Source of the DNA: a virus
DNA length: 55,793 bases
Virus record (IMG/VR): IMGVR_UViG_3300046011_004185
Coordinates: 1 to 55,793 of that record
Direction: 5' to 3' (one strand)
Positions 1-55,793 of this stretch are shown piece after piece. Within the stretch, counting starts at the first letter, position 1. The number at the start of each line of letters is the position of its first letter. A program made the position numbers and the translations under genes. Under the pieces are notes generated by a model that was not told where the DNA came from, did not search any database, and worked only from the letters and a program-made list of their open reading frames with translations.

Positions 1-201
1 AGGGTATGGTCCCCATTTCTGGCAAAACTTTAATAACGCTTTAAGATCAGACATTTTGTGCCAGTACTCTTGTTCTGCGTGTAGATCCAATTCGTGCAAA
101 CAGAGATAGCAAAGGTCCGCAATCTTTGTGTGCTCGCTGAACTCAAAGTAAGTCAGATGCTGAACCTTGGCAAAGTCTTTAAGTGCCTGGTCGTAGGTCA
201 T
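1..201 (-). CDS. Hypothetical early/late-junction protein, N-terminal part
   Basis: The ATG at 199-201 is preceded by AGGAG at normal spacing and starts MTYDQALKDF. The frame runs off the window at base 1 and continues at 55667 on the other end, giving a protein of about 96 aa ending in DAFITA. The sequence is acidic/mixed with two Cys (CYLC) and no domain I recognise. It follows the 97-aa gene by 10 bases in the same leftward transcript. Function unknown. Confidence 0.75.
   Translation of the reverse strand, partial: MTYDQALKDFAKVQHLTYFEFSEHTKIADLCYLCLHELDLHAEQEYWHKMSDLKALLKFCQKWGPYP
4..129. repeat. Terminal direct repeat, left copy (circular overlap)
   Basis: These 126 bases are identical to the last 126 bases of the window, while bases 1-3 do not extend the match cleanly. 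A gene is restored when the two copies are merged, so the molecule is circular or circularly permuted. The length is close to common assembly k-mer sizes, so the repeat is more likely an assembly overlap than a physical terminal repeat; this last point is inference. Confidence 0.95.
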
Positions 202-211
202 GATCTACTCC

Positions 212-505
212 TTAGCGTGAGGTTGTTTTGACAGAGAAGACTGCTGCGGTCTTGGTGTACTTGGCCACAACTTCCTGAGCCACACCGAGATCAGCTAAGA
301 GCTTTTTGTAATCAACAGTCTTGCGATCAGCTTCGATGACGGTGGCTTTGAACAGATTGCCAACAAACTCTTTGGAGCCGCCAGGAGCGGTAGCTGCATC
401 TTTAAGATCGTCTTTGATTAAGTCAGCCTCTTTAGTCAGGCGATCAATCTCAGCAAGCAGGAGACCTAAGCGGTCGATGTTGGTGGTGATGATGTCGTTA
501 TTCAT
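212..505 (-). CDS. Small conserved phage-type protein, N-terminal coiled coil
   Basis: 97 aa with a good AGGAAAG ribosome site upstream. Residues 8-40 form a likely coiled coil rich in Leu, Glu and Lys. The second half has a pattern (E-x-D-R-K-T-V-D-Y-K-K-L, then a hydrophobic helix and K-Y-T-K-T) found in small phage proteins of unknown role near recombination genes. A plausible sigma-70 promoter lies directly upstream (554-582). No catalytic motif is visible. It may be the first gene of a transcript that runs over the junction towards terS. Confidence 0.65.
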   Translation of the reverse strand: MNNDIITTNIDRLGLLLAEIDRLTKEADLIKDDLKDAATAPGGSKEFVGNLFKATVIEADRKTVDYKKLLADLGVAQEVVAKYTKTAAVFSVKTTSR

Positions 506-553
506 TTGGCTTTCCTTTTCTTTCCTAACCGGACCAATGTGTCCGTGGATGTA

Positions 554-582
554 AATGTAAGGCCATCTTAGATTTGTGTAAA
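554..582 (-). promoter_or_regulatory. Candidate sigma-70 promoter reading leftward
   Basis: On the minus strand a TTTACA -35 box (577-582) is separated by exactly 17 bases from a TACATT -10 box (554-559). It sits in the only sizeable gap (506-598) of this early cluster and points at the 97-aa gene, the junction gene and, across the circle, the terminase block. Prediction only. Confidence 0.45.
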
Positions 583-598
583 CAATATCCCCTAGGTT

Positions 599-895
599 TT
601 AGTCGGGTATTACCTTGAGCCTCCCAGACTCAAAGAGCCAGCCAATCGTTTTGCGGTGCGCCATTTCCCAAAGGTCTTGGCGGTCTTCCTTGCTCATCTT
701 GGAGCCTTGGTCCAGCTCCATATGGCAGGAGTAGCACAGGGCCGCTATCCGGTAGTCGTGGGCCTTTATGGCCGTTCCCTTGCCGTCCCGCTGCTGGTTG
801 GAGTGGGCTGCCACCACCGTCCCGTCCTGGGCCCCACAGAGCTGGCAGGGAGAGGATCGGACGACTTCCAGGAGGGGCTTGCTGCGGTAGTTCAC
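599..895 (-). CDS. HNH-type nuclease, YbcO/DUF1364-like
   Basis: 98 aa from a GTG at 893-895. This start has an AAGGA site and a GTGA overlap with the stop of the upstream gene; a longer GTG start at 916 has no ribosome site. It shows C17-x2-C20, an A-H31-S-N motif and C54-x2-C57-H58, the spacing of the treble-clef zinc/HNH-like fold of YbcO (DUF1364) nucleases found in lambdoid nin-type regions. The likely role is a structure-specific or recombination-associated nuclease alongside RusA. It is last of the overlapping early operon. Activity is inferred from motif spacing. Confidence 0.65.
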   Translation of the reverse strand: MNYRSKPLLEVVRSSPCQLCGAQDGTVVAAHSNQQRDGKGTAIKAHDYRIAALCYSCHMELDQGSKMSKEDRQDLWEMAHRKTIGWLFESGRLKVIPD

Positions 896-1101
896 CGGCG
901 GGCGTCCTTCTGCCACTGGCGCTTATTCTGCTCGCCCACCCAGAGTCCCGCGCAGGTTAGCTCGAGCTCCTCTGAGGGCGGGTTGGTTTTTAAGGCAGTC
1001 TTCACCCCGTCCTTGTATCCAGCCTGGTACTGACTGTTCATGCGGCTCTCTGCCAAGAGACTGATGGCGATAATTAAAAGGATCAGCAGGATGTATTTCA
1101 T
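892..1101 (-). CDS. Small N-terminally anchored membrane protein
   Basis: 69 aa. Residues 2-17 are an almost uninterrupted Ile/Leu membrane segment, followed by a charged soluble tail containing one Cys. The start has a GAGGGA ribosome site and overlaps the upstream HTH gene. The topology resembles single-pass phage accessory proteins or an inner-membrane spanin, but it lies in the early operon far from the lysis cassette and has no partner outer-membrane lipoprotein nearby. Function unknown. Confidence 0.65.
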   Translation of the reverse strand: MKYILLILLIIAISLLAESRMNSQYQAGYKDGVKTALKTNPPSEELELTCAGLWVGEQNKRQWQKDARR

Positions 1102-1295
1102 TCGATGTCCCTCAGCTTATAAAAAGAGTTGCCGTCTGCCTCACGGATTGAATCAATTTTGTACCCCTCACCGCGCAGCCGGTGGATGATGGACGACAGG
1201 CGATCGATGTTCATCCTTGTTGCCTGCTCATAAGTAATCTTTCCGGTCTTGATTAAACGCAGTAAGACCCGCTGCTTCTGAGTTCGCTTGCTCAT
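1098..1295 (-). CDS. Small helix-turn-helix DNA-binding protein
   Basis: 65 aa, basic. The core T-Q-K-Q-R-V-L-L-R-L, I-T-x-E-Q-A, and R-L-S-S-I-I-H-R-L-R-G-E-G-Y-x-I looks like the short winged-helix family (HTH_39-like) common in phages, ending in the usual wing. It starts with a GAGGA site and an ATGA overlap with the Rap1a-like gene. Probably a regulator or recombination-accessory protein; the target is unknown. Confidence 0.65.
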   Translation of the reverse strand: MSKRTQKQRVLLRLIKTGKITYEQATRMNIDRLSSIIHRLRGEGYKIDSIREADGNSFYKLRDIE

Positions 1296-1627
1296 ACCGG
1301 ATTCCTCGAGTTTCGGTTAGCGCATGGCCATACCTGTCTCAACGCATCTCGAGCTAAGACCTCAGCGTTTCGGTGGCGCTGCCCAGGATTGATAGTTAAG
1401 TACTGCAACACGATGTCCTGGACCTGGCCGGCTGTAATTACATTTTCTACCTTCGGGCAGATGGTGATATGCACATTGACATCGTAGATACCAACGACAT
1501 ACCCAAGGGCATACATCTTGTCGCCCACATTGGTACTGGTTAGCTTTTGATAAAGATCGTTGCCGGTCAAAAACTCAGCGCTCGCAACCGTAGGAACAAA
1601 CGCTAAAACCGCTAGCCACTTTTTCAT
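1292..1627 (-). CDS. Rap1a/Tai-family-like secreted immunity-type protein
   Basis: 111 aa. Residues 1-17 are a Sec signal peptide ending A-S-A. The mature part has the arrangement of the Rap1a/Tai family (type VI secretion amidase-immunity relatives): G-N-D-L-Y-Q-K-L, a Y-A-L-G-Y-V-V-G-I-Y-D segment, I-C-P after a beta strand, V-I-T-A-G-Q, Q-Y-L-x3-P, and a terminal W-P-C. The two mature cysteines (in ICP and WPC) probably form the family disulfide. Family members protect against peptidoglycan-cleaving effectors in the periplasm; phage copies have no established role. It sits in the early operon with small membrane proteins. Confidence 0.65.
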   Translation of the reverse strand: MKKWLAVLAFVPTVASAEFLTGNDLYQKLTSTNVGDKMYALGYVVGIYDVNVHITICPKVENVITAGQVQDIVLQYLTINPGQRHRNAEVLARDALRQVWPCANRNSRNPV

Positions 1628-1818
1628 GTCGCTTCCTTTTTGGCCAAAGTTTCCACAACCGAAATGTGCATCTTGATCTGCGAGGCAATACTTGCAATCG
1701 CTTGATAGTCTGGCTTATAAGTTTGTCTGGTAAGCCGGTTCAAATCGGTGAAGAGCTGATTCATCGCTACCAGGTGGCCACTCAAATCAGCGGCGTCATT
1801 TACTTTTATCTTTTTCAT
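1624..1818 (-). CDS. Hypothetical small helical protein
   Basis: 64 aa. The start at 1816-1818 has a GAGG site seven bases upstream, whereas an in-frame ATG eight codons earlier has none. The sequence is mostly helical (Leu, Asn, Gln) and acid/base balanced, with no recognised domain. It overlaps the Rap1a-like gene by ATGA, so the two are probably translated together. Confidence 0.6.
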   Translation of the reverse strand: MKKIKVNDAADLSGHLVAMNQLFTDLNRLTRQTYKPDYQAIASIASQIKMHISVVETLAKKEAT

Positions 1819-1820
1819 GA

Positions 1821-2024
1821 TTACCTCACTCTCACTTGACATGTGTACGCTTGGGTGCTGTCTCGGAAAGCTGCCATAACCTTGCAGTCATCGGTAATGC
1901 TTTTTTCTTGCCACTCCATACCCAAGATAAAAGCAATGACAGAAATTAAGATCCAGCCAAAGGATTCTTTCCAGCGGCCCACTAACCACTCCCATATCTT
2001 TTTAAAATCAAGCAAGTCCTTCAT
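1821..2024 (-). CDS. Small single-pass membrane protein
   Basis: 67 aa. A tryptophan-rich amphipathic start (residues 8-24) leads into a membrane segment at about 23-38, then an acidic tail with two Cys. It has a strong GAGGAGAG ribosome site. It lies two bases upstream of the next gene in the early operon. No family recognised. Confidence 0.6.
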   Translation of the reverse strand: MKDLLDFKKIWEWLVGRWKESFGWILISVIAFILGMEWQEKSITDDCKVMAAFRDSTQAYTCQVRVR

Positions 2025-2034
2025 CGTTCTCTCC

Positions 2035-2268
2035 TCAAAATAAATTGGGTTGTTCCCACTTCGGCATCAATTCTTCTGGTTTCGGAGGGCGAATCTTTCT
2101 AATTTTTTCGATCATCACATGCACTCTTCTTGGGAATGGCCACTTCTCCGTTTTTGGAATGCTTAATAAAAACCGCTCCCCATCATCGAAGACATCTAAC
2201 ACTTGGCCCTTTTCCCCTGTCTCACAGACTAAAACCCAGTCATCGACCTTGATGACCGGCTGCGTCAT
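2035..2268 (-). CDS. Hypothetical small beta-rich protein
   Basis: 77 aa. The first half (W-V-L-V-C-E-T-G-E-K-G-Q-V-L-D-V, then a second strand pair) reads like an SH3/KOW-type barrel that binds nucleic acid or protein, followed by a Pro-rich tail (R-P-P-K-P-E-E-L). This fold guess rests on pattern alone. The start overlaps the previous gene by ATGA, with AAAGG upstream. Confidence 0.55.
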   Translation of the reverse strand: MTQPVIKVDDWVLVCETGEKGQVLDVFDDGERFLLSIPKTEKWPFPRRVHVMIEKIRKIRPPKPEELMPKWEQPNLF

Positions 2269-2597
2269 AGCGTTACCTTTCCCTCAAGCCTGAGGTTGGC
2301 CTGCTCACTTCTCCAGATATCAACACGGGCCTGCGCTGCAATTAAGTCCCACCGCAGCTTCTCCTCGACCTCCACTGCAGCTCGTAGCCCCTGAAGAAGT
2401 TGGCGATACTCATCGTGGGCATAAGCCTCACGCTCTTGCGCCCCGATCGATTCCTCGCAGCTCCTCTTCATCAGCAGGGACTTCAGTGATTTTCTGTACT
2501 CCTCAAGATAGATTCGCTCAGCTTTTGCTTTGGCGAACTTCTGAGCGTTAGCGATGATGTAATCGACTGCCTTGTGTGGATCGCGGTCCTGGCTCAT
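2265..2597 (-). CDS. Coiled-coil hypothetical protein
   Basis: 110 aa from the ATG at 2595-2597, which has GGAGG/AGGAGA upstream and overlaps the preceding stop by ATGA. A longer in-frame start 19 codons earlier would overlap the upstream gene heavily. The protein is highly charged and helical. Its C-terminal pattern L-R-W-D-L-I-x-A-Q-A-R-V-x-I-W-R-S-E-Q-A-N is one I associate with small phage proteins of unknown function near replication genes. Confidence 0.6.
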   Translation of the reverse strand: MSQDRDPHKAVDYIIANAQKFAKAKAERIYLEEYRKSLKSLLMKRSCEESIGAQEREAYAHDEYRQLLQGLRAAVEVEEKLRWDLIAAQARVDIWRSEQANLRLEGKVTL

Positions 2598-2800
2598 TCT
2601 CCTGCCTCCCTTACGGTAATAGTCACTTTCACAACATCCCCTTTGCTTTTCCAAAACGGATCGTTGTCTAACCAGGCCTGGGCAAACTTACGGGTGCGAA
2701 AGGTCATCGTTCTTTCAGCCTCCCAGTACTTCATATCAAACGGAATGCAAACAAACTTTCCTCGTTTAAGTTTTATTGCCCAACATGTAGTCTTTTTCAC
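2594..2800 (-). CDS. Hypothetical protein
   Basis: 68 aa, basic, with a beta strand, W/F-rich middle (K-Y-W-E-A-E-R-T; A-Q-A-W-L-D-N-D-P-F-W) and a closing strand. No family recognised. It is coupled by a 4-base overlap to rusA upstream and by ATGA to the coiled-coil gene downstream, so it is probably translated with them. Confidence 0.5.
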   Translation of the reverse strand: MKKTTCWAIKLKRGKFVCIPFDMKYWEAERTMTFRTRKFAQAWLDNDPFWKSKGDVVKVTITVREAGE

Positions 2801-3144
2801 TCTTGTTCCTCAATTTTTATTTTCAACATTCCTGCGATGTCTTCTGCCCAATAAATCCGAAGGTCAACGATCAGCGAGTCATCGATGTAAAGACCGGCGT
2901 GACCCATCGAGTCCAAGACTGCCTTCAATAGGTTGTCCAGGTCTCTGCGCCGATTGTCTGGGCGCCAAGCCTCAATCGTTACCTTTAGCTTTCCGGTCGT
3001 TGTCTTGCCCCTACTCTGTAAAAAGACTTGCTCTGCGACTGCTGTCCGATACTTTCGGCCGGCCTCGCTGATGATCATTCGGTTATTGACCATGCGCCAA
3101 TAGGTATTGACTGACGGCGGCCAGGGTAAAGTAAGTTCAATCAT
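2797..3144 (-). CDS. rusA: Holliday junction resolvase RusA
   Basis: 115 aa, close to the usual ~120. The N-terminus has the family signature L-P-W-P-P-S-V-N-T-Y-W-R. The catalytic acidic cluster is present: D68 and D70 in R-R-R-D-L-D-N-L-L-K, K74, and D88/D89 in G-L-Y-I-D-D. RusA is a dimeric Mg-dependent nuclease that cuts four-way junctions, clearing recombination intermediates before packaging. The start at 3142-3144 overlaps the upstream stop by ATGA; a 32-codon longer frame lacks the family sequence. It is one gene away from the helicase. Confidence 0.92.
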   Translation of the reverse strand: MIELTLPWPPSVNTYWRMVNNRMIISEAGRKYRTAVAEQVFLQSRGKTTTGKLKVTIEAWRPDNRRRDLDNLLKAVLDSMGHAGLYIDDSLIVDLRIYWAEDIAGMLKIKIEEQE

Positions 3145-3377
3145 TTCCAGCCCTCGCCTTTGTTGCCTTTTTTCCATTGGTCGATAACATCGGATTCCAA
3201 AATAGAGCCGGGATGTTTTTCGTTCCAACCCTGTAACCACTTGTGGGCATGGTCTCGGTCTTTAATACGCATTCGGATAACCCAACGGACAAGGTGCTGG
3301 TGTCGGCTTTCATCGTCACCTTTACCTTCTTGCCAGTTTTTGTATTTTTCATAAATGTCAAAATGTCCCATGCTCAT
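3141..3377 (-). CDS. Hypothetical protein between helicase and RusA
   Basis: 78 aa (ATG at 3375-3377; an ATG at 3369-3371 and a TTG at 3378-3380 are alternatives). The sequence is rich in His, Trp and Lys (H-F-D-I-Y-E-K-Y-K-N-W; H-A-H-K-W-L-Q-G-W-N) and is probably helical. No domain recognised. It overlaps the end of the helicase gene by about 20 bases in another frame and is coupled to rusA by ATGA. Confidence 0.55.
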   Translation of the reverse strand: MSMGHFDIYEKYKNWQEGKGDDESRHQHLVRWVIRMRIKDRDHAHKWLQGWNEKHPGSILESDVIDQWKKGNKGEGWK

Positions 3378-4308
3378 CAAAGCTCATAGCCACCGCATCG
3401 TGTGTTTCCACAAACTGCTGTGAGTCCCGGTGAAACCACAATGAGTACCATTCCTCAACCTCTCCGTTTCGTTGCTTTTCACACATCAGCATTGCATCTG
3501 CCGTCATTGGATCGATCGCGGCCCCGACCGAGGCTTGATGCTCTTTCTTTTTGTTTCGCCAAACCAAGAAGACATTGTCAACCTGATCAGCGATCGCGCC
3601 CGTGCCCTTAACATCGTGCTTATTTGGTGTTGATTCTTCATTGGCTAATTTTCTGATGTGATGCACAAGGTGTACATGGATGTTGTGATCTCTCGCTAAG
3701 GCGCACAACTCATCGATGAACCACTTCTGCCCGTTGTAGTCGTCCTCGCCCTGAACGCACTTCATGAGCGAGTCGATAAAGATGTGGGTGACCCCGAGCT
3801 CCACCGCGCAGTACCTGGCCACGGCAATAACCTGCGCTGCCTGGGTGGTCCCTTGTTGGTCGTAAAACCAAAGGTGCTGGTTTGAAAAGGTTTTAAGCCT
3901 TCCGACCAAGCCTTGGATGTAGCTGCCCTTGTCCATGAACCTAGGCTTGTGAATGTTCTCGCCCGAGAACTGCCTAAGCATCCGCTCAAGTGACCGCTTT
4001 GGTTTCATCTCAAACGATGCAATGCAAACCTTTTGCTTCTGCTTAATTAAACCCAAAGCGATCTGCCCAGTGATCAGAGACTTACCCCCGCCGTTTGAGC
4101 CTGCATAGATCGTCACCTCGCCAGGCCGGTAGGCAAAGTCCTCGTGGGTCTTAGCCCAGGGCAGGAGGATTGGCGGCTCGCGGTTGGGGTTGACCGTGTC
4201 GGCCACGATCTCATCTAAGTACATCCCGGCCTCACGGACCTTTTGGCTGGCCTCGGTCGCCTTTAGGTAGGCACCAAAGTCGATGTCGTCATCCTTTAGC
4301 AGGTGCAT
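3358..4308 (-). CDS. DnaB-type replicative DNA helicase (RecA-like core)
   Basis: 316 aa, corresponding to the C-terminal ATPase half of DnaB/Twinkle-like helicases without a primase or DnaB N-terminal domain. Walker A is A-G-S-N-G-G-G-K-S (69-77), Walker B H-I-F-I-D-S (175-180), and the DnaB H4-type segment K-G-T-G-A-I-A-D-Q-V-D-N (234-245) is clear. An SD of GGGAGAGG precedes the ATG. It should form a hexamer that unwinds the phage fork, with loading likely helped by the DUF1376 protein two genes upstream. Confidence 0.88.
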   Translation of the reverse strand: MHLLKDDDIDFGAYLKATEASQKVREAGMYLDEIVADTVNPNREPPILLPWAKTHEDFAYRPGEVTIYAGSNGGGKSLITGQIALGLIKQKQKVCIASFEMKPKRSLERMLRQFSGENIHKPRFMDKGSYIQGLVGRLKTFSNQHLWFYDQQGTTQAAQVIAVARYCAVELGVTHIFIDSLMKCVQGEDDYNGQKWFIDELCALARDHNIHVHLVHHIRKLANEESTPNKHDVKGTGAIADQVDNVFLVWRNKKKEHQASVGAAIDPMTADAMLMCEKQRNGEVEEWYSLWFHRDSQQFVETHDAVAMSFDEHGTF

Positions 4309-4636
4309 AGTCCTCTCCCTTATCCCAGATCAGCTCACCGTTATGGAGGGTGAAGACATCCTTCGCCCCGGCCTTTAAGCAGGCAACATGCATCCCATAA
4401 ATCCTGGCGGGTGTATCGTCCCCGTCTACATGCACCTGAAGGTTTTTCAGAAACCTCAGGTCGAGATGTTTTGGGTCATCCTTGCTCTCGATGACGACTT
4501 CTGGGTGGCCGTATAGGTCTGAAAAATTCTGCCAATTGGCGGCCCAAAAATCTCTGCCCATACCTACCCATACCCAGACCGCTTTGGGGGCCTTACGAGC
4601 CATTCTGATGCGAACTAGAGGCATATGGCCGATCAC
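4289..4636 (-). CDS. Hypothetical protein upstream of the helicase
   Basis: 115 aa from a GTG at 4634-4636 with GGAGGG five bases upstream and a GTGA overlap with the DUF1376 gene. The body looks alpha/beta (W-V-W-V-G-M-G-R-D-F-W; D-L-R-F-L-K-N-L-Q-V-H-V-D-G-D-D). No recognised domain. Its position between the initiator-like gene and helicase, and its overlap with the helicase start, suggest a replication accessory role; this is inference. Confidence 0.6.
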   Translation of the reverse strand: MIGHMPLVRIRMARKAPKAVWVWVGMGRDFWAANWQNFSDLYGHPEVVIESKDDPKHLDLRFLKNLQVHVDGDDTPARIYGMHVACLKAGAKDVFTLHNGELIWDKGEDYAPAKG

Positions 4637-5283
4637 TTTGCCCTCCGCAAAACAACCTGAGGCACTTCATCCTCCCACCTGCGCTGGTTGAGGTAGGTCT
4701 GCGGGGACGGCTCAAACCCCTCCCGCCACTGCTCCGTTTCCCGCATAGTCCGTACATGTTCGATGATCCGGTCAGCGATCAAATCCAGCCCATGCCGCAC
4801 CCATTTTTTCTCGCAGTCGGCCTTGGCCACCTTGCGCTTGCTTGTCGGCCAGGTTGACCAAAAGTCCCCAAACCGAGTCGGCTCTGCCGACGGTGTGGTT
4901 TTTAATTCTTTTCTGATATCTGACTTCTGATTAGGGATATGGTTCGGTTTCGATTTGCTATCCGATTCGGTTTTCTTTGGCCTCCCGCCTTTGGCCGCTG
5001 ACTGCCTATTCATGCTCACCTGATGCTGATACTTGGCTATTTCCTTATCGCAACGGGCGTTCCGATACCCCTCTTCGGTCCTCTCAAAGAACTCATCGAG
5101 CACCACAACGACGATGTCCTCATCAAGCCTGACCTTGCGGGAAACCAATTTGGTATCAAGCGGGATGGGACTCTCCGACATCATATAAAGGTCGATCAGT
5201 CGCCGATACGCCAAGTCCTCGGCATCGGCCAAGTGATGGGTGTCCCGAATATAGTCACCAAGGAAAAATTTGTACCAAATCAT
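4633..5283 (-). CDS. Replication initiation protein with DUF1376 domain (YdaU-like)
   Basis: 216 aa. Residues 1-95 carry the DUF1376 pattern (W-Y-x-F-F-x-G-D-Y-x-R-D-T, L-x3-E-D-L-A-Y-R-R-L-I-D-L-Y-M-M). A charged linker follows (G-G-R-P-K-K-T-E-S-D-S-K-S), and the C-terminal half has F-x2-F-W-S-T-W-P-x5-K-x-A-K-A-D-C-E-K-K-W, typical of O-like origin-binding/helicase-loading proteins. It lies directly upstream of the helicase block with a GGAGG site and an ATGA overlap with the regulator gene. The linker contains one copy of the dispersed repeat (4941-4975). Confidence 0.8.
   Translation of the reverse strand: MIWYKFFLGDYIRDTHHLADAEDLAYRRLIDLYMMSESPIPLDTKLVSRKVRLDEDIVVVVLDEFFERTEEGYRNARCDKEIAKYQHQVSMNRQSAAKGGRPKKTESDSKSKPNHIPNQKSDIRKELKTTPSAEPTRFGDFWSTWPTSKRKVAKADCEKKWVRHGLDLIADRIIEHVRTMRETEQWREGFEPSPQTYLNQRRWEDEVPQVVLRRAK
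4941..4975. repeat. Dispersed ~30-bp repeat, copy A (inside DUF1376 gene)
   Basis: The plus strand reads TTCGGTTTCGATTTGCTAT then CCGATTCGGTTTTC. It matches copies at 45533-45566 and 54279-54306 with only a few changes and contains CCGA-N-TCGG palindromic cores. Translated on the minus strand it gives K-T-E-S-D-S-K-S-K-P in the linker of the replication protein. Confidence 0.7.
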
Positions 5284-5489
5284 GCGACCTCCCCGAACAG
5301 ATCGGGCCGCAGCTCCTTACGGGTGACGGCCCCTTGGGTGAGTCTTTCGATCTCCACGGCAAGCTCCGGCGAGCATAGGTGGCGGCCAGAAATCAGCTGG
5401 CTCATCCAGGTGCGGGTGATGCCCAAATCCTTGGCCAGGGCGTCTTTTGCGCCCCGTTTCTTGTCTGCGAAGTATTCCTGCAGCGTCAT
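5280..5489 (-). CDS. YdaS/Cro-like helix-turn-helix regulator
   Basis: 69 aa from the ATG at 5487-5489 with GAGGAGA upstream; an earlier in-frame start lies in the promoter region. It has the YdaS-like Cro fold: T-L-x-E-Y-F, A-K-D-A-L-A-K-D-L-G-I-T-R-T-W-M-S-Q-L-I-S-G, then S-P-E-L-A-V-E-I-E-R-L-T-Q-G-A-V-T-R-x-E-L-R-P-D-L-F. The recognition helix is around residues 28-36. It is first gene of the leftward early operon, beside a divergent control region with an inverted repeat, so autoregulation and control of the rightward arm are likely. No opposing CI-type repressor is encoded. Confidence 0.82.
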   Translation of the reverse strand: MTLQEYFADKKRGAKDALAKDLGITRTWMSQLISGRHLCSPELAVEIERLTQGAVTRKELRPDLFGEVA

Positions 5490-5514
5490 AGGTCTCTCCT
5501 CAAAATGTAAAACC

Positions 5515-5542
5515 ATCATACATTATCAAAACGCAATTGCAA
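5515..5542 (-). promoter_or_regulatory. Predicted leftward early promoter
   Basis: On the minus strand TTGCAA (5537-5542) and TATGAT (5515-5520) are 16 bases apart, a good sigma-70 pair 26 bases ahead of the YdaS-like start codon. TTGCAA is its own reverse complement and could also serve as the -35 of the divergent rightward promoter, with GATAAT at 5558-5563 and a short 15-base spacer. Confidence 0.5.
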
Positions 5543-5563
5543 GTTGGTCTTAAATTTGATAAT
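5522..5563. promoter_or_regulatory. Inverted-repeat operator in the divergent control region
   Basis: ATTATCAAA (5522-5530) and its exact reverse complement TTTGATAAT (5555-5563) flank a central 8-bp palindrome GCAATTGC (5533-5540). The two arms touch the predicted -10 boxes of both divergent promoters, with centres 33 bases (about three helical turns) apart. The arrangement fits cooperative binding by the adjacent YdaS-like protein; binding is inferred. Confidence 0.6.
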
Positions 5564-5600
5564 TTAATGGAGTAGTAAATTTTAGGAAAGGTAGGAAAGC

Positions 5601-5762
5601 ATGGACGAAGCATGGGTTCACGAGTTGATGTTGGAAAGGATGCAAAGGTGCGAGGAGGCGATAGCCCGGGCGAGAGCTGGGGTGGCCACCGAGGAAGATT
5701 GGGAAATTATTCGCTACGAATGTGGCTTAGGAAAGGAAAAGAAAAATGCCGTTAACAGTTAA
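5601..5762 (+). CDS. 53-aa hypothetical protein, first rightward gene
   Basis: ATG at 5601 with a GGTAGGAAAG ribosome site, stop at 5760-5762, overlapping the next gene by 17 bases. The protein is helical and acidic: D-E-A-W-V-H-E-L-M-L-E-R-M, then C-E-E-A-I-A-R-A-R-A-G, T-E-E-D-W-E-I-I-R-Y-E-C-G-L. It is short enough to be dropped by a 60-aa cut-off, but the ribosome site, position right after the promoter and protein-like composition support it. Function unknown. Confidence 0.65.
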   Translation: MDEAWVHELMLERMQRCEEAIARARAGVATEEDWEIIRYECGLGKEKKNAVNS

Positions 5763-6363
5763 AGATTCAAGCAATTTCATCGGCGTTCCTGCGGGGATGC
5801 ATCTTGCGAGGTGCTACCGGATTGTCGATAAGGGCACCCAAAAGGGCTTCCAAGATAAGTTACAGCCCACGGTCATGCTTCAGTTTGAAATTCATGGTGA
5901 AGATGAAAACGGTAAACCTTTGGTGACCACCGATGGCCGGCCGCTATCAATCTCAAAGAGCTACAACTGCACCTTAGCTGAGAAATCAAACCTTAGGAAA
6001 GACCTGCAGATGTGGCGAGGAAAAGAGTTCACCTCAGCCGAACTCAGAGGGTTTGAGCTCAAAAATGTCTTGGGTCACTGGGCCATGCTGACGATCACCC
6101 GTAAAGAGGCAAACGGCAAGACCTACTCGAGGATTGAGGCCATCAGCCCAGTTCCAAGATCGGTCAAAGAAATGGGTCTCCCGCAGGGTGTCAATCCAAC
6201 GCAGGTTTTTGATATCGAAAATCCTGACATGGAAATGTTTGATACTTTTTCCGAGAAACTTAAGTCGGACATTATGTCCGCTCCGGAGTGGTCGGGAAGC
6301 AAAGAATCAAAATCGGCGCCTAGCTTTGATGCTACTGGTCTTGACGACTCAATTCCCTTTTAG
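5746..6363 (+). CDS. Putative single-stranded DNA-binding protein (OB-fold, acidic tail)
   Basis: 205 aa with an AGGAAAGGA site. Residues 8-135 are beta-rich (G-M-H-L-A-R-C-Y-R-I-V-D-K-G-T-Q; V-M-L-Q-F-E-I-H; N-V-L-G-H-W-A-M-L-T-I). A flexible Ser/Lys linker follows, and the protein ends in D-D-S-I-P-F, the acidic partner-binding tip of bacterial and phage SSBs. It would coat ssDNA at forks and during recombination, next to the PD-(D/E)XK exonuclease. The family call rests on the tip, strand pattern and context. Confidence 0.72.
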   Translation: MPLTVKDSSNFIGVPAGMHLARCYRIVDKGTQKGFQDKLQPTVMLQFEIHGEDENGKPLVTTDGRPLSISKSYNCTLAEKSNLRKDLQMWRGKEFTSAELRGFELKNVLGHWAMLTITRKEANGKTYSRIEAISPVPRSVKEMGLPQGVNPTQVFDIENPDMEMFDTFSEKLKSDIMSAPEWSGSKESKSAPSFDATGLDDSIPF

Positions 6364-6371
6364 GACTAGAC

Positions 6372-6617
6372 ATGAGCGAAGAACCCACATTGGTTGAGGT
6401 CTGCGGACTTAACTTTCAGCTGGATGGAAAGTCTTTTTTATTTTCCCCATCCGATGATGTCACCGCAAAAGAGGTGTGCTTGATACTTCAGATGATCCTT
6501 AATGTGTTAACGCACAGAGGCAATGTAAGGATTGATTTGGAGTCTTTCATCAAGCAGCACAATTTGATGAAACACTTTACGGAGATTGTGCAAGAACAAA
6601 AACCTGAGGAGAAGTAA
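6372..6617 (+). CDS. Hypothetical acidic protein
   Basis: 81 aa with AGGA upstream. A short beta segment (V-E-V-C-G-L-N-F-Q-L) precedes a hydrophobic helical middle (E-V-C-L-I-L-Q-M-I-L-N-V-L) and an acidic tail. No domain recognised. Its stop codon is directly followed by the lipoprotein start, whose GAGGAG ribosome site lies inside this gene. Confidence 0.55.
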   Translation: MSEEPTLVEVCGLNFQLDGKSFLFSPSDDVTAKEVCLILQMILNVLTHRGNVRIDLESFIKQHNLMKHFTEIVQEQKPEEK

Positions 6618-6887
6618 ATGAAAAAAACTATAGTTGTGGCGCTGACCGCCGGCTTACTTGCCGGTTGTGTCAGTAGACCAGTGACCCAAGCTGAGCCACC
6701 CCGGTACGCCCAGCAAAGCCTGGTTCTTGACCGAGACATCCACCCCATGGATCGACAGGAAGTAATCCAGGCGATTAAAGAGTGTGAGAGTCAAAAACTC
6801 CGCGCCGTCATGGTGTATGCCAAACGCCGGATCAATCAGCAGCCAGCCATTACGGTGGTCGATGTCACCTGCTCCCCAAACTGGTGA
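6618..6887 (+). CDS. Predicted small lipoprotein
   Basis: 89 aa. Residues 1-16 are a lipoprotein signal peptide and L-L-A-G-C puts the acylated cysteine at 17. The mature part is about 72 aa with two more cysteines (E-C-E and V-T-C-S-P) and no known domain. Residue 18 (Val) is not Asp, so outer-membrane sorting is expected. Early-transcribed phage lipoproteins are often surface-exclusion factors, whereas o-spanins sit in lysis cassettes; the position here, between an SSB-like and an exonuclease gene, favours the former, as inference. Confidence 0.7.
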   Translation: MKKTIVVALTAGLLAGCVSRPVTQAEPPRYAQQSLVLDRDIHPMDRQEVIQAIKECESQKLRAVMVYAKRRINQQPAITVVDVTCSPNW

Positions 6888-6892
6888 AGCCT

Positions 6893-7675
6893 ATGACGAC
6901 ACTTAAAGTTTCATCATTCACATCTGAGGCTGGGCATTGGTACACCCGGGAGGGTGCGCCGATGTATCAGATTGAAGGGGCCAACGGAAAGATCCGTAAC
7001 ACCACGCTACGGGATGCCCGAAAGCATGACCTTGTTCCGTCGGTCACCACGATTCTTAATGTGGCGGCTAAGCCTGGCCTTGAGAACTGGAAGCTGCAGC
7101 AGGTCTTATTGGCCGCCCTGACCCTACCAAAACGAGATCAAGAATCTGAAACTGAATACATTGATCGGATCATTACAGACTCCAAAGAGCAGGGCAGGGC
7201 CGCTGCTGACGCTGGAACCGACATTCATGCATCCATTGAGAACTACTTTGATCGGAAGGTCATTGTCGGCCACGAGGAGCATGTCCGGGGTGTAGAGAAA
7301 GCCATAAAAGAAGCCTTTGGAGAACATAAGTGGGTCTGCGAATCTTCTTTTGCTCACACCTCAGGCTTTGGCGGTAAGTGCGACATGCACACCCGAAGCT
7401 CGGAGGATCAACTGTCTGGGATTATTTTGGACATCAAAACCAAGGAGTTTACCGATCCAGACAAGGTTGAGGGGTACGACGATCACCTTATGCAGCTGGC
7501 CGCCTACCGGTTTGGTTTAGGCATCTACAAGGCACGGTGCGCCAATGTGTTTGTCTCCCGTAGCGTCCCTGGGCTTGTCAAGATCATTGAGTGGTCGGAC
7601 GAAGACCTTCACCGGGGTTGGAAGATGTTCGACAGCCTCTTACAGTTTTGGCAATTTAAAAATGACCACCGATAG
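6893..7675 (+). CDS. PD-(D/E)XK exonuclease, Cas4/RecB-like
   Basis: 260 aa from the ATG at 6893, which has GGTGA upstream; a GTG at 6884 overlapping the lipoprotein stop is the alternative. The nuclease core is clear: A-G-T-D-I-H (108-112), F-G-G-K-C-D-M-H with D164, I-I-L-D-I-K-T-K-E with D180 and K182, then H-L-M-Q-L-A-A-Y-R-F-G (198-208), the RecB-nuclease QxxxY-type motif. It probably resects phage dsDNA ends for recombination with the SSB-like protein and RusA. No Cas4 iron-sulphur cysteine cluster is evident. No separate annealase was recognised. Confidence 0.8.
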   Translation: MTTLKVSSFTSEAGHWYTREGAPMYQIEGANGKIRNTTLRDARKHDLVPSVTTILNVAAKPGLENWKLQQVLLAALTLPKRDQESETEYIDRIITDSKEQGRAAADAGTDIHASIENYFDRKVIVGHEEHVRGVEKAIKEAFGEHKWVCESSFAHTSGFGGKCDMHTRSSEDQLSGIILDIKTKEFTDPDKVEGYDDHLMQLAAYRFGLGIYKARCANVFVSRSVPGLVKIIEWSDEDLHRGWKMFDSLLQFWQFKNDHR

Positions 7676-7685
7676 GGAGAAGGCC

Positions 7686-8024
7686 ATGCAGATCGCAATA
7701 GACTTTAATGCGGCCTATCCTCCGCATCAGAGGCACTCGGACACGAGCCGGGCTTCGGCGGCATTAACAGCGCCAAAATTTAACGCCAGGACACTAGACC
7801 TCTTAAAAGAGTTTAGGAACCAACCCCAAGGCATGACCGATGAGTTTGGGCAGGGTCATTTAAAAATTGAAGGCAACTTCTACAGACCCATGCGGGTGAC
7901 GCTTTATAAGCACGGGTATGTAGAGGACTCAGGAGACCGCCAGAAACTTAAAAGCGGCCGATTCGGGGCGGTTTGGAGGATTACAGGGTTTGGCCTAGAT
8001 AAGCTGCGGGAGGAGGGTCTATGA
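7686..8024 (+). CDS. Winged-helix-like hypothetical protein
   Basis: 112 aa from the ATG at 7686 with a strong AGGGAGAAGG site; an ATG at 7662 overlapping the exonuclease is less well placed. The pattern H-S-D-T-S-R-A-S-A-A, A-R-T-L-D-L-L-K-E-F, G-M-T-D-E-F and R-P-M-R-V-T-L-Y-K-H-G-Y-V-E-D-S-G, then S-G-R-x-G-A-V-W-R-I, is that of a small phage winged-helix family. Probably a DNA-binding accessory or regulator; the target is unknown. Confidence 0.62.
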   Translation: MQIAIDFNAAYPPHQRHSDTSRASAALTAPKFNARTLDLLKEFRNQPQGMTDEFGQGHLKIEGNFYRPMRVTLYKHGYVEDSGDRQKLKSGRFGAVWRITGFGLDKLREEGL

Positions 8025-8275
8025 GTCCAGCGGACTTAAAACAGATCTTTTTTCACTGTCACCACAAGGACATCAACGGGTTTTACGCCAACGATGTGGA
8101 CATCATTGAGTACGGGCAAAAGGTAGCCGCTTACGCTTTGGCGCAAAAGAAACCCATGACCGAGGATCAGGTCTTGGACTTCATGCTAAAAGTTGAACTA
8201 CCTAGTCAAGAGGATTTACTCGAGCGGGTTAAGGCCTTAGTTCGGGCGGTCGAAGAGTTTCACGGAATCAAATAA
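8021..8275 (+). CDS. Hypothetical protein, last rightward gene
   Basis: 84 aa, coupled to the previous gene by an ATGA overlap. Two His and one Cys near the start (F-H-C-H-H-K-D-I-N-G-F-Y) and acidic helices elsewhere. No family recognised. It ends six bases before the terminator hairpin. Confidence 0.55.
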   Translation: MSPADLKQIFFHCHHKDINGFYANDVDIIEYGQKVAAYALAQKKPMTEDQVLDFMLKVELPSQEDLLERVKALVRAVEEFHGIK

Positions 8276-8280
8276 AAAAA

Positions 8281-8299
8281 CCCCAGGCATGACCTGGGG
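8281..8299 (-). terminator. Intrinsic terminator between converging operons
   Basis: The stem CCCCAGG / CCTGGGG (7 bp) encloses the loop CATGA. Read leftward it is followed by seven Ts, so it is a good terminator for the late operon ending at 8333. Rightward it lacks a T tract but could still slow the early transcript. Confidence 0.85.
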
Positions 8300-8332
8300 T
8301 AACTACTTCCATGGCGAAAGTAGATGAGGAGA

Positions 8333-9604
8333 TTAGGGTGCGACTACATCGCCCATCTGACCAAGCGGGCGGGTGCGTCCAATATCAACGGCTGAACTCA
8401 TTGCCGGCCCAGCTATGGCAAGCGGGATGGCTATGGGTGCGGTGGCGGGGAACATAGAGCCGAAGGCACCAAGAGCCCCTAATGCGGTTGGAATGGCCTT
8501 GCCGTAGTCTATGTTCTCTTGGCCTACCTGAGAGCTTAGAGCGCCCAGCTCGCTACCGGTCTGATAAAGAGCCAGGGGAGGTGCGCCATAACGCATCGCA
8601 GCCCGACCAAATCCACCCAGCTTAGACTCTGGCCCCATCATGTTTCTAAAGAGGTTAGAGACCTCCTCTAGGGCTCCCCGGGACGGGGTTGGAGGTGGGG
8701 CAGATGGTACGGCCGACCTGGGGAAAAGAACCCCCGATGGGGAGGCTGTCATCCCTGGAGCCTGGGCTAATACATTCGGAGCGCCCTGAGACACGACACC
8801 AGCCCTTTGGAGGGCTCCAATGTTCTCTGCGGCCTCCTTGGCTCTGGCGGCCTGCTGAGCGGTCTCAATGTTAAATCCGCCCATCCGAGCCCGGCCACTT
8901 GCCCCGCTTGTCGGGTCTGTTGTTCCCTGAAGGATGCGGGTCTGCATTGCATCATCTACGGGGGGAGGCTGCGGAATGCGGCTGGCGACTTCTTCAGCAA
9001 TCGATCCAGCCACCTTACGGCCACCAGCTCGAGCGAGATCAGTTATCGCTCTCCGAGCTGACACGCCGGCGCCCAATGCGGCCCCACCCATTTCGCCTAG
9101 TGTCCTAGCCTTTTCCTCTGAAATCTCATCAGGGGTGGGTTGGGCAGGGGCAGCCTCTGGGGTCTCGGCTTTAACAACTTGGAAGGCGCCATACCCTTTT
9201 AAATCACCGAGATAGTTCACCGTTGAGTCGGGCAGCTTGTCGCCCTTCGGTGTAAAGAACGGATGGTTCACACCGGCGTTATATCCAGCAGCAGCGAGTC
9301 TCGGGTCGCCCTGGCTTAGCTCATAAGATTTTTTCAGGTAAGCAAGACCGGCATCAATGTTCTTGGCCGGGTCCTTGATGTCATCCAGCGTAAAACCCAT
9401 TTCCCGAGCGGTGGCGGGCTTGATCTGCATGATCCCGATTTCACCTGCCCCACCGGTACCCACGGCCGGGTTTAAGCGGCTTTCCTGATAGGCCACGGCA
9501 ACTGCAAGCTCAGGGGGTAGACCCATCTCCCGTGCTCGGGTAGCAATCCGATCGGCGTAGGCCTTTTGAACCGGAGACAAACTTTCGTAAAAAGAAAGAT
9601 TCAT
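8333..9604 (-). CDS. Virion lytic transglycosylase (SLT domain), last late gene
   Basis: 423 aa. Residues 10-125 are a soluble-lytic-transglycosylase domain: catalytic E41 in A-Y-Q-E-S-R-L-N-P, G-I-M-Q-I (57-61) and A-A-A-G-Y-N-A-G (104-111). The rest is Ala/Gly/Pro-rich with a hydrophobic Gly/Ala C-terminal region that could insert in membrane. In short-tailed phages such proteins are carried in the capsid, ejected, and open the peptidoglycan for DNA entry. It follows three large internal-protein candidates spaced by 2 bases, and has a GAGGT site. Confidence 0.82.
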   Translation of the reverse strand: MNLSFYESLSPVQKAYADRIATRAREMGLPPELAVAVAYQESRLNPAVGTGGAGEIGIMQIKPATAREMGFTLDDIKDPAKNIDAGLAYLKKSYELSQGDPRLAAAGYNAGVNHPFFTPKGDKLPDSTVNYLGDLKGYGAFQVVKAETPEAAPAQPTPDEISEEKARTLGEMGGAALGAGVSARRAITDLARAGGRKVAGSIAEEVASRIPQPPPVDDAMQTRILQGTTDPTSGASGRARMGGFNIETAQQAARAKEAAENIGALQRAGVVSQGAPNVLAQAPGMTASPSGVLFPRSAVPSAPPPTPSRGALEEVSNLFRNMMGPESKLGGFGRAAMRYGAPPLALYQTGSELGALSSQVGQENIDYGKAIPTALGALGAFGSMFPATAPIAIPLAIAGPAMSSAVDIGRTRPLGQMGDVVAP

Positions 9605-9606
9605 GC

Positions 9607-11259
9607 TTACCTCACACTACTTGGGAGCCGATTGGCTGCGCCTTGATTATCTCTTCCCGGGGGTGCTGGCATCCGGTTCGTCTGAGATATCGGGGCGCTC
9701 GCCAGGCGATCGGTAAAGATCTGAGAGATCTGGTTGTGGTAGGTGTTGGTTAAGTTGTTCCACTGATCGGAACCCACCAGGTCATCGATCGATCCCTTGT
9801 GCTGGCGCACTAGCTGAGCCCGCTGGCGGTCAAGCTCAGCGCGAGCTTTGATCATGTCTAGCTTGGCAAGGATAACGGCTGGGTTGTCGCTTCGGGCGAT
9901 AGACGCCTGAGCAAATAAATCCCGTTCAAAGTTAGACACTGACCCCTGACCCTGTCCTAGTCGTGCGGTCTCAAGCTGAACCTGAGCCATCAGGGAGTAG
10001 GCCATCTGAGCCTGATTGATCAATGTTTGAGGTATGCCAGCGTTTGTCAAAGCCTCCCGAAGGTTGGACAGGCTAATTTGGAAGCTGCGGGTTCCGATTC
10101 CACCCTCGGTAAGTTTCAAAAATGCCGACATCACATCGGGGCGCTCAAACACACCAAAGATTTGCTTAGCGTTTTCGCTTGAAGCAATTGGGTAAAGCAT
10201 GTTGACCGGAGCCAAGCGGCTTGTCACCGACTTTCCGGCGTCGATGTATTCGCTCTTCTCGCCAATCTTGCGTTTTGCCTCAAGGGCAGCAGTTTCCTTA
10301 GCCTCGGCCGACATCGCCTCAACATCTTGCACCGACAGAAGGCGGTTAGACGGCGGCTGGCCGGGCGCTGCTCCCGGTGCTGCAGGTGCTGTTCCAGGCG
10401 CTGCTCCAGGCGCAGGTGCTTCAGCAGGCTTTGCTGGCTCACCGGCTCGGGCAGGCGGTTTAGGCCCTTCAACAACTCTGCTTGCAATTTCGTAGTAGCG
10501 GGGATCACCGTTTGAGGCATAGAGATCCAGCAGGGCTGCAGTCCGGCTGTCCACCTTGTACTCACCCGGATATCCATAGATTTGACGGGTGACCAGATCG
10601 CCCTTCGGGAACGGGTAGAACATTCCTGATGCAAGATCCTGAACACCGCTTTCCCGAACCTGATAACGATCTTGTTCGAGTTTTGAGGCGTCCTTCATTG
10701 CAGAAATCGGAGACACCGATGGGTCCATCCGAGCCATCTGCAGATACTGACGGGCGGTCATAAAGTTAGGATTAGGTGGGGCGACAGGGATGCCCTCAAC
10801 GGTCTCAAATCCTTTAGGTGCCTGGCCAGGTAATGCTCCGCCTGTCGGACGACCAGACGGTAATGCCCCGCCCGTTGTCGTGGTAGTTGGCAGGCCACCT
10901 TGTGGCTCACCGAGAAGACGGCCAAATTCACGCTCCCGCTGTCGCATCCGCTCAAGCTCTAACCCTTTTCCTGCTAGGCCGAGCTGAGCCTGAGCAATAT
11001 CCCGCTCTTCTTTTTCTTCCTGCATTTGTGCTTCGCGCAGGTTTTTAGCGGCCAATCCAAGAGACTCCCCAAAGCCGCCTGTCTGCGTTGGGGCTAAAAA
11101 TCCCTGAGCTAGGGCTAGGGCCGTTGGATCAATAAATCGACTGCGCCTTGCCTCCAAAGCGTTCTGCATCCGCTGCAGAGCCTCTTGGTAGGCCATATTG
11201 GCCTCCACGGCCTCGGGATCGCTCCCTGGTAGGTATCCGACCGTTGTCTTCTCAGCCAT
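9607..11259 (-). CDS. Putative internal/ejection virion protein
   Basis: 550 aa with a GAGAGG site. The N-terminal third is helical and charged (coiled coil about 60-115), then come a Thr/Gly/Pro linker (T-T-T-T-T-G-G-A-L-P), a mixed domain, a second Pro/Ala-rich linker (about 255-290, with repeated A-P-G-A-A-P-G units), and a long helical C-terminal domain. This alternation of helical and flexible segments and the place between the transglycosylase and other large late genes suggest an ejected internal protein. No sequence family recognised. Confidence 0.55.
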   Translation of the reverse strand: MAEKTTVGYLPGSDPEAVEANMAYQEALQRMQNALEARRSRFIDPTALALAQGFLAPTQTGGFGESLGLAAKNLREAQMQEEKEERDIAQAQLGLAGKGLELERMRQREREFGRLLGEPQGGLPTTTTTGGALPSGRPTGGALPGQAPKGFETVEGIPVAPPNPNFMTARQYLQMARMDPSVSPISAMKDASKLEQDRYQVRESGVQDLASGMFYPFPKGDLVTRQIYGYPGEYKVDSRTAALLDLYASNGDPRYYEIASRVVEGPKPPARAGEPAKPAEAPAPGAAPGTAPAAPGAAPGQPPSNRLLSVQDVEAMSAEAKETAALEAKRKIGEKSEYIDAGKSVTSRLAPVNMLYPIASSENAKQIFGVFERPDVMSAFLKLTEGGIGTRSFQISLSNLREALTNAGIPQTLINQAQMAYSLMAQVQLETARLGQGQGSVSNFERDLFAQASIARSDNPAVILAKLDMIKARAELDRQRAQLVRQHKGSIDDLVGSDQWNNLTNTYHNQISQIFTDRLASAPISQTNRMPAPPGRDNQGAANRLPSSVR

Positions 11260-11261
11260 GG

Positions 11262-12305
11262 TCAGCCTCTCATATGGTCAATTGACATGAGACCACCTTG
11301 AGCTGCTCCTGCGCTGTACTCGCTTGGGTTTACAACATTTCCAGTAGAGGTTTGATAACTCCCTCCGCCTAAGTCTGTGATACCAGGAACACTGAGATCC
11401 CCTCCTCCAATTTTCGGAAAGTCAATTCCTTTAAGAAACTCAAAACCTTTTGTTAAAAGGCTTTGGCCTTCTTTTTGGTCTGGACGGACACCGCCGAGAA
11501 CCGATAGCACCCCGAGGATGTTCGATAGCGGCGAGGTTTGGTACAACCCAGCCTTGGGTCCGACGAAGGTTGAGGTCTGAGTTGTCGGGATCTGAAAGCC
11601 CCGCATCAGGGCAGCTGCCGTTGTGGCCTGCTTTAAGGGATAGTCTAGTCTTGCTTGCTCGTAGGCCTGACGCTCTGCTCCGCCCTTAGTTAAGGCGCCG
11701 GCTCCGGTAAGGCCAAGTTCCTGCTCCCCACGGGCTATTGCCGCCTGCTGGGCTGCCGCACGGTTTTGCAGGTCTAGCTCATCCATCGCGGTCTTCACGG
11801 CGTTTTGGTACCCCTGAGATAGTGCGCCGTACTGCTGACCTAAAAGGTTCCTCTGCATGTTCGCTAAGGCCTGCCCGGTAGCCGAGGCGTATCGCTGACT
11901 GCCTATGCCGCCCTGTCCAACAAAGGCACCCCGAAGGCTTGGCATGATCGACTGCTGGAGGTTTTGCTGTTGCAGGCGAGCCATCTCATCGACCACCTGC
12001 TTTTGGTATGGGTCCATCAAGGCCGCAATCCGTGAGGGCGTCAAACCCGCTGCGGCTGTTGCGGCTGTCTTACCGGCGGCTGTCAGACCAGGTTGATAGG
12101 CTGTAGCCGCACCAGGAATCATCCCGTAGCCCTGAGTCTGTAGGGGGTCATAACCGGCTATGCCTGCAGAGGCGGGCTGACCCATGGCCGTCTTTGCGGC
12201 TTGGGATAGGCCTGTCAGATAGTCGGTGTAATAGGCTGGTGCTACATCTGCCTTAGTTTCGACCTGCTTAATATCCGGTAACGGAGCGCCTTGGGTGATT
12301 GCCAT
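11262..12305 (-). CDS. Putative internal virion protein with terminal GG-hydrophobic motif
   Basis: 347 aa, AGGAGA site. Helical, Ala/Gln-rich, with blocks I recall from uncultured short-tailed phage virion proteins: G-Y-D-P-L-Q-T-Q-G-Y, L-M-D-P-Y-Q-K-Q-V-V-D-E-M, G-A-F-V-G-Q-G-G-I-G-S-Q-R-Y, L-L-G-Q-Q-Y-G-A-L. A hydrophobic stretch (S-N-I-L-G-V-L-S-V-L-G-G) lies near residue 265, and the end is A-A-Q-G-G-L-M-S-I-D-H-M-R-G, related to motifs in three other virion proteins here. Probably packaged with the neighbouring gene products. Confidence 0.55.
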   Translation of the reverse strand: MAITQGAPLPDIKQVETKADVAPAYYTDYLTGLSQAAKTAMGQPASAGIAGYDPLQTQGYGMIPGAATAYQPGLTAAGKTAATAAAGLTPSRIAALMDPYQKQVVDEMARLQQQNLQQSIMPSLRGAFVGQGGIGSQRYASATGQALANMQRNLLGQQYGALSQGYQNAVKTAMDELDLQNRAAAQQAAIARGEQELGLTGAGALTKGGAERQAYEQARLDYPLKQATTAAALMRGFQIPTTQTSTFVGPKAGLYQTSPLSNILGVLSVLGGVRPDQKEGQSLLTKGFEFLKGIDFPKIGGGDLSVPGITDLGGGSYQTSTGNVVNPSEYSAGAAQGGLMSIDHMRG

Positions 12306-12307
12306 TC

Positions 12308-15300
12308 TTATCTCCTAGCCTTCTTTAGGTAATCCAAAGGACTCTTTTTTGCCGGGGGCGGTAGATCCTTGGGTTTTGCTGACCGATGGTGAGCTCTGAT
12401 TGAGTGCATCATTTCGTAAAGTTTGTCCGATCCGGCCTTCGTTGACCCGTTACCTAGGGCTGCGACCACATCGGCTGGGAAGACAAACTCCCCGTCCGCA
12501 AGCATGGCTGGGATGTCGTCTGACTGCCCATCTCCAGGCCCGGAAACCGCTGCGCCCTGACGGAAGTCTACCCTTGCTTTACCTGAGTGCGCCACCACGG
12601 GTAGTCCGCCGCCGGCGTAACTCGAAAGGCCTCCCCGAGCCATCAATGGAGTGGCTAGCCCCCCTTGGGCAGCGGCCATCAGCGAGCCCTCTTCGTCTGC
12701 GGGAATCATCTCCCGAAACGACTTTGGCACTGGATTGAATACCTCATTGATGTCCACGGGAACACCGTAGGTAAAGTAGTTATTCATTGCAGCTTCCTCT
12801 TGCGCTTGCGCTTGTTTTATTGGTTCGTACTGTTGCTCAAGTAACTGATCGGACTCAACCTTTGCCAAGAACGGATCAAGAGAACCTTTAAATGCCTCTT
12901 GTCTCATCCGGCTTGATATAAACGGGTCCTTAAAGGTCAAGTCATCGTCGGACACGATTTGTTCTTCAAACGGAAACATAAATGGCTGCCCTGGCTGGCG
13001 CTGTGCCAACTGTGGAGCAGTCAACCGTGTTGAGGTTTGTGAGGTTCCCGATGACGCAACTGGCGGCGCATCGATGATCGGCGGCGTCCAATCGGGCGGA
13101 ACCGTAGTAACAGTTTCCTCAACTACCTTCTTAGTGTTGCCATCAACAACCGTGGTGACCTGAACATTACTTACCGGATCGGTTTGAACCGTTGTCTGAG
13201 TGTTTGTCTTGGTATCGGTTGTAGTCTGAGTCGTAACATTAGTATCTTTATTAACAGCAACTTCAGTAGTAGTGTTAGGCTCAACGGTTGTTTGCGTGAC
13301 CGTGTTGGTATTGGCATCATTGGTTGTCGTAACCTTGGTATTAGTTGCAAGGTTTTCTTCCGTCCGAGTAGCAGTGTTAGCCTTTGGATCAGTTACCGTG
13401 GTGGTCTGAGTATCGGTGCCAACGGTTTTTTCTGTAGTGACATCGGTTTTGGTGTTGGTCTCTGTTGTCTTTGTTATGCCCGTATCTTTGTTGGTGGTAG
13501 TGGTTACAGCCACATCCCCCTGATGAACGGTCTTTGAAACATCAGAGTCATTAGCAGCGGCTGAGGTTGTTGCGCCCTTTATGGTTGTTAAATCACCTAC
13601 TGTAAGCACACCACCCTTGGCGTTTGTTCCAATAACAATGTCCGGGGCCAAGAAGGTTTCGTTGCCTTTTTTGGTTACCGACGAGCCAATCACATCACCA
13701 ATCGTTATGGCGTTACCCTTGTCATCAACACCGACCGCCTGATTTAAGTCTTTAATTGCAAATGCAGACTGAGGATCTGACTTCTCAACGCTATTAATTA
13801 ACTGCTCGGCCACCACGGTGTTGGCAATGTTGTTTGCCTGCTCTTGATTAATCCCTGACTTAACCAAATCGGCGCTAATTTTGTTGCCAGCATCAGCAAG
13901 GTCTTGGTTCTTTTCAAGGGTCGTTGTGATGATCTGATCGACCGTTGACTTCTGAGCACTTGGAATAGCCGCAGAGGAAATAATCTCATTGGTTGCGGCC
14001 CGGTCGGCAAACACATCTACCGTGGCCGTAAATGCACCGACGGTCTTACCAGCGGTCACCGAGGCGATCGTTGCCTGGGTTAGGGCTTTATTTGGATCAA
14101 ATGTGCCTGTAGCAAAATAATCAGCCGCAATTGAGGCTATCGCCTCTTCTGGATATTCAGTGACCGCCTCCCGGCCTGCCGCTGTAACCGACCGCTTTAC
14201 CGTGCTGCCAATTGCATCTCCAACAGCATCTCCAGCGGCTCTCTTAATGAACGGAAGCTCTGCCACGGGGCCAAGCACCGCTGCCACCGTTCCGGCTGCT
14301 AAAGCTGACTTCTGACCAGCTGCATGAGCCTCTTCCGGTGACATACCGGATTTTTGAGCCATGGCCACTGTTTCGTTGTAGTTTGCACCAGCTGCTTCAG
14401 CGGCATTCATGCCGGCGCTAACGGTAAGACCAGCAATTTTACCAATCCACTTGGCAGCACCAACACCTGTAAGCAGCGGGGCAATCTCTTGAACGCCCTC
14501 GTTAAAGGGTAAGGTAAAGATTGTGACGGGGTTATCCCACATCGCTTTAAATAGCTCTTTACCTTTTTCTACTGCACCCTCTGCTCTACTTACCCGATCA
14601 AAAACATTCTTTTCTGCCTGGGCAATATCTTTACCGACCGCAAATTCGCTCGACTTTTTAAGCTGGTTTGCAGCTTGCATCAAGGCGCTGTCTTTATCGA
14701 TGACATTCATTGCCATCAGACTGCCTGCCATGCTCTCTGCAAGCTCACCAGTTGCTCGAGTTGTTAGACCAAAAATTCGAACTAAGGGGGTAATTAAATC
14801 CTTACTGATCTTGTCGCCAACGACAATCTTTTGACCGTCCTCAGTTGTAGCATTTAGGAAACTATCAAAAGTGCCCAAGGATGACAGAGCATCACCAACT
14901 GCTGTTTGATCATATCCAGCGTAGGTTCCCTTACCATTTGCCACGCCCATCTGAGCTGCACGGATCTGATCCGAGGCGGCAGCCAGCGATGGGTTCTCTT
15001 CTCGGGTGTCAGTGCTGTACTGCTTACCGTTCCAGGTAAAGATTTGGCCTGGGCCAAGCTGATTCCTGGCTGTCTGATAGGCATTGGCAAAAGTATCCTG
15101 CGCGGCAACATTTTGCTCTGTAACCTGTTTAGCGATATCGGCAGCCGTAGCTGACACTTGATAGGTTTCGCCGCCAAAGTTAAAGGCTGTGTACCCTCGA
15201 GCTGCGGCCAAGGCGGCAGCCTCTTGGGGTGTGTCTGCCTCAGTATTAGAGATTTTTAAGGTATTACGCTCAATGGTTCGAGCTGCTGCATCATCAAATC

Positions 15301-17554
15301 CAGCAAACTCTTCAAGATCTACCTTCTCTATACTTTTCTCAATCTCGGTTTTTAAACTATCAGCTGTTTTGACAGTTGTATCCGATACTGGAATGAATGC
15401 CTGCTGAACCTGACTGATTGCCTCAGCAGCGTCATTGGCCTCCTCTTCTGAAGCACCATTGGCTAGCGCTGCGCTTACAATTTTGTCTTTTGCTGTGTCA
15501 GCACCACCTGTTACATCTCGATTTACAACCTCTACAATTTTTGTAGTGACATCTGGATTCGTAACATTATTGGCAGCCTGTAAGGTTCGATCCAAACCTT
15601 TTACGGCGCTTACCGCTGCGCCGATATTTCCAGTTGATATTGCCTGAACTACACGGGCTGCAGCAGCAGCTGTCTGAAGGTCGCTACTATTTGATAACTG
15701 ACCACCTATTTGAGCCGCTGAAACCCAATCTTCTTTTGATATAGCGTTTGCTAAATTGGCCGCTTTTGTAACATCTGAAAAGGTAATGTTTCCTGCGACA
15801 TTAATGTTTCCAACACTGCTCGCTATGGTTGGATTATTTGAAAGCGCTGTTACAACCCCTAATGGATTGTTGTTTTGTATTGCACTGGCCACATTGGCAG
15901 CCGTGGCCACATTTGTGTACCCGCCCATACTGGCAACTGACGCTATTGCTCCAAGGTAATTACCCTGACTGATTGCAAAAGCTGCATTGGCTGCCACCGC
16001 AAACGGTTGTACACCAGGGACAAATGACGCAACGGTTAGGGCTTGAGAGATAAGCTGGCCCTGACCTGTATCTTGACCATAGGTCGTAAACTGCAGCTTT
16101 CCAGTGGTTGGGTTAACAATCATGTTGTAACCCGTCATGCCTGGACCGCTATAGGTCTTGCCAATCTGAATGCTATAAGGGTCGGTTGCCGAGGTGTACC
16201 CCAAGGTTTGGGTCGGGGTCTTAACTACCTTTCCAACCGATATATCGGGCAAAAAATACTGGGTGTAAAAATTTCCCTCTTCATCTCGGACCTGCCTGCT
16301 TTGAACTCTTGCCAGCTCAGCCGGGGTTAGCTCTCGATTAATACCCGCGCTGCCTGCGCTTTCATCAAGGGCGATGTAAGGATTAAAAGCTGACACCATG
16401 TATTTTGGCGTCGTTGATCCTTCCTCAAACCTCTGCGAAACCTGGCCCTCACGGAGCATGTCCTCGAGTTTTATTTGGCTAAGATCGGTTACGCCTCTGC
16501 CAATTAGCTCCTTGGCCATATCCAAGACGACCTGCTCACCAGCGCTTGGATCTCGCCCTAGAATTTGTTTGGCTTGGTCATAGGTAAAGCCTACAGACTC
16601 ACCTCGAGTTCCAAATATGCCGCCGCTGAGCTGCCCAAGGTTAGGGATAATTTGAGATGCTAGATTTAAGACTGTTCGCGTGTCGTAGCTTTGACCATCG
16701 CGCTCGATTGTTGCAGGCCTATTTAAATCAGTTAAAAGTTGTTGTGCGGCTGTAACATTTTGAGCATATTTTGGGTCATTAAAACGAGATGCCTGCTCAT
16801 AGAAAGACTTTGGAAAATCCTTTGGATCAAGTTTTCCTGAGGCAATCTGTTCTACATAAGCCTGCTTACCAGGTGCGTTTGGATCTGTTACACCGATACT
16901 TTCGTAAACGGTGTCAACAATTTTTTGTGCCTGATCTTTTGTTGGCGCAAGTAGCTTTAACTGCTCTTCAGCTTTAAGAACATTTTCCTTATAAAGCGGA
17001 TCGGTTACCCCGACAGCGGCTTTTAAAAATGTCTTTTGAAAGTCTTCTGGTTTGACTGCGCCAGACTGAAGCTGTTGTTGCCAAAAGTCTTTGCCTGGAG
17101 CATCGGCAGCTGTGACACCTACGCTTTGGTAGGCCTGGTCAATAATTTTCTGACGGTTTAAATTTTCAATCTGTTGCTGAGCCAGCCGAACATTTTCAGC
17201 GTATTTTGGGTCAGTTACCCCAGAAGCTGCTTGTAAGAATGTCTTTTGGAAATCCTCAGGTTTTATTGCACCAGTTTGGAGCTGCTGCTCCCAGTGGGCG
17301 CGACCAGGGGCGTCAGGGCTAGTGATCCCAATATCTTTATAGGCTTGATTAATTAGGTTGTAATTTTCAAGTCCTGAGTAAGCGGGCGTAATGTTTGCTG
17401 TTTGAAAAAACGACGATTGCTGGGCAGGCGTGTATCCAGTAGCCGCAGCAATATCGGATGCGGAAAGCCCAAACTTTGCAGCTGCATCAGCGATCGCCTT
17501 TGGGTTATCAACATTTGCGGCAACAAAGCTGCTTATGTCTTGTGGGCTAATCAT
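12308..17554 (-). CDS. Giant (1,748-aa) internal/tape-measure-like virion protein
   Basis: The largest gene. Residues 68-285 hold three ~72-aa repeats (V-G-V-T-x-A-D-A-P-G-K-x-F-W-Q-Q-Q-L; K-P-E-D-F-Q-K-T-F-L) resembling DUF4214-type modules. A long Ala-rich helical body with hydrophobic segments follows, then a Thr/Val/Asn low-complexity tract (about 1341-1488), then a C-terminal block with two or three G-G-L motifs and V-S-G-P-G-D-G-Q-S-D-D-I-P-A-M-L-A-D-G-E-F-V (about 1670-1695), a segment also seen at the end of tape-measure-type proteins. In a short-tailed phage this is most likely an ejected protein forming part of the DNA conduit; the role is inferred. Confidence 0.6.
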   Translation of the reverse strand: MISPQDISSFVAANVDNPKAIADAAAKFGLSASDIAAATGYTPAQQSSFFQTANITPAYSGLENYNLINQAYKDIGITSPDAPGRAHWEQQLQTGAIKPEDFQKTFLQAASGVTDPKYAENVRLAQQQIENLNRQKIIDQAYQSVGVTAADAPGKDFWQQQLQSGAVKPEDFQKTFLKAAVGVTDPLYKENVLKAEEQLKLLAPTKDQAQKIVDTVYESIGVTDPNAPGKQAYVEQIASGKLDPKDFPKSFYEQASRFNDPKYAQNVTAAQQLLTDLNRPATIERDGQSYDTRTVLNLASQIIPNLGQLSGGIFGTRGESVGFTYDQAKQILGRDPSAGEQVVLDMAKELIGRGVTDLSQIKLEDMLREGQVSQRFEEGSTTPKYMVSAFNPYIALDESAGSAGINRELTPAELARVQSRQVRDEEGNFYTQYFLPDISVGKVVKTPTQTLGYTSATDPYSIQIGKTYSGPGMTGYNMIVNPTTGKLQFTTYGQDTGQGQLISQALTVASFVPGVQPFAVAANAAFAISQGNYLGAIASVASMGGYTNVATAANVASAIQNNNPLGVVTALSNNPTIASSVGNINVAGNITFSDVTKAANLANAISKEDWVSAAQIGGQLSNSSDLQTAAAAARVVQAISTGNIGAAVSAVKGLDRTLQAANNVTNPDVTTKIVEVVNRDVTGGADTAKDKIVSAALANGASEEEANDAAEAISQVQQAFIPVSDTTVKTADSLKTEIEKSIEKVDLEEFAGFDDAAARTIERNTLKISNTEADTPQEAAALAAARGYTAFNFGGETYQVSATAADIAKQVTEQNVAAQDTFANAYQTARNQLGPGQIFTWNGKQYSTDTREENPSLAAASDQIRAAQMGVANGKGTYAGYDQTAVGDALSSLGTFDSFLNATTEDGQKIVVGDKISKDLITPLVRIFGLTTRATGELAESMAGSLMAMNVIDKDSALMQAANQLKKSSEFAVGKDIAQAEKNVFDRVSRAEGAVEKGKELFKAMWDNPVTIFTLPFNEGVQEIAPLLTGVGAAKWIGKIAGLTVSAGMNAAEAAGANYNETVAMAQKSGMSPEEAHAAGQKSALAAGTVAAVLGPVAELPFIKRAAGDAVGDAIGSTVKRSVTAAGREAVTEYPEEAIASIAADYFATGTFDPNKALTQATIASVTAGKTVGAFTATVDVFADRAATNEIISSAAIPSAQKSTVDQIITTTLEKNQDLADAGNKISADLVKSGINQEQANNIANTVVAEQLINSVEKSDPQSAFAIKDLNQAVGVDDKGNAITIGDVIGSSVTKKGNETFLAPDIVIGTNAKGGVLTVGDLTTIKGATTSAAANDSDVSKTVHQGDVAVTTTTNKDTGITKTTETNTKTDVTTEKTVGTDTQTTTVTDPKANTATRTEENLATNTKVTTTNDANTNTVTQTTVEPNTTTEVAVNKDTNVTTQTTTDTKTNTQTTVQTDPVSNVQVTTVVDGNTKKVVEETVTTVPPDWTPPIIDAPPVASSGTSQTSTRLTAPQLAQRQPGQPFMFPFEEQIVSDDDLTFKDPFISSRMRQEAFKGSLDPFLAKVESDQLLEQQYEPIKQAQAQEEAAMNNYFTYGVPVDINEVFNPVPKSFREMIPADEEGSLMAAAQGGLATPLMARGGLSSYAGGGLPVVAHSGKARVDFRQGAAVSGPGDGQSDDIPAMLADGEFVFPADVVAALGNGSTKAGSDKLYEMMHSIRAHHRSAKPKDLPPPAKKSPLDYLKKARR
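16700..17350 (-). repeat. Three in-frame ~215-bp tandem repeats in the giant protein gene
   Basis: Each unit encodes Y-x-S-I/V-G-V-T, D/N-A-P-G-K/R, a Q-x-L-Q-S/T-G segment, a P-E-D-F-Q-K-T-F pattern and V-T-D-P-x-Y-x-E-N-V. Units 1 and 2 are closely similar in DNA; unit 3 has diverged more, consistent with duplication followed by drift. Confidence 0.65.
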
Positions 17555-17556
17555 TT

Positions 17557-17829
17557 TTAAGCAACCCTCGGATTAATTGATGCCAATAACGCTGCCGCCC
17601 AGTCATACCAATTCTCATAATTTTCAGTCGATGGAATGGCCTCATTGGTGAAAATATCAATTGCCTTAAGTCCATCGCCCCACAGCTTCCAGTCTGTCAG
17701 TGGGCCAGGGATCTCAAGCTGCTGAGCTGCGTACTGTTCGCACATCAGTGCTGCCCAAGACTCAAAGGTATGAAACCGTGGGTCATAGACCAGCGGCTGG
17801 CCACCAGCAGGAGTAAGCGGAGTTGTCAT
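17557..17829 (-). CDS. Hypothetical late protein
   Basis: 90 aa, AGAGGA site, acidic and Trp-rich (F-E-S-W-A-A-L-M-C-E-Q-Y; W-K-L-W-G-D-G-L-K; W-Y-D-W-A-A-A-L). It lies between the tail-hub-like gene (4-base overlap) and the giant internal protein, so a virion-assembly or minor structural role is likely. No family recognised. Confidence 0.55.
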   Translation of the reverse strand: MTTPLTPAGGQPLVYDPRFHTFESWAALMCEQYAAQQLEIPGPLTDWKLWGDGLKAIDIFTNEAIPSTENYENWYDWAAALLASINPRVA

Positions 17830-20063
17830 GAATATCCTCTTACATCGCCAATATCTGCGTTTAGGATGACTCGACCAAGCTGATAATTGCCTCCGACGGT
17901 GTTAGATATGAACTTCAGCCGCAACTCTCGGCGTTGCTCTTTCATATCAATTTTGCCGGTCCCAGGGTCGAAGTTATAAGGCGCCGAGTCTTGGTCGTCT
18001 ATTTGTGCATATGGCCGGCCAGTCACAATCAGGCTCATTTGCCCGTTTTGAACAAAGTCTGGCTCCACCCGCTCAAGCCTTAGCCATCGGTTTGCCCCGT
18101 CCATTGTGGGTTGGGACGGGCCGCCGGCTACCCAGCCAAGATCCGATGTTTCAAAATAGGACTCGACAGCTGTAATCGTTTGGCCGTTGATTGCGTCGGT
18201 ACCGATCTCGTGCTGATAAATCTCAATCCGATCTTCAGGGGTTTTAAAGGTCAGGCTAGCTGTGTTCGATGCGGTCGGTGCGGCAGACAGGGTCAAAACC
18301 ATGACATAAAGAGCGGTAACTGGGATTGAGAATCCTGCCCCGCCGAGACCACCGAGGTTTGCGTCGCTTGCCGAAAGGGCATCTCCAATCTCGTAGGCAG
18401 CCCCGTAATTCACTAAAGTCACGGCTGTCACCCCGCCACCGGACACGGTGATATTTGCCGTTGCGCCAGACCCTGATCCGCCAGTAAGCGGAACATTGTT
18501 ATAGGTCGCATTTGCGTACCCCGAGCCTGCGGTAATCGATCCGAAAGTCTTGATCCCGCTGGATTGGATATTGGTGATTGTCGTGCCGGCCGGGATGTCG
18601 GTGCCGAAGACTAGGTAATTAGTCTTTAGATCCGTGTAATAGGTATCTAAGGCAATCCTAGTAAACCCGCTTATGTAGGTCATGCTAGCCGTCAGGACTG
18701 TTTCCTGGGGCAAGGTCACCCAGTCAGCCTCAACCGGGAAAGCGAAAACTTGAGAGAAATACCCGGCTGATCTACGGGAGCCTAAGGCTGTCCCGGCGTC
18801 ATACCAAGTGTTCTCGCGGATGTTATAGATAATGGCGTCATTACACTCCGCCGAATTACCTCTTGGATAGAACCACCACACCTCACCAAAACGGGGAACT
18901 TTGGTTGCCCAGACCTTTTGTCTTTGGGCGTAGTTTAAATTGTCAAAGAAGTAGTTCTGGTTCATCTGATTCGGAATCTCTTTGACAACACCGTTATAGA
19001 GCAAGAATCGGTCAACCCCAATCCAGTAATAAACGCCGTCATACTCAATAACGCACTGAGAGGACAGAATTGATGTCTGCGAGGAGATAATGTCGTACCG
19101 CCAAAAGGTTGGCGCAGCGAAGTCTCCTGAGTTTGGTATACCCAAAGACTGAGGTGCGTATGAAACCCGAACCAAAGAATCTAACGACCAAAAGAGCCCA
19201 GAGGGTGAGTTTGATCCACCTCTGACCGGAAGGCCTTGAACAATCTTTCCAGTGGCCACATTGGTCTCGTTTGCATCAGCTGAAACCCAATCTTGAGCGT
19301 TGCCGGCCGAGCAGTTTCTAATTAGACCGTTGTTTCCGTAAACGAACACATAGGGGTGCAAGACAACCACGCCACCAGAGACAGAAACATTATTATTAAA
19401 GGTGGCCGTTACAGTTGCCGATGCAGTAGCGTTTTGGCTCATCACCACATTGACGCCTGACACCGAAACAACTGTCGTGTTCGCTGGTATTCCCGCTCCG
19501 GTAATTGTTTGTCCTGCGCCTACTAAAAGGTTTGTGGCCCCTAAGGTAATGTTAGGAGAGGCGTTTACTGTCGTTACTGAAGCCGTAAACACCCCAATCT
19601 GACTCATTGTGGTGCCATTGATGTCACCGATTAAAACGGGGGTATTCGTGGTGTTATCGATAGCCGCAATGTTTTGCCCCGGATGAGCTACCAATGAGCT
19701 AACCCCGGCTCCGGCAACATCATAAAAGCCATCGAACTGCCACAGGTTTAAAGCTGAGGCAGTAAAGTTATTGACGGTAAAGTTTGCTACCCCAGCCCCT
19801 ACGCCGTTGTCGTCAATAACAAGCTCTTGAAGACCGTCGGAATAGCCAGAAAAGATGTAGTTAAAGTTATTCTGAGCGTTAACCCAAATACCCCTGGACG
19901 GACCTGTTAGCTCATTAGAGATGACCCGATAACCGCCCATTTTACGGGGGCGGCCACGCTGGAACCTGACCCAGCGGCCATCGTTGTAATACTGCTTATC
20001 AAAAGTCGTACCGTCGCGCTGAATCCCCGCAAGGGTATCGATAGCAAAAACTTTTTGCGTCAT
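17826..20063 (-). CDS. Putative tail hub/stabilisation protein (P22 gp10-like position)
   Basis: 745 aa, beta-rich. The N-terminus has a pattern recurrent in phage tail hub/stabilisation proteins: L-A-G-I-Q-R-D-G-T, G-R-W-V-R-F-x-R-G-R-P-R-K-M-G-G-Y. Several blade-like segments follow (R-G-I-W-V-N-A-Q; Y-D-G-V-Y-Y-W-I-G-V-D-R-F; F-G-E-V-W-W-F-Y-P-R-G) suggesting a beta-propeller, then a Gly/Thr region and a C-terminal beta domain ending near R-G-Y-S. It overlaps the upstream fibre-like gene by one base. The hub assignment is inference from pattern and context. Confidence 0.6.
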   Translation of the reverse strand: MTQKVFAIDTLAGIQRDGTTFDKQYYNDGRWVRFQRGRPRKMGGYRVISNELTGPSRGIWVNAQNNFNYIFSGYSDGLQELVIDDNGVGAGVANFTVNNFTASALNLWQFDGFYDVAGAGVSSLVAHPGQNIAAIDNTTNTPVLIGDINGTTMSQIGVFTASVTTVNASPNITLGATNLLVGAGQTITGAGIPANTTVVSVSGVNVVMSQNATASATVTATFNNNVSVSGGVVVLHPYVFVYGNNGLIRNCSAGNAQDWVSADANETNVATGKIVQGLPVRGGSNSPSGLFWSLDSLVRVSYAPQSLGIPNSGDFAAPTFWRYDIISSQTSILSSQCVIEYDGVYYWIGVDRFLLYNGVVKEIPNQMNQNYFFDNLNYAQRQKVWATKVPRFGEVWWFYPRGNSAECNDAIIYNIRENTWYDAGTALGSRRSAGYFSQVFAFPVEADWVTLPQETVLTASMTYISGFTRIALDTYYTDLKTNYLVFGTDIPAGTTITNIQSSGIKTFGSITAGSGYANATYNNVPLTGGSGSGATANITVSGGGVTAVTLVNYGAAYEIGDALSASDANLGGLGGAGFSIPVTALYVMVLTLSAAPTASNTASLTFKTPEDRIEIYQHEIGTDAINGQTITAVESYFETSDLGWVAGGPSQPTMDGANRWLRLERVEPDFVQNGQMSLIVTGRPYAQIDDQDSAPYNFDPGTGKIDMKEQRRELRLKFISNTVGGNYQLGRVILNADIGDVRGYS

Positions 20064-21337
20064 CAGTAAGTCCCACCAGATACGCCGCTAGTGAAAGTTC
20101 CTGTTGTTCCTGAAACGGCACCTGAAAAGGCGCCTGCACCAGTGACGGTTATTCCAGTGGCTGTTGCCCTAAATCTTTGAGTTCCAAGCACCGAAACACC
20201 AAACTGTCCGGCCCCTGGTCTGTAGACACCGGTTGTCGTTTCGCTTGCAAAAGAAAGGCTTGGGCTACCCACATTGCCGTCTGCTAATTGGATACTAGAA
20301 AGTCCAGCCAGAATCGTTGAGGCATTTAGCAGATTGACAGAGTCGCAAAGCAAAATTGCCTGCTGACCGGCAGGGATAACTGCAGTACCAGATCCCGCTA
20401 CACCAGTCGTAAAGGTGATGGTGTAATTTGCCCCGGTTCCATCGGTCTGATTGGTGATGTAATAAACTTGGATGGTCTGGGGTAAGTTGACCGTTACATT
20501 TCCCGCCAAGGTTCCGGTGTACTTTTGGATCACATTGGCCGCCTCGACCGGGGTCAATGTGTAAGATCCGTTAGTAACCGCCTTAGTTAGCTGAGTAAAG
20601 TTAAACTCAGTTGATCTTCCTAGTCCGACACTGAAAAATGCAGTTCCTGAAGATATGACGAAGCAGGAATCTGTCGGTTGAAGATCTAAGGAAGCTGATG
20701 AGTCGATCAGCTGACCGCCAGACGGGGATATAGTGACCGTTCCCGTGCCGTTATTACGGATAAGCGTAAACCAGTTATTCCCTAAAGTAGACGCTGAGGT
20801 TAGGGTTATCGTCCCTGCCCCACCCGTCCAGACGACAGTCTGAGCTCGATCTGTGTCATCAAGCGTAAAGTTTGTTGAGTAGGTTCCGACCGGATGGGAC
20901 TGATTTAGAGTGTTGGCAACAGCCAATAAACCATATCCAGCCAGCGTAGAGGCATCCACATTTGAGGTTCCAACGCCGAAAGCAATTACACCCCAGGTAC
21001 CGGCGGTATTTGCATTGGTCTCAATGTAGATATATTTGGCTTGGCCAGCCGCAACGGCGACAATTGTGTTTCCGGCGTAGTCGGCTACCGTAAATGTATT
21101 GGCTCCAACATTTCGGATTAGGGCGTCATTACCGACCGATGTCTGATTAGCCGGGGGCATCTTAAGCAGCAGCCCTCCGGTGGTCGCCGTGACCTCCATG
21201 ATCCGGGCGGCATAGTCGTCCGTGGCGTTACCGTTAATCGGCCACTCCAGCTGGGTGTTAGCGGAGATTGAGAAGGCCCGAAACGACACATCGGTCGGCT
21301 GGACCACATTACCGGTAAATGGACTGTTGTAGCTCAT
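20063..21337 (-). CDS. Fibre-like virion protein
   Basis: 424 aa, Thr/Gly/Asn-rich, all-beta, in two similar halves: each contains a strand-rich stretch about measured values plus N-T-x-T-V-T-I or I-T-L-T-S, like trimeric fibre modules. The C-terminus A-T-G-I-T-V-T-G-A-G-A-F-S-G-A-V resembles fibre shaft repeats and ends G-G-T-Y, close to the G-G-T-F end of the 1,005-aa fibre. It lies between the adaptor and hub genes, so it may be a fixed tail appendage and not a host-range fibre. Confidence 0.6.
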   Translation of the reverse strand: MSYNSPFTGNVVQPTDVSFRAFSISANTQLEWPINGNATDDYAARIMEVTATTGGLLLKMPPANQTSVGNDALIRNVGANTFTVADYAGNTIVAVAAGQAKYIYIETNANTAGTWGVIAFGVGTSNVDASTLAGYGLLAVANTLNQSHPVGTYSTNFTLDDTDRAQTVVWTGGAGTITLTSASTLGNNWFTLIRNNGTGTVTISPSGGQLIDSSASLDLQPTDSCFVISSGTAFFSVGLGRSTEFNFTQLTKAVTNGSYTLTPVEAANVIQKYTGTLAGNVTVNLPQTIQVYYITNQTDGTGANYTITFTTGVAGSGTAVIPAGQQAILLCDSVNLLNASTILAGLSSIQLADGNVGSPSLSFASETTTGVYRPGAGQFGVSVLGTQRFRATATGITVTGAGAFSGAVSGTTGTFTSGVSGGTY

Positions 21338-21972
21338 TATGAATCCAATACAGTAGATTGACGGTCAGCGATCCGTGTCAGGTCTTCAGTCTTCAAGGTG
21401 TTAATGATCTTGTCGTACTGGGCCTGCCACATCGGCATACGCTCATCGTTTTTAAGGAACGGCATGGCCTGCAGGAGGCTGCCGTAAAGCAGCGCCTGCG
21501 GGGCGTAGATCGTGAACCAATTGGTTTGATTTGAGGAATCCAGGGGCTGAATCCGCTCGTAATAAAGCACCTCAAAGGTGTACCCTGAGGCAGGGGTAGG
21601 GGCTACTAACCAGTGGGTATAGTCGTAGTCGCAGTAAAACTTAGGAACCTCGGTTTGGGTTGGGTCTGGCCAGTACTCCCGCAGGTACTCATATTTGCGG
21701 AGCAGGACAGGCTTGCGCTCCCCGGCCACGACCACATTCATGGACACCGTCTTATGCCACCGGGCGGGCTTATCGATTACCGGCTGGGTGGCCACCATGG
21801 TGCTCTGCATCACGGTCAGGTTGCCTAAGAACTTAATCTCTGAGGCGATAACCTGCTCGGCCAGCATGATGAAGGTAGGAATCTTCTCAAGCGTGGCCGT
21901 GTCCGTGCGCTCCAGGTAGGTCGAGATATCGTCTACCAGGGAGTCATAGGTCATCACCGCAGCGACTGTCAT
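21337..21972 (-). CDS. Head-tail adaptor protein (SU10 adaptor-like)
   Basis: 211 aa, AGGAG site. The N-terminus Y-D-S-L-V-D-D-I-S-T-Y-L-E-R-T, then I-P-T-F-I-M-L-A-E-Q-V-I-A-S-E, matches the helical start of short-tailed phage adaptors such as that of phage SU10. The middle is beta (R-W-H-K-T-V-S-M-N-V; F-Y-C-D-Y-D-Y-T-H-W-L-V-A-P-T-P), and the C-terminal helices contain A-P-Q-A-L-L-Y-G-S-L-L-Q-A. It would bind under the portal and seat the tail hub encoded next door. Confidence 0.72.
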   Translation of the reverse strand: MTVAAVMTYDSLVDDISTYLERTDTATLEKIPTFIMLAEQVIASEIKFLGNLTVMQSTMVATQPVIDKPARWHKTVSMNVVVAGERKPVLLRKYEYLREYWPDPTQTEVPKFYCDYDYTHWLVAPTPASGYTFEVLYYERIQPLDSSNQTNWFTIYAPQALLYGSLLQAMPFLKNDERMPMWQAQYDKIINTLKTEDLTRIADRQSTVLDS

Positions 21973-22379
21973 TACCAGCTCCTATACTTTTTGGTCTTCT
22001 CAGCGATCGACTTGGGCTGGGAGACAAACTGTTTTCCGGCCGCTTTGCCTTCCCGCTTAGCCCGGGTCGTGGCGGCGTATTCCGAGGACGACAGGCTTTG
22101 GATGGCCTTTTTGGGCAGATACCGCTCCCCGGTGGCCTTAGGACCCTGCGTAGAGGGTTTTCCAGACTTCGTTCCCCACTCCTGCTTTGACCACTGGGAG
22201 AGGCTGTTATCGGCCCGTTTTGGGCCTTTATAACCACCCCCGGAAGACTTGTACTTCTGAGTGGCCAGCTGAGCCTTCCTGGCCGACCATTGCCCAGGCG
22301 AGCCACCCTTACCCGAGGCCTTGACCTGGGCGACGATGCGCTTCCATTTTCCTGGGTTGGATTTGACTGCGCTGCTCAT
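21972..22379 (-). CDS. Basic DUF5872-like protein
   Basis: 135 aa, strongly basic (Lys, Ser, Gly, Gln). It has W-K-R-I-V-A-Q-V-K, G-G-S-P-G-Q-W-S-A-R-K-A-Q-L-A, L-S-Q-W-S-K-Q-E-W-G-T-K-S-G-K-P and E-R-Y-L-P-K-K-A-I-Q-S-L-S, resembling DUF5872, a small basic domain of unknown function in phages and large viruses. The charge suggests DNA or packaged-DNA contact; not demonstrated. It lies between the endolysin and adaptor genes. Confidence 0.6.
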   Translation of the reverse strand: MSSAVKSNPGKWKRIVAQVKASGKGGSPGQWSARKAQLATQKYKSSGGGYKGPKRADNSLSQWSKQEWGTKSGKPSTQGPKATGERYLPKKAIQSLSSSEYAATTRAKREGKAAGKQFVSQPKSIAEKTKKYRSW

Positions 22380-22825
22380 GAAAAGGCCCTTGTTCCCTGT
22401 TTATCAATTATCAGCTTTTGGCCTCTAGGCTGCATCTGAGGTGTGTTTGGAACAGAGATATGCGTCCAAGAATCAAACTCTAGGATGATCTGATCAAAGG
22501 GTACTTGGGCGGCTATGCAGGCCTCCACCACCTCCCGTGGTTTCATCCCCGGAACTCTGAGGTCAGCCGCACAGCCTAAACGGTGTTGTGAGGTGTCTTT
22601 AGATCCGACAGCGTCATTTACAGGCTTAGACCTGTAGGCGCTGTTGATCATCACGGCTTTGCCGCCTATCGCTTTTTTGACTTCTTGGAGGAGGGCTGCG
22701 AGTCTTTTGAGATTTTCGATTTCAGACTCATTAGGCGTGTTTTCAACGCCGAGCCGAACTGCCGTATCCGAGCGAGTAAGTTCTTCATAGGTAAAGTTCT
22801 CCGAAAGTTTATCGGTAGGGTTCAT
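22376..22825 (-). CDS. Endolysin, peptidase M15-type (D-Ala-D-Ala carboxypeptidase-like)
   Basis: 149 aa, single domain. Zinc ligands fit the M15A pattern: S-Q-H81-R-L-G-C-A-A-D88 and W120-T-H122. N-terminal F-T-Y-E-E-L-T-R-S and I-N-S-A-Y-R-S-K-x-V-N-x-A-V-G are family hallmarks. No signal peptide or membrane segment, so it should act after a holin opens the membrane, cutting peptide cross-links. It overlaps the holin gene by 4 bases, completing the lysis cassette at 22376-24398. Confidence 0.9.
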   Translation of the reverse strand: MNPTDKLSENFTYEELTRSDTAVRLGVENTPNESEIENLKRLAALLQEVKKAIGGKAVMINSAYRSKPVNDAVGSKDTSQHRLGCAADLRVPGMKPREVVEACIAAQVPFDQIILEFDSWTHISVPNTPQMQPRGQKLIIDKQGTRAFS

Positions 22826-23325
22826 TTTTTGCCTGCCATTGCGTCAGTTTTCTCTTTAGATCCCGCTGAAGATCCGTAGTAGTAATACACCGCTGCCATA
22901 AGAACAGCATCCAAAGTTCCTAAAGCCCTTGCCACCAACTCCCTCATGTCGCTGGCAATAGTTCCGTTAAATAGCTTGTAATTGACCAGGCACCAAATCA
23001 CAAAGGTCACCGCGCACATAATCCTCGGAGTCCACACATCCCCGGTTTTGGCGGCCATTTCACGGGCTGAGTTACGGTCTCCAGCGTGAATCTCCTCAAG
23101 TTTGATGTCTAACTCTTTCATCTTGATCTTGAGATCAGCCTCGACCTGCTTGAGTGCGGCCATCTGATCGGCATTGATATTTCCCGATGACAGCGCCTCT
23201 TTAATTTGATCTTTGGTCGCGTCTTTCATGCCCAGCGCAGAACCAATGGCGTCTACAGCCATTCCTGCCAATGGGCCTCCAAGAAGGGTTGCCGCTGTTG
23301 GCGCAATTTTAGTGAGCCATTCCAT
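22822..23325 (-). CDS. Holin, GTA_holin_3TM-like
   Basis: 167 aa. An N-terminal Gly/Ala hydrophobic segment (A-T-L-L-G-G-P-L-A-G-M-A-V-D-A-I-G) leads into a charged helical linker (E-E-I-H-A-G-D-R-N-S-A-R-E-M), then two membrane segments at about 100-117 and 133-150. This layout is that of the three-TM holins of gene transfer agents and many phages, which form the inner-membrane lesion releasing the M15 endolysin. The endolysin gene overlaps its end. Confidence 0.8.
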   Translation of the reverse strand: MEWLTKIAPTAATLLGGPLAGMAVDAIGSALGMKDATKDQIKEALSSGNINADQMAALKQVEADLKIKMKELDIKLEEIHAGDRNSAREMAAKTGDVWTPRIMCAVTFVIWCLVNYKLFNGTIASDMRELVARALGTLDAVLMAAVYYYYGSSAGSKEKTDAMAGKK

Positions 23326-23666
23326 TAGTTTTTCCCCATGTTTACGGTGTCATCGCCTTTGCAAACAGTTACCTTTCCGTCTTCAACATCCACCCGCATA
23401 GGCGGTTCTTTCTGATCTAGTCTGGCAATAAGGTTCTGGATAACCTGAAACTCGGGTTTTTCTTCTTTGTCCCGCGTTCCGGTGATGCCGCCAATCATGG
23501 AGATTAGGGCCATAATGACGCCAGATGCCATGCCCACAATCGGAGTCAGTGCCTCAGAAGATAACTGCATAGCCGAATAAATCACCATGCCCACCATTAG
23601 TACGATGGCTGGAATGCCTATTACCCCGATTACCTTGCTGGCCAGTTCTTTTGCGCTTTTTTCCAT
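23325..23666 (-). CDS. Two-TM membrane protein of the lysis cassette
   Basis: 112 aa from the ATG at 23664-23666, where TGATG overlaps the previous stop. Two membrane segments (about 11-32 and 41-60) separated by a short loop, then a charged cytoplasmic tail. It could be a second holin or an antiholin partner for the 3TM holin. No named family recognised; the assignment is by topology and neighbours. Confidence 0.6.
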   Translation of the reverse strand: MEKSAKELASKVIGVIGIPAIVLMVGMVIYSAMQLSSEALTPIVGMASGVIMALISMIGGITGTRDKEEKPEFQVIQNLIARLDQKEPPMRVDVEDGKVTVCKGDDTVNMGKN

Positions 23667-24118
23667 CACCACACCTTTGTAATTTTGAGTATTGCGTACA
23701 TCACAAAAGCTAAAACCCCTAGCACTAACCACTCATTCCGAGTCTGCTTACGGTCTGATTCAAACTCCCGCTGCAGCTCTTTCTTTTCTTTTCTTATCCT
23801 TACCTCTAGCTGCTCTACCTCTTGAACCGCTTTCCTGCCAAACTCTTTCTCAATGTTCCTAAACGCATCCTCTTTTTGCTTACGGATGTTGTACAAAATC
23901 CGATACTCGTTGATGGCGTCGATGAACATCATGTCGCCTCGACGCTGAACTTCCTGCTGTTTCTTGCGCCAAGCAACCCTTGCTCGAGCCTCTTCGTCCA
24001 AAAAGGCATTGACTTCCTTGGCCGTTTCCTTGATGTCCCGACCAGCCTTTAAGGCCTCGCGGATACCGCCAAGAGCAGTTTGGACGACCTTTGATGGGTC
24101 GGTGGGATCGGGCAGCAC
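23666..24118 (-). CDS. Coiled-coil protein with C-terminal membrane anchor
   Basis: 150 aa from a GTG at 24116-24118. Residues 15-125 are a long charged coiled coil and the last ~20 residues (V-L-G-V-L-A-F-V-M-Y-A-I-L-K-I) form a membrane anchor. Inner-membrane spanins have the anchor at the N-terminus, so this inverted layout is unusual for an Rz-type role. It could be a lysis regulator or a spanin-like protein. It lies between two other small membrane proteins and is preceded directly by a possible microprotein. Confidence 0.6.
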   Translation of the reverse strand: MLPDPTDPSKVVQTALGGIREALKAGRDIKETAKEVNAFLDEEARARVAWRKKQQEVQRRGDMMFIDAINEYRILYNIRKQKEDAFRNIEKEFGRKAVQEVEQLEVRIRKEKKELQREFESDRKQTRNEWLVLGVLAFVMYAILKITKVW

Positions 24119-24196
24119 TCAAAGGCTCCATAAGAAAAAGGACCATCCGATGATTATGAGTAAGACACCCAAGAACACAAAAGCCCAAAATCCCAC
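24119..24196 (-). CDS. Candidate 25-aa membrane microprotein
   Basis: GTG at 24194-24196, stop at 24119-24121. The peptide G-F-W-A-F-V-F-L-G-V-L-L-I-I-I-G-W-S-F-F is a near-perfect single membrane helix framed by Trp. It fills exactly the gap between two leftward lysis genes, with the downstream GTG start immediately after its stop. There is no clear ribosome site, so translation would depend on coupling to the XhlA-like gene ending at 24198. Confidence 0.35.
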   Translation of the reverse strand: MGFWAFVFLGVLLIIIGWSFFLWSL

Positions 24197-24197
24197 A

Positions 24198-24398
24198 TTA
24201 GAGTCCAATCAATTTTTTAAAGAATTCAGCAGCAACACCAGGCCCAAACAGCACCACAATAATTACGGCGTAAAGCAGATACTCAATCTTGCTCATACGG
24301 CGATCGCCCTCGCGTAATGAAGCAGAGATCTGCTCATAACGAGTAGCGCAAACGGCCTCGTGGACGGCCAATTTGGTCTCTACAGACTGATCAATCAC
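24198..24398 (-). CDS. XhlA-like lysis protein with C-terminal TM
   Basis: 66 aa from a GTG at 24396-24398 with an AAGGA site. An N-terminal amphipathic coiled coil (E-T-K-L-A-V-H-E-A-V; R-R-M-S-K-I-E-Y-L-L) is followed by a membrane segment at about 40-58. This is the layout of haemolysin XhlA-type phage proteins that act with holins. First gene of the lysis cassette after an AT-rich gap. Confidence 0.65.
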   Translation of the reverse strand: MIDQSVETKLAVHEAVCATRYEQISASLREGDRRMSKIEYLLYAVIIVVLFGPGVAAEFFKKLIGL

Positions 24399-24434
24399 TT
24401 ACTTTTCCTTATTAACTAAATTTTTTGTACTTTT

Positions 24435-24446
24435 AAAAAATTTTTT
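24435..24446. other. AT palindrome between fibre island and lysis cassette
   Basis: AAAAAATTTTTT, a perfect 12-bp palindrome overlapping the stop of the cupin gene, within a very AT-rich gap (24399-24450). It may mark a local promoter or terminator for the lysis cassette; no clear -35/-10 pair or GC stem was found. Confidence 0.3.
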
Positions 24447-24804
24447 ATAACACACTTACCTTTCCAGAAGAAAATATATTGTTTGTGTTTGGTATTTGAT
24501 CTGGCATTAAAATTTCTGACTCCTTACTTTCTGCGTTACGCAAAGCGTGAACGCAATAAGCGATGGTTCCATTTTCTAGCGCTTCAATAAAATGTCGTTT
24601 TCCTGCCTTTGTAATAAACACATGAGGAGCTTTAAAAATTGTTTCACTTCCATCAACATTAACTTTTACTGATCCACAAGCCACCAAAGTTAAATGATCA
24701 AAATTATGGACATGACCTTCGTTCATATCGCCTATGTTTTGAAAATTCATTTGACGAATCCATAAATTTGATGCAACTGTAATTTTTGTATCTGGATAAG
24801 CCAT
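24445..24804 (-). CDS. Cupin-fold protein
   Basis: 119 aa from the ATG at 24802-24804, coupled by TAATG to the zinc-ribbon gene and preceded by AAAGG. Single cupin: E-G-H31-V-H33-N-F-D-H37 gives a metal-binding motif 1, G-S-V-K-V-N-V-D-G-S is the strand pair between motifs, and H71 in K-R-H-F-I-E-A-L is motif 2. Small phage cupins of this kind have no established reaction; sugar-nucleotide or metal-dependent modification of a virion protein are possibilities. It lies in a low-GC stretch with the adhesin genes. Confidence 0.68.
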   Translation of the reverse strand: MAYPDTKITVASNLWIRQMNFQNIGDMNEGHVHNFDHLTLVACGSVKVNVDGSETIFKAPHVFITKAGKRHFIEALENGTIAYCVHALRNAESKESEILMPDQIPNTNNIFSSGKVSVL

Positions 24805-24983
24805 TACCATTTACCTTTTGGGCATTTTGCAATTTGAAATTGAATTTTTGTTTTGACAGGACATCCACACGCTCTGCATTGCATCACTTTAATAATTGGC
24901 ATTAACCGTAATTGATCACACCCCATACAAGTTTTTAATCTTGTAGTTTGTAAATCTTTAGTACTAATAACTTGTAAATTCAT
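24804..24983 (-). CDS. 59-aa zinc-ribbon protein
   Basis: ATG at 24981-24983, stop TAA at 24804-24806 overlapping the cupin start. Cysteines at 19, 22, 36, 39, 41 and 54 (C-M-G-C; C-R-A-C-G-C; C-P-K-G-K-W) form a zinc ribbon. The ending C-P-x-G-K-W is one I know from small unannotated cyanophage/T4-like marine phage proteins. Only three bases separate it from the upstream gene. Role unknown. Confidence 0.72.
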   Translation of the reverse strand: MNLQVISTKDLQTTRLKTCMGCDQLRLMPIIKVMQCRACGCPVKTKIQFQIAKCPKGKW

Positions 24984-24986
24984 AAT

Positions 24987-25400
24987 TTATAAATTGGAAA
25001 TTGGAATTTCTACTGGGTTATTTTCAATAACACCAAGCTCTACCAATACATCTGCAACTTGTTTTTTGAAGTGAATTTGTTCCCACATTTCAGAATTGGC
25101 TATAACTTCTGGATCAAGATCCAATGGAATATTTTCTAAATTTGCAAGAGATTTTCTTGTTGTTTCGCACTCAATACCAACAAGAGTTTGAATGTATGAC
25201 AAATCAGCATCTGGAGATTTTTGTGCCTCTATCGCTTCAATAGGAGGAGCGTAATCTTTTATGATTTGTTCTAATTCTTGTTGATTTTTTGGAAGAGGGT
25301 TTGTTAGCCTCAAACTTGCCCATGTTCCATCATCAAAAAATACCTCTAATGTTTTTAATTGATTATCAAATTTTGTAATTTTGTATTTTAATAAACTCAT
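24987..25400 (-). CDS. Hypothetical protein downstream of the adhesin
   Basis: 137 aa, GGAGG site. An N-terminal beta hairpin (Y-K-I-T-K-F-D-N-Q-L-K-T-L-E-V-F-F-D-D-G-T-W) is followed by a helical acidic region. Its position right after the glycine-rich adhesin, overlapping its stop, is where dedicated adhesin or fibre chaperones are usually found; no chaperone family was recognised. Distinctly AT-rich codon use compared with the flanking genes. Confidence 0.55.
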   Translation of the reverse strand: MSLLKYKITKFDNQLKTLEVFFDDGTWASLRLTNPLPKNQQELEQIIKDYAPPIEAIEAQKSPDADLSYIQTLVGIECETTRKSLANLENIPLDLDPEVIANSEMWEQIHFKKQVADVLVELGVIENNPVEIPISNL

Positions 25401-26311
25401 GCTAATCCTCCAGCGACGGTGCCGCTATTGTTTAATGTTACAGCGCTAGATCCTTTAACTAAATATCTACCAGCAGTTCCAAAAGTAGATCCAGCGGACC
25501 CAGTTAAACCACTTCCAACATTTCCGTTTGCACCGGTTGACCCAGTTGCTCCAGCGGTTCCAGAATTTCCAAATGTTCCTCCATTGCCGCCAGTACCACC
25601 AGTACCACCAGTACCGGCATTAGTGCCACCTGCGGCTCCAGCAGATCCAGCGGAACCATTAGATTGCGATTGGCTATAACCTTGCCCAGCGCCACCATTA
25701 CCACCAGCACCAGCAGCTCCACCACTTGTAGATACAGTTTTGCTACACGCATTAGACCCAATACAAGTCCAACAAGCTCCTTTTCCGTTATAACTGCAAG
25801 TTCCTATACAAGTCGTAAATCCAGTTTCACTACACGATCCATTACAACCACTTGGGTTGCATCCACCACCAGGACCTGTTTGTGTAGTAGATCCAGACCC
25901 TCCTTGACCACCAGCGCCGCCTTTGCCACCACCGCCACCACCACCGCGAATATTTGCGCCAGAGTTGTTGTTAATTACAACAGTTTGATTTGGATAGTCA
26001 GCGTAAATTGCATCTCCGCCGTTTCCACCTGCGCCACTTGTTCCAGCAGCACCACCAAAACCATCAATATTTCCGCTGTTGTTTATAGTAATAGTTGAAT
26101 TGGTTGGAAATTGACCAACCGTTAGAGCGGTACTACTTCCAGTTCCGCCAACTGTCACTCCAGAATTAATGTTTAAAATTACATTTTTAGCTTCGGTTGG
26201 TGATCCCGCAGCCGTAAACAAATTATAATTTGTTGTTGTTGAAGATAGCGTTATTGTAATTGTCGGAAGACCATAAGACCCACCAACAAACGCTGCAACA
26301 ATCCCAGTCAT
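25397..26311 (-). CDS. Polyglycine adhesin with eight-cysteine insertion
   Basis: 304 aa. Residues 1-80 are beta-strand/parallel-helix-like, and 83-304 are dominated by G-G-x-G-G runs as in polyglycine type II sandwich adhesins (gp38 receptor-binding proteins of T-even-like phages). Between the glycine blocks, residues 151-189 contain eight cysteines (151, 156, 160, 168, 172, 180, 183, 189) with no glycine repeat, as if a disulfide-rich knob were inserted in the tip. Low-GC DNA compared with the rest. Likely a receptor-binding tip; assembly may need the downstream 137-aa protein. Confidence 0.65.
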   Translation of the reverse strand: MTGIVAAFVGGSYGLPTITITLSSTTTNYNLFTAAGSPTEAKNVILNINSGVTVGGTGSSTALTVGQFPTNSTITINNSGNIDGFGGAAGTSGAGGNGGDAIYADYPNQTVVINNNSGANIRGGGGGGGKGGAGGQGGSGSTTQTGPGGGCNPSGCNGSCSETGFTTCIGTCSYNGKGACWTCIGSNACSKTVSTSGGAAGAGGNGGAGQGYSQSQSNGSAGSAGAAGGTNAGTGGTGGTGGNGGTFGNSGTAGATGSTGANGNVGSGLTGSAGSTFGTAGRYLVKGSSAVTLNNSGTVAGGLA

Positions 26312-26766
26312 GTTACATTCCCAGAAACAATGCAGACGGTTCCGCTGAGGAATAGGATATTTGCCAATCCCCTAGTAGCCAGGGTCATGGTGCTCTTATC
26401 CGTGTCCGTGCCCGCGATGTAGGCGGTTGTAATCGTGCAGGTGATCGTTATGTTGCCAGTTGTGTTGTTAGCAATAACAATTGCATCTCCGGTTGAAAAC
26501 ACGCCATCTGGAATTGTCACCGAGCCGCCGGAACCCACCTGAATGTACTGTCCAACATCGCTGGTTGCCAGCGTGTAACTGGTCGTCTTAGCTGATCCAG
26601 ATTGTGGAATAGCACGAATATTACCGGCTGAGTCAGAAATTATTCCAGAAGTATTGATCGTCAACCTAGTCGTGCCGTTAGTCTGCAGCTCAAGCTGGCC
26701 CGAGGCGTCCCCGGTCGAGATCAAGCCACCCGAGCCGGATGAGGTTGCGTTTATGGTTGATGGCAT
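26308..26766 (-). CDS. Small fibre-like virion protein
   Basis: 152 aa, GGAGT site. Ser/Thr/Gly/Ile-rich all-beta. It starts like the 190-aa protein at 32675: both carry T-G-D-x-x-G-Q-L-x-L-Q-T-N-G-T-T. The rest (V-G-Q-Y-I-Q-V-G-S-G-G-S-V-T-I-P-D-G) is a beta-rich trimer-type module. It overlaps the start of the Cys-rich adhesin by 4 bases and may be the base on which that adhesin sits. Confidence 0.55.
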   Translation of the reverse strand: MPSTINATSSGSGGLISTGDASGQLELQTNGTTRLTINTSGIISDSAGNIRAIPQSGSAKTTSYTLATSDVGQYIQVGSGGSVTIPDGVFSTGDAIVIANNTTGNITITCTITTAYIAGTDTDKSTMTLATRGLANILFLSGTVCIVSGNVT

Positions 26767-26769
26767 TTC

Positions 26770-27156
26770 TTACTCCATAATTTTTGTTGCTGATGCCTGA
26801 GAGATGACATTTGAGGCAACCAGAAAATCAACCAGCTCCTGCGCTCCGGCCTGCTCTTTGGGCAACTCAGCCTTCACCGTGACAATCTCTGGTGCTGAGT
26901 TGTTATCCCATTTGGTCTTCTCAGCCAGGCTCATGCCTTTACGGAAGTCATCCGCTGTCCACGAGCGAGGAGCGGGAGGTGCCGGGGGAGGCGGCTCTGG
27001 TTTTACCAGTTGACCGTTTACCCAGCCGTCACCGTTAGCCGCATTGTCAGGAACTTGGGTGTCGTAAAGTTTGGCTATGTCTGGGTGATAGATCTTTTCT
27101 GGATCAGTCCAAGCCACATCTCGAATTTGACCGTTTTCAATCCATGCGTATTTCAT
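26770..27156 (-). CDS. Fibre-associated protein, Pro-rich linker
   Basis: 128 aa from the ATG at 27154-27156, two bases after the previous stop, with AAGGA upstream. The N-terminal part (Y-A-W-I-E-N-G-Q-I-R-D-V-A-W) is a short beta domain seen at the start of fibre-assembly proteins, followed by a proline linker (E-P-P-P-P-A-P-P-A-P) and a helical C-terminal part. Probably an assembly chaperone or connector for the glycine-rich fibre upstream. Confidence 0.55.
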   Translation of the reverse strand: MKYAWIENGQIRDVAWTDPEKIYHPDIAKLYDTQVPDNAANGDGWVNGQLVKPEPPPPAPPAPRSWTADDFRKGMSLAEKTKWDNNSAPEIVTVKAELPKEQAGAQELVDFLVASNVISQASATKIME

Positions 27157-27158
27157 GA

Positions 27159-28442
27159 TCAGAATCCTTCTGTCCAATAAAGAACAACTACACCCGTGCC
27201 GCCTGAACCTGCGGTAACACCACTACCACCACCCTGTGAAGCGCCACCACCACCTCCAGCATAACTACCTGATCCGCCTCTTGTAGCTGCACCGCTTTGG
27301 CAAGACGCTCCGCCTCCACCACCAAGCGGACCACCATTTCCGCCAACTGCTGGGCTAGCCGAGTCACCGGAAGAAGCCCCACCACCTCCACCACCTAAAC
27401 CGCCATCACCGCCAGTTGGATTTGACGAACCAGTACCGCTATAAGCCCCACCACCGCCACCACCGGGTGAACCATTGCCACCAAAACAAATTACCGTACC
27501 ACTTGCGCCGGCTCCGCCGCCGCCACCATTTAAGGTTTGATAAATAACATCAATCCATGTGCCGCTACCAAAACCATTACCCGCTCTCATAAATGCACCA
27601 GATGTACTAAATGCACCAATACCAGCACCATTTGATCCAGATGCGTTTGCTGCTCCGGAAACTCCACCTAAAACTGTCGAACCAAACGATCCGCTCCCGC
27701 CATTTCCACCAATGACATTACCGCCTGCTGCTGATTGGCCATTTGAACCAGATCCACCACCGCCAGTCATAAAGGCTTGACTAGCAACTAATGCGTCACC
27801 ACCTCTAAATCCTGCACCGCCGCCGCCAGTAGCTTGGTTTCCTTGGTTTACCGAACTACCAATATTTCCACCACGGCCATTTGACCCAAGCCCGCCACCA
27901 CCAGTTGAAGAGGGTTGTGTGCTTGATCCTGAATTTGTTCCACCCGCCCCACCAGTGCCGTAGTGAGATCCAGCACCACCACCACCTCCGGCTGTATTGT
28001 TTGAAGATTGCCCGGTTCCACCAGCACCACCAGAGGCGGTATATGAACCTCTTAGAGTTGTAGCAGCAGTTCCTGATCCACCAGATCCAGGTGTATTTCC
28101 AGAAGCGTTAGTACCGCCAGTAGCGGTTAACAAAGTTCCATAAGAACTTGTTCCTCCTTGACCTCCTACTGTTATGGTGTCAAGCGTCTGTCCAGGAATA
28201 ACATCAATAACTCCATATGCAAACCCACCTCCACCTCCCCCAGCGCTCGGAGTGCTGGAAGTATTAGTTGATGCACCATTGCCGCCACCACCCCAAACAG
28301 CTACACCGATTTGATATACATTTTGTGGTACGACTTCCGTAGAGGTGGTTGAAGTGATAAGTTTGAATTGCGCCCATCGAGCAGGCGCTACACGGGTTGC
28401 ATAATTAGGCGGCAACCCAAAGCCATACATTCCCTTATTCAT
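27159..28442 (-). CDS. Glycine-rich tail fibre/adhesin (Gly_rich-type)
   Basis: 427 aa. After ~45 residues comes V-A-V-W-G-G-G-G-N-G and then about 370 residues of G-G-G-x-G repeats with short Thr/Asn/Ser insertions, closing with G-G-T-G-V-V-V-L-Y-W-T-E-G, a terminal signature of glycine-rich fibre domains. Such domains fold as triangular polyglycine lattices that present variable loops to the receptor. The loops between the glycine blocks are the likely host-range determinants. Confidence 0.72.
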   Translation of the reverse strand: MNKGMYGFGLPPNYATRVAPARWAQFKLITSTTSTEVVPQNVYQIGVAVWGGGGNGASTNTSSTPSAGGGGGGFAYGVIDVIPGQTLDTITVGGQGGTSSYGTLLTATGGTNASGNTPGSGGSGTAATTLRGSYTASGGAGGTGQSSNNTAGGGGGAGSHYGTGGAGGTNSGSSTQPSSTGGGGLGSNGRGGNIGSSVNQGNQATGGGGAGFRGGDALVASQAFMTGGGGSGSNGQSAAGGNVIGGNGGSGSFGSTVLGGVSGAANASGSNGAGIGAFSTSGAFMRAGNGFGSGTWIDVIYQTLNGGGGGAGASGTVICFGGNGSPGGGGGGAYSGTGSSNPTGGDGGLGGGGGGASSGDSASPAVGGNGGPLGGGGGASCQSGAATRGGSGSYAGGGGGASQGGGSGVTAGSGGTGVVVLYWTEGF

Positions 28443-28843
28443 TAGAAGTCACCTCCGTAAGCGATTACACGAACGCCGGTCTGCGTTACAGTTACTGTAG
28501 CCCGCAGAGAATACCCAGTAGGAATTGTCAGCGGCATGATGTTGGCATTACCGTTGCTTGACAGCTGAGCGGTAAACGCTGGCGCTGTTGTGCTTGAGGT
28601 AACCGCAATTACCGGGATCTGTTGCCACAAGAAGTAGGTTGTGCCATCAAAAATAAACAGATTAACAATACATGCGGTCGTTGTGGCTACACCCTGAACA
28701 TCAATGTAGTCAATCCGCGAGCCGCTGGAACCCGCCGTAAATACCGTGCCAACCGTCGTGGGCGCGGTCAGCGATGTATCCGCTGTCGTTAAAAGCGCAG
28801 ATCCGACCTTTGGGGTGGCTGCGTACTGTGCAGAAGTTGCCAT
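28442..28843 (-). CDS. Small beta-structured virion protein
   Basis: 133 aa, AAGGAG site, Thr/Ala/Val-rich with alternating strands (R-I-D-Y-I-D-V-Q-G-V; C-I-V-N-L-F-I-F-D-G-T-T-Y-F-L-W) and no charged patches. I recall this type of protein from fibre regions of uncultured phages. One base overlaps the glycine-rich fibre. Probable minor fibre component. Confidence 0.55.
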   Translation of the reverse strand: MATSAQYAATPKVGSALLTTADTSLTAPTTVGTVFTAGSSGSRIDYIDVQGVATTTACIVNLFIFDGTTYFLWQQIPVIAVTSSTTAPAFTAQLSSNGNANIMPLTIPTGYSLRATVTVTQTGVRVIAYGGDF

Positions 28844-28853
28844 TTAAATCTCC

Positions 28854-29168
28854 TTAAATTAAGGCAAATGAATCGTTGACTGTTCCGGGAGACACATTTG
28901 CCCCGGTCGCTTGGGTAACAAAACCTTGAGCACCACCTGATATTGAAGTAAAGCTCAAGGCCCCGCTACCGTTAGTCTGTAGAACCTGGCCAGTTGTGCC
29001 ATCCGCTGATGGAAGGGTAAAGGTTAGGTTTGATGCAACAGAGGCAGGTGCCTGCAGCTCTACATAATTAGTGCCGTTATCGGTATCCTCGCCCAGGCGC
29101 AGACGACCCTGGGTGGTTGATGTACCCTCTGCGGTAAAAATTCCATCGCCGTTGATAATTGCTGGCAT
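28854..29168 (-). CDS. Short fibre-like protein
   Basis: 104 aa, GGAGT site. It contains the shaft-type pattern N-Y-V-E-L-Q-A-P-A-S-V, L-T-F-T-L-P-S-A-D-G-T-T-G-Q-V-L-Q-T-N-G, common in phage fibre proteins, also echoed at the 189-aa gene (33257). Possibly a truncated or modular fibre segment. Confidence 0.55.
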   Translation of the reverse strand: MPAIINGDGIFTAEGTSTTQGRLRLGEDTDNGTNYVELQAPASVASNLTFTLPSADGTTGQVLQTNGSGALSFTSISGGAQGFVTQATGANVSPGTVNDSFALI

Positions 29169-29171
29169 GAT

Positions 29172-29621
29172 TTACTCCGGTTTGTTAGGCCACTGAACAT
29201 TGTGGGGAAAGCCAGCCTGCGCCGGTACATCACGCAGGGCTTGGCAATAATCTTTCCATGCCTGGCTGGGCGTCATGTCGCTACGGAAGCGCCAGTCGGT
29301 ATCGGCCAGTCTCTGGTTGCGGTCAGCCCGGACGGACTTCTTGGTCTCTTCATCCTTAGCCGCCTTGCCTTCGTCATCCAGGGTCTGCACGACATACTTG
29401 GTGTGCCACTTATCCCCGATCTGCTCGACACCCTGTCTGGCGACATACTCATACGGGCCAGAGGTTGAGGGTTGCGGGCCTTCAAAGACCGGATCGACAC
29501 CGATGGCCTGCATCACCTCGTCGGTCAGCCGGTCGAAGGTCGGGCCGTTGTTGTCTTTTAGGTACTGACGAAGTTCACCCTCGTACATCACTGCGCCGTT
29601 TGATCGAAGTCTAATTTCCAT
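29172..29621 (-). CDS. Tail fibre assembly chaperone-like protein
   Basis: 149 aa, AGAGG site. The C-terminal third has the Phage_tail_APC-type pattern: R-N-Q-R-L-A-D-T-D-W-R-F-R-S-D, then W-K-D-Y-C-Q-A-L-R-D-V-P-A-Q-A-G-F-P and a W-P-N-K-P end. Such proteins assist folding or trimerisation of neighbouring tail fibres. It is followed by fibre genes and preceded by a homing endonuclease gene that seems to have inserted behind the 651-aa fibre. Confidence 0.72.
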   Translation of the reverse strand: MEIRLRSNGAVMYEGELRQYLKDNNGPTFDRLTDEVMQAIGVDPVFEGPQPSTSGPYEYVARQGVEQIGDKWHTKYVVQTLDDEGKAAKDEETKKSVRADRNQRLADTDWRFRSDMTPSQAWKDYCQALRDVPAQAGFPHNVQWPNKPE

Positions 29622-29629
29622 GTTTACCT

Positions 29630-30160
29630 CTAGGCTATCGCATAAGACCAGCCGGACTTATTATGACGACACCGCCATTGAATTGTCACGGCTGGAATGT
29701 TTAATTCCTTTGCTGCCTCGGTTGTTGAACCAAAAACACCAAAGGGGCTGACTACGGTCTTTGCTCGGTAATTATTGCTTCCACCAACAGCAATAGACAT
29801 TTTTGCTTTTACTTCAGGTCTGTGCATTACGTTTTTCTCGCCAATAGCCCAAGGTTTTGGCTTTCCTTTTAATGCCTCAGACTTCTTGCGCTTGGTCTCC
29901 TCGCTATTGGGTTTACCAAGGTTTCCGTCACGCACATTGATCTTTCCAAGGCCGATAAACACGTTGCCGACCTCATAGCAACCTTTATCACCTATACGGC
30001 ACATACAATATTTGTCTGCACCACGGCCACGTTGATCCCATTTACCGGAATCAAGCCAAATCTGTTTCCACTCATCAAAAGTCAATTTAACTTCTATGCC
30101 TCTAGTTTTGGCGTTTGACTTATGTTGCGTGTAGGCTTTGAGGAACGGATCTCTTGTCAT
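29630..30160 (-). CDS. Freestanding HNH/NUMOD-type homing endonuclease
   Basis: 176 aa. The N-terminus has an HNH-like zinc site (C-M-C-R-I-G-D-K-G-C-Y-E-V-G-N-V). The middle S-E-E-T-K-R-K-K-S-E-A-L-K-G-K is a NUMOD3 DNA-binding module, and the C-terminus V-F-G-S-T-T-E-A-A-K-E-L-N-I then W-R-C-R-H-N-K-S-G-W-S-Y looks like a NUMOD1/HTH tail. The gene cuts a specific site in related phages and spreads by gene conversion. It lies directly downstream of the 651-aa fibre gene; a second HNH gene lies directly upstream. Confidence 0.78.
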   Translation of the reverse strand: MTRDPFLKAYTQHKSNAKTRGIEVKLTFDEWKQIWLDSGKWDQRGRGADKYCMCRIGDKGCYEVGNVFIGLGKINVRDGNLGKPNSEETKRKKSEALKGKPKPWAIGEKNVMHRPEVKAKMSIAVGGSNNYRAKTVVSPFGVFGSTTEAAKELNIPAVTIQWRCRHNKSGWSYAIA

Positions 30161-30162
30161 GG

Positions 30163-32118
30163 TCAGGCCACCGCAAAAAATATGAATGTCCCACCGTTAG
30201 CGTTTATTGCCGCCGGTGCGGTACTACTAATCTCAAACCCTGAGTTTGCGGTGTCAATGTAGTCTGTATTGGTGACTTCCGCCGCCGTTGAGTTTAGAAG
30301 CAGATATGGATCGTTCCCGGCCACTATGCCGCGAGCCGAATCCCAGACGTACCAATCGCCAGTGTTGTCTGATCGCTTAATCATTACAAAACGACTTCCT
30401 GCGGTGAATCCACAATCAATAGTTTGTGTTGATCCTGTACCCGTATAGAAGCCTACTTTGCTTACTCCTGCAACGGTGGCAAACAAATAAGCTACATAAG
30501 TAACTCCGGAGGCATTTACTTCATTTGTTGAACCAACAGTAAAAACTGAAGATGTTGCATTTGTATTATTCCAATATGCACTTGAACCAGCATAAGCGCT
30601 AGTTGAATTCAATATAAGTATGCCAGCACCTTTGTTGTTTGGTGTGTAAACATTCCACCACTCGCCTGATGCGCTTCGAGCCTTCACCCACATCATTTGT
30701 GGTTCAACAGTTAAATTATGAGTAACTGTTCTTCCTGACGTACCATTACCCGTATAGCAGACCACATCAAAGAAGCCAGGGGCGCGTTTGAAGTGCCATC
30801 TTGCTTGATTATTGTTGTTATAAGAAAGTTGAAAACTATTTTGTAAATCAAATTGGCAAACACTTACAGTTTGTTCTGCGGCAGTTGAGGCTGTTCCACC
30901 AAAATATTTGTTATTACCAGCTAAACGATAAACCACAACAGAATTAAGAGCATTTCCTGATTGGTCACCAGAAATACAAAGATCAGTCGGAAACCCAACA
31001 GCATAAGACGATGACCCAGCATGAACTTTTGGATAGAACACACTCGTCCCACTCGTAGGCGTTTTCATCGGCCCACGGCGAATGGCGATGTAGATCATTG
31101 TGTTGCCATTGCCGTTTACTTCACTAGAACTAGAAACAAGCGTGAATCCTGTTGCGGTAGGGCTTAGATAATCATTAGAGAGTTCAGCACTTGAACTGTT
31201 TGCGATTAAACGCTGGTCATTACCGCTTACAACCATGCCACGCATATTGTCAATTATTTGCCAGCTTCCTGTGGTGCCAGCATTTTTTATCATTAACCAT
31301 TGCGGTTCATAACCAAGAGTTACCGTTGGCCCTGATGTAGAGCCGTTACCTGTGTAAGAACCACAAGTAATCACATTATCCGAACCGGTTAGGCCAAAGC
31401 CGCCAGCATCGTGGGCGAAGAGGTAGGCGACGTAGTTAAAGCCATTTGAGTTTACGTCTCCGGCTGTTCCTACCCCAAAAGTAGTGGCGTTCATGTCAGG
31501 TGGGTTTGTTTCGCTACCCCAATAATTTGATGCTTGGTCTGCATACGCGCCAGTGCTGTCTAAAAAGGCAGCAAATTTTCCATTGGTTTGAGTTCCAGAA
31601 CGATGCCAAACAGCCCAAGAACCTGTTGAGTCATATCGTTTTATTATTATGCAGCCGGGCGCAGAACCAAGATTGTGTGCAACCGTGCGTGGAGAACCTG
31701 TCCCCGTATACGTCACAATATCAAAGAACTTTGGTTGCTCTCGGAATGTCCAAGAAACTAAAGTATCAGCAGAAAAATTATATGTACTGTCTGTTCCTAA
31801 TGTAAAACCAGTAGTTCCAAACGCCGTCAAAGAATTTGCTAAGGTTGACTGTGCATTTGTCAGGTTGGTGTAAATAACATTGTTTGCGCCGCGAGTTGTG
31901 TCGTAAATACCATTATCACTTGTACTTCCACGGTTTTTTAACCAAACCATCCCACCTTTAGTGGACAGATCAATGTTGTTGGTAATGGTTTGTGTAGAAC
32001 TGTTTCCTGTATAAAGGTATGTCGAAAAGACATCCTCAATGTAATTAACTGCCGCAGACTGGGCGAACTCCCCAAATCCCTGAGCAGATGCGGCGCCTTT
32101 TGTAGCGATTAGAGGCAT
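30163..32118 (-). CDS. Multimodular fibre protein (five repeated beta modules)
   Basis: 651 aa from the ATG at 32116-32118 with GGAGG upstream, inside the end of the upstream HNH gene. Five modules of about 100 residues begin near 36, 131, 250, 450 and 555, each with Y-T-G-N/T-G, a strand with P or G, I/M-x-I/V-K-R/N, and W-x-V/I-W/Y-x (for example C-I-I-I-K-R-Y-D-S-T-G-S-W-A-V-W). Most modules end G-x-x-Y-V-A-Y-L-F-A-like. Repeats of this kind occur in marine-phage appendage proteins. Bracketed by two homing endonuclease genes and AT-richer than its neighbours. Confidence 0.65.
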   Translation of the reverse strand: MPLIATKGAASAQGFGEFAQSAAVNYIEDVFSTYLYTGNSSTQTITNNIDLSTKGGMVWLKNRGSTSDNGIYDTTRGANNVIYTNLTNAQSTLANSLTAFGTTGFTLGTDSTYNFSADTLVSWTFREQPKFFDIVTYTGTGSPRTVAHNLGSAPGCIIIKRYDSTGSWAVWHRSGTQTNGKFAAFLDSTGAYADQASNYWGSETNPPDMNATTFGVGTAGDVNSNGFNYVAYLFAHDAGGFGLTGSDNVITCGSYTGNGSTSGPTVTLGYEPQWLMIKNAGTTGSWQIIDNMRGMVVSGNDQRLIANSSSAELSNDYLSPTATGFTLVSSSSEVNGNGNTMIYIAIRRGPMKTPTSGTSVFYPKVHAGSSSYAVGFPTDLCISGDQSGNALNSVVVYRLAGNNKYFGGTASTAAEQTVSVCQFDLQNSFQLSYNNNNQARWHFKRAPGFFDVVCYTGNGTSGRTVTHNLTVEPQMMWVKARSASGEWWNVYTPNNKGAGILILNSTSAYAGSSAYWNNTNATSSVFTVGSTNEVNASGVTYVAYLFATVAGVSKVGFYTGTGSTQTIDCGFTAGSRFVMIKRSDNTGDWYVWDSARGIVAGNDPYLLLNSTAAEVTNTDYIDTANSGFEISSTAPAAINANGGTFIFFAVA

Positions 32119-32672
32119 CTCAACCTCCAGCCCTTGCTTAAGTTTTCTGTAGCTGTAATAACCTGAAGGTTCCAAGGCACATGAAGCCCGCACACTTCAG
32201 GATTGTGAATTGGAACCACATGGTCAACATGGTACTTAATGCCAGTTTGCATTTCTTTGGCTTTGGCAATTTCGTAGTGTTCCAAAATCTGCGCCTTATT
32301 TATGTTATTTAACCACTTTGGGGTAGCCATGTCTTGCGCGGCTCTTCGTCTTGCCCGATTTGCAACATAACGAGCTTGATTAGCCTTGTAATACTCATGC
32401 AAATAATTTGGGTTGCGCTCATGCCATTTTTTTGAAGCGTTTCTAACAGACGATTTTGCTGCTTCTGGGTTAGTAACACGCCACTCTTTTTCTGGATTTT
32501 TCTTGCGCCATTTTGCGGTTGATTTGTTTACCTTGTCACGGTTCTCAGCATTCCAAACATATTGTTGCAACTGCCTGCATCGACGGCAAGTTTGATAATA
32601 CTTACCGCTGACTTTATGAAACTGAAAGTCAGTCTGAAGTTTATCTTGTTGGCACTTGCGGCAAATTGGCAT
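32109..32672 (-). CDS. HNH homing endonuclease with N-terminal zinc finger
   Basis: 187 aa. The N-terminus C4-R-K-C7 and C29-R-R-C32 form a zinc finger, a basic helical middle follows, and the HNH core is Y-H148-V-D150-H151-V-V-P-I with N168 in W-N-L-Q-V-I and N177. This is a common freestanding phage HNH architecture. Its last ten bases overlap the start of the 651-aa fibre, whose ribosome site lies within it, so the two are translationally linked. Confidence 0.85.
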   Translation of the reverse strand: MPICRKCQQDKLQTDFQFHKVSGKYYQTCRRCRQLQQYVWNAENRDKVNKSTAKWRKKNPEKEWRVTNPEAAKSSVRNASKKWHERNPNYLHEYYKANQARYVANRARRRAAQDMATPKWLNNINKAQILEHYEIAKAKEMQTGIKYHVDHVVPIHNPEVCGLHVPWNLQVITATENLSKGWRLRCL

Positions 32673-32674
32673 TT

Positions 32675-33247
32675 TTATGCAAACCTTGTCTGAGAAGCAA
32701 ATACTGTAAAGGCGGCATTCCCAGTTTTTATGATCGTGTAAACATAAGCATCAATGCTGCTAGCGTTACCCGCCGACCAAGCCGTGCCACCCTGATACTT
32801 TGGCGTAACACTCGATCCATCGACCTGCACCACATTGTTGTAGTAAGCCGTTGCACCCTGAGTCACAAAGAAGGCCACGGTCAAAGACTCGCCGGTTGCC
32901 ATCAGGGTATTAAGACTCGTGCCGCTTGATCCACGGAAGTTAACCGTCCAGTTGGCCGAGGCATTCGAGGTGTAATACAGCACCGCCTGGGTCGTCACAT
33001 CGTAGTTGATCGTTCCAGTAGCTGCCGTAGCCGAGATCGTGGCGGTCTCTAAGACATCGGCAATCTTCAGTCCAGCCGCACTCGATGTGCCGACCATCGT
33101 GACCTTATTGGCAAAGACTGCGCTTTGGTCAGTCCCTAGGGTGACCGCGGTTGTTGTCCCGTTGGTCTGGAGAAGCAGTTGACCGGTTGTATCGCCAGTG
33201 TGGACTAGCGAGGTTCCGGAGGTAAGTCCTGCTGCAATCGTACTCAT
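32675..33247 (-). CDS. Fibre-like virion protein
   Basis: 190 aa, AAGGAG site. The N-terminus S-T-I-A-A-G-L-T-S-G-T-S-L-V-H then T-G-D-T-T-G-Q-L-L-L-Q-T-N-G-T-T matches that of the 152-aa protein at 26308. The C-terminal part is an all-beta domain with Y-T-I-I-K-T-G-N-A-A-F-T-V-F-A, seen in uncultured phage appendage proteins. Possible alternative tip attached to a common shaft. Confidence 0.55.
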   Translation of the reverse strand: MSTIAAGLTSGTSLVHTGDTTGQLLLQTNGTTTAVTLGTDQSAVFANKVTMVGTSSAAGLKIADVLETATISATAATGTINYDVTTQAVLYYTSNASANWTVNFRGSSGTSLNTLMATGESLTVAFFVTQGATAYYNNVVQVDGSSVTPKYQGGTAWSAGNASSIDAYVYTIIKTGNAAFTVFASQTRFA

Positions 33248-33256
33248 GTCTACTCC

Positions 33257-33826
33257 TTAAATCACGATCCAGCGCTGGCCGGATGAAACCGTTACATTTT
33301 GGCCCGAGGCGACAGTAATTGGCCCCACGCTCCAACCATTGGTCCCTGAGGCGATCGTGTAGCTCGTGCTAACGGTGGTGCTGTTCACAAATATGCCGTT
33401 TGAGGCCACCGGTGCGCTTGCCTTTAACTCACCCGTGCTGGGCTTATAAAGCAGCTTGGCGTTACTGGTATAAATATTTAAGGCAGACCCAGAGGTAGCC
33501 TGTAAGAACGCCGGGTAGTAATCAGTTGAGCTCGATGTATCGTTAGTGATCGTGGCGCCGCTCGTAATCGTCGTCCAGCTCAGCACCCCCGCGCCGTTGG
33601 TCACCATCGCCTGGCCGTTAGTTCCGTCAGCAGTTGGATACTTTAAGGCGGCTGGGTTATTGAAAAAGAGCTTAACCGTACCGGAGGCGTTCTCCATGTA
33701 CATCGACATGTCGTTGTTGGCAATGTTTAATGCCAACTCACCTGCCACCAGGTTTGCCGCGCTAGGTACCGTCGTTGCTGTAGTGCTGTAATACAGCGAT
33801 ATTGGGGTAAAGCCTGCCTGTGCCAT
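33257..33826 (-). CDS. Minor structural/fibre protein
   Basis: 189 aa, GGAGG-type site. It has a motif common in phage hub/fibre N-termini: V-P-S-A-A-N-L-V-A-G-E-L-A-L-N-I-A-N, followed by S-G-T-V-K-L-F, and then A-D-G-T-N-G-Q-A-M-V-T-N-G. Beta-rich throughout, ending S-S-G-Q-R-W-I-V-I. One base overlaps the 1,005-aa fibre gene. Confidence 0.6.
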   Translation of the reverse strand: MAQAGFTPISLYYSTTATTVPSAANLVAGELALNIANNDMSMYMENASGTVKLFFNNPAALKYPTADGTNGQAMVTNGAGVLSWTTITSGATITNDTSSSTDYYPAFLQATSGSALNIYTSNAKLLYKPSTGELKASAPVASNGIFVNSTTVSTSYTIASGTNGWSVGPITVASGQNVTVSSGQRWIVI

Positions 33827-36800
33827 TAAAAGGTACCTCCAAAAATTCCTGTTGTTGCCACCATAGTCCCGGCGGTCAAAGTATTAGTTGATGGATTGTA
33901 AGTAAGGTCAGAATCTACTTCTACCGCCTGATTTCCGGTCGTAGCATCAACAAAAGCTGGATAAAAAGTTGCGTTAACTGAGGTAGCAGTTACGGCAACA
34001 TTATTTGCATTCGTTGCGGTTCCAGCATTTGTTGCATTACCTACCGTAACCCCAGACGGGTCAGACCACTGCGGAGCTGTGCCGCTTGATGTCAAAAGGA
34101 ATGTTGAGCCGCCAATTCCAAGTTTGGTCAGGGCGGTTCCAGCGGAGTAGTAAACCAGGTCGCCGGCCGTGTATGAAGTTACCCCGGTTCCACCGTTTGA
34201 TGTCAGAACCGTGCCCGTAAGGCTGATGTTGGGGGTAGATCCGCCCGAGGAAGCCAAGGGGGCTGAGGCCGTAACACTCGATACGCCAGCAACTACTGCA
34301 GACCACTGGAATGCGCTCCCAGTCCACTCTAGGTAGGTGTTCGCTACCGTCGGGGCGGTCGCAAAGGTCGTGGTTCCTGCCCCGGACTGATAAAGGATCT
34401 GATTTGCGGCTCCACCAGCTACATTGGTGGCCGTTGTCGCCGTGGTAGCGCTGGTAGCGTTTGTGGCGTTTCCTACGGTAACCGTGGCGGGATCGGTCCA
34501 CTGGGGAGCCGTACCGCTCGAGGTAAGCATGTAGGTTGAGCTAGCAATACTCAGTTTCGTAAATGCCGTGCCGGCTGCGTAGTAGACCAGGTCACCTGCG
34601 GTGTATGAGGTCAGCCCAGTGCCCCCTAGCGAGGTCACAACCGGCGAGGTAAGGCTAAATTGTGTGCCGCTTAGGGTTAACCCTGTTCCTGCCGAATAAA
34701 CCTGAGATGCCGAGAACTGGGTAAAGGTCAGGTTTGTGGTGCCAATAATTATTGGGTTATTGGTCGTCAGTACATAAGACTCACCAGCCCCGGTTAAGCC
34801 CTCTTGGACAAAGAAATAGTCGCCTTGGCCAAGCCCAGTAATGCTGTCTGGCTTATAGGTGTTCTCGTTAGTCGCTCTCGTAAGAACCCAAGGGGTAGAC
34901 CCATCGCCTACCGTCGTGACCGTGTAGATGCCGTTATGGGCTGCGTTGGCCTGGTTATAGACCAAGACCCGGTTTGTAGCAGATAAGTTAATCCCATCGA
35001 TTTGGATGGCAGCGTTCGACCCAGCGTTGGTCAGGGTAGCCCCCACACCAGCGTTTACTAGGCCGCCAATCGTAAGCCCCGTGCCGTTTGTGAAAGTCGT
35101 GATCTCCGGTCCGTTATAGGACAGAGACAGAGTTACCTGGTTAGCCGCCGGTACCGAGAAGACATAGTAAGCAGTCCCGGCCACGATCCCGTTGGATGTG
35201 GACGAGAAGACGATCTGATCGTTTACCGAAAGGCTTGGGGATGTCGAAAATGTCAGGGTAGTGCCACCAACGATGTCCGTAACGGTCACCGATGTGCCGC
35301 CGGCAAGGTATGTGGCGTTCAGAGCGGTCGGGGTCTCCACCCGAACTGGGGTGTGTATTGTGATTCCTGTGGATACCGCATCGTCCACATACTGCTTGGT
35401 GGCCAGCTGCAGGGCCGTAGTTGGGGCTTGGGTGACCGTGACCGATGTCAGACCTGAGGGCGTAAGGCTATAAGACGGGGTGCCGCCGTTATTTACTAAG
35501 ACACCGGTTCCGGCTGCCAAAAATGTCGTTGCTCCAGCACCGGACTGGTACGGAATCGACCCTGCGGCACCGCCTGCAAGGTTTGTGGCCGTTGTGGCCG
35601 AGCCGACCGACAGGCTTGACTGATTAGTCCACTGCGGCGCGGTTCCACTAGAGGTAATGACTTGGCCGTTAGTACCGATAGCAAGTTTCGATAGTGCCGT
35701 CCCGGTGGCGTAATAAACAATGTCGCCAGCGGTATACGAAGTTAGTCCCGTGCCGCCGTACCCAGTGGCCAATGTTCCGGCCATGCTGATGACGCCGGAT
35801 GTCGTAACCGGGCCGCCCGAGAAAGTAAGGCCGGTAGATCCACCGCTAACATCCACCGAGGTAACCGTTCCAGCTCCTGGTAAAGCCGCCCAGGTGAAGG
35901 CACTGCCGGTCCACTTAAGAAATGTGTCTGTTGAGACTGGAGCCGATATAAAGCTAGTCGTATCTAATCCGGTTTGGAACACGACTTGATTGGCAGCTCC
36001 GCCGGCAACATTCGTAGCCTTGGTCGGGGTGCCTGTAAGGGTCAAAGTACCCGAGGTTGTAATCGGACCGCCAGTAAAGGACAGCCCGGTTGTGCCTCCC
36101 GATGCGTCTACAGAAGTGACCGTTCCATCACCGGTACCAAAGGTAAACCACGAGCCAGCATAACCCTCAAATTTTGAGCTTGTGGTGTTATATCGAATCT
36201 GTCCATTTGTTCCGCCTGGACGCTGCCCGGTGGTGCCTACTGGCACGGTTATTGCACCAGTGCCAGGAATTATTGGGTTATCCGATATTCCAATCGTCGG
36301 ATTTCCAGGGCCGGTGCCGTTAGCTACATCAATTTCATTAGTCGTGCCCGTAATCTGTAGGGCGGTGACGCTGCTGCCACTAACGATGCCCAAAATGCCC
36401 GTGCCGGCTAGGCCTGCAAGCGATCCTACGGTTCCTGAAAGGCTGATTGTCGGGTTGCCTGAGACACCATTGCCGTCAGCCACAGAAACGCCTGTAGAGC
36501 CTGTAATCGTGCGGCCGACCATGGTTGAAGCGCCGGTCTTTGCCTGCAGCCCCAAGGTTGAAGAAAAGAGGCTAGCCACGGCTCCGGCCAGACTGATCTG
36601 CATGGTGGACTGAGCGCCGCCGTCTGTAAGCCCAAGACCTGCACCGACGGACAGAGCCCGACTATTGGTAAGGCTAGGCTCTTGGTTAACCGTAATAAAG
36701 GTCTGCGTCTGACTCGGCGAGGCGGCAATCGCCCCGGTCGTGGTCTGTACGGTCTGACCGTTTTGGACGATAGGTACTGCCTCGGTACCCGTAATGGCGC

Positions 36801-36843
36801 CGGCGGCTGGTAGTTGGGTAATGGTGACTTGGGCTGAAGGCAT
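33826..36843 (-). CDS. Long tail fibre (1,005 aa, repeat-rich)
   Basis: N-terminal anchor-like motif (T-G-T-E-A-V-P-I-V-Q-N-G) followed by many Gly/Thr/Ser repeats: G-G-T-G-L-T-S-Y-T-A-G-D-L-V-Y-Y, L-T-S-S-G-T-A-P-Q-W-T and Q-I-L-Y-Q-S-G-A-G-T-T-T-F occur several times, with an insert near residues 480-660 containing Y-V-D-D-A-V-S-T-G. It ends T-T-G-I-F-G-G-T-F. A trimeric beta fibre shaft is the natural reading. Variation in repeat number is expected to be frequent. Confidence 0.7.
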   Translation of the reverse strand: MPSAQVTITQLPAAGAITGTEAVPIVQNGQTVQTTTGAIAASPSQTQTFITVNQEPSLTNSRALSVGAGLGLTDGGAQSTMQISLAGAVASLFSSTLGLQAKTGASTMVGRTITGSTGVSVADGNGVSGNPTISLSGTVGSLAGLAGTGILGIVSGSSVTALQITGTTNEIDVANGTGPGNPTIGISDNPIIPGTGAITVPVGTTGQRPGGTNGQIRYNTTSSKFEGYAGSWFTFGTGDGTVTSVDASGGTTGLSFTGGPITTSGTLTLTGTPTKATNVAGGAANQVVFQTGLDTTSFISAPVSTDTFLKWTGSAFTWAALPGAGTVTSVDVSGGSTGLTFSGGPVTTSGVISMAGTLATGYGGTGLTSYTAGDIVYYATGTALSKLAIGTNGQVITSSGTAPQWTNQSSLSVGSATTATNLAGGAAGSIPYQSGAGATTFLAAGTGVLVNNGGTPSYSLTPSGLTSVTVTQAPTTALQLATKQYVDDAVSTGITIHTPVRVETPTALNATYLAGGTSVTVTDIVGGTTLTFSTSPSLSVNDQIVFSSTSNGIVAGTAYYVFSVPAANQVTLSLSYNGPEITTFTNGTGLTIGGLVNAGVGATLTNAGSNAAIQIDGINLSATNRVLVYNQANAAHNGIYTVTTVGDGSTPWVLTRATNENTYKPDSITGLGQGDYFFVQEGLTGAGESYVLTTNNPIIIGTTNLTFTQFSASQVYSAGTGLTLSGTQFSLTSPVVTSLGGTGLTSYTAGDLVYYAAGTAFTKLSIASSTYMLTSSGTAPQWTDPATVTVGNATNATSATTATTATNVAGGAANQILYQSGAGTTTFATAPTVANTYLEWTGSAFQWSAVVAGVSSVTASAPLASSGGSTPNISLTGTVLTSNGGTGVTSYTAGDLVYYSAGTALTKLGIGGSTFLLTSSGTAPQWSDPSGVTVGNATNAGTATNANNVAVTATSVNATFYPAFVDATTGNQAVEVDSDLTYNPSTNTLTAGTMVATTGIFGGTF
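34040..35770 (-). repeat. Imperfect ~160-bp coding repeats in the long fibre gene
   Basis: Similar blocks at about 34040-34200, 34476-34628 and 35612-35761 each encode V-T-V-G-N/S, P-Q-W-T/S, L-T/I-S-S-G-T-A, K-L-x-I and G-G-T-G-L/V-T-S-Y-T-A-G-D. They are spaced by other fibre modules, a pattern made by unequal recombination. Confidence 0.6.
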
Positions 36844-37184
36844 TATGGGCTCGGGCTAATTACATCGAGGTTGCCGTTGTTTTCCGGGGTGTCTTGGTTA
36901 CCCTGAGTTGATATCAGGAACTGGCCATAACCTCCGGTCTGCAACGCCGGTTGAACATTTGCAACGCTTACATCTGGCCTGGGGAAGCGAAGGTTAATTC
37001 GCTCAGTCTTCCTGGCCGGCAAGCGATAGGGGTCAAACTGATCCTTACATCCTTGATCGCAAACGCGCAGCCCCGGAAAGTTGGGGTCTGGGCTCATATT
37101 GACATACGGGCGCTTCATCTTGCACCGATCGCATATAGCAATCGCAACAGATGTCAGCCCGCGAGTGTCAAGGAATCGAGGCAT
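36843..37184 (-). CDS. Conserved virion-type protein with CxxC motifs
   Basis: 113 aa. It contains I-C-D-R-C-K-M-K-R-P-Y and V-C-D-Q-G-C-K-D-Q-F-D-P-Y-R-L-P, a four-cysteine zinc site whose sequence recurs in uncultured short-tailed phage genomes near fibre genes. The rest is a Pro/Gly/Asn-rich tail. It lies between a connector candidate and the long fibre with one-base overlaps. Function unknown; probably structural or assembly. Confidence 0.6.
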   Translation of the reverse strand: MPRFLDTRGLTSVAIAICDRCKMKRPYVNMSPDPNFPGLRVCDQGCKDQFDPYRLPARKTERINLRFPRPDVSVANVQPALQTGGYGQFLISTQGNQDTPENNGNLDVISPSP

Positions 37185-38257
37185 TATCTTGTGTACACCG
37201 AAATGTTAGGTGCAAAGTAAATAGGCGACTTATCGCGCTCTTCTTGCTCTGCCTCGTAGATATAACGGTCTGACATCTTTTCAAGGTAGGCAATCCGATC
37301 TGGGGCCACATTGGGCATCTCTAAGGACATCCGATGGGCGAGCATGAATACCACCGCCTCGTACCACCGCTGGGGCACCTCGAGCTCGTCCGTCAGGGCT
37401 CCAACATCCATGATCTGCCTGGAGTACCAAACCGTCATTTGGATGAACGGGTCGTTTGGCACCGGCCATAGGTACATGGTCGGCTGCGGGATCGTGCGGT
37501 CAAACCAAAACTGATAGGGCTGGTTAGCCGTAAAGTTTTGATTTGGCAGGTTCGTGTAGTCGTCCCGGTTAAGCCTAGCCATCTGAATCAGTCGGGCGTT
37601 GTTACCCACATACCACTCGCGCAGGGCTAGGGTCGTGCCGCTGTAAGCCCTGACCCGGTAATACTCTACGGTCTGGCCAGGATCGACATCAGTCCAAATC
37701 CACTCGTTATCGGTTACGACTACTTGCCCCAGGTCCTCGAGCGTCCGCCAGGTCGTTCCGTCAACCGAATACTCATAGATGATATTCCAAGTAGCAGTAC
37801 CGCCGCCTGCAACATAAGGCAGGATGCCAATAGAACCGGCGTAAATAGGATTGTCAGTGCCATAGAAGACTGAGATGTTTCCGTTGGCTGAGGTTTGTTG
37901 ACAATAAGTGTCAATATCGGAGTCTGCGACAAAGCTAACTGTCCCCCCTGCACTTGTGGCGTAATCGCCGCTCGGACGGTTCATGGTGCGATAAAGCACA
38001 TTCAGGACATCAATACAGCCCAAGGGCATTGTATAAATGTACTGATCGGCCTTCAGACCAAAAACCTTCTTATTAATTGCCCAGTAATTGATGCCCCGGT
38101 TTGCTAAGGCAGACAAGGCAAAATACAACGACTCCCGGGCAGACAAAACCTGCTCGGATGTAAGCTCCTCAGCTAGCTTTCCGCATCTGCGAGCTCCATG
38201 GTCGATCATGGTTTGAACATTGATGACCGTGGTTGAAACGGTTCCTGAGTACGCCAT
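37184..38257 (-). CDS. Putative connector/tail-tube structural protein
   Basis: 357 aa. Start A-R-E-S-L-Y-F-A-L-S-A-L-A-N-R-G is helical, the middle (90-240) is beta with W-N-I-I-Y-E-Y-S-V-D-G-T-T-W, and the end is P-Q-R-W-Y-E-A-V-V-F-M-L-A-H-R-M, D-R-I-A-Y-L-E, and A-E-Q-E-E-R-D-K-S-P. The helical start and end around a beta core, and its place after the capsid genes, suit a head-tail connector or tail-tube protein. A second adaptor candidate is encoded at 21337, so the exact slot is unsettled. Confidence 0.5.
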   Translation of the reverse strand: MAYSGTVSTTVINVQTMIDHGARRCGKLAEELTSEQVLSARESLYFALSALANRGINYWAINKKVFGLKADQYIYTMPLGCIDVLNVLYRTMNRPSGDYATSAGGTVSFVADSDIDTYCQQTSANGNISVFYGTDNPIYAGSIGILPYVAGGGTATWNIIYEYSVDGTTWRTLEDLGQVVVTDNEWIWTDVDPGQTVEYYRVRAYSGTTLALREWYVGNNARLIQMARLNRDDYTNLPNQNFTANQPYQFWFDRTIPQPTMYLWPVPNDPFIQMTVWYSRQIMDVGALTDELEVPQRWYEAVVFMLAHRMSLEMPNVAPDRIAYLEKMSDRYIYEAEQEERDKSPIYFAPNISVYTR

Positions 38258-38665
38258 TTACCACCCCGGACAATTCCAGCGTTTCATGGAAGCGCGGGCC
38301 CTACTTCCGCGCTCGCTTTTCTCAGCTACTGGCCCCATTCGTGCGCAGAATGAGTCCCTACGCTTTCCCCCCTGAGGTTGCGGTGCCTTGAGATTTGATC
38401 CGGTCTCCCGGTTATATTTTGCTCGACCTTTAGCGGTCAGTCCTGCGCCCTGGCTTGCCGGCAGCTTCTCGCCGCGACCAATAGCCAGGCTTACATCGCC
38501 ACCTTTTTTCATCTTCTCAGGCAGTTTGGCATAAGACTTTTTGCTTACATTAGCTTCAGTAAACTCAGCTGCTACAGACGGCTTAATTCCAACCTTCTTA
38601 GCAAACTTCGGGTTGTACTCGGCCGCCTTCATGAGCCTAAACTGAGCTTTTGACTTGGCTGGCAT
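38258..38665 (-). CDS. DUF6321-like basic protein
   Basis: 135 aa, Lys/Arg-rich. It has S-K-A-Q-F-R-L-M-K-A-A, L-P-E-K-M-K-K-G-G, and the conserved block L-P-A-S-Q-G-A-G-L-T-A-K-G-R-A-K-Y-N then F-C-A-R-M-G-P, the pattern of DUF6321 proteins in phages. Function unknown; the basic composition suggests contact with DNA. It is directly adjacent to its neighbours without gaps. Confidence 0.7.
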   Translation of the reverse strand: MPAKSKAQFRLMKAAEYNPKFAKKVGIKPSVAAEFTEANVSKKSYAKLPEKMKKGGDVSLAIGRGEKLPASQGAGLTAKGRAKYNRETGSNLKAPQPQGGKRRDSFCARMGPVAEKSERGSRARASMKRWNCPGW

Positions 38666-39253
38666 TTAAGCTACCTGTTGAACGCTAACAATTATTGAAG
38701 GAATTGCTGGGTAAGCTGGTGTTACCGACGCCGGCAAATGTTCAAGCGTTACCTGAGTCGATGATGGCAGCCAAAAAATCTGCACATAGTCAGCAGAATT
38801 TAAGTCCAAAAAGATATTCCAAGCTGCAACCATGTAACCAAAAATGTTTGATGTTTTTCTGGCGGGCACCGTAACAATCGTTGCCGAATTTGCCAAATCA
38901 GAGCCATTAACTTTAAACCAAATCACCACTTCATGTTGGGTGTTGTCTACATTTTTTAACTGAGCACTGAATTGCAAATCATAAATTCCAGTATTTGGAA
39001 CTGTAATTTGAGAACCGCTTACTAGCGTTACACCATCTGATACATCTTGAGTGTTGTAAGTAATTGCGGTGCCAGCAGAAATATTTCCTGTTTGATCTGT
39101 GCTATCACTCCAAGCACCGTAAGCCCGATTGTAAGCAATGATGTCGCCTACAGTTGTCTTTTTGTTGTCACCGCTTTGAACGATGGGGACTAATTCAGCA
39201 CCAGTTAACGGCAGCGTTGCCGCAGTCATTGCTGAGATCTTGGTATCTGCCAT
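38666..39253 (-). CDS. Virion protein with C1q/TNF-like beta domain
   Basis: 195 aa. The N-terminus T-L-P-L-T-G-A-E-L-V-P-I-V-Q-S-G-D parallels the N-terminus of the 1,005-aa fibre. After about residue 60 a jelly-roll-like pattern appears: Q-I-T-V-P-N-T-G-I-Y-D-L-Q-F-S-A-Q, V-V-I-W-F-K-V-N-G, Y-V-Q-I-F-W-L-P. This resembles C1q/TNF-like trimeric heads of appendages. GGAGT site. Probably a short tail or head appendage. Confidence 0.62.
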   Translation of the reverse strand: MADTKISAMTAATLPLTGAELVPIVQSGDNKKTTVGDIIAYNRAYGAWSDSTDQTGNISAGTAITYNTQDVSDGVTLVSGSQITVPNTGIYDLQFSAQLKNVDNTQHEVVIWFKVNGSDLANSATIVTVPARKTSNIFGYMVAAWNIFLDLNSADYVQIFWLPSSTQVTLEHLPASVTPAYPAIPSIIVSVQQVA

Positions 39254-39481
39254 TTAGGACTCCAGCTCAATCTTGTCGTTATTCTCCTGAAGGACATAAC
39301 CACTGCTTTCCATCAGGATGTAATAGGGTCCAGCGGAAACCGGTCCACGAACGATTACCGATTGGCCGCCCACATCATTTCCAAGGCCGTTGCTGGCGTC
39401 AGCCACTACACCAGATGCTTGACCTGGGTAGGTGTTAGCAAAATTCGCTACGAATTCAAAACCAACGCCATGGTCGGACAT
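39254..39481 (-). CDS. Small virion-type protein
   Basis: 75 aa, Gly/Val/Ser-rich, mostly beta (G-G-Q-S-V-I-V-R-G-P-V-S-A-G-P-Y-Y-I-L). Between two other small beta proteins with one-base overlaps. No family recognised; a minor capsid or appendage component by context. Confidence 0.5.
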   Translation of the reverse strand: MSDHGVGFEFVANFANTYPGQASGVVADASNGLGNDVGGQSVIVRGPVSAGPYYILMESSGYVLQENNDKIELES

Positions 39482-39786
39482 TACGCAATTCCTGCCTGAA
39501 TGAGTTTTAACACCACGGTTCCATCACCTGAATTCATCGTCACTCGAATCGCTGTCACCGGGAAAGCATAGTTTCCGTCAGCGTTTGCAATTTGAGCGGC
39601 TACTGTTGGATGAGGAAACCATGTGGTAAACCCAACCGCTGGGTCATCAAAAGTATGCTGAACCGTGTAGTTCACAGTTCCGGTTTTAACAACCCCAAAG
39701 CCGACATTGAAAGGTGTGGCATTCAGGTTCATAACAATCGGTGTGCTTGAACCAACTCCCACCTGGGTTACAGTTTGTAGCTTCAT
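39481..39786 (-). CDS. Small beta-rich virion protein
   Basis: 101 aa, AAGGAT site. Pattern V-N-Y-T-V-Q-H-T-F-D-D-P and F-P-V-T-A-I-R-V-T-M-N-S-G-D-G-T-V is one I associate with small structural proteins next to capsid genes of uncultured phages. No further assignment. Confidence 0.6.
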   Translation of the reverse strand: MKLQTVTQVGVGSSTPIVMNLNATPFNVGFGVVKTGTVNYTVQHTFDDPAVGFTTWFPHPTVAAQIANADGNYAFPVTAIRVTMNSGDGTVVLKLIQAGIA

Positions 39787-39804
39787 GTCTAATCCTTAAA
39801 GAGC

Positions 39805-39820
39805 GGGGGCTTTCGCCCCC
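39805..39820 (-). terminator. GC hairpin with GNRA loop in late operon
   Basis: On the minus strand GGGGGC-GAAA-GCCCCC, followed by GCTCTTT. It falls in the 41-base gap between the Lys/Gly-rich gene and the 101-aa gene. It may lower expression of the fibre module relative to the head genes or protect the upstream mRNA. Confidence 0.65.
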
Positions 39821-39827
39821 ACCTCAT

Positions 39828-40937
39828 TTAGCACTTCACTCTACCGCCGCGCTTTTTGCCAGGCGTAACCGTTACTGATTTCTCAGTTTCGGTGACACTA
39901 TCACCAAATCTTCTGACAGGTTTTTGAATTTCATCAAGCATCTCTTGAAACATACGACGCTCGAAATCAGACTTAACGCCTTGGCCTTGAGCTTTTTCTT
40001 GCATTTTGCGCTCAGCATCACTAACTGAGCCACCAGACCGCATTTTCTTTCCGTATTTGCTATAGACCTCTACATCTTTAGTCTTAGCAGCCTTCATAGC
40101 GGGGGCGTTTTCTTTCTCAAATTGGCTATGCAGCCGCTTTTCAGCAGGCGTCATGACCGCGCCACCTTTTTTGAAGGTACCGGAAAGTTTGCTGATGCTT
40201 ACGGGTGTAGACGGGGTTTTATGGCCCTGGGGCATGCTTTCTGCCTTACCCGAGTCATTTACCGCTCCACCCTTAGCATACTTTTTTGCGGCACCACCTT
40301 TCTTGTAGCCGCCACCGTTACCCAGCTTCACGCCACCTGTTTTGGCAGGCGAGTGATCAGGCTTGGTCGTGACCATCTTGGTGTTTTTGTACTCACCAGC
40401 GTCACGGGAACCTTCTTTCTCGGTGATGATGCCGCCAGCGGCCTTTTTCATAACCTTGCCGCCGTACTTATAGCCGCCTTGACCGTATACCACGCCACCG
40501 GTTGCGTAACCGCCCTGACCTTTAACTACACCGCCAGTCTTCAGACCTTTGTGAGCTTTAGAGGCAGGCTTTCCGGCATGCTCTTTAAGTTTCTTGGCGA
40601 CATCGGATGTGGCTTTCGCCTCAGCCTTATGCTCGGCCATCGACTCCTCAGCCTCGCCACCTTTTTTCATCATGGCAGCGGCACGGCCTACGGGGGCGGC
40701 AGGACCGGCACCCATACCGCGCATCATGCGACGACGGTCAGCCAGTGCGGGACGCATCGGTGACTTACCAGGCATTGAACCACCGCGAGCAGGCATACCT
40801 GCCGGCATCGGGGTAGCGGTAGGTGCTAAGGCACCGCCCATTTGCATTTTCTTTTCTACTTTTCCACCTTTTTTGAGCTTTAACTCAATAGATGGCTCTG
40901 TGGTCATCATTTTGACCATCGGCTTAAACTGACCCAT
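39828..40937 (-). CDS. Lys/Gly-rich virion protein with GG-hydrophobic repeats
   Basis: 369 aa from the ATG at 40935-40937 (AAGGAG upstream; a start 16 codons earlier has no such site). Lys, Gly, Met and Ala dominate. Short repeats T-G-G-V-V, G-Q-G-G-Y, Y-A-T-G-G-V-V and K-K-G-G-x recur more than fifteen times, separated by Lys-rich helices. The C-terminal part has K-S-D-F-E-R-R-M-F-Q-E-M-L-D-E-I and ends G-K-K-R-G-G-R-V-K-C. Extreme basicity suggests packaged or DNA-contacting protein. It shares the GG motif with three other virion proteins. Confidence 0.6.
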   Translation of the reverse strand: MGQFKPMVKMMTTEPSIELKLKKGGKVEKKMQMGGALAPTATPMPAGMPARGGSMPGKSPMRPALADRRRMMRGMGAGPAAPVGRAAAMMKKGGEAEESMAEHKAEAKATSDVAKKLKEHAGKPASKAHKGLKTGGVVKGQGGYATGGVVYGQGGYKYGGKVMKKAAGGIITEKEGSRDAGEYKNTKMVTTKPDHSPAKTGGVKLGNGGGYKKGGAAKKYAKGGAVNDSGKAESMPQGHKTPSTPVSISKLSGTFKKGGAVMTPAEKRLHSQFEKENAPAMKAAKTKDVEVYSKYGKKMRSGGSVSDAERKMQEKAQGQGVKSDFERRMFQEMLDEIQKPVRRFGDSVTETEKSVTVTPGKKRGGRVKC

Positions 40938-41103
40938 TTTCTGGCTCCTTAGATTCGGTTGACTCAGGAATATCCAATCTGGCAACTAACGCATTCATGA
41001 CATCGATGGCCGCCTGAGATGCTACGGCCACATCATGTGCATGCTCGCGCTGCTTGATCATTTTGGAAATTTCTTCCTGCAAAAATTCCTTAGTGATCTG
41101 CAT
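40924..41103 (-). CDS. 59-aa coiled-coil protein
   Basis: ATG at 41101-41103 formed in a TAATG overlap with the previous stop; stop at 40924-40926, 14 bases inside the next gene. Sequence T-K-E-F-L-Q-E-E-I-S-K-M-I-K-Q-R-E, then A-V-A-S-Q-A-A-I-D-V-M-N-A-L: amphipathic helices. Too short for a 60-aa filter, yet it exactly bridges two genes. Probably a small assembly helper. Confidence 0.7.
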   Translation of the reverse strand: MQITKEFLQEEISKMIKQREHAHDVAVASQAAIDVMNALVARLDIPESTESKEPENGSV

Positions 41104-41702
41104 TAACTAAAAGAAGCGTAGGCCGGGACATAGTAATCAGTGCCACCAATCCGAACCTTGATTGCCTTGGACACGGTAGCGACTGCGGTTGCCGTTGGGG
41201 CAATCGTTGCTGCTGGGCCAGATGCAATGTTGATCAGCGACTGCACTTCACCGGTCTGAGTTCCGCTATCCGTTACCCGGATAAAGGACGACTCTGCGCC
41301 CAAAGTCACATTGACGCTGTAGTCGGTGTCCAGCTGCAGAACAGCCAGAGTGCCGCCAGGAGTTGTTGCTGAGCCGCCCAAGGTTGCACGGATGGCGTTC
41401 GCTGCACCAGAGATCGTACCGGTGGTATTGATCGAGGTGGAGATGTGTGCGCCGTTAATCGTGCCGCCAGCCGCTGCACCTGCGCCGGTTACCCGGGTAA
41501 ATGCACGGAGCGTTTCGCCAGAGCCAGTGCTGGTGATATCCAGACGCTGATAAGAAAGACGGGTATCGCCAGTTGTTGCCGAGCTCGTTGCATAAGAGCT
41601 GGAGATATTTTGCGCAGAAGTTACGGAAATCGGATCTGCGGCACTGCCAGACTCAAAACCGTTGTTTGATCTTACTGGGCCGGAAAAAGTAGTACGGGCC
41701 AT
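41103..41702 (-). CDS. Head structural/decoration-type protein
   Basis: 199 aa from the ATG at 41700-41702 with AAAGGA; a start 8 codons earlier lacks one. Beginning A-R-T-T-F-S-G-P-V-R-S-N-N-G-F, a start I recall from structural proteins beside the capsid gene in uncultured podovirus-like genomes. Thr/Ser/Ala-rich all-beta with T-G-T-I-S-G-A-A-N-A-I-R. Separated from the capsid gene by a strong terminator hairpin. Confidence 0.6.
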   Translation of the reverse strand: MARTTFSGPVRSNNGFESGSAADPISVTSAQNISSSYATSSATTGDTRLSYQRLDITSTGSGETLRAFTRVTGAGAAAGGTINGAHISTSINTTGTISGAANAIRATLGGSATTPGGTLAVLQLDTDYSVNVTLGAESSFIRVTDSGTQTGEVQSLINIASGPAATIAPTATAVATVSKAIKVRIGGTDYYVPAYASFS

Positions 41703-41788
41703 GATATTCCTTTCGTGTAGTAGCACCTTGCCTTACTGTCTCTACTAAGTCTGCTAGGCCAGTCAGTAAGGCTAAACATCCTAGAAAA

Positions 41789-41816
41789 CCCCCACCGGAT
41801 CGCTCCGGTGAGGGGG
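41789..41816 (-). terminator. Strong intrinsic terminator after the major capsid gene
   Basis: CCCCC-ACCGGA, loop TCGC, TCCGGT-GA-GGGGG, an 11-bp stem with a 2-base bulge, and TTTT on the leftward side (41785-41788). It begins nine bases past the capsid stop codon. It would end or weaken transcription after the capsid gene, making capsid mRNA the most abundant. Confidence 0.85.
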
Positions 41817-41824
41817 TTACTTCT

Positions 41825-42739
41825 TTAGACTCCAGGAGTACCGTACATAGCACGGGGGTCCGTGAAGCCAACATCGTAACGCTCGGTTGCCTTGTACCGC
41901 ATGGTGTCGGTCTCAAAGTCACCTTCCATGGTCTTCTCCAGACCACGGCGCATCATCAGCTTCATGCCTTCCGGAGCGTCAGTCTGCACCCACCATGCGG
42001 TGGAGGAAGTCAGACGCGACAGAACAGCGGCACCCTCGTCGAGCAGTCCGATGGACTTGATCGGGTTGATGTCGTTGTCTGCGGTACCAGAACGCAGAAC
42101 GGACTTCAGCAGAACCTCGGCCTGGAAGACATTGCCCGGGGCCACCACCAGTTGGCGGGGAACCAGACGGATCTTCTTGCCGTTGTTGTCCACTGCCTGA
42201 CGGATCTGAATGAGCATCTGCTCAAGCGAGGTCTGTGACAGGTTAGCGGGCGTTGTCAGCAGGTTGCTGAAGGTGCCGTTTACGATCGGGTGCGAAGCGG
42301 AGTTCAGCTGAACGCCGTCGCCACCGGGGTAGGCACTGTTAAATGCGCGGTTAAGCACATTGGCCGACAGGGTCTCCTTGGTCTCGATCAGGGACTGAGC
42401 GAGATGGCGGGCATACACCTGGCCGATACGGATGTGGTCGCCGTCTTCAACAAGAACTTTGGTCAGTGCAAAGGCCAGGCCATAGACACTGTACACATAG
42501 CGCTTGAGGAAGAGCACACCGCCCTGCTGATAGGTAACCGGAGTTCCATCAGGCAGTTGCGGAGCTGCGCCAAATCCATAAAGGACCGGCTCTTCGTGAT
42601 AGTTACGGGGAATACCTTGTTGCTCACGGAAAACCCGTGACCACTCGTCGGTACGCTGATCATAGACTCCGTCGAAGCATTCATTGAGGATCGGCTCAAC
42701 TATGCTTCTAAAGTCGGTACTGCGCATCGGGGCTGCCAT
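41825..42739 (-). CDS. Major capsid protein (HK97-fold type)
   Basis: 304 aa, GGAGGG site. Typical features: L-S-Q-T-S-L-E-Q-M-L-I-Q-I-R-Q, N-N-G-K-K-I-R-L-V-P-R-Q-L-V-V-A-P-G, L-K-S-V-L-R-S-G-T-A-D-N-D-I-N, T-A-W-W-V-Q-T-D-A-P-E-G-M-K and F-E-T-D-T-M-R-Y-K-A-T-E-R-Y-D-V-G. These are recurring blocks of Mu-type/HK97-fold capsid proteins. It lies after the scaffold gene and before the terminator, with a strong ribosome site, as expected for the most abundant protein. Confidence 0.85.
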   Translation of the reverse strand: MAAPMRSTDFRSIVEPILNECFDGVYDQRTDEWSRVFREQQGIPRNYHEEPVLYGFGAAPQLPDGTPVTYQQGGVLFLKRYVYSVYGLAFALTKVLVEDGDHIRIGQVYARHLAQSLIETKETLSANVLNRAFNSAYPGGDGVQLNSASHPIVNGTFSNLLTTPANLSQTSLEQMLIQIRQAVDNNGKKIRLVPRQLVVAPGNVFQAEVLLKSVLRSGTADNDINPIKSIGLLDEGAAVLSRLTSSTAWWVQTDAPEGMKLMMRRGLEKTMEGDFETDTMRYKATERYDVGFTDPRAMYGTPGV

Positions 42740-42752
42740 TTATCTGCCCTCC

Positions 42753-43352
42753 TTAGATTGCGTTAACAGTACCTGCGTACTGCGACTCGCTGATTTGTAC
42801 CCGTACAATCGTGTACGCATCTCCCCACGCATTGTCTGGGTAGGGGGCTAGATCGATGACACGACACTGCTTGGCGTTACCCGAACCAGCAGCCGAGGTA
42901 CCTAAGGTAGCCTGCGACAGACCAGTTGTGGTGGAGCCGGCGGTCGAGTTCGTGATATCAAACTCGTCACCAATCGCGGTCTGAGACAGGGAACCATCTA
43001 CCTGGATCTCATAGACGATGTTGGCGTCTTGATAAAAATAAGCAATTACGGAGCCAACTTGGAAAGACTCGTTAGCGGGCCAGTAGTTGCTTACACGGCG
43101 ACGACCAGTGGCATCGGTCCACTCAACACCAGCGAAGGCACCTAAAAATGCCTCACCAGTTGCTGCAGGCTCGATCCAACCAGCGGTGTTCATCTTAACG
43201 GGTTGACCTTTCAGAATGTTGCTAGCAAAGCCAGCGGAGACATTACCTGAGGTCGAAACCGCTTGAATTCCGTTTGCAAGCGCGAAAGCACGATCCAAAC
43301 CAGAGGGATGGTATGCCGGGCGCAGGCCAAACGGAGCAGAGGTTGCACTCAT
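42753..43352 (-). CDS. Capsid-associated structural protein
   Basis: 199 aa, AAGGAG site. Start S-A-T-S-A-P-F-G-L-R-P-A-Y-H-P-S-G is a recurrent opening of a structural protein next to the capsid gene in short-tailed environmental phages. Beta-rich body with F-L-G-A-F-A-G-V-E-W-T-D, and N-Y-W-P-A-N-E-S-F. Likely decoration or cement protein. Thirteen bases upstream of the capsid start. Confidence 0.62.
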   Translation of the reverse strand: MSATSAPFGLRPAYHPSGLDRAFALANGIQAVSTSGNVSAGFASNILKGQPVKMNTAGWIEPAATGEAFLGAFAGVEWTDATGRRRVSNYWPANESFQVGSVIAYFYQDANIVYEIQVDGSLSQTAIGDEFDITNSTAGSTTTGLSQATLGTSAAGSGNAKQCRVIDLAPYPDNAWGDAYTIVRVQISESQYAGTVNAI

Positions 43353-43390
43353 TTGCTACTCCTTAATGGTTGATAAATCCTCCCTTGCCA

Positions 43391-43927
43391 TTAAGAAAAG
43401 ATTGGCGCGGGAAGGGGTTTGTCAAGTTCGCCTAGTCCCTCGCCCTCAACCTGCCCGAGTCTTCGACCCGAACTGTCTTTGCCGACCTGTTGTTCCGCCT
43501 GCACCTTGATTTTATTTGCTTCCTCAAGAGGTTGATCGTGGTGAAAGTGGGTCATGATGGCCTGATAAATTTCTTCAGGAATCTTGAATAACAACATTTC
43601 ATTGCATGCGACATGACCAATGTGTTCGCCAGCCTTTACGCGATAATTTTCAAACCCTGAGATTTCATCGGCGCTAACCGGAACATACCCAAGGCGCATT
43701 CGCTTATCGATGCTGTCGTAACTATTAGTGGTTGAGAGCCAAACGACATGCCACCCAGGAATATGGGGGGCCTTTGGCAATGCTTCTGGCGTGAATTCAT
43801 CCTTCCACATCTTCAGACGCTCATCAGATGACACGAACATATCCTCCGGGGCCTTACGGCTTGCGTCCTCGCTAGCACGAGTTTCGCGTGATCCGGCAGA
43901 TACAGATTTTTTTAATCGAGAATCCAT
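43391..43927 (-). CDS. Head-region protein of unknown role
   Basis: 178 aa, AGGAG site. It contains P-G-W-H-V-V-W-L-S-T-T-N-S-Y-D-S-I, R-M-R-L-G-Y-V-P-V, and H-V-A-C-N-E-M-L-L-F-K-I-P-E-E-I-Y-Q: conserved-looking blocks I have seen between scaffold and capsid genes of marine podoviruses. Predicted alpha/beta. Assembly role by position. Confidence 0.6.
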   Translation of the reverse strand: MDSRLKKSVSAGSRETRASEDASRKAPEDMFVSSDERLKMWKDEFTPEALPKAPHIPGWHVVWLSTTNSYDSIDKRMRLGYVPVSADEISGFENYRVKAGEHIGHVACNEMLLFKIPEEIYQAIMTHFHHDQPLEEANKIKVQAEQQVGKDSSGRRLGQVEGEGLGELDKPLPAPIFS

Positions 43928-43936
43928 TGTTAGCTC

Positions 43937-44896
43937 CTATTTTCGTTGTGCTGCTTCACGGGCATATCGGGCAACCATCTTGGCCTTCATCTTGGGATCG
44001 TCCCAAAACCCAGCCTCTTTCATTGCTCGTACCTGCTCGACGCTCAAGGTAAAGGTGTTCCGGCTTCCGCCACCACCTGTCTCCCTCTCGCTTCCTGTCA
44101 CAACGCTTTTCGGACCTCTCTTTCTTGGAGTCTCGTAAGTAGAGTCAGTATAGGCATCACTTTCTTCATCCTGCAACTCAGTTTCAACTCGGGCGGAAAG
44201 CTCTTGCCAATAGGTTTGAGTCGCCGGGTTAAAACCTTCTCGAGCCAGTTGGGCATCGATCTGTTTGGCCATACGGCTTTTGGGATCGCCACCCTCTGGG
44301 TCGTACCAAGAGTTCTTTTCCATCCAACGCTTGGCGTACTTCTGAACCATGGGGCTCTCGGCTGCCTGGTAGACCTGAGCCTGCTGCTCTTGCTGAGCCT
44401 TCATTGCAGCCAGCTGGTCGTACCGATCCTTGGCGGCCATCATAGCCTCCTGAGCTCCCACTAAGGCGGTACCGTCAGCCTTATCGGTAGCCTCTTTCAA
44501 GCGGATCTTGGCGTACTTGATCCGAGCCTCCTCGTCTTCCATAGCCTTTTTGAGCTCGGCAAGACGCTTAGCCTCAATCTCCCGCTTAAAGGCGGCCATC
44601 TGCTCGCGCATCTCTTGGATCTCACGATCCTGAGCCGCAAGCCGCTCGTCCTTCTCGTTTTGAACCCGCTTGATGTACTCCTTCTTGGCCTTACGGCGGG
44701 CTCTCCTGGCCTCCCGGACGGCGTCTGTGTCGCCCGGTTGGTCTTGGTCTTCGTCCTCTGCCGGGGCGGCTTCAGCCTTTGGGGCCTCCTCCTGCTCCGG
44801 TTCATCGGTAAGCATGCTGTCAGGCAGCTCAACCGTTAGAGAACCGTCTTTTTCCTCGGAAATCTTTATATCTTCTTCTTTTGCTTCTGCGTTCAT
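43937..44896 (-). CDS. Scaffolding protein
   Basis: 319 aa, highly charged. Acidic Pro/Glu-rich N-terminus (about 1-60), long Lys/Arg/Glu/Ala coiled coil (about 60-200), flexible part, then a short basic C-terminus with F-T-L-S-V-E-Q-V-R-A-M-K-E-A-G-F-W-D-D-P, a helix-loop-helix that could bind the capsid. Composition, place between portal and capsid, and length fit a podovirus scaffold. No protease gene was recognised nearby. Confidence 0.75.
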   Translation of the reverse strand: MNAEAKEEDIKISEEKDGSLTVELPDSMLTDEPEQEEAPKAEAAPAEDEDQDQPGDTDAVREARRARRKAKKEYIKRVQNEKDERLAAQDREIQEMREQMAAFKREIEAKRLAELKKAMEDEEARIKYAKIRLKEATDKADGTALVGAQEAMMAAKDRYDQLAAMKAQQEQQAQVYQAAESPMVQKYAKRWMEKNSWYDPEGGDPKSRMAKQIDAQLAREGFNPATQTYWQELSARVETELQDEESDAYTDSTYETPRKRGPKSVVTGSERETGGGGSRNTFTLSVEQVRAMKEAGFWDDPKMKAKMVARYAREAAQRK

Positions 44897-44905
44897 GATC
44901 TACCC

Positions 44906-45334
44906 CTATACGAAGGCTTTCATTGCAAGTGGATCTCCGGTCAACTTGGCAATCACCTCATGGTCATTAATCACCATGAATAGAGCCGGATCTTCTTCGC
45001 CTGGGACTTCTACCTCCCAGCGATCTCCACCCCACTTAGGAACACGCAAAAAGTCCCCCACCTCGCACCACGACCCCTCGGGCCACGGTTCCATGGTGTC
45101 TCGCTTTTTAAACGCCAAGGGGCCAATTTCCACGACTTTAGCCACCATGTTGTTCCACTTCTCGGTTTCCTTGGTTTCTTGAACCAAGATAATCCCAGCG
45201 CTTGTAGCCTTCTTTTTTGAGCGTCGCAGCTGAACTAGGATGCGGGCTCCAAGAGGTTTGGCACCGGGGTCTACGCTCGGAAATGCCCAAGCCAACTCAG
45301 CGTCGTTAGACGCTACCGGTTCATTCATCTTCAT
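44906..45334 (-). CDS. GroES-like co-chaperonin
   Basis: 142 aa, AGGAAG site. A Cpn10-type core: P-L-G-A-R-I-L-V-Q-L-R-R, T-S-A-G-I-I-L-V-Q-E-T-K-E-T-E-K as the mobile loop, A-K-V-V-E-I-G-P, then V-G-D-F-L-R-V-P-K-W-G-G and V-I-N-D-H-E-V-I-A-K-L. It is longer than host GroES because of insertions and an extended N-terminus. Phage GroES-like proteins replace host GroES in folding the capsid protein. It lies next to the scaffold gene. Confidence 0.75.
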   Translation of the reverse strand: MKMNEPVASNDAELAWAFPSVDPGAKPLGARILVQLRRSKKKATSAGIILVQETKETEKWNNMVAKVVEIGPLAFKKRDTMEPWPEGSWCEVGDFLRVPKWGGDRWEVEVPGEEDPALFMVINDHEVIAKLTGDPLAMKAFV

Positions 45335-45506
45335 CGTCTTCCTTTAAAAGGTTATTCAGGATGTCTAAGGCCTCCTGTAGCCCTTGATGCTGGCCGACTA
45401 GCCGCTGATAAGACTCCCATGTATTCGCCATACCTCCAGCGAGGGACGAGGCTATTTCAGCCTGCCTAGTCTTAATCGAGCCAATCAGATCCGAAGTTGT
45501 GGTCAT
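45321..45506 (-). CDS. Small coiled-coil protein
   Basis: 61 aa, helical (I-K-T-R-Q-A-E-I-A-S-S-L; L-Q-E-A-L-D-I-L-N-N-L-L-K-E) with an acidic end. It overlaps the GroES-like gene by 14 bases and the upstream small gene by ATGA. Probably an assembly factor; no family recognised. Confidence 0.6.
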   Translation of the reverse strand: MTTTSDLIGSIKTRQAEIASSLAGGMANTWESYQRLVGQHQGLQEALDILNNLLKEDDEDE

Positions 45507-45670
45507 TTTTCGTTAGCTTGTGCAAGACCCCCTTTCGGTTCCGATTTGGTATCCGAATTGGTTTTCTGCCCTTTAGGCTGTAGGCTTTCACCATCAAGAG
45601 GCACACCCATAGCCAGGCGGGCGTGGTAGTTAACCAGCTCGCTTTGCTGCTCTTTGTCGTAATCAGACAT
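45503..45670 (-). CDS. 55-aa hypothetical protein carrying dispersed repeat copy B
   Basis: ATG at 45668-45670, one base after the portal stop, with AAAGGAG upstream; stop at 45503-45505. Starts D-Y-D-K-E-Q-Q-S-E-L-V-N-Y-H-A-R-L-A-M-G, and its C-terminal third is translated from the dispersed repeat (K-T-N-S-D-T-K-S-E-P). Below a 60-aa threshold. Role unknown. Confidence 0.65.
   Translation of the reverse strand: MSDYDKEQQSELVNYHARLAMGVPLDGESLQPKGQKTNSDTKSEPKGGLAQANEK
45533..45566. repeat. Dispersed ~30-bp repeat, copy B
   Basis: The plus strand reads TTTCGGTTCCGATTTGGTAT then CCGAATTGGTTTTC. Close match to copies A and C. Minus-strand translation K-T-N-S-D-T-K-S-E-P is in the same frame as in the other two genes. 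Confidence 0.7.
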
Positions 45671-45671
45671 T

Positions 45672-48212
45672 TCAGACTCCTTTGGTTAGTTCAAGGGCGG
45701 TCTTGTCCCGGTCTAGCTTCAGACGGGCCGCATCACGGGTTAGCCGTGCCGATTCGATGCGCTCCTTCATATCCATATCGCCAACAGCGATCGCGTATTT
45801 GTACTTCTGCTCCTCCATGGCGAGCTCAAAGTCGGCCTGCAGCCTGAGCGTTTCGCGCTCAATGTCAGCGGCCATTTCCCGATCCTTCAGTTGCATCTCG
45901 GCCTGATCTCGGGCGGCTCTGCGCTGGGTCTCAGCCATCGAGGTATCCAGAAGTACCTTGGCATCAGGGGTGAGCTGCGGCTGGGGCTGGAACTGCTGGC
46001 CAATCTGCATCATCTGCTGGATGACCGGCATGATTCCCTGCAGGGTCTGCTCAGTATCCATGCTGATATGTTGCGCTGCCATAGCGTAGAGCTTGTCGAT
46101 CTCCTTGGGGTTAGCAACCATGCCGTAGTTCTCGTGCGGCTTGCCTCCCATGGCCTGGTTCACATAGCCCTTAGCCCTGCCCAGATACCAAAGCACGATG
46201 TGCTGCTTGATGTGCTCCATGGCCTTGGCAATGAACTGCGGGGCAATCAGGGGGTTGCCGCCAAAGACGGGGTCTCGGGCGAAGTCTAGGTGGCTCTGTA
46301 TGTGAGCTAGGTGATCTTGTTCGGGATAAGCGTAGGCCATCTGCCCGATCGACATGGCCACATTCTCGTTGGCCGGGTCCATCTTCTCGGGCGGCGGCAC
46401 ATCGACCATCAGCTCGTTCACGCCAGGCACCTTGATCTGCTTTAAGAACCTAGAGATCACCGCCCGGCGGTTAAAGAGGTCAGGATTCTGCTGCATGATG
46501 GCCATAACCGCCTGGGTCTGCGCCATCCGCTGGGTTTCAGAGAAGATATGGGGGTCTGAGACCGGGACGATGTCGGTATTTCTTTGGAAATCCTCGCGGC
46601 TGATCTCTAAATCGGCGACCACATCGCCTTTTTTCATGTCCTCCAGGTACCAGCGGTTAATCCGCCCCAGAATCATGAGAACCCGGCGCTGGCTCTCGTG
46701 CAGACGGGCATGGATTGAGGAAAATACTGCCGCGCCCTGCTCAATTAAAGCCTGAGTCGTACCAACAGGGGTCTGAGAGTTCACATCGGCAATTTTTTCC
46801 TCTGCCGTTGTCACAACTCCCTTGGCGGCGTTCGTTAGCCAGCCCATAAGCTCCATAAGAACGGGGCTTGGCGGGTTAAACGGCATCGGCATGGCGAGCT
46901 TGCGGACATCATCCACCCCCGGAGCTGCTTCAATCTCCGAGACCTGGGTGATTTCCACCTGTTGGCTCTGCCCAGACACCTTTGCGCCCTTCAGCTTCAA
47001 GAGAGTAGCGGCGTTGTTGATGTGGGCAGAATCTAGTAGGGCCCTCAGGCTGCCCGTAAGGGCTGCTGCAAGGCCTCCAATGAGGTGTGGGAGGCCTACG
47101 GCATAGGCGCCTCGCCACGGAATGAATTTGAACTCTACGATCCAGTCTAATTTGGTCATGGAGTCGTCGCCTTCTTCCCAGTTTCGGTAAAGGCCTACGA
47201 CTTCGTTGTCCAGCTCATCGACCATCAGGATGTACGGGGCCATTTCGCCCTTTGTGTACTTGTCCTCTTCAATCTCTAAGAAGGTGTAGATGTGATAAAC
47301 GCGCCGGACACCATCCTCATTTTCGTCTGGCTCTTTGCCTTCAACCTTGAGGTTGGCTTTGGCGGGAGCAGTTTCCTCTGGGTAGGCCGTTGCACGGACC
47401 AAACTGATGTCCCGATACAGACCAGACGCGATCCGACGTCGGAATTCGTATTCAGTAATGTCCTGAATCTCAGTTATCCGCTGCGCCGTATAGAAATTAC
47501 CTGCGGCAAAGGGGAGAAGCACATTGTCGATCGGTAAAAACTCAGCACATGGGCGCTTTTTGCGCTCGTCGTACCAGAGTTTGATGTACTGCGAGCCTCC
47601 GAGGGGCAGCTGGGTAAGCATCTGCTCCTCTTCGTCCCTGAATTCTTCGATCTGCTCGGTGAGCTGCCAGTTCATCCAGTCGCGTTTGCGCTCAGAGGCT
47701 TGGACCTTGTTGTCATTTACATCACCCAGGATCTTGATTCGGGTCGGGCCGTCGGGCGGGAACATCTCCTTGATGGCTCGGGCAGCAAAATCCACGCAGG
47801 CCTCGGCCATAACGGGGTGAACGACCTTAGATGCGCCAGTGAACTGAGCTCCACCAGGGGCGTCGTTGCCCATTCCAGTGCGCCGAATGCCCTCTTCGTA
47901 CTGCTCATCGCGCTTTTTGCGGCTTTCCTTGTCCTTGCGGATCAAGTCTTGGTACTTCAGAGCCAGTTTCTGCAGGTCAAACGGGTCAAAGTCGTCTGAA
48001 TCCGCCAGGTTTTGGTAGAAATCCTCGTTCTCCATCGGCCCGTTGTTAGGCATTTTGACGATCGCTGAGCCATCAGGCAGCTCCTCAATGTCTGCCTCGG
48101 CCAGGTTGGGCATCTCTACCTCAACTTCGCCCTCTTCGGTCTGAGCAGTCGGGTCCTGAATGCTAGGAACAAAGCGGTTGTACTCAGGTTCGATCGGAAA
48201 TTCTTCGGCCAT
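45672..48212 (-). CDS. Portal protein (P22-type)
   Basis: 846 aa. Hallmarks in order: F-D-P-F-D-L-Q-K-L-A-L-K-Y-Q-D-L (about 62-77), V-H-P-V-M-A-E-A-C-V-D-F-A-A-R-A (about 130-145), F-R-D-E-E-E-Q-M-L-T-Q-L-P-L-G-G-S-Q, N-V-L-L-P-F-A-A, F-I-P-W-R-G-A-Y-A-V-G-L-P-H, then a long helical C-terminus with Gln/Met/Ala-rich barrel-like segments. Length and motifs match the P22-like portals of short-tailed phages. Twelve copies form the DNA channel; the long C-terminal part may form the barrel. Confidence 0.85.
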   Translation of the reverse strand: MAEEFPIEPEYNRFVPSIQDPTAQTEEGEVEVEMPNLAEADIEELPDGSAIVKMPNNGPMENEDFYQNLADSDDFDPFDLQKLALKYQDLIRKDKESRKKRDEQYEEGIRRTGMGNDAPGGAQFTGASKVVHPVMAEACVDFAARAIKEMFPPDGPTRIKILGDVNDNKVQASERKRDWMNWQLTEQIEEFRDEEEQMLTQLPLGGSQYIKLWYDERKKRPCAEFLPIDNVLLPFAAGNFYTAQRITEIQDITEYEFRRRIASGLYRDISLVRATAYPEETAPAKANLKVEGKEPDENEDGVRRVYHIYTFLEIEEDKYTKGEMAPYILMVDELDNEVVGLYRNWEEGDDSMTKLDWIVEFKFIPWRGAYAVGLPHLIGGLAAALTGSLRALLDSAHINNAATLLKLKGAKVSGQSQQVEITQVSEIEAAPGVDDVRKLAMPMPFNPPSPVLMELMGWLTNAAKGVVTTAEEKIADVNSQTPVGTTQALIEQGAAVFSSIHARLHESQRRVLMILGRINRWYLEDMKKGDVVADLEISREDFQRNTDIVPVSDPHIFSETQRMAQTQAVMAIMQQNPDLFNRRAVISRFLKQIKVPGVNELMVDVPPPEKMDPANENVAMSIGQMAYAYPEQDHLAHIQSHLDFARDPVFGGNPLIAPQFIAKAMEHIKQHIVLWYLGRAKGYVNQAMGGKPHENYGMVANPKEIDKLYAMAAQHISMDTEQTLQGIMPVIQQMMQIGQQFQPQPQLTPDAKVLLDTSMAETQRRAARDQAEMQLKDREMAADIERETLRLQADFELAMEEQKYKYAIAVGDMDMKERIESARLTRDAARLKLDRDKTALELTKGV

Positions 48213-48223
48213 ATTCTTTTTCC

Positions 48224-51200
48224 TTAGCGTTTGTCTTTATCGCTTTTGGCATATTTCATCCAAGGCTTATTTTTGGCTGACTCTGCCAGCCGTTTAATTG
48301 CGCCGCCAGTGGCGAGCTGCTGGATCTTGTGCCAGCGCATTAAATCTTTGTCTTTAGTGACCGCGCCGCCCTCTTTAAATGGCTGGCCAATCTTTACATC
48401 TGACTTCATCTTGGCAGGCAGATCCATCAGCCACATATCGGTTGCGGGCGCCTTCTTGTTGGCTTCTTTCAAAACCTTGTCAAAGTCGTACTCAAAGGCA
48501 ATATCTTCGCCGGTCTCACGATCGACTACTTTGAATGCCATGATCTCACGGCCATAACGATCAAACTCTCCGGTGTAGACCTCCTCTACATCGTCCGGCT
48601 CAAACTCTTTAATTGTGTACTGAGTCTTCTTAGCCTCGGTTCCATATTTTTTACCGAGCTTGTTCATGTACTCAGGGTAATTCCGACCATAGTACTGACG
48701 CATCCCTTCGCCGCCGATCTTCAGATCATCCCCGGTCAGGGTGCCGTCAGTCTCCTTTGACTCCAAGATTCTCTTGGCCACATCTTTGCCGACATATAGG
48801 TCAAGATCCTTTGGCTCAACGGTCTTATCCAAGACCACTGACTGACCTTTCTCGGCCATCAGCTTGATCGTGCCGTCTGCGTTTTTCTCGTAGATCAGGC
48901 CGTCAATGTGGGTTCCAAGGCTGCCACGGCGAATCTGCTCATCTGGGCCAACCAAAGCCACTTGGTCGTAGTCGTTGTCAGCGGCGTACTTAAGAAGACG
49001 CTTTACCCCAAGCTGATACCAATCCTTTTTGAACGGAGCGTTTGGAACGCCTTCAATTGCCTTATTTCTTCTAAGAACTATTTCTTCCTCAGCTCGTCGC
49101 GCTTCATCTAATAACGGTCTGATTTCTTCTTGTCGAGCAGGATTATCATTATTTCTATTGAATTCATTTAATAATTCCATCGCCCGTTTTCGAGCAGCGA
49201 CATAGGTAGGATCATAGTAATCAATGAATTGTTTTGGATCTTTATATCCTTTTACTCTTCCCTCTTGATGCCAGTCAGATTGAATCTCCTCAATGACTAA
49301 GGTTTTCTTGCCGCCAATGGTCATATCCTGCATACGCAGGTGCATCAGCGTGTTTGGTTCGCCTAGCCAATGCGTAGACTCATAATTTTTACTGGCTTCT
49401 TCCGCCCGAACTTCACGAAAATCAAAATCTGCCTTCTCTTTTTCTTTTGTTAATTGTTTCAGCTGCTGAAACACATTAAATGTTTCTTCACTATTTGGAT
49501 CAATTTCAGCCAGTGTTCTGTATTGCTCTCGTAAATCGGCGACTTGTCTGCTTAAATCGTATGCCTTGTTCTCTAACCGTATTAAATTATTAGACTTTGA
49601 AATTGGCAGCTTCAATAAAATTTCACGATAATTTTTTCCGCCAGGAAGAATCAACCCTTCGCGCTCATATTTTGGCTCTTTATATTCAGCAAGTCGGGCT
49701 TTGGTCGCATCAAACCATGCCTCTTCTTCTGCGGTAACCATCTCTTGAAATCCACGGGAGATTCGACGGTTAATGTCATTGAGCTTTTGGCGATCAACAT
49801 CGTCTAGGATAGTTCCGCGCACTACCTCTTCAATCTGAACATTATGTTGGTCGATGTAGTCCTGCACCTCCTGCCGGGTCACACTCTTCTTACCCTTTAG
49901 GAAGTCAACAATCCCTGTTGCCTCGAGCTCACCCGCGCTCGGGTTGAACTTCATAATGTCGCTTAGGAAAGCGTCGCCAGACCCCTCTTCCCGCTTCAGG
50001 TTGGCGGCCGCCTTCTCAACCGATGAGAAGAACCCCATCTCATTGGCTGGCACCTTGACCGCCTCTTCCTTTGGTGCCGGCTCCTTCTGAGCCCGAGCGA
50101 TGTTGGCCTGGGCGTACTTCTCCTTTTGGGCCTTGGAGTACTGAGCCTTCTGCATTTCCTCGGGCGTCATCTCTTCGCCTGCCTCAAGCCTGCGGATCAG
50201 CTCATTGACCGATATCTTCTCGCCACCAGGGCCGACCGGCTTAATCGATGCACCCACCGGCAGGTCACGCAGATATGGCGCTACATCCTCAGCTGCACGG
50301 CCGATCGCACCCGACACCTTCGGAGCAGCCAGAATCGGGATGCCGGTGAACTCACCCAGGGTCTCAAACTGCTCGAATGGCGCCTTGCCGTACTGATCTA
50401 GGAACTTCTTTACATCCTCAGTCGTAGGTAGGCCGGTCTCGCCCTCCATCCCGCGCAGGAACGCACCCAGACGGTTCTCGCCTGGCTGGGGGCTGACTGC
50501 AGCTCCAACGCCACGGCCTAATGAAATTATGTCGCCAGGAAGGCCAACGGTTGCCTGCAGCGCTCCCTTGCCGGCTGAGCCAAACGCACCCAATGCGCCC
50601 TGCACTGCCTGGGATGGGGTCTCGAAGATCTCTCCGATTCTGGGCTCTTTCCTTCTGACGCCACGGCCAACCAAGATCTCTTTTGCCGGAGACTCCGGCG
50701 GAAGGCCAGACTCGAAAAATCCCTCGAACTCAGATGCACCGCCGTTAGACATCCTGACCTCGCCACCTGCGGCATATGCTTGGTAATCGCTCTCGAGGTC
50801 CATAGCAAGTGGCGGTATTCCTTCGGGGCTACCTACTGCGCCACCCTCAGCCATCGTCTTCTCGTGCCAAGCCTTTAGATCGTTGTCGATCGCTCCGCCC
50901 TCAGCTTGGCCCTCTTTCAGTTTTTGTTCGAGCTGATAACGCTTTTCCATCAACCGATTGAGCCATTCATCATCGGCATATTGAATTGGGTGGGCACGGG
51001 AAAAAGAATAGTAGTCCCCCGATTCGGGCTGACCCAAGAGGCGCCGTGCATCGAAGTGCGATTGCCAAATGTCCTGATAATCGACCGGCACATCCAACCT
51101 TCCGGCGACCTGGCCCGCCATGGCAACCGGGTAATCTGATGGGATGAGCGGGTTCTCAATGATGCGCCCAGTCGGGTCCATCTTCGCAAGCCTAAATCCA

Positions 51201-52111
51201 GCCTGGTTGGTTTCTACATCCAGCAGCTCTGGCTCGATGATGGCCTTGCGTGTTGCTGCGACATCAGGAAAACCCATGGACTGGAAGTTCTCCTTGCCCA
51301 TGATGTCAAACAACTTGGTGCGGATGATTCCGTTGTTCTTATCGAGTATCAGGTCCCTGACCTCTGGGCTCTTGATCCCTGGCCAATCAGGTAAGGGCGG
51401 GAACTTCTTCGACCCCTCCCGCATGGCTTTATCGAATTCTTTCTCGGCCTTACTCGAGATCTCGCTGTATGGCACCTGCTGGATCAAAGCGTTGGCGCCC
51501 ATGATGTTGAAGTCGGTGTTGGTCGCTGATCCGGCGGTGTACACCCCGTACACTGGACGGCCACCCTCACCAGCTCGAGCAGCCTGCCTGCCCAACGCAG
51601 TAACTCGACCCAAACCCGACTCCCAGGCAGCTGACTCCTCAGGCGTTACCGGGTTGAAGTTTGCGTCCATATAACGCATGCCGCCCGTAAGCCGCACCGG
51701 TGTCTCAAGTTCGGTCTCACCAATATGTGTCAGATACTTGCCCGCAGCAGCACGGTCACCGACCAGCGGGAACAGGGCGGCCTCTTCTTTCACCAGTCGC
51801 TCGGGGGTAATGATGTCGATCTCTGGCGGATTGAACATCGGGTCTGGCACTGTCGTGGAATGCATGCCAGACACCGGCTTTGTCAGCTTTACGCCACCTC
51901 CGACCGGGTGATACAGGCCGAGCGCCTCGTTGGCCTTCCTTGACCTGGGCGGCAGCTTCGCCAGCTGCTCTGCTACTTCGGCATCCCTCGCAGCCCGTGC
52001 TGATGCCTGCTCTGCATGAGCTTTTCTGCCGGCCGATCGGATTGCGCTTAGCCCACCTTTTTCAGTGATCCGCTCAACGACCTGCGCACCCTTTTTGACT
52101 TTGCTAAGCAT
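48224..52111 (-). CDS. Large polyvalent protein (1,295 aa)
   Basis: Between terL and portal. The N-terminal ~350 aa have blocks of large phage polyvalent proteins (V-R-L-T-G-G-M-R-Y-M; N-T-D-F-N-I-M-G-A-N-A-L). A central segment holds A-E-G-G-A, M-A-E-G-G-A-V and Y-A-A-G-G-E-V-R-M. A C-terminal domain (about 930-1180) has V-I-E-E-I-Q-S-D-W-H-Q-E-G-R, P-N-A-P-F-K-K-D-W-Y-Q-L-G-V-K-R, M-R-Q-Y-Y-G-R, a recurrent module of ejected/polyvalent proteins. GG motifs recur at the end. Bases ~49,030-49,830 are markedly AT-richer than the flanks. Packaged effector is the natural guess; activity unknown. Confidence 0.6.
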   Translation of the reverse strand: MLSKVKKGAQVVERITEKGGLSAIRSAGRKAHAEQASARAARDAEVAEQLAKLPPRSRKANEALGLYHPVGGGVKLTKPVSGMHSTTVPDPMFNPPEIDIITPERLVKEEAALFPLVGDRAAAGKYLTHIGETELETPVRLTGGMRYMDANFNPVTPEESAAWESGLGRVTALGRQAARAGEGGRPVYGVYTAGSATNTDFNIMGANALIQQVPYSEISSKAEKEFDKAMREGSKKFPPLPDWPGIKSPEVRDLILDKNNGIIRTKLFDIMGKENFQSMGFPDVAATRKAIIEPELLDVETNQAGFRLAKMDPTGRIIENPLIPSDYPVAMAGQVAGRLDVPVDYQDIWQSHFDARRLLGQPESGDYYSFSRAHPIQYADDEWLNRLMEKRYQLEQKLKEGQAEGGAIDNDLKAWHEKTMAEGGAVGSPEGIPPLAMDLESDYQAYAAGGEVRMSNGGASEFEGFFESGLPPESPAKEILVGRGVRRKEPRIGEIFETPSQAVQGALGAFGSAGKGALQATVGLPGDIISLGRGVGAAVSPQPGENRLGAFLRGMEGETGLPTTEDVKKFLDQYGKAPFEQFETLGEFTGIPILAAPKVSGAIGRAAEDVAPYLRDLPVGASIKPVGPGGEKISVNELIRRLEAGEEMTPEEMQKAQYSKAQKEKYAQANIARAQKEPAPKEEAVKVPANEMGFFSSVEKAAANLKREEGSGDAFLSDIMKFNPSAGELEATGIVDFLKGKKSVTRQEVQDYIDQHNVQIEEVVRGTILDDVDRQKLNDINRRISRGFQEMVTAEEEAWFDATKARLAEYKEPKYEREGLILPGGKNYREILLKLPISKSNNLIRLENKAYDLSRQVADLREQYRTLAEIDPNSEETFNVFQQLKQLTKEKEKADFDFREVRAEEASKNYESTHWLGEPNTLMHLRMQDMTIGGKKTLVIEEIQSDWHQEGRVKGYKDPKQFIDYYDPTYVAARKRAMELLNEFNRNNDNPARQEEIRPLLDEARRAEEEIVLRRNKAIEGVPNAPFKKDWYQLGVKRLLKYAADNDYDQVALVGPDEQIRRGSLGTHIDGLIYEKNADGTIKLMAEKGQSVVLDKTVEPKDLDLYVGKDVAKRILESKETDGTLTGDDLKIGGEGMRQYYGRNYPEYMNKLGKKYGTEAKKTQYTIKEFEPDDVEEVYTGEFDRYGREIMAFKVVDRETGEDIAFEYDFDKVLKEANKKAPATDMWLMDLPAKMKSDVKIGQPFKEGGAVTKDKDLMRWHKIQQLATGGAIKRLAESAKNKPWMKYAKSDKDKR

Positions 52112-52164
52112 GATTCCCGCCCCGTAGATGCGGCATTATCAAACCTGCCTCAAAGTCTTGCCAC

Positions 52165-53583
52165 TCAGACTGCATACGGATTCTCCCGTTTACGGATACC
52201 CGCATCAATGTAATCTTCCTCGTCGAAGTCGTCTTCTCTTGGCGGATCAATCTCGAGCCAGCCTGAGTCTCTCAAGAACCGCAGCGCCTGGGTACAGGCA
52301 TCCACAAAGTCATCATGCGTTGACTCTGGGAAGCTGCAGATCTGGGAAACGAATGGCTCTGCCCAGTCCCTGACATAGCCCTTCCTGACGGTGGACTCGG
52401 GTATCCAGACCCGGCCGCGGGCGATGATGTTGGACACAATGTTCAGGCGCTGAACCTTATCAGCGTTGCCTGGGTTGTAAGCCCTCACGGGCAGGTGCGC
52501 CCGCTGCAGGTCTTGGATCAAGCTGATGCCCGAGCTCTTATCCTCGACCAGGATTAGATCCACCCGCTTACGGTCTTTACCCTCTCCGTAGATGGTTTCG
52601 TACTCCTCGATGACCTTAGGCCTCAAATCTGGATACTGCAGGCGGTCTTGCCAGCAATCGACGACCATGACCGACATGGCCCCATCCTGCGGCTTAAACA
52701 CGCCCCAGGTGATGCAGGCGGTGGGATCGTTGATCGTCTTCTCGGTATAGGCGCAGTCATAGGACTGGATGATGTACTCGAACTTCGGGAAGGGCTTTCC
52801 GTCTGGCCAGAGCTTGAACATCTCCCGCTTGACGATCCCTGACTCCTCGGGATCGATGATCTCGGCATAGATCTCCTGCCGGCCAAGGTTGGTTCCCTCG
52901 TACTGCAGGATCTGCTTTTGGAAGTTAGCCGAGAGGTTGGCCAGGTTGTCGTAGGTCGAGGCCGTCCGCACGATCACATCGTCCCCATTCCTGCCCACCA
53001 GCTCAATGATCAGGTCCTTCGGCCGGGGAGTGGTCGTGCAGATGATCTTAGTCTTCTTACCCAGGCGGACAGAGAACATGATCTGATCCCAGGCCTCGTC
53101 TAAGTAGTCCCAGGCGGCCAGCTCGTCGCACCAGGCGCCATGGAACTGCGGGCCACGGAAGCGCTCGGGCTCCGAGGCAGGGATGCCCTTGATCAGGCTG
53201 CCATTGGTCAATTTAAGCTCGTGGAAGGCCCGGTTGTAATCTGCCACAAGTGAACTGGGTATAACTGATAGGAGGCCCGAGTCTCCTTCAAAGCAAGTGG
53301 CACGAACATCAGAGGAAGTGGGGGCTCCGACGAGCCAGCGGGTTCCAGGCTCAGTCCAGGCCCACCAGCCCACCTGCTCTGCAGCCGTTCTTGTCTTGCC
53401 AGCACCGCGACCTGCCAGCATGAGCCAAATAGACCACCAGTCCCCAGCCGGGACAACCTGGTACTTGTGAGCCTTAGCGATCCAGTTAGCCCGCCATGCC
53501 CAGGCGATTTGGTCTTCAGGCTTGAGCTGCTCGAACTTGGCCTGAGTTTCCGGGTCTTTGAGGATTTCAACAAGGTCATTCAC
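52165..53583 (-). CDS. terL: Terminase large subunit
   Basis: 472 aa. ATPase: Walker A A-G-R-G-A-G-K-T-R (57-65), Walker B G-A-W-C-D-E with D153/E154, and C-T-T-T-P (coupling) at 182-186. Nuclease: D276 in Q-S-Y-D-C-A-Y, E347-D348 in L-V-E-D-K-S-S-G, and D424/D425/D428 in H-D-D-F-V-D-A. It cuts concatemers and drives DNA through the portal. The 53-base gap downstream holds nothing recognisable. It overlaps a 72-aa gene that separates it from terS. Confidence 0.93.
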   Translation of the reverse strand: MNDLVEILKDPETQAKFEQLKPEDQIAWAWRANWIAKAHKYQVVPAGDWWSIWLMLAGRGAGKTRTAAEQVGWWAWTEPGTRWLVGAPTSSDVRATCFEGDSGLLSVIPSSLVADYNRAFHELKLTNGSLIKGIPASEPERFRGPQFHGAWCDELAAWDYLDEAWDQIMFSVRLGKKTKIICTTTPRPKDLIIELVGRNGDDVIVRTASTYDNLANLSANFQKQILQYEGTNLGRQEIYAEIIDPEESGIVKREMFKLWPDGKPFPKFEYIIQSYDCAYTEKTINDPTACITWGVFKPQDGAMSVMVVDCWQDRLQYPDLRPKVIEEYETIYGEGKDRKRVDLILVEDKSSGISLIQDLQRAHLPVRAYNPGNADKVQRLNIVSNIIARGRVWIPESTVRKGYVRDWAEPFVSQICSFPESTHDDFVDACTQALRFLRDSGWLEIDPPREDDFDEEDYIDAGIRKRENPYAV

Positions 53584-53794
53584 TGGGATAGTTGCTACGG
53601 ATTACTCTGGCTATGTCCCTGGGCGTCATGTACTCGATCTCGGCTATCCTCGCGCACCGCTCCCGCTCAGCCATGACAGCCGCTTGGATCGTCGCCTCAG
53701 TCAGCTTGGCCGAGGCGATCAGGTACTCCGATAAGTCCTTGTTGGCACGGCTTAAAGCCTCCATTGAACCGATCAAGATCTCTTGCGCCTTCAT
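53576..53794 (-). CDS. Small helical protein between terS and terL
   Basis: 72 aa. Helical (E-I-L-I-G-S-M-E-A-L-S-R-A; A-E-R-E-R-C-A-R-I-A-E) with an ending D-I-A-R-V-I-R-S-N. The A-E-R-E-R-C-A-R-I pattern recurs in small phage ORFs of unknown function. Overlaps both terminase genes by 4 to 8 bases, so translation is coupled. Confidence 0.6.
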   Translation of the reverse strand: MKAQEILIGSMEALSRANKDLSEYLIASAKLTEATIQAAVMAERERCARIAEIEYMTPRDIARVIRSNYPSE

Positions 53795-54333
53795 TCGGCC
53801 TGCTTACGGGCTTCCATAGCCGCCAGGAGGTCGTTAAACAATCCCTTAGCCTCCAGGCTAGCCTCCACCTTCAGCGGGTTGTTTTCGTCCCCGGCCAGGG
53901 CTACCCGGTCTCCGTACTTCCGTGGCTTTAACTTGGATGCCGTCCACTTCCGGGCGTCCACCCTGAGCTTCATCCACTGGATATAGGCGCCATCAAAGGA
54001 TGTATTCCCGTTCCCGTCCGTCTTCTCCATCGGCATGGCATCAGCTATCGCCTGTATCTCATCTGCAAGGGTATCTGCCTGATCTTCCCTGGCTTTTGTG
54101 TACATGTCCGAAAACTCTGCAAATCGGGACAGCCAAAGGTAAACAGATGCCACGGCGGGCATATGCTCGTCTTTACATATCTTTACCAGGGGCTCTCCAT
54201 GGGCTATGCGGGTGCAGATCTCTGCGGCGAGCGTGGAGTCGTACTTTGTTGGGCGGCCACCAGGATGTTTCTGAGGCGAAACCGATTTGGTTTCCGATTC
54301 GGTTTCTTTTTGTTTGGTTCGAGTTTCAGGCAT
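53791..54333 (-). CDS. terS: Terminase small subunit
   Basis: 180 aa. After a charged N-terminus made partly from dispersed repeat copy C comes G-G-R-P-T-K-Y, then an HTH-type region (A-E-I-C-T-R-I-A-H-G-E-P-L; S-V-Y-L-W-L), Y-T-K-A-R-E-D-Q-A-D-T-L-A-D-E-I-Q-A-I-A-D and D-A-R-K-W-T-A-S-K-L-K-P-R-K-Y-G-D, the standard signature of this TerS family. It recognises the packaging site, commonly within or near its own gene, and passes DNA to TerL. Confidence 0.85.
   Translation of the reverse strand: MPETRTKQKETESETKSVSPQKHPGGRPTKYDSTLAAEICTRIAHGEPLVKICKDEHMPAVASVYLWLSRFAEFSDMYTKAREDQADTLADEIQAIADAMPMEKTDGNGNTSFDGAYIQWMKLRVDARKWTASKLKPRKYGDRVALAGDENNPLKVEASLEAKGLFNDLLAAMEARKQAE
54279..54306. repeat. 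Dispersed ~30-bp repeat, copy C (inside terS)
   Basis: The plus strand reads AAACCGATTTGGTTT then CCGATTCGGTTTC. Contains the same CCGAN-TCGG cores as copies A and B and encodes E-T-E-S-E-T-K-S in the same frame at the start of TerS. Confidence 0.7.
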
Positions 54334-54344
54334 GACCCTTAGTC

Positions 54345-54354
54345 CAATCGATTG
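54345..54354. other. 10-bp palindrome upstream of terS
   Basis: CAATCGATTG, a perfect palindrome in the 32-base gap just before the terS start. It is a candidate for part of a packaging or regulatory site simply because of position; chance occurrence is possible. Confidence 0.25.
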
Positions 54355-54365
54355 ATCGGTAGAGT

Positions 54366-54578
54366 CTAAGGGTTCTTGGGATTTCTTGCCACCGATCGCC
54401 TTACTGCCCTTTTGCGTTTACCTCTGACTTCGGCTGCTGCCTTTTCAATGGCCGAGGCAAACAGGTACAAATCATCATCCGTAAGCCGAGCCCCATACCT
54501 TCGATCCCAAATCAAAATTTTGAAGACCGTCGTTGAGATGTCTATCAGCCGATCCACATCAGACTTCCTAGCTTCCAC
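54366..54578 (-). CDS. Hypothetical basic protein
   Basis: 70 aa from a GTG at 54576-54578 with AAGGAGAGG upstream. The frame is open for 46 more codons, but that part reads like GC-rich noncoding sequence and lacks a good ribosome site. Helical: D-V-D-R-L-I-D-I-S-T-T-V-F-K-I-L and L-Y-L-F-A-S-A-I-E-K-A-A, then a basic tail K-R-K-R-A-V-R-R. Just upstream of terS in the transcript. Confidence 0.5.
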   Translation of the reverse strand: MEARKSDVDRLIDISTTVFKILIWDRRYGARLTDDDLYLFASAIEKAAAEVRGKRKRAVRRSVARNPKNP

Positions 54579-54769
54579 TGCCTCTCCTTCTTTTGGCGGG
54601 GGCCGGGCTGTGTACAACAACCGAACCCCACGATGCCAGGAATCCGTTTGTTTCCCGACCCCCTTACGGCTGAGGACTGTTGCGCCGCCCCCGTAGTACC
54701 GGAAGCCAATCCCCATGCGTAAAGGTCCCCGGACTTAACGGCTCCGAGGTGCCGAAAACCAAATCGGTT
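54579..54769. other. 190-base GC-rich gap, possible structured RNA
   Basis: No convincing gene on either strand. Rich in GGGG/CCCC runs able to pair locally, and ending at dispersed-repeat copy D. No complete tRNA cloverleaf could be drawn. It may be a leader of the terminase genes or hold packaging signals. Confidence 0.3.
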
Positions 54770-54777
54770 TTAATTCG
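54752..54777. repeat. Dispersed repeat, shorter copy D (opposite orientation)
   Basis: CCGAAAACCAAATCGGTTTT followed by AATTCG. Its reverse complement carries AAACCGATTTGGTTT, which is identical to the first part of copy C. Unlike A-C it lies at a gene end: the stop codon of the 71-aa gene is inside it. Confidence 0.5.
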
Positions 54778-54985
54778 CTTTCACTTCGCTTTCAAACTGT
54801 TTTTGCAGCGCCTGACTCATTGTCCGAACCCCAACAAGGTGACCGTTCGTCCAAAGGATTCTGCAGAAATCCAAGAAGAAAAGCTCCTGCAAACTGTCCT
54901 CTTCAAAGACTAATCCTACCCCAGCCGCTTGATCAAGTAGGGCTTTCTTGGAGGGCATAGAGTCGCCATCAAACCTTATGCTCAT
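54770..54985 (-). CDS. Hypothetical protein
   Basis: 71 aa, GGAGAAG site. Acidic/hydrophobic helical sequence (L-Q-E-L-F-F-L-D-F-C-R-I-L-W) with no recognised domain. Overlaps the upstream gene by 17 bases. Confidence 0.5.
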   Translation of the reverse strand: MSIRFDGDSMPSKKALLDQAAGVGLVFEEDSLQELFFLDFCRILWTNGHLVGVRTMSQALQKQFESEVKAN

Positions 54986-55187
54986 TGCGCTTCTCCTCGA
55001 TGGTAATGGTATAAGCGGTGCCGTGCTTATCGACCACGCTGATGGTTTTCTTGGGAGATCGATAAGACCCGTCAGAATTTAAGTCGAAGTTAACGCTTCC
55101 CACGGAGTCGATGATTCCCTCCATATCTTGTTTCTTCAGGTTCTTCTGGATGATGTGGGCCAGGTAATCGCAATAGGCAAGAATCAT
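54969..55187 (-). CDS. Hypothetical small protein
   Basis: 72 aa. A helical start (I-L-A-Y-C-D-Y-L-A-H-I-I-Q-K-N-L-K-K) then a beta part (T-I-S-V-V-D-K-H-G-T-A-Y-T-I-T-I). Coupled by a 4-base overlap to the upstream gene. Unknown function. Confidence 0.5.
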   Translation of the reverse strand: MILAYCDYLAHIIQKNLKKQDMEGIIDSVGSVNFDLNSDGSYRSPKKTISVVDKHGTAYTITIEEKRNEHKV

Positions 55188-55390
55188 TTTTTATCCCTCA
55201 ATTCAAAGATTTCAAAGGCGCGGATAAAGAGCTCTGGCCAGGTGGCCTGGATCTTCTCCCGGTTCGTTGGATCTGCCCTGAACCATGTTAAGGCCAGGGA
55301 CTCAGCAAAGCCACCCAGGTGGCCATTTGACATAATGTTGGCCGCCTGGTGGTATTCCACTGGGCGCTGCATCTTTATGACATTACTCAT
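55184..55390 (-). CDS. Hypothetical small protein
   Basis: 68 aa, Trp/Phe-rich helical (A-L-T-W-F-R-A-D-P-T-N; W-P-E-L-F-I-R-A-F-E-I-F). Its start overlaps the previous stop by ATGA. No family recognised. Confidence 0.5.
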   Translation of the reverse strand: MSNVIKMQRPVEYHQAANIMSNGHLGGFAESLALTWFRADPTNREKIQATWPELFIRAFEIFELRDKK

Positions 55391-55539
55391 GTTGCCATCT
55401 CCCAGCAGTAGGTAACCCCTTTCGGGGCATACTCGTTTAAGTTCTCAGCCATCTCTTGAGCCTCAAACTTCTCCCATGAGAACCAGACCAGCTCGGTCTT
55501 GGCTCCCTCAAACCTAATTACATTCCAACCTTTACCCAT
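55387..55539 (-). CDS. 50-aa hypothetical protein
   Basis: ATG at 55537-55539 with AGGAGATAGAA upstream; stop at 55387-55389 overlapping the next start. Sequence W-N-V-I-R-F-E-G-A-K-T-E-L-V-W-F-S-W, then M-A-E-N-L-N-E-Y-A-P-K-G-V-T-Y. Below a 60-aa threshold, but strong start signals and coupling support it. Unknown role. Confidence 0.65.
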   Translation of the reverse strand: MGKGWNVIRFEGAKTELVWFSWEKFEAQEMAENLNEYAPKGVTYCWEMAT

Positions 55540-55553
55540 TTCTATCTCCTCAA

Positions 55554-55571
55554 TGGGGGCCGAAGCCCCCA
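55554..55571 (-). terminator. UUCG-capped hairpin ahead of the late genes
   Basis: On the minus strand TGGGGGC-TTCG-GCCCCCA, 7 bp, without a T tract. It lies between the junction gene and the 50-aa gene. UUCG loops closed by C-G are exceptionally stable. It could be a weak terminator, an attenuator controlled by antitermination, or an mRNA-stabilising element. Confidence 0.55.
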
Positions 55572-55574
55572 GAT

Positions 55575-55793
55575 TTAAGCTGTTATGAAGGCATCCGATT
55601 TCTTATGATTACGACCCTGATCAAATATCTTCTGCGACTCTGAAACATAATCAAGTTTCTCATCTGCGTATGGTCCCCATTTCTGGCAAAACTTTAATAA
55701 CGCTTTAAGATCAGACATTTTGTGCCAGTACTCTTGTTCTGCGTGTAGATCCAATTCGTGCAAACAGAGATAGCAAAGGTCCGCAATCTTTGT
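55575..55793 (-). CDS. Junction gene, C-terminal part
   Basis: The remainder of the ~96-aa gene that starts at 201. In the window the frame is open from the right edge to the stop at 55575-55577. The first in-frame start inside this piece is a TTG, but the true ATG lies in the other copy of the terminal repeat. Contains C-Y-L-C, W-H-K-M, C-Q-K-W-G-P-Y-A-D-E and ends K-S-D-A-F-I-T-A. Confidence 0.7.
   Translation of the reverse strand, partial: TKIADLCYLCLHELDLHAEQEYWHKMSDLKALLKFCQKWGPYADEKLDYVSESQKIFDQGRNHKKSDAFITA
55668..55793. repeat. Terminal direct repeat, right copy
   Basis: Exact copy of bases 4-129. It lies inside the N-terminal half of a leftward gene whose start codon is only present in the left copy, at 199-201. 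Confidence 0.95.

Follow-up and report, generated by a model that had tools for sequence, protein, structure and literature searches.

The best described counterparts of the protein studied here are the gp38 adhesins of Salmonella phage S16 and Escherichia phage PP01. Canonical gp38 docks on the gp37 trimer by an N-terminal helical bundle with an exposed Trp, and it caps this fiber trimer as a monomer (PMC6851490). In S16 gp38, the glycine run at residues 151-158 (GGGGGGGG) is helix 3 in the naming of the structure's authors (PMC6851490). In PP01 gp38, loop-B (residues 161-170) is a distal-tip loop, and adsorption requires residues 158-170 (PMC12892980).

We analyzed a 55,793-nucleotide stretch of DNA from an uncultured phage (IMG/VR record IMGVR_UViG_3300046011_004185; hereafter, the window), in which a minus-strand open reading frame at 25397-26311 encodes a 304-residue protein that is probably the one with which this phage grips its host. 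Like the gp38 proteins of S16 (PDB 6F45) and PP01 (PDB 9V85), it contains a predicted beta-helix and polyglycine blocks, its glycine-rich motifs are separated by variable segments, and its gene lies directly after a fiber gene. However, where loop-B of those proteins has about 10 residues, the window's adhesin carries a 39-residue domain with eight cysteines.

Fold of the adhesin and position of its insert

The initial annotation had assigned this protein to the gp38-type polyglycine-sandwich adhesins, and our structural comparisons bear this out. We built a structure model on 18 relatives, which reached a moderate mean pLDDT of 67.7; confidence was good in the beta-helix part, and polyglycine residues 205-265 had values below 50. 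When this model was compared with solved structures using VIA-align, the best matches were PP01 gp38 (9v85_A, Z 14.0) and S16 gp38 (6f45_D, Z 13.6), with the next match at 6.6. Foldseek found viral models named Gp38 (BFVD) and, used alone against the PDB, gave no significant match. The adhesin also matches PHROG 10745, a family of unknown function (E 2.2e-28), although the best-scoring stretch (residues 15-145) stops ahead of the cysteine insert, and its score against the Pfam GP38 family (PF05268), 12.1 bits, is under the curated cut-off of 25. The depositors of a cultured relative, Paso CPT_Paso_047, had themselves noted an HHpred match to S16 gp38.

The helical attachment bundle of gp38 is absent from the adhesin, which has about 15 residues, and no Trp, ahead of the beta-helix. 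Given that the fold is found while the bundle is missing, we conclude that the adhesin is gp38-like in its tip part and not a canonical gp38, and that its short hydrophobic N-terminus probably mediates docking. As to oligomeric state, for which trimer or monomer modeling had been proposed at the outset, the precedent in this family is not itself a trimer but caps the fiber trimer as a monomer (PMC6851490).

The beta-helix part comprises residues 16-122 (25946-26266, minus strand), with predicted strands and block pLDDT values mostly of 72-95, and a portion of it aligns within S16 gp38 101-158. It is followed on the same strand by a polyglycine block (residues 123-138; 25898-25945), the eight-cysteine insert (residues 151-189; 25745-25861), and further polyglycine blocks (residues 197-281; 25469-25723). 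We define the slot as running from the polyglycine block to the motif GGTNAG[TA]GGTG, which is located behind the insert, and we take the last polyglycine block as its boundary. The conserved glycine blocks thus flank a slot of far higher protein divergence, the arrangement of glycine-rich motifs and hypervariable segments.

Positions 68-120 of the family profile align to S16 gp38 101-158, a match that is weak from sequence only (E 0.054), and this alignment ends at the glycine run of helix 3, of which the polyglycine block preceding the slot is the counterpart in the alignment to 6f45_D. A second stretch, the blocks behind the slot, aligns to S16 gp38 165-247, nonsignificantly and with scores below zero. 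Because the profile alignment ends at helix 3, the insert most likely occupies the loop directly after this helix, the position of PP01 loop-B, which agrees with the distal tip-loop placement first suggested for it. In related phages, this slot helps decide host range.

The cysteine cluster is exactly as originally reported. Its cysteines, at residues 151, 156, 160, 168, 172, 180, 183, and 189, are the only ones in the protein, and at the cysteine rate of the window's 41 open reading frames (0.53%, 76 of 14,325 residues), eight in 39 residues has a p of 3e-11 per stretch and of about 5e-7 over all positions. Gly-Gly pairs, described as few, are in fact entirely absent from the insert. The reported low GC holds in a mild form, with the insert at 41.9%, compared to 46.8% for the gene and 51.3% for the window.

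Cysteines of the slot in relatives and environmental phages

Four viral contigs encode relatives of the adhesin at about 78-82% identity, three of them (L001-L003) carrying one sequence. Their inserts differ strongly from the window's, and yet six cysteines line up and are invariant among these close relatives. We estimated pN and pS from codon counts for three pairs. In the scaffold flanks, pN was 0.05-0.13 and pS 0.50-0.70; in the insert, pS was 0.53-0.66 and pN 0.29-0.52, about 2 to 10 times the flank value, although the insert alignment is uncertain and may inflate pN. Since synonymous divergence is alike inside and outside the insert, this looks like fast protein change and not a recent swap. 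A diversity-generating retroelement was considered as its source and is not favored: 11 contigs (L045 and ten other loci) share one eight-cysteine adhesin gene with identical DNA, which argues against rapid mutagenesis, and 18 records, the majority fragmentary, yielded no RVT_1 reverse transcriptase.

To look across environmental phages, we scanned for GGTNAG[TA]GGTG, which matched at least 120 stretches. Among the matches listed, 109 slots reduced to 75 distinct ones at 70% identity, nearly all full-length members had the slot filled by some insert, and the content was of two kinds, either an insert rich in Tyr and Trp and about 80 residues long or a cysteine-rich one. In this same set of 75 distinct slots, 35 had no cysteine, two had one, 11 had two, and one had three; higher counts were four (six slots), six (10 slots), eight (seven slots), and ten (three slots). 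Paired cysteines predict even counts, and all 26 of the listed distinct slots with at least four cysteines were even and none odd (p = 1.5e-8, a value that takes distinct slots as independent and that shared descent weakens), whereas other long open reading frames of the same contigs gave 49 even and 44 odd counts. His made up 0.6% of the listed cysteine-rich slots. The Tyr/Trp-rich inserts, seen before GGTNAG in L035-L154, often contain Y-T-R-G and end near T-S-G-G. We also observed what appear to be two adhesin genes, each with its own cysteine-rich insert, on a single 22,502-base contig (L052:5563-6471 and L098:5963-6868), a reading based on the two stretches together summing to the whole contig.

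We selected ten divergent inserts by their cysteine pattern; their alignment shows a framework of C-x3-C ... C-x3-C ... C-x2-C, and its six cysteines are nearly invariant across these ten. Among the matches listed, this framework occurs in 10 of the 20 distinct inserts with at least six cysteines, the window's included; the remaining inserts have other spacings, so several folds are possible. Together with the parity result, the shared framework argues that the cysteine content is disulfide-like and not random, as the initial annotation had supposed. Three disulfides probably join the framework (residues 156, 160, 168, 172, 180, and 183 in the window's adhesin). The window's version has the extra cysteines C151 and C189 flanking it, as L094 likewise has one extra on each side, and this pair fits an added stem disulfide.

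A model of the insert alone (mean pLDDT 76) had a beta-alpha-beta-beta-beta order, placed C156 and C160 within its helix, and matched no solved structure by Foldseek, up to E 10, or by VIA-align. In having fixed cysteines that enclose variable residues, and in the predicted beta-alpha-beta-beta order, the insert resembles knottins, defensins, and conotoxins, although its model is without a solved match. A phmmer match to a defensin-like protein (E 0.38) was insignificant; this match and those to EZH2 and scFv reflected Gly or Cys composition, and all of them were set aside.

Searching cultured phages by tblastn returned no match for the whole adhesin, for its N-terminal part or its insert used separately, for the 137-residue protein encoded downstream, or for the cupin, and a query of eight inserts joined end to end also gave none at E 10. 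Cultured relatives were found only via the N-terminal domains of other members, and among those checked (ten proteins, some sharing the N-terminal domain only), the cysteine-rich slot was absent; nor was one seen in the three genome contigs that contain the scaffold motif. The Rhizobium phages RHph_Y68 (EVB55_010) and Paso (CPT_Paso_047) have the same family of protein and the same slot, and RHph_Y68 keeps the GGTNAGTGGTGG block, but both fill the slot with a cysteine-free, Tyr/Trp-rich insert. Being present in cultured phages, this kind of insert is the testable counterpart of the cysteine-rich one.

The insert had been proposed as a single new type. Many versions exist, with at least 26 distinct slots of four or more cysteines recovered by the suggested search of environmental phage proteins, so the window holds one version in a widespread slot and not a lone oddity. 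A cysteine-rich mini-domain in the gp38-type tip slot, present across many environmental phages, appears not to have been described previously; the open-licence full-text literature yielded no earlier description of phage tail or adhesin proteins rich in cysteines or disulfides, an absence that is not proof.

Gene neighborhood

Immediately upstream of the adhesin lies the gene of a fiber protein (26308-26766, minus strand), and the adhesin probably docks on the C-terminal domain of this protein. The last 63 residues of this fiber are 28-37% identical to the fiber ends upstream of five other cysteine-insert adhesins and 20% identical to that of L044, and 87 of 93 members among the matches listed have a fiber-like open reading frame immediately before the adhesin gene. 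A few genes farther upstream, at 27159-28442 (minus strand), the window encodes another glycine-rich tail protein, which matches Gly_rich_2 below the cut-off and has two cysteines only.

A cupin and a zinc-ribbon gene had been reported to follow the adhesin. Both are downstream, in the order 137-residue protein, 59-residue cysteine-rich protein, and cupin, all on the minus strand and all retained in close relatives. The 137-residue protein (24987-25400), with Y-x-I-T-K-F-D near its start, lies directly downstream, is 57-70% identical in the close relatives, and is possibly an assembly helper. The 59-residue protein (24804-24983) has six cysteines and is probably a zinc ribbon (DUF6171-like, 23.2 bits, cut-off 27; PHROG 13558, E 1.4e-11), and it is kept in L001-L004. 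The 121-residue cupin (24445-24810; AraC_binding 22.9 bits, cut-off 21.1; Cupin_2 21.2 bits, cut-off 27.2) has relatives at 18 viral loci. In L044, a different phage, 137-residue-like proteins and a cupin also lie downstream of the adhesin. Because cupins occur beside adhesins without cysteine inserts as well, the cupin is not tied to the cysteines.

Several other genes caught our attention. A 209-residue open reading frame beside the adhesin cassette of L044 (2479-3108) looks like an aspartyl/asparaginyl hydroxylase. In the window, two open reading frames among the fiber genes (29630-30160 and 32109-32672, minus strand) look like HNH-type endonucleases, and 1292-1627 (minus strand) matches the Rap1a immunity protein family (PF18602, E 1.6e-14).

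Proposed working of the insert and rival explanations

The reading we think likely is that of an adhesin capping the tail fiber with a disulfide-stapled recognition knob in the loop-B slot, oxidized after lysis. The adhesin, probably as a monomer, would cap the fiber, its short beta-helix carrying the polyglycine helices and presenting the 39-residue mini-domain in the slot after helix 3. Three disulfides would join the framework, with a fourth, C151-C189, tying the stem in the version found in the window. The fixed cysteines would hold the fold of the knob while the residues between them vary, and these variable residues may bind the receptor, so that the knob could follow a changing host receptor. 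Phage proteins fold in the reducing cytoplasm. Given this site of synthesis, the insert would most likely be oxidized after lysis. It counts against the reading that a search of 18 records, largely fragments, turned up neither a thioredoxin nor a glutaredoxin.

The same cysteines could be read in other ways. The idea that chance or an assembly error in a single contig produced them deserves practically no credence and is already refuted by relatives, since the same framework occurs in independent contigs and another insert gene is DNA-identical across 11 of them. Binding of a metal, zinc or an iron-sulfur cluster, would instead make the insert a metal-stabilized loop, the alternative raised in the initial annotation; C-x2-C and C-x3-C spacings do occur in metal sites, and the same cassette encodes a probable zinc ribbon and a cupin. 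However, among the matches listed, slots of 4, 6, 8, and 10 cysteines fit pairs better than fours, His is scarce, and 11 distinct slots have exactly two cysteines and two have one. With the 6- and 10-cysteine versions and the scarcity of His in mind, we regard metal binding as improbable.

It is somewhat less improbable, though still unlikely, that the insert is a disulfide-stapled cap that stabilizes the polyglycine sandwich at its exposed end without itself binding a receptor. Such a cap would account for conserved framework cysteines and for a slot that is filled in nearly all full-length members listed, but it should be conserved, and instead the insert evolves far faster in protein sequence than the scaffold (by the pN values above) and is replaced wholesale by Tyr/Trp-rich inserts, while the equivalent loop-B of PP01 is essential for adsorption (PMC12892980). 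Very unlikely, finally, is a mechanism in which cysteines that remain reduced in the virion form covalent thiol-disulfide links with the host surface: the reducing cytoplasm and the lack of a thioredoxin or glutaredoxin gene in the largely fragmentary records would suit it, yet it needs one or a few exposed thiols and not conserved, even-numbered sets.

In this family, the part of the virion that probably decides the host swaps between two kinds of insert, one of which appears to rely on disulfides, bonds not expected in a virus protein made in the cytoplasm. If the disulfide-stapled knob is the correct reading, the inserts would be a natural set of stabilized binding scaffolds whose variation has already been sampled by selection, and the maturation of a phage tip via oxidation after lysis becomes testable. 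More tentatively, and with appreciable doubt, environmental phages may hold a natural library of disulfide-stapled mini-domains on tips that are competent only once oxidized outside the cell. If true, this library would be a counterpart of venom peptides and defensins, and adsorption would be switched on by release.
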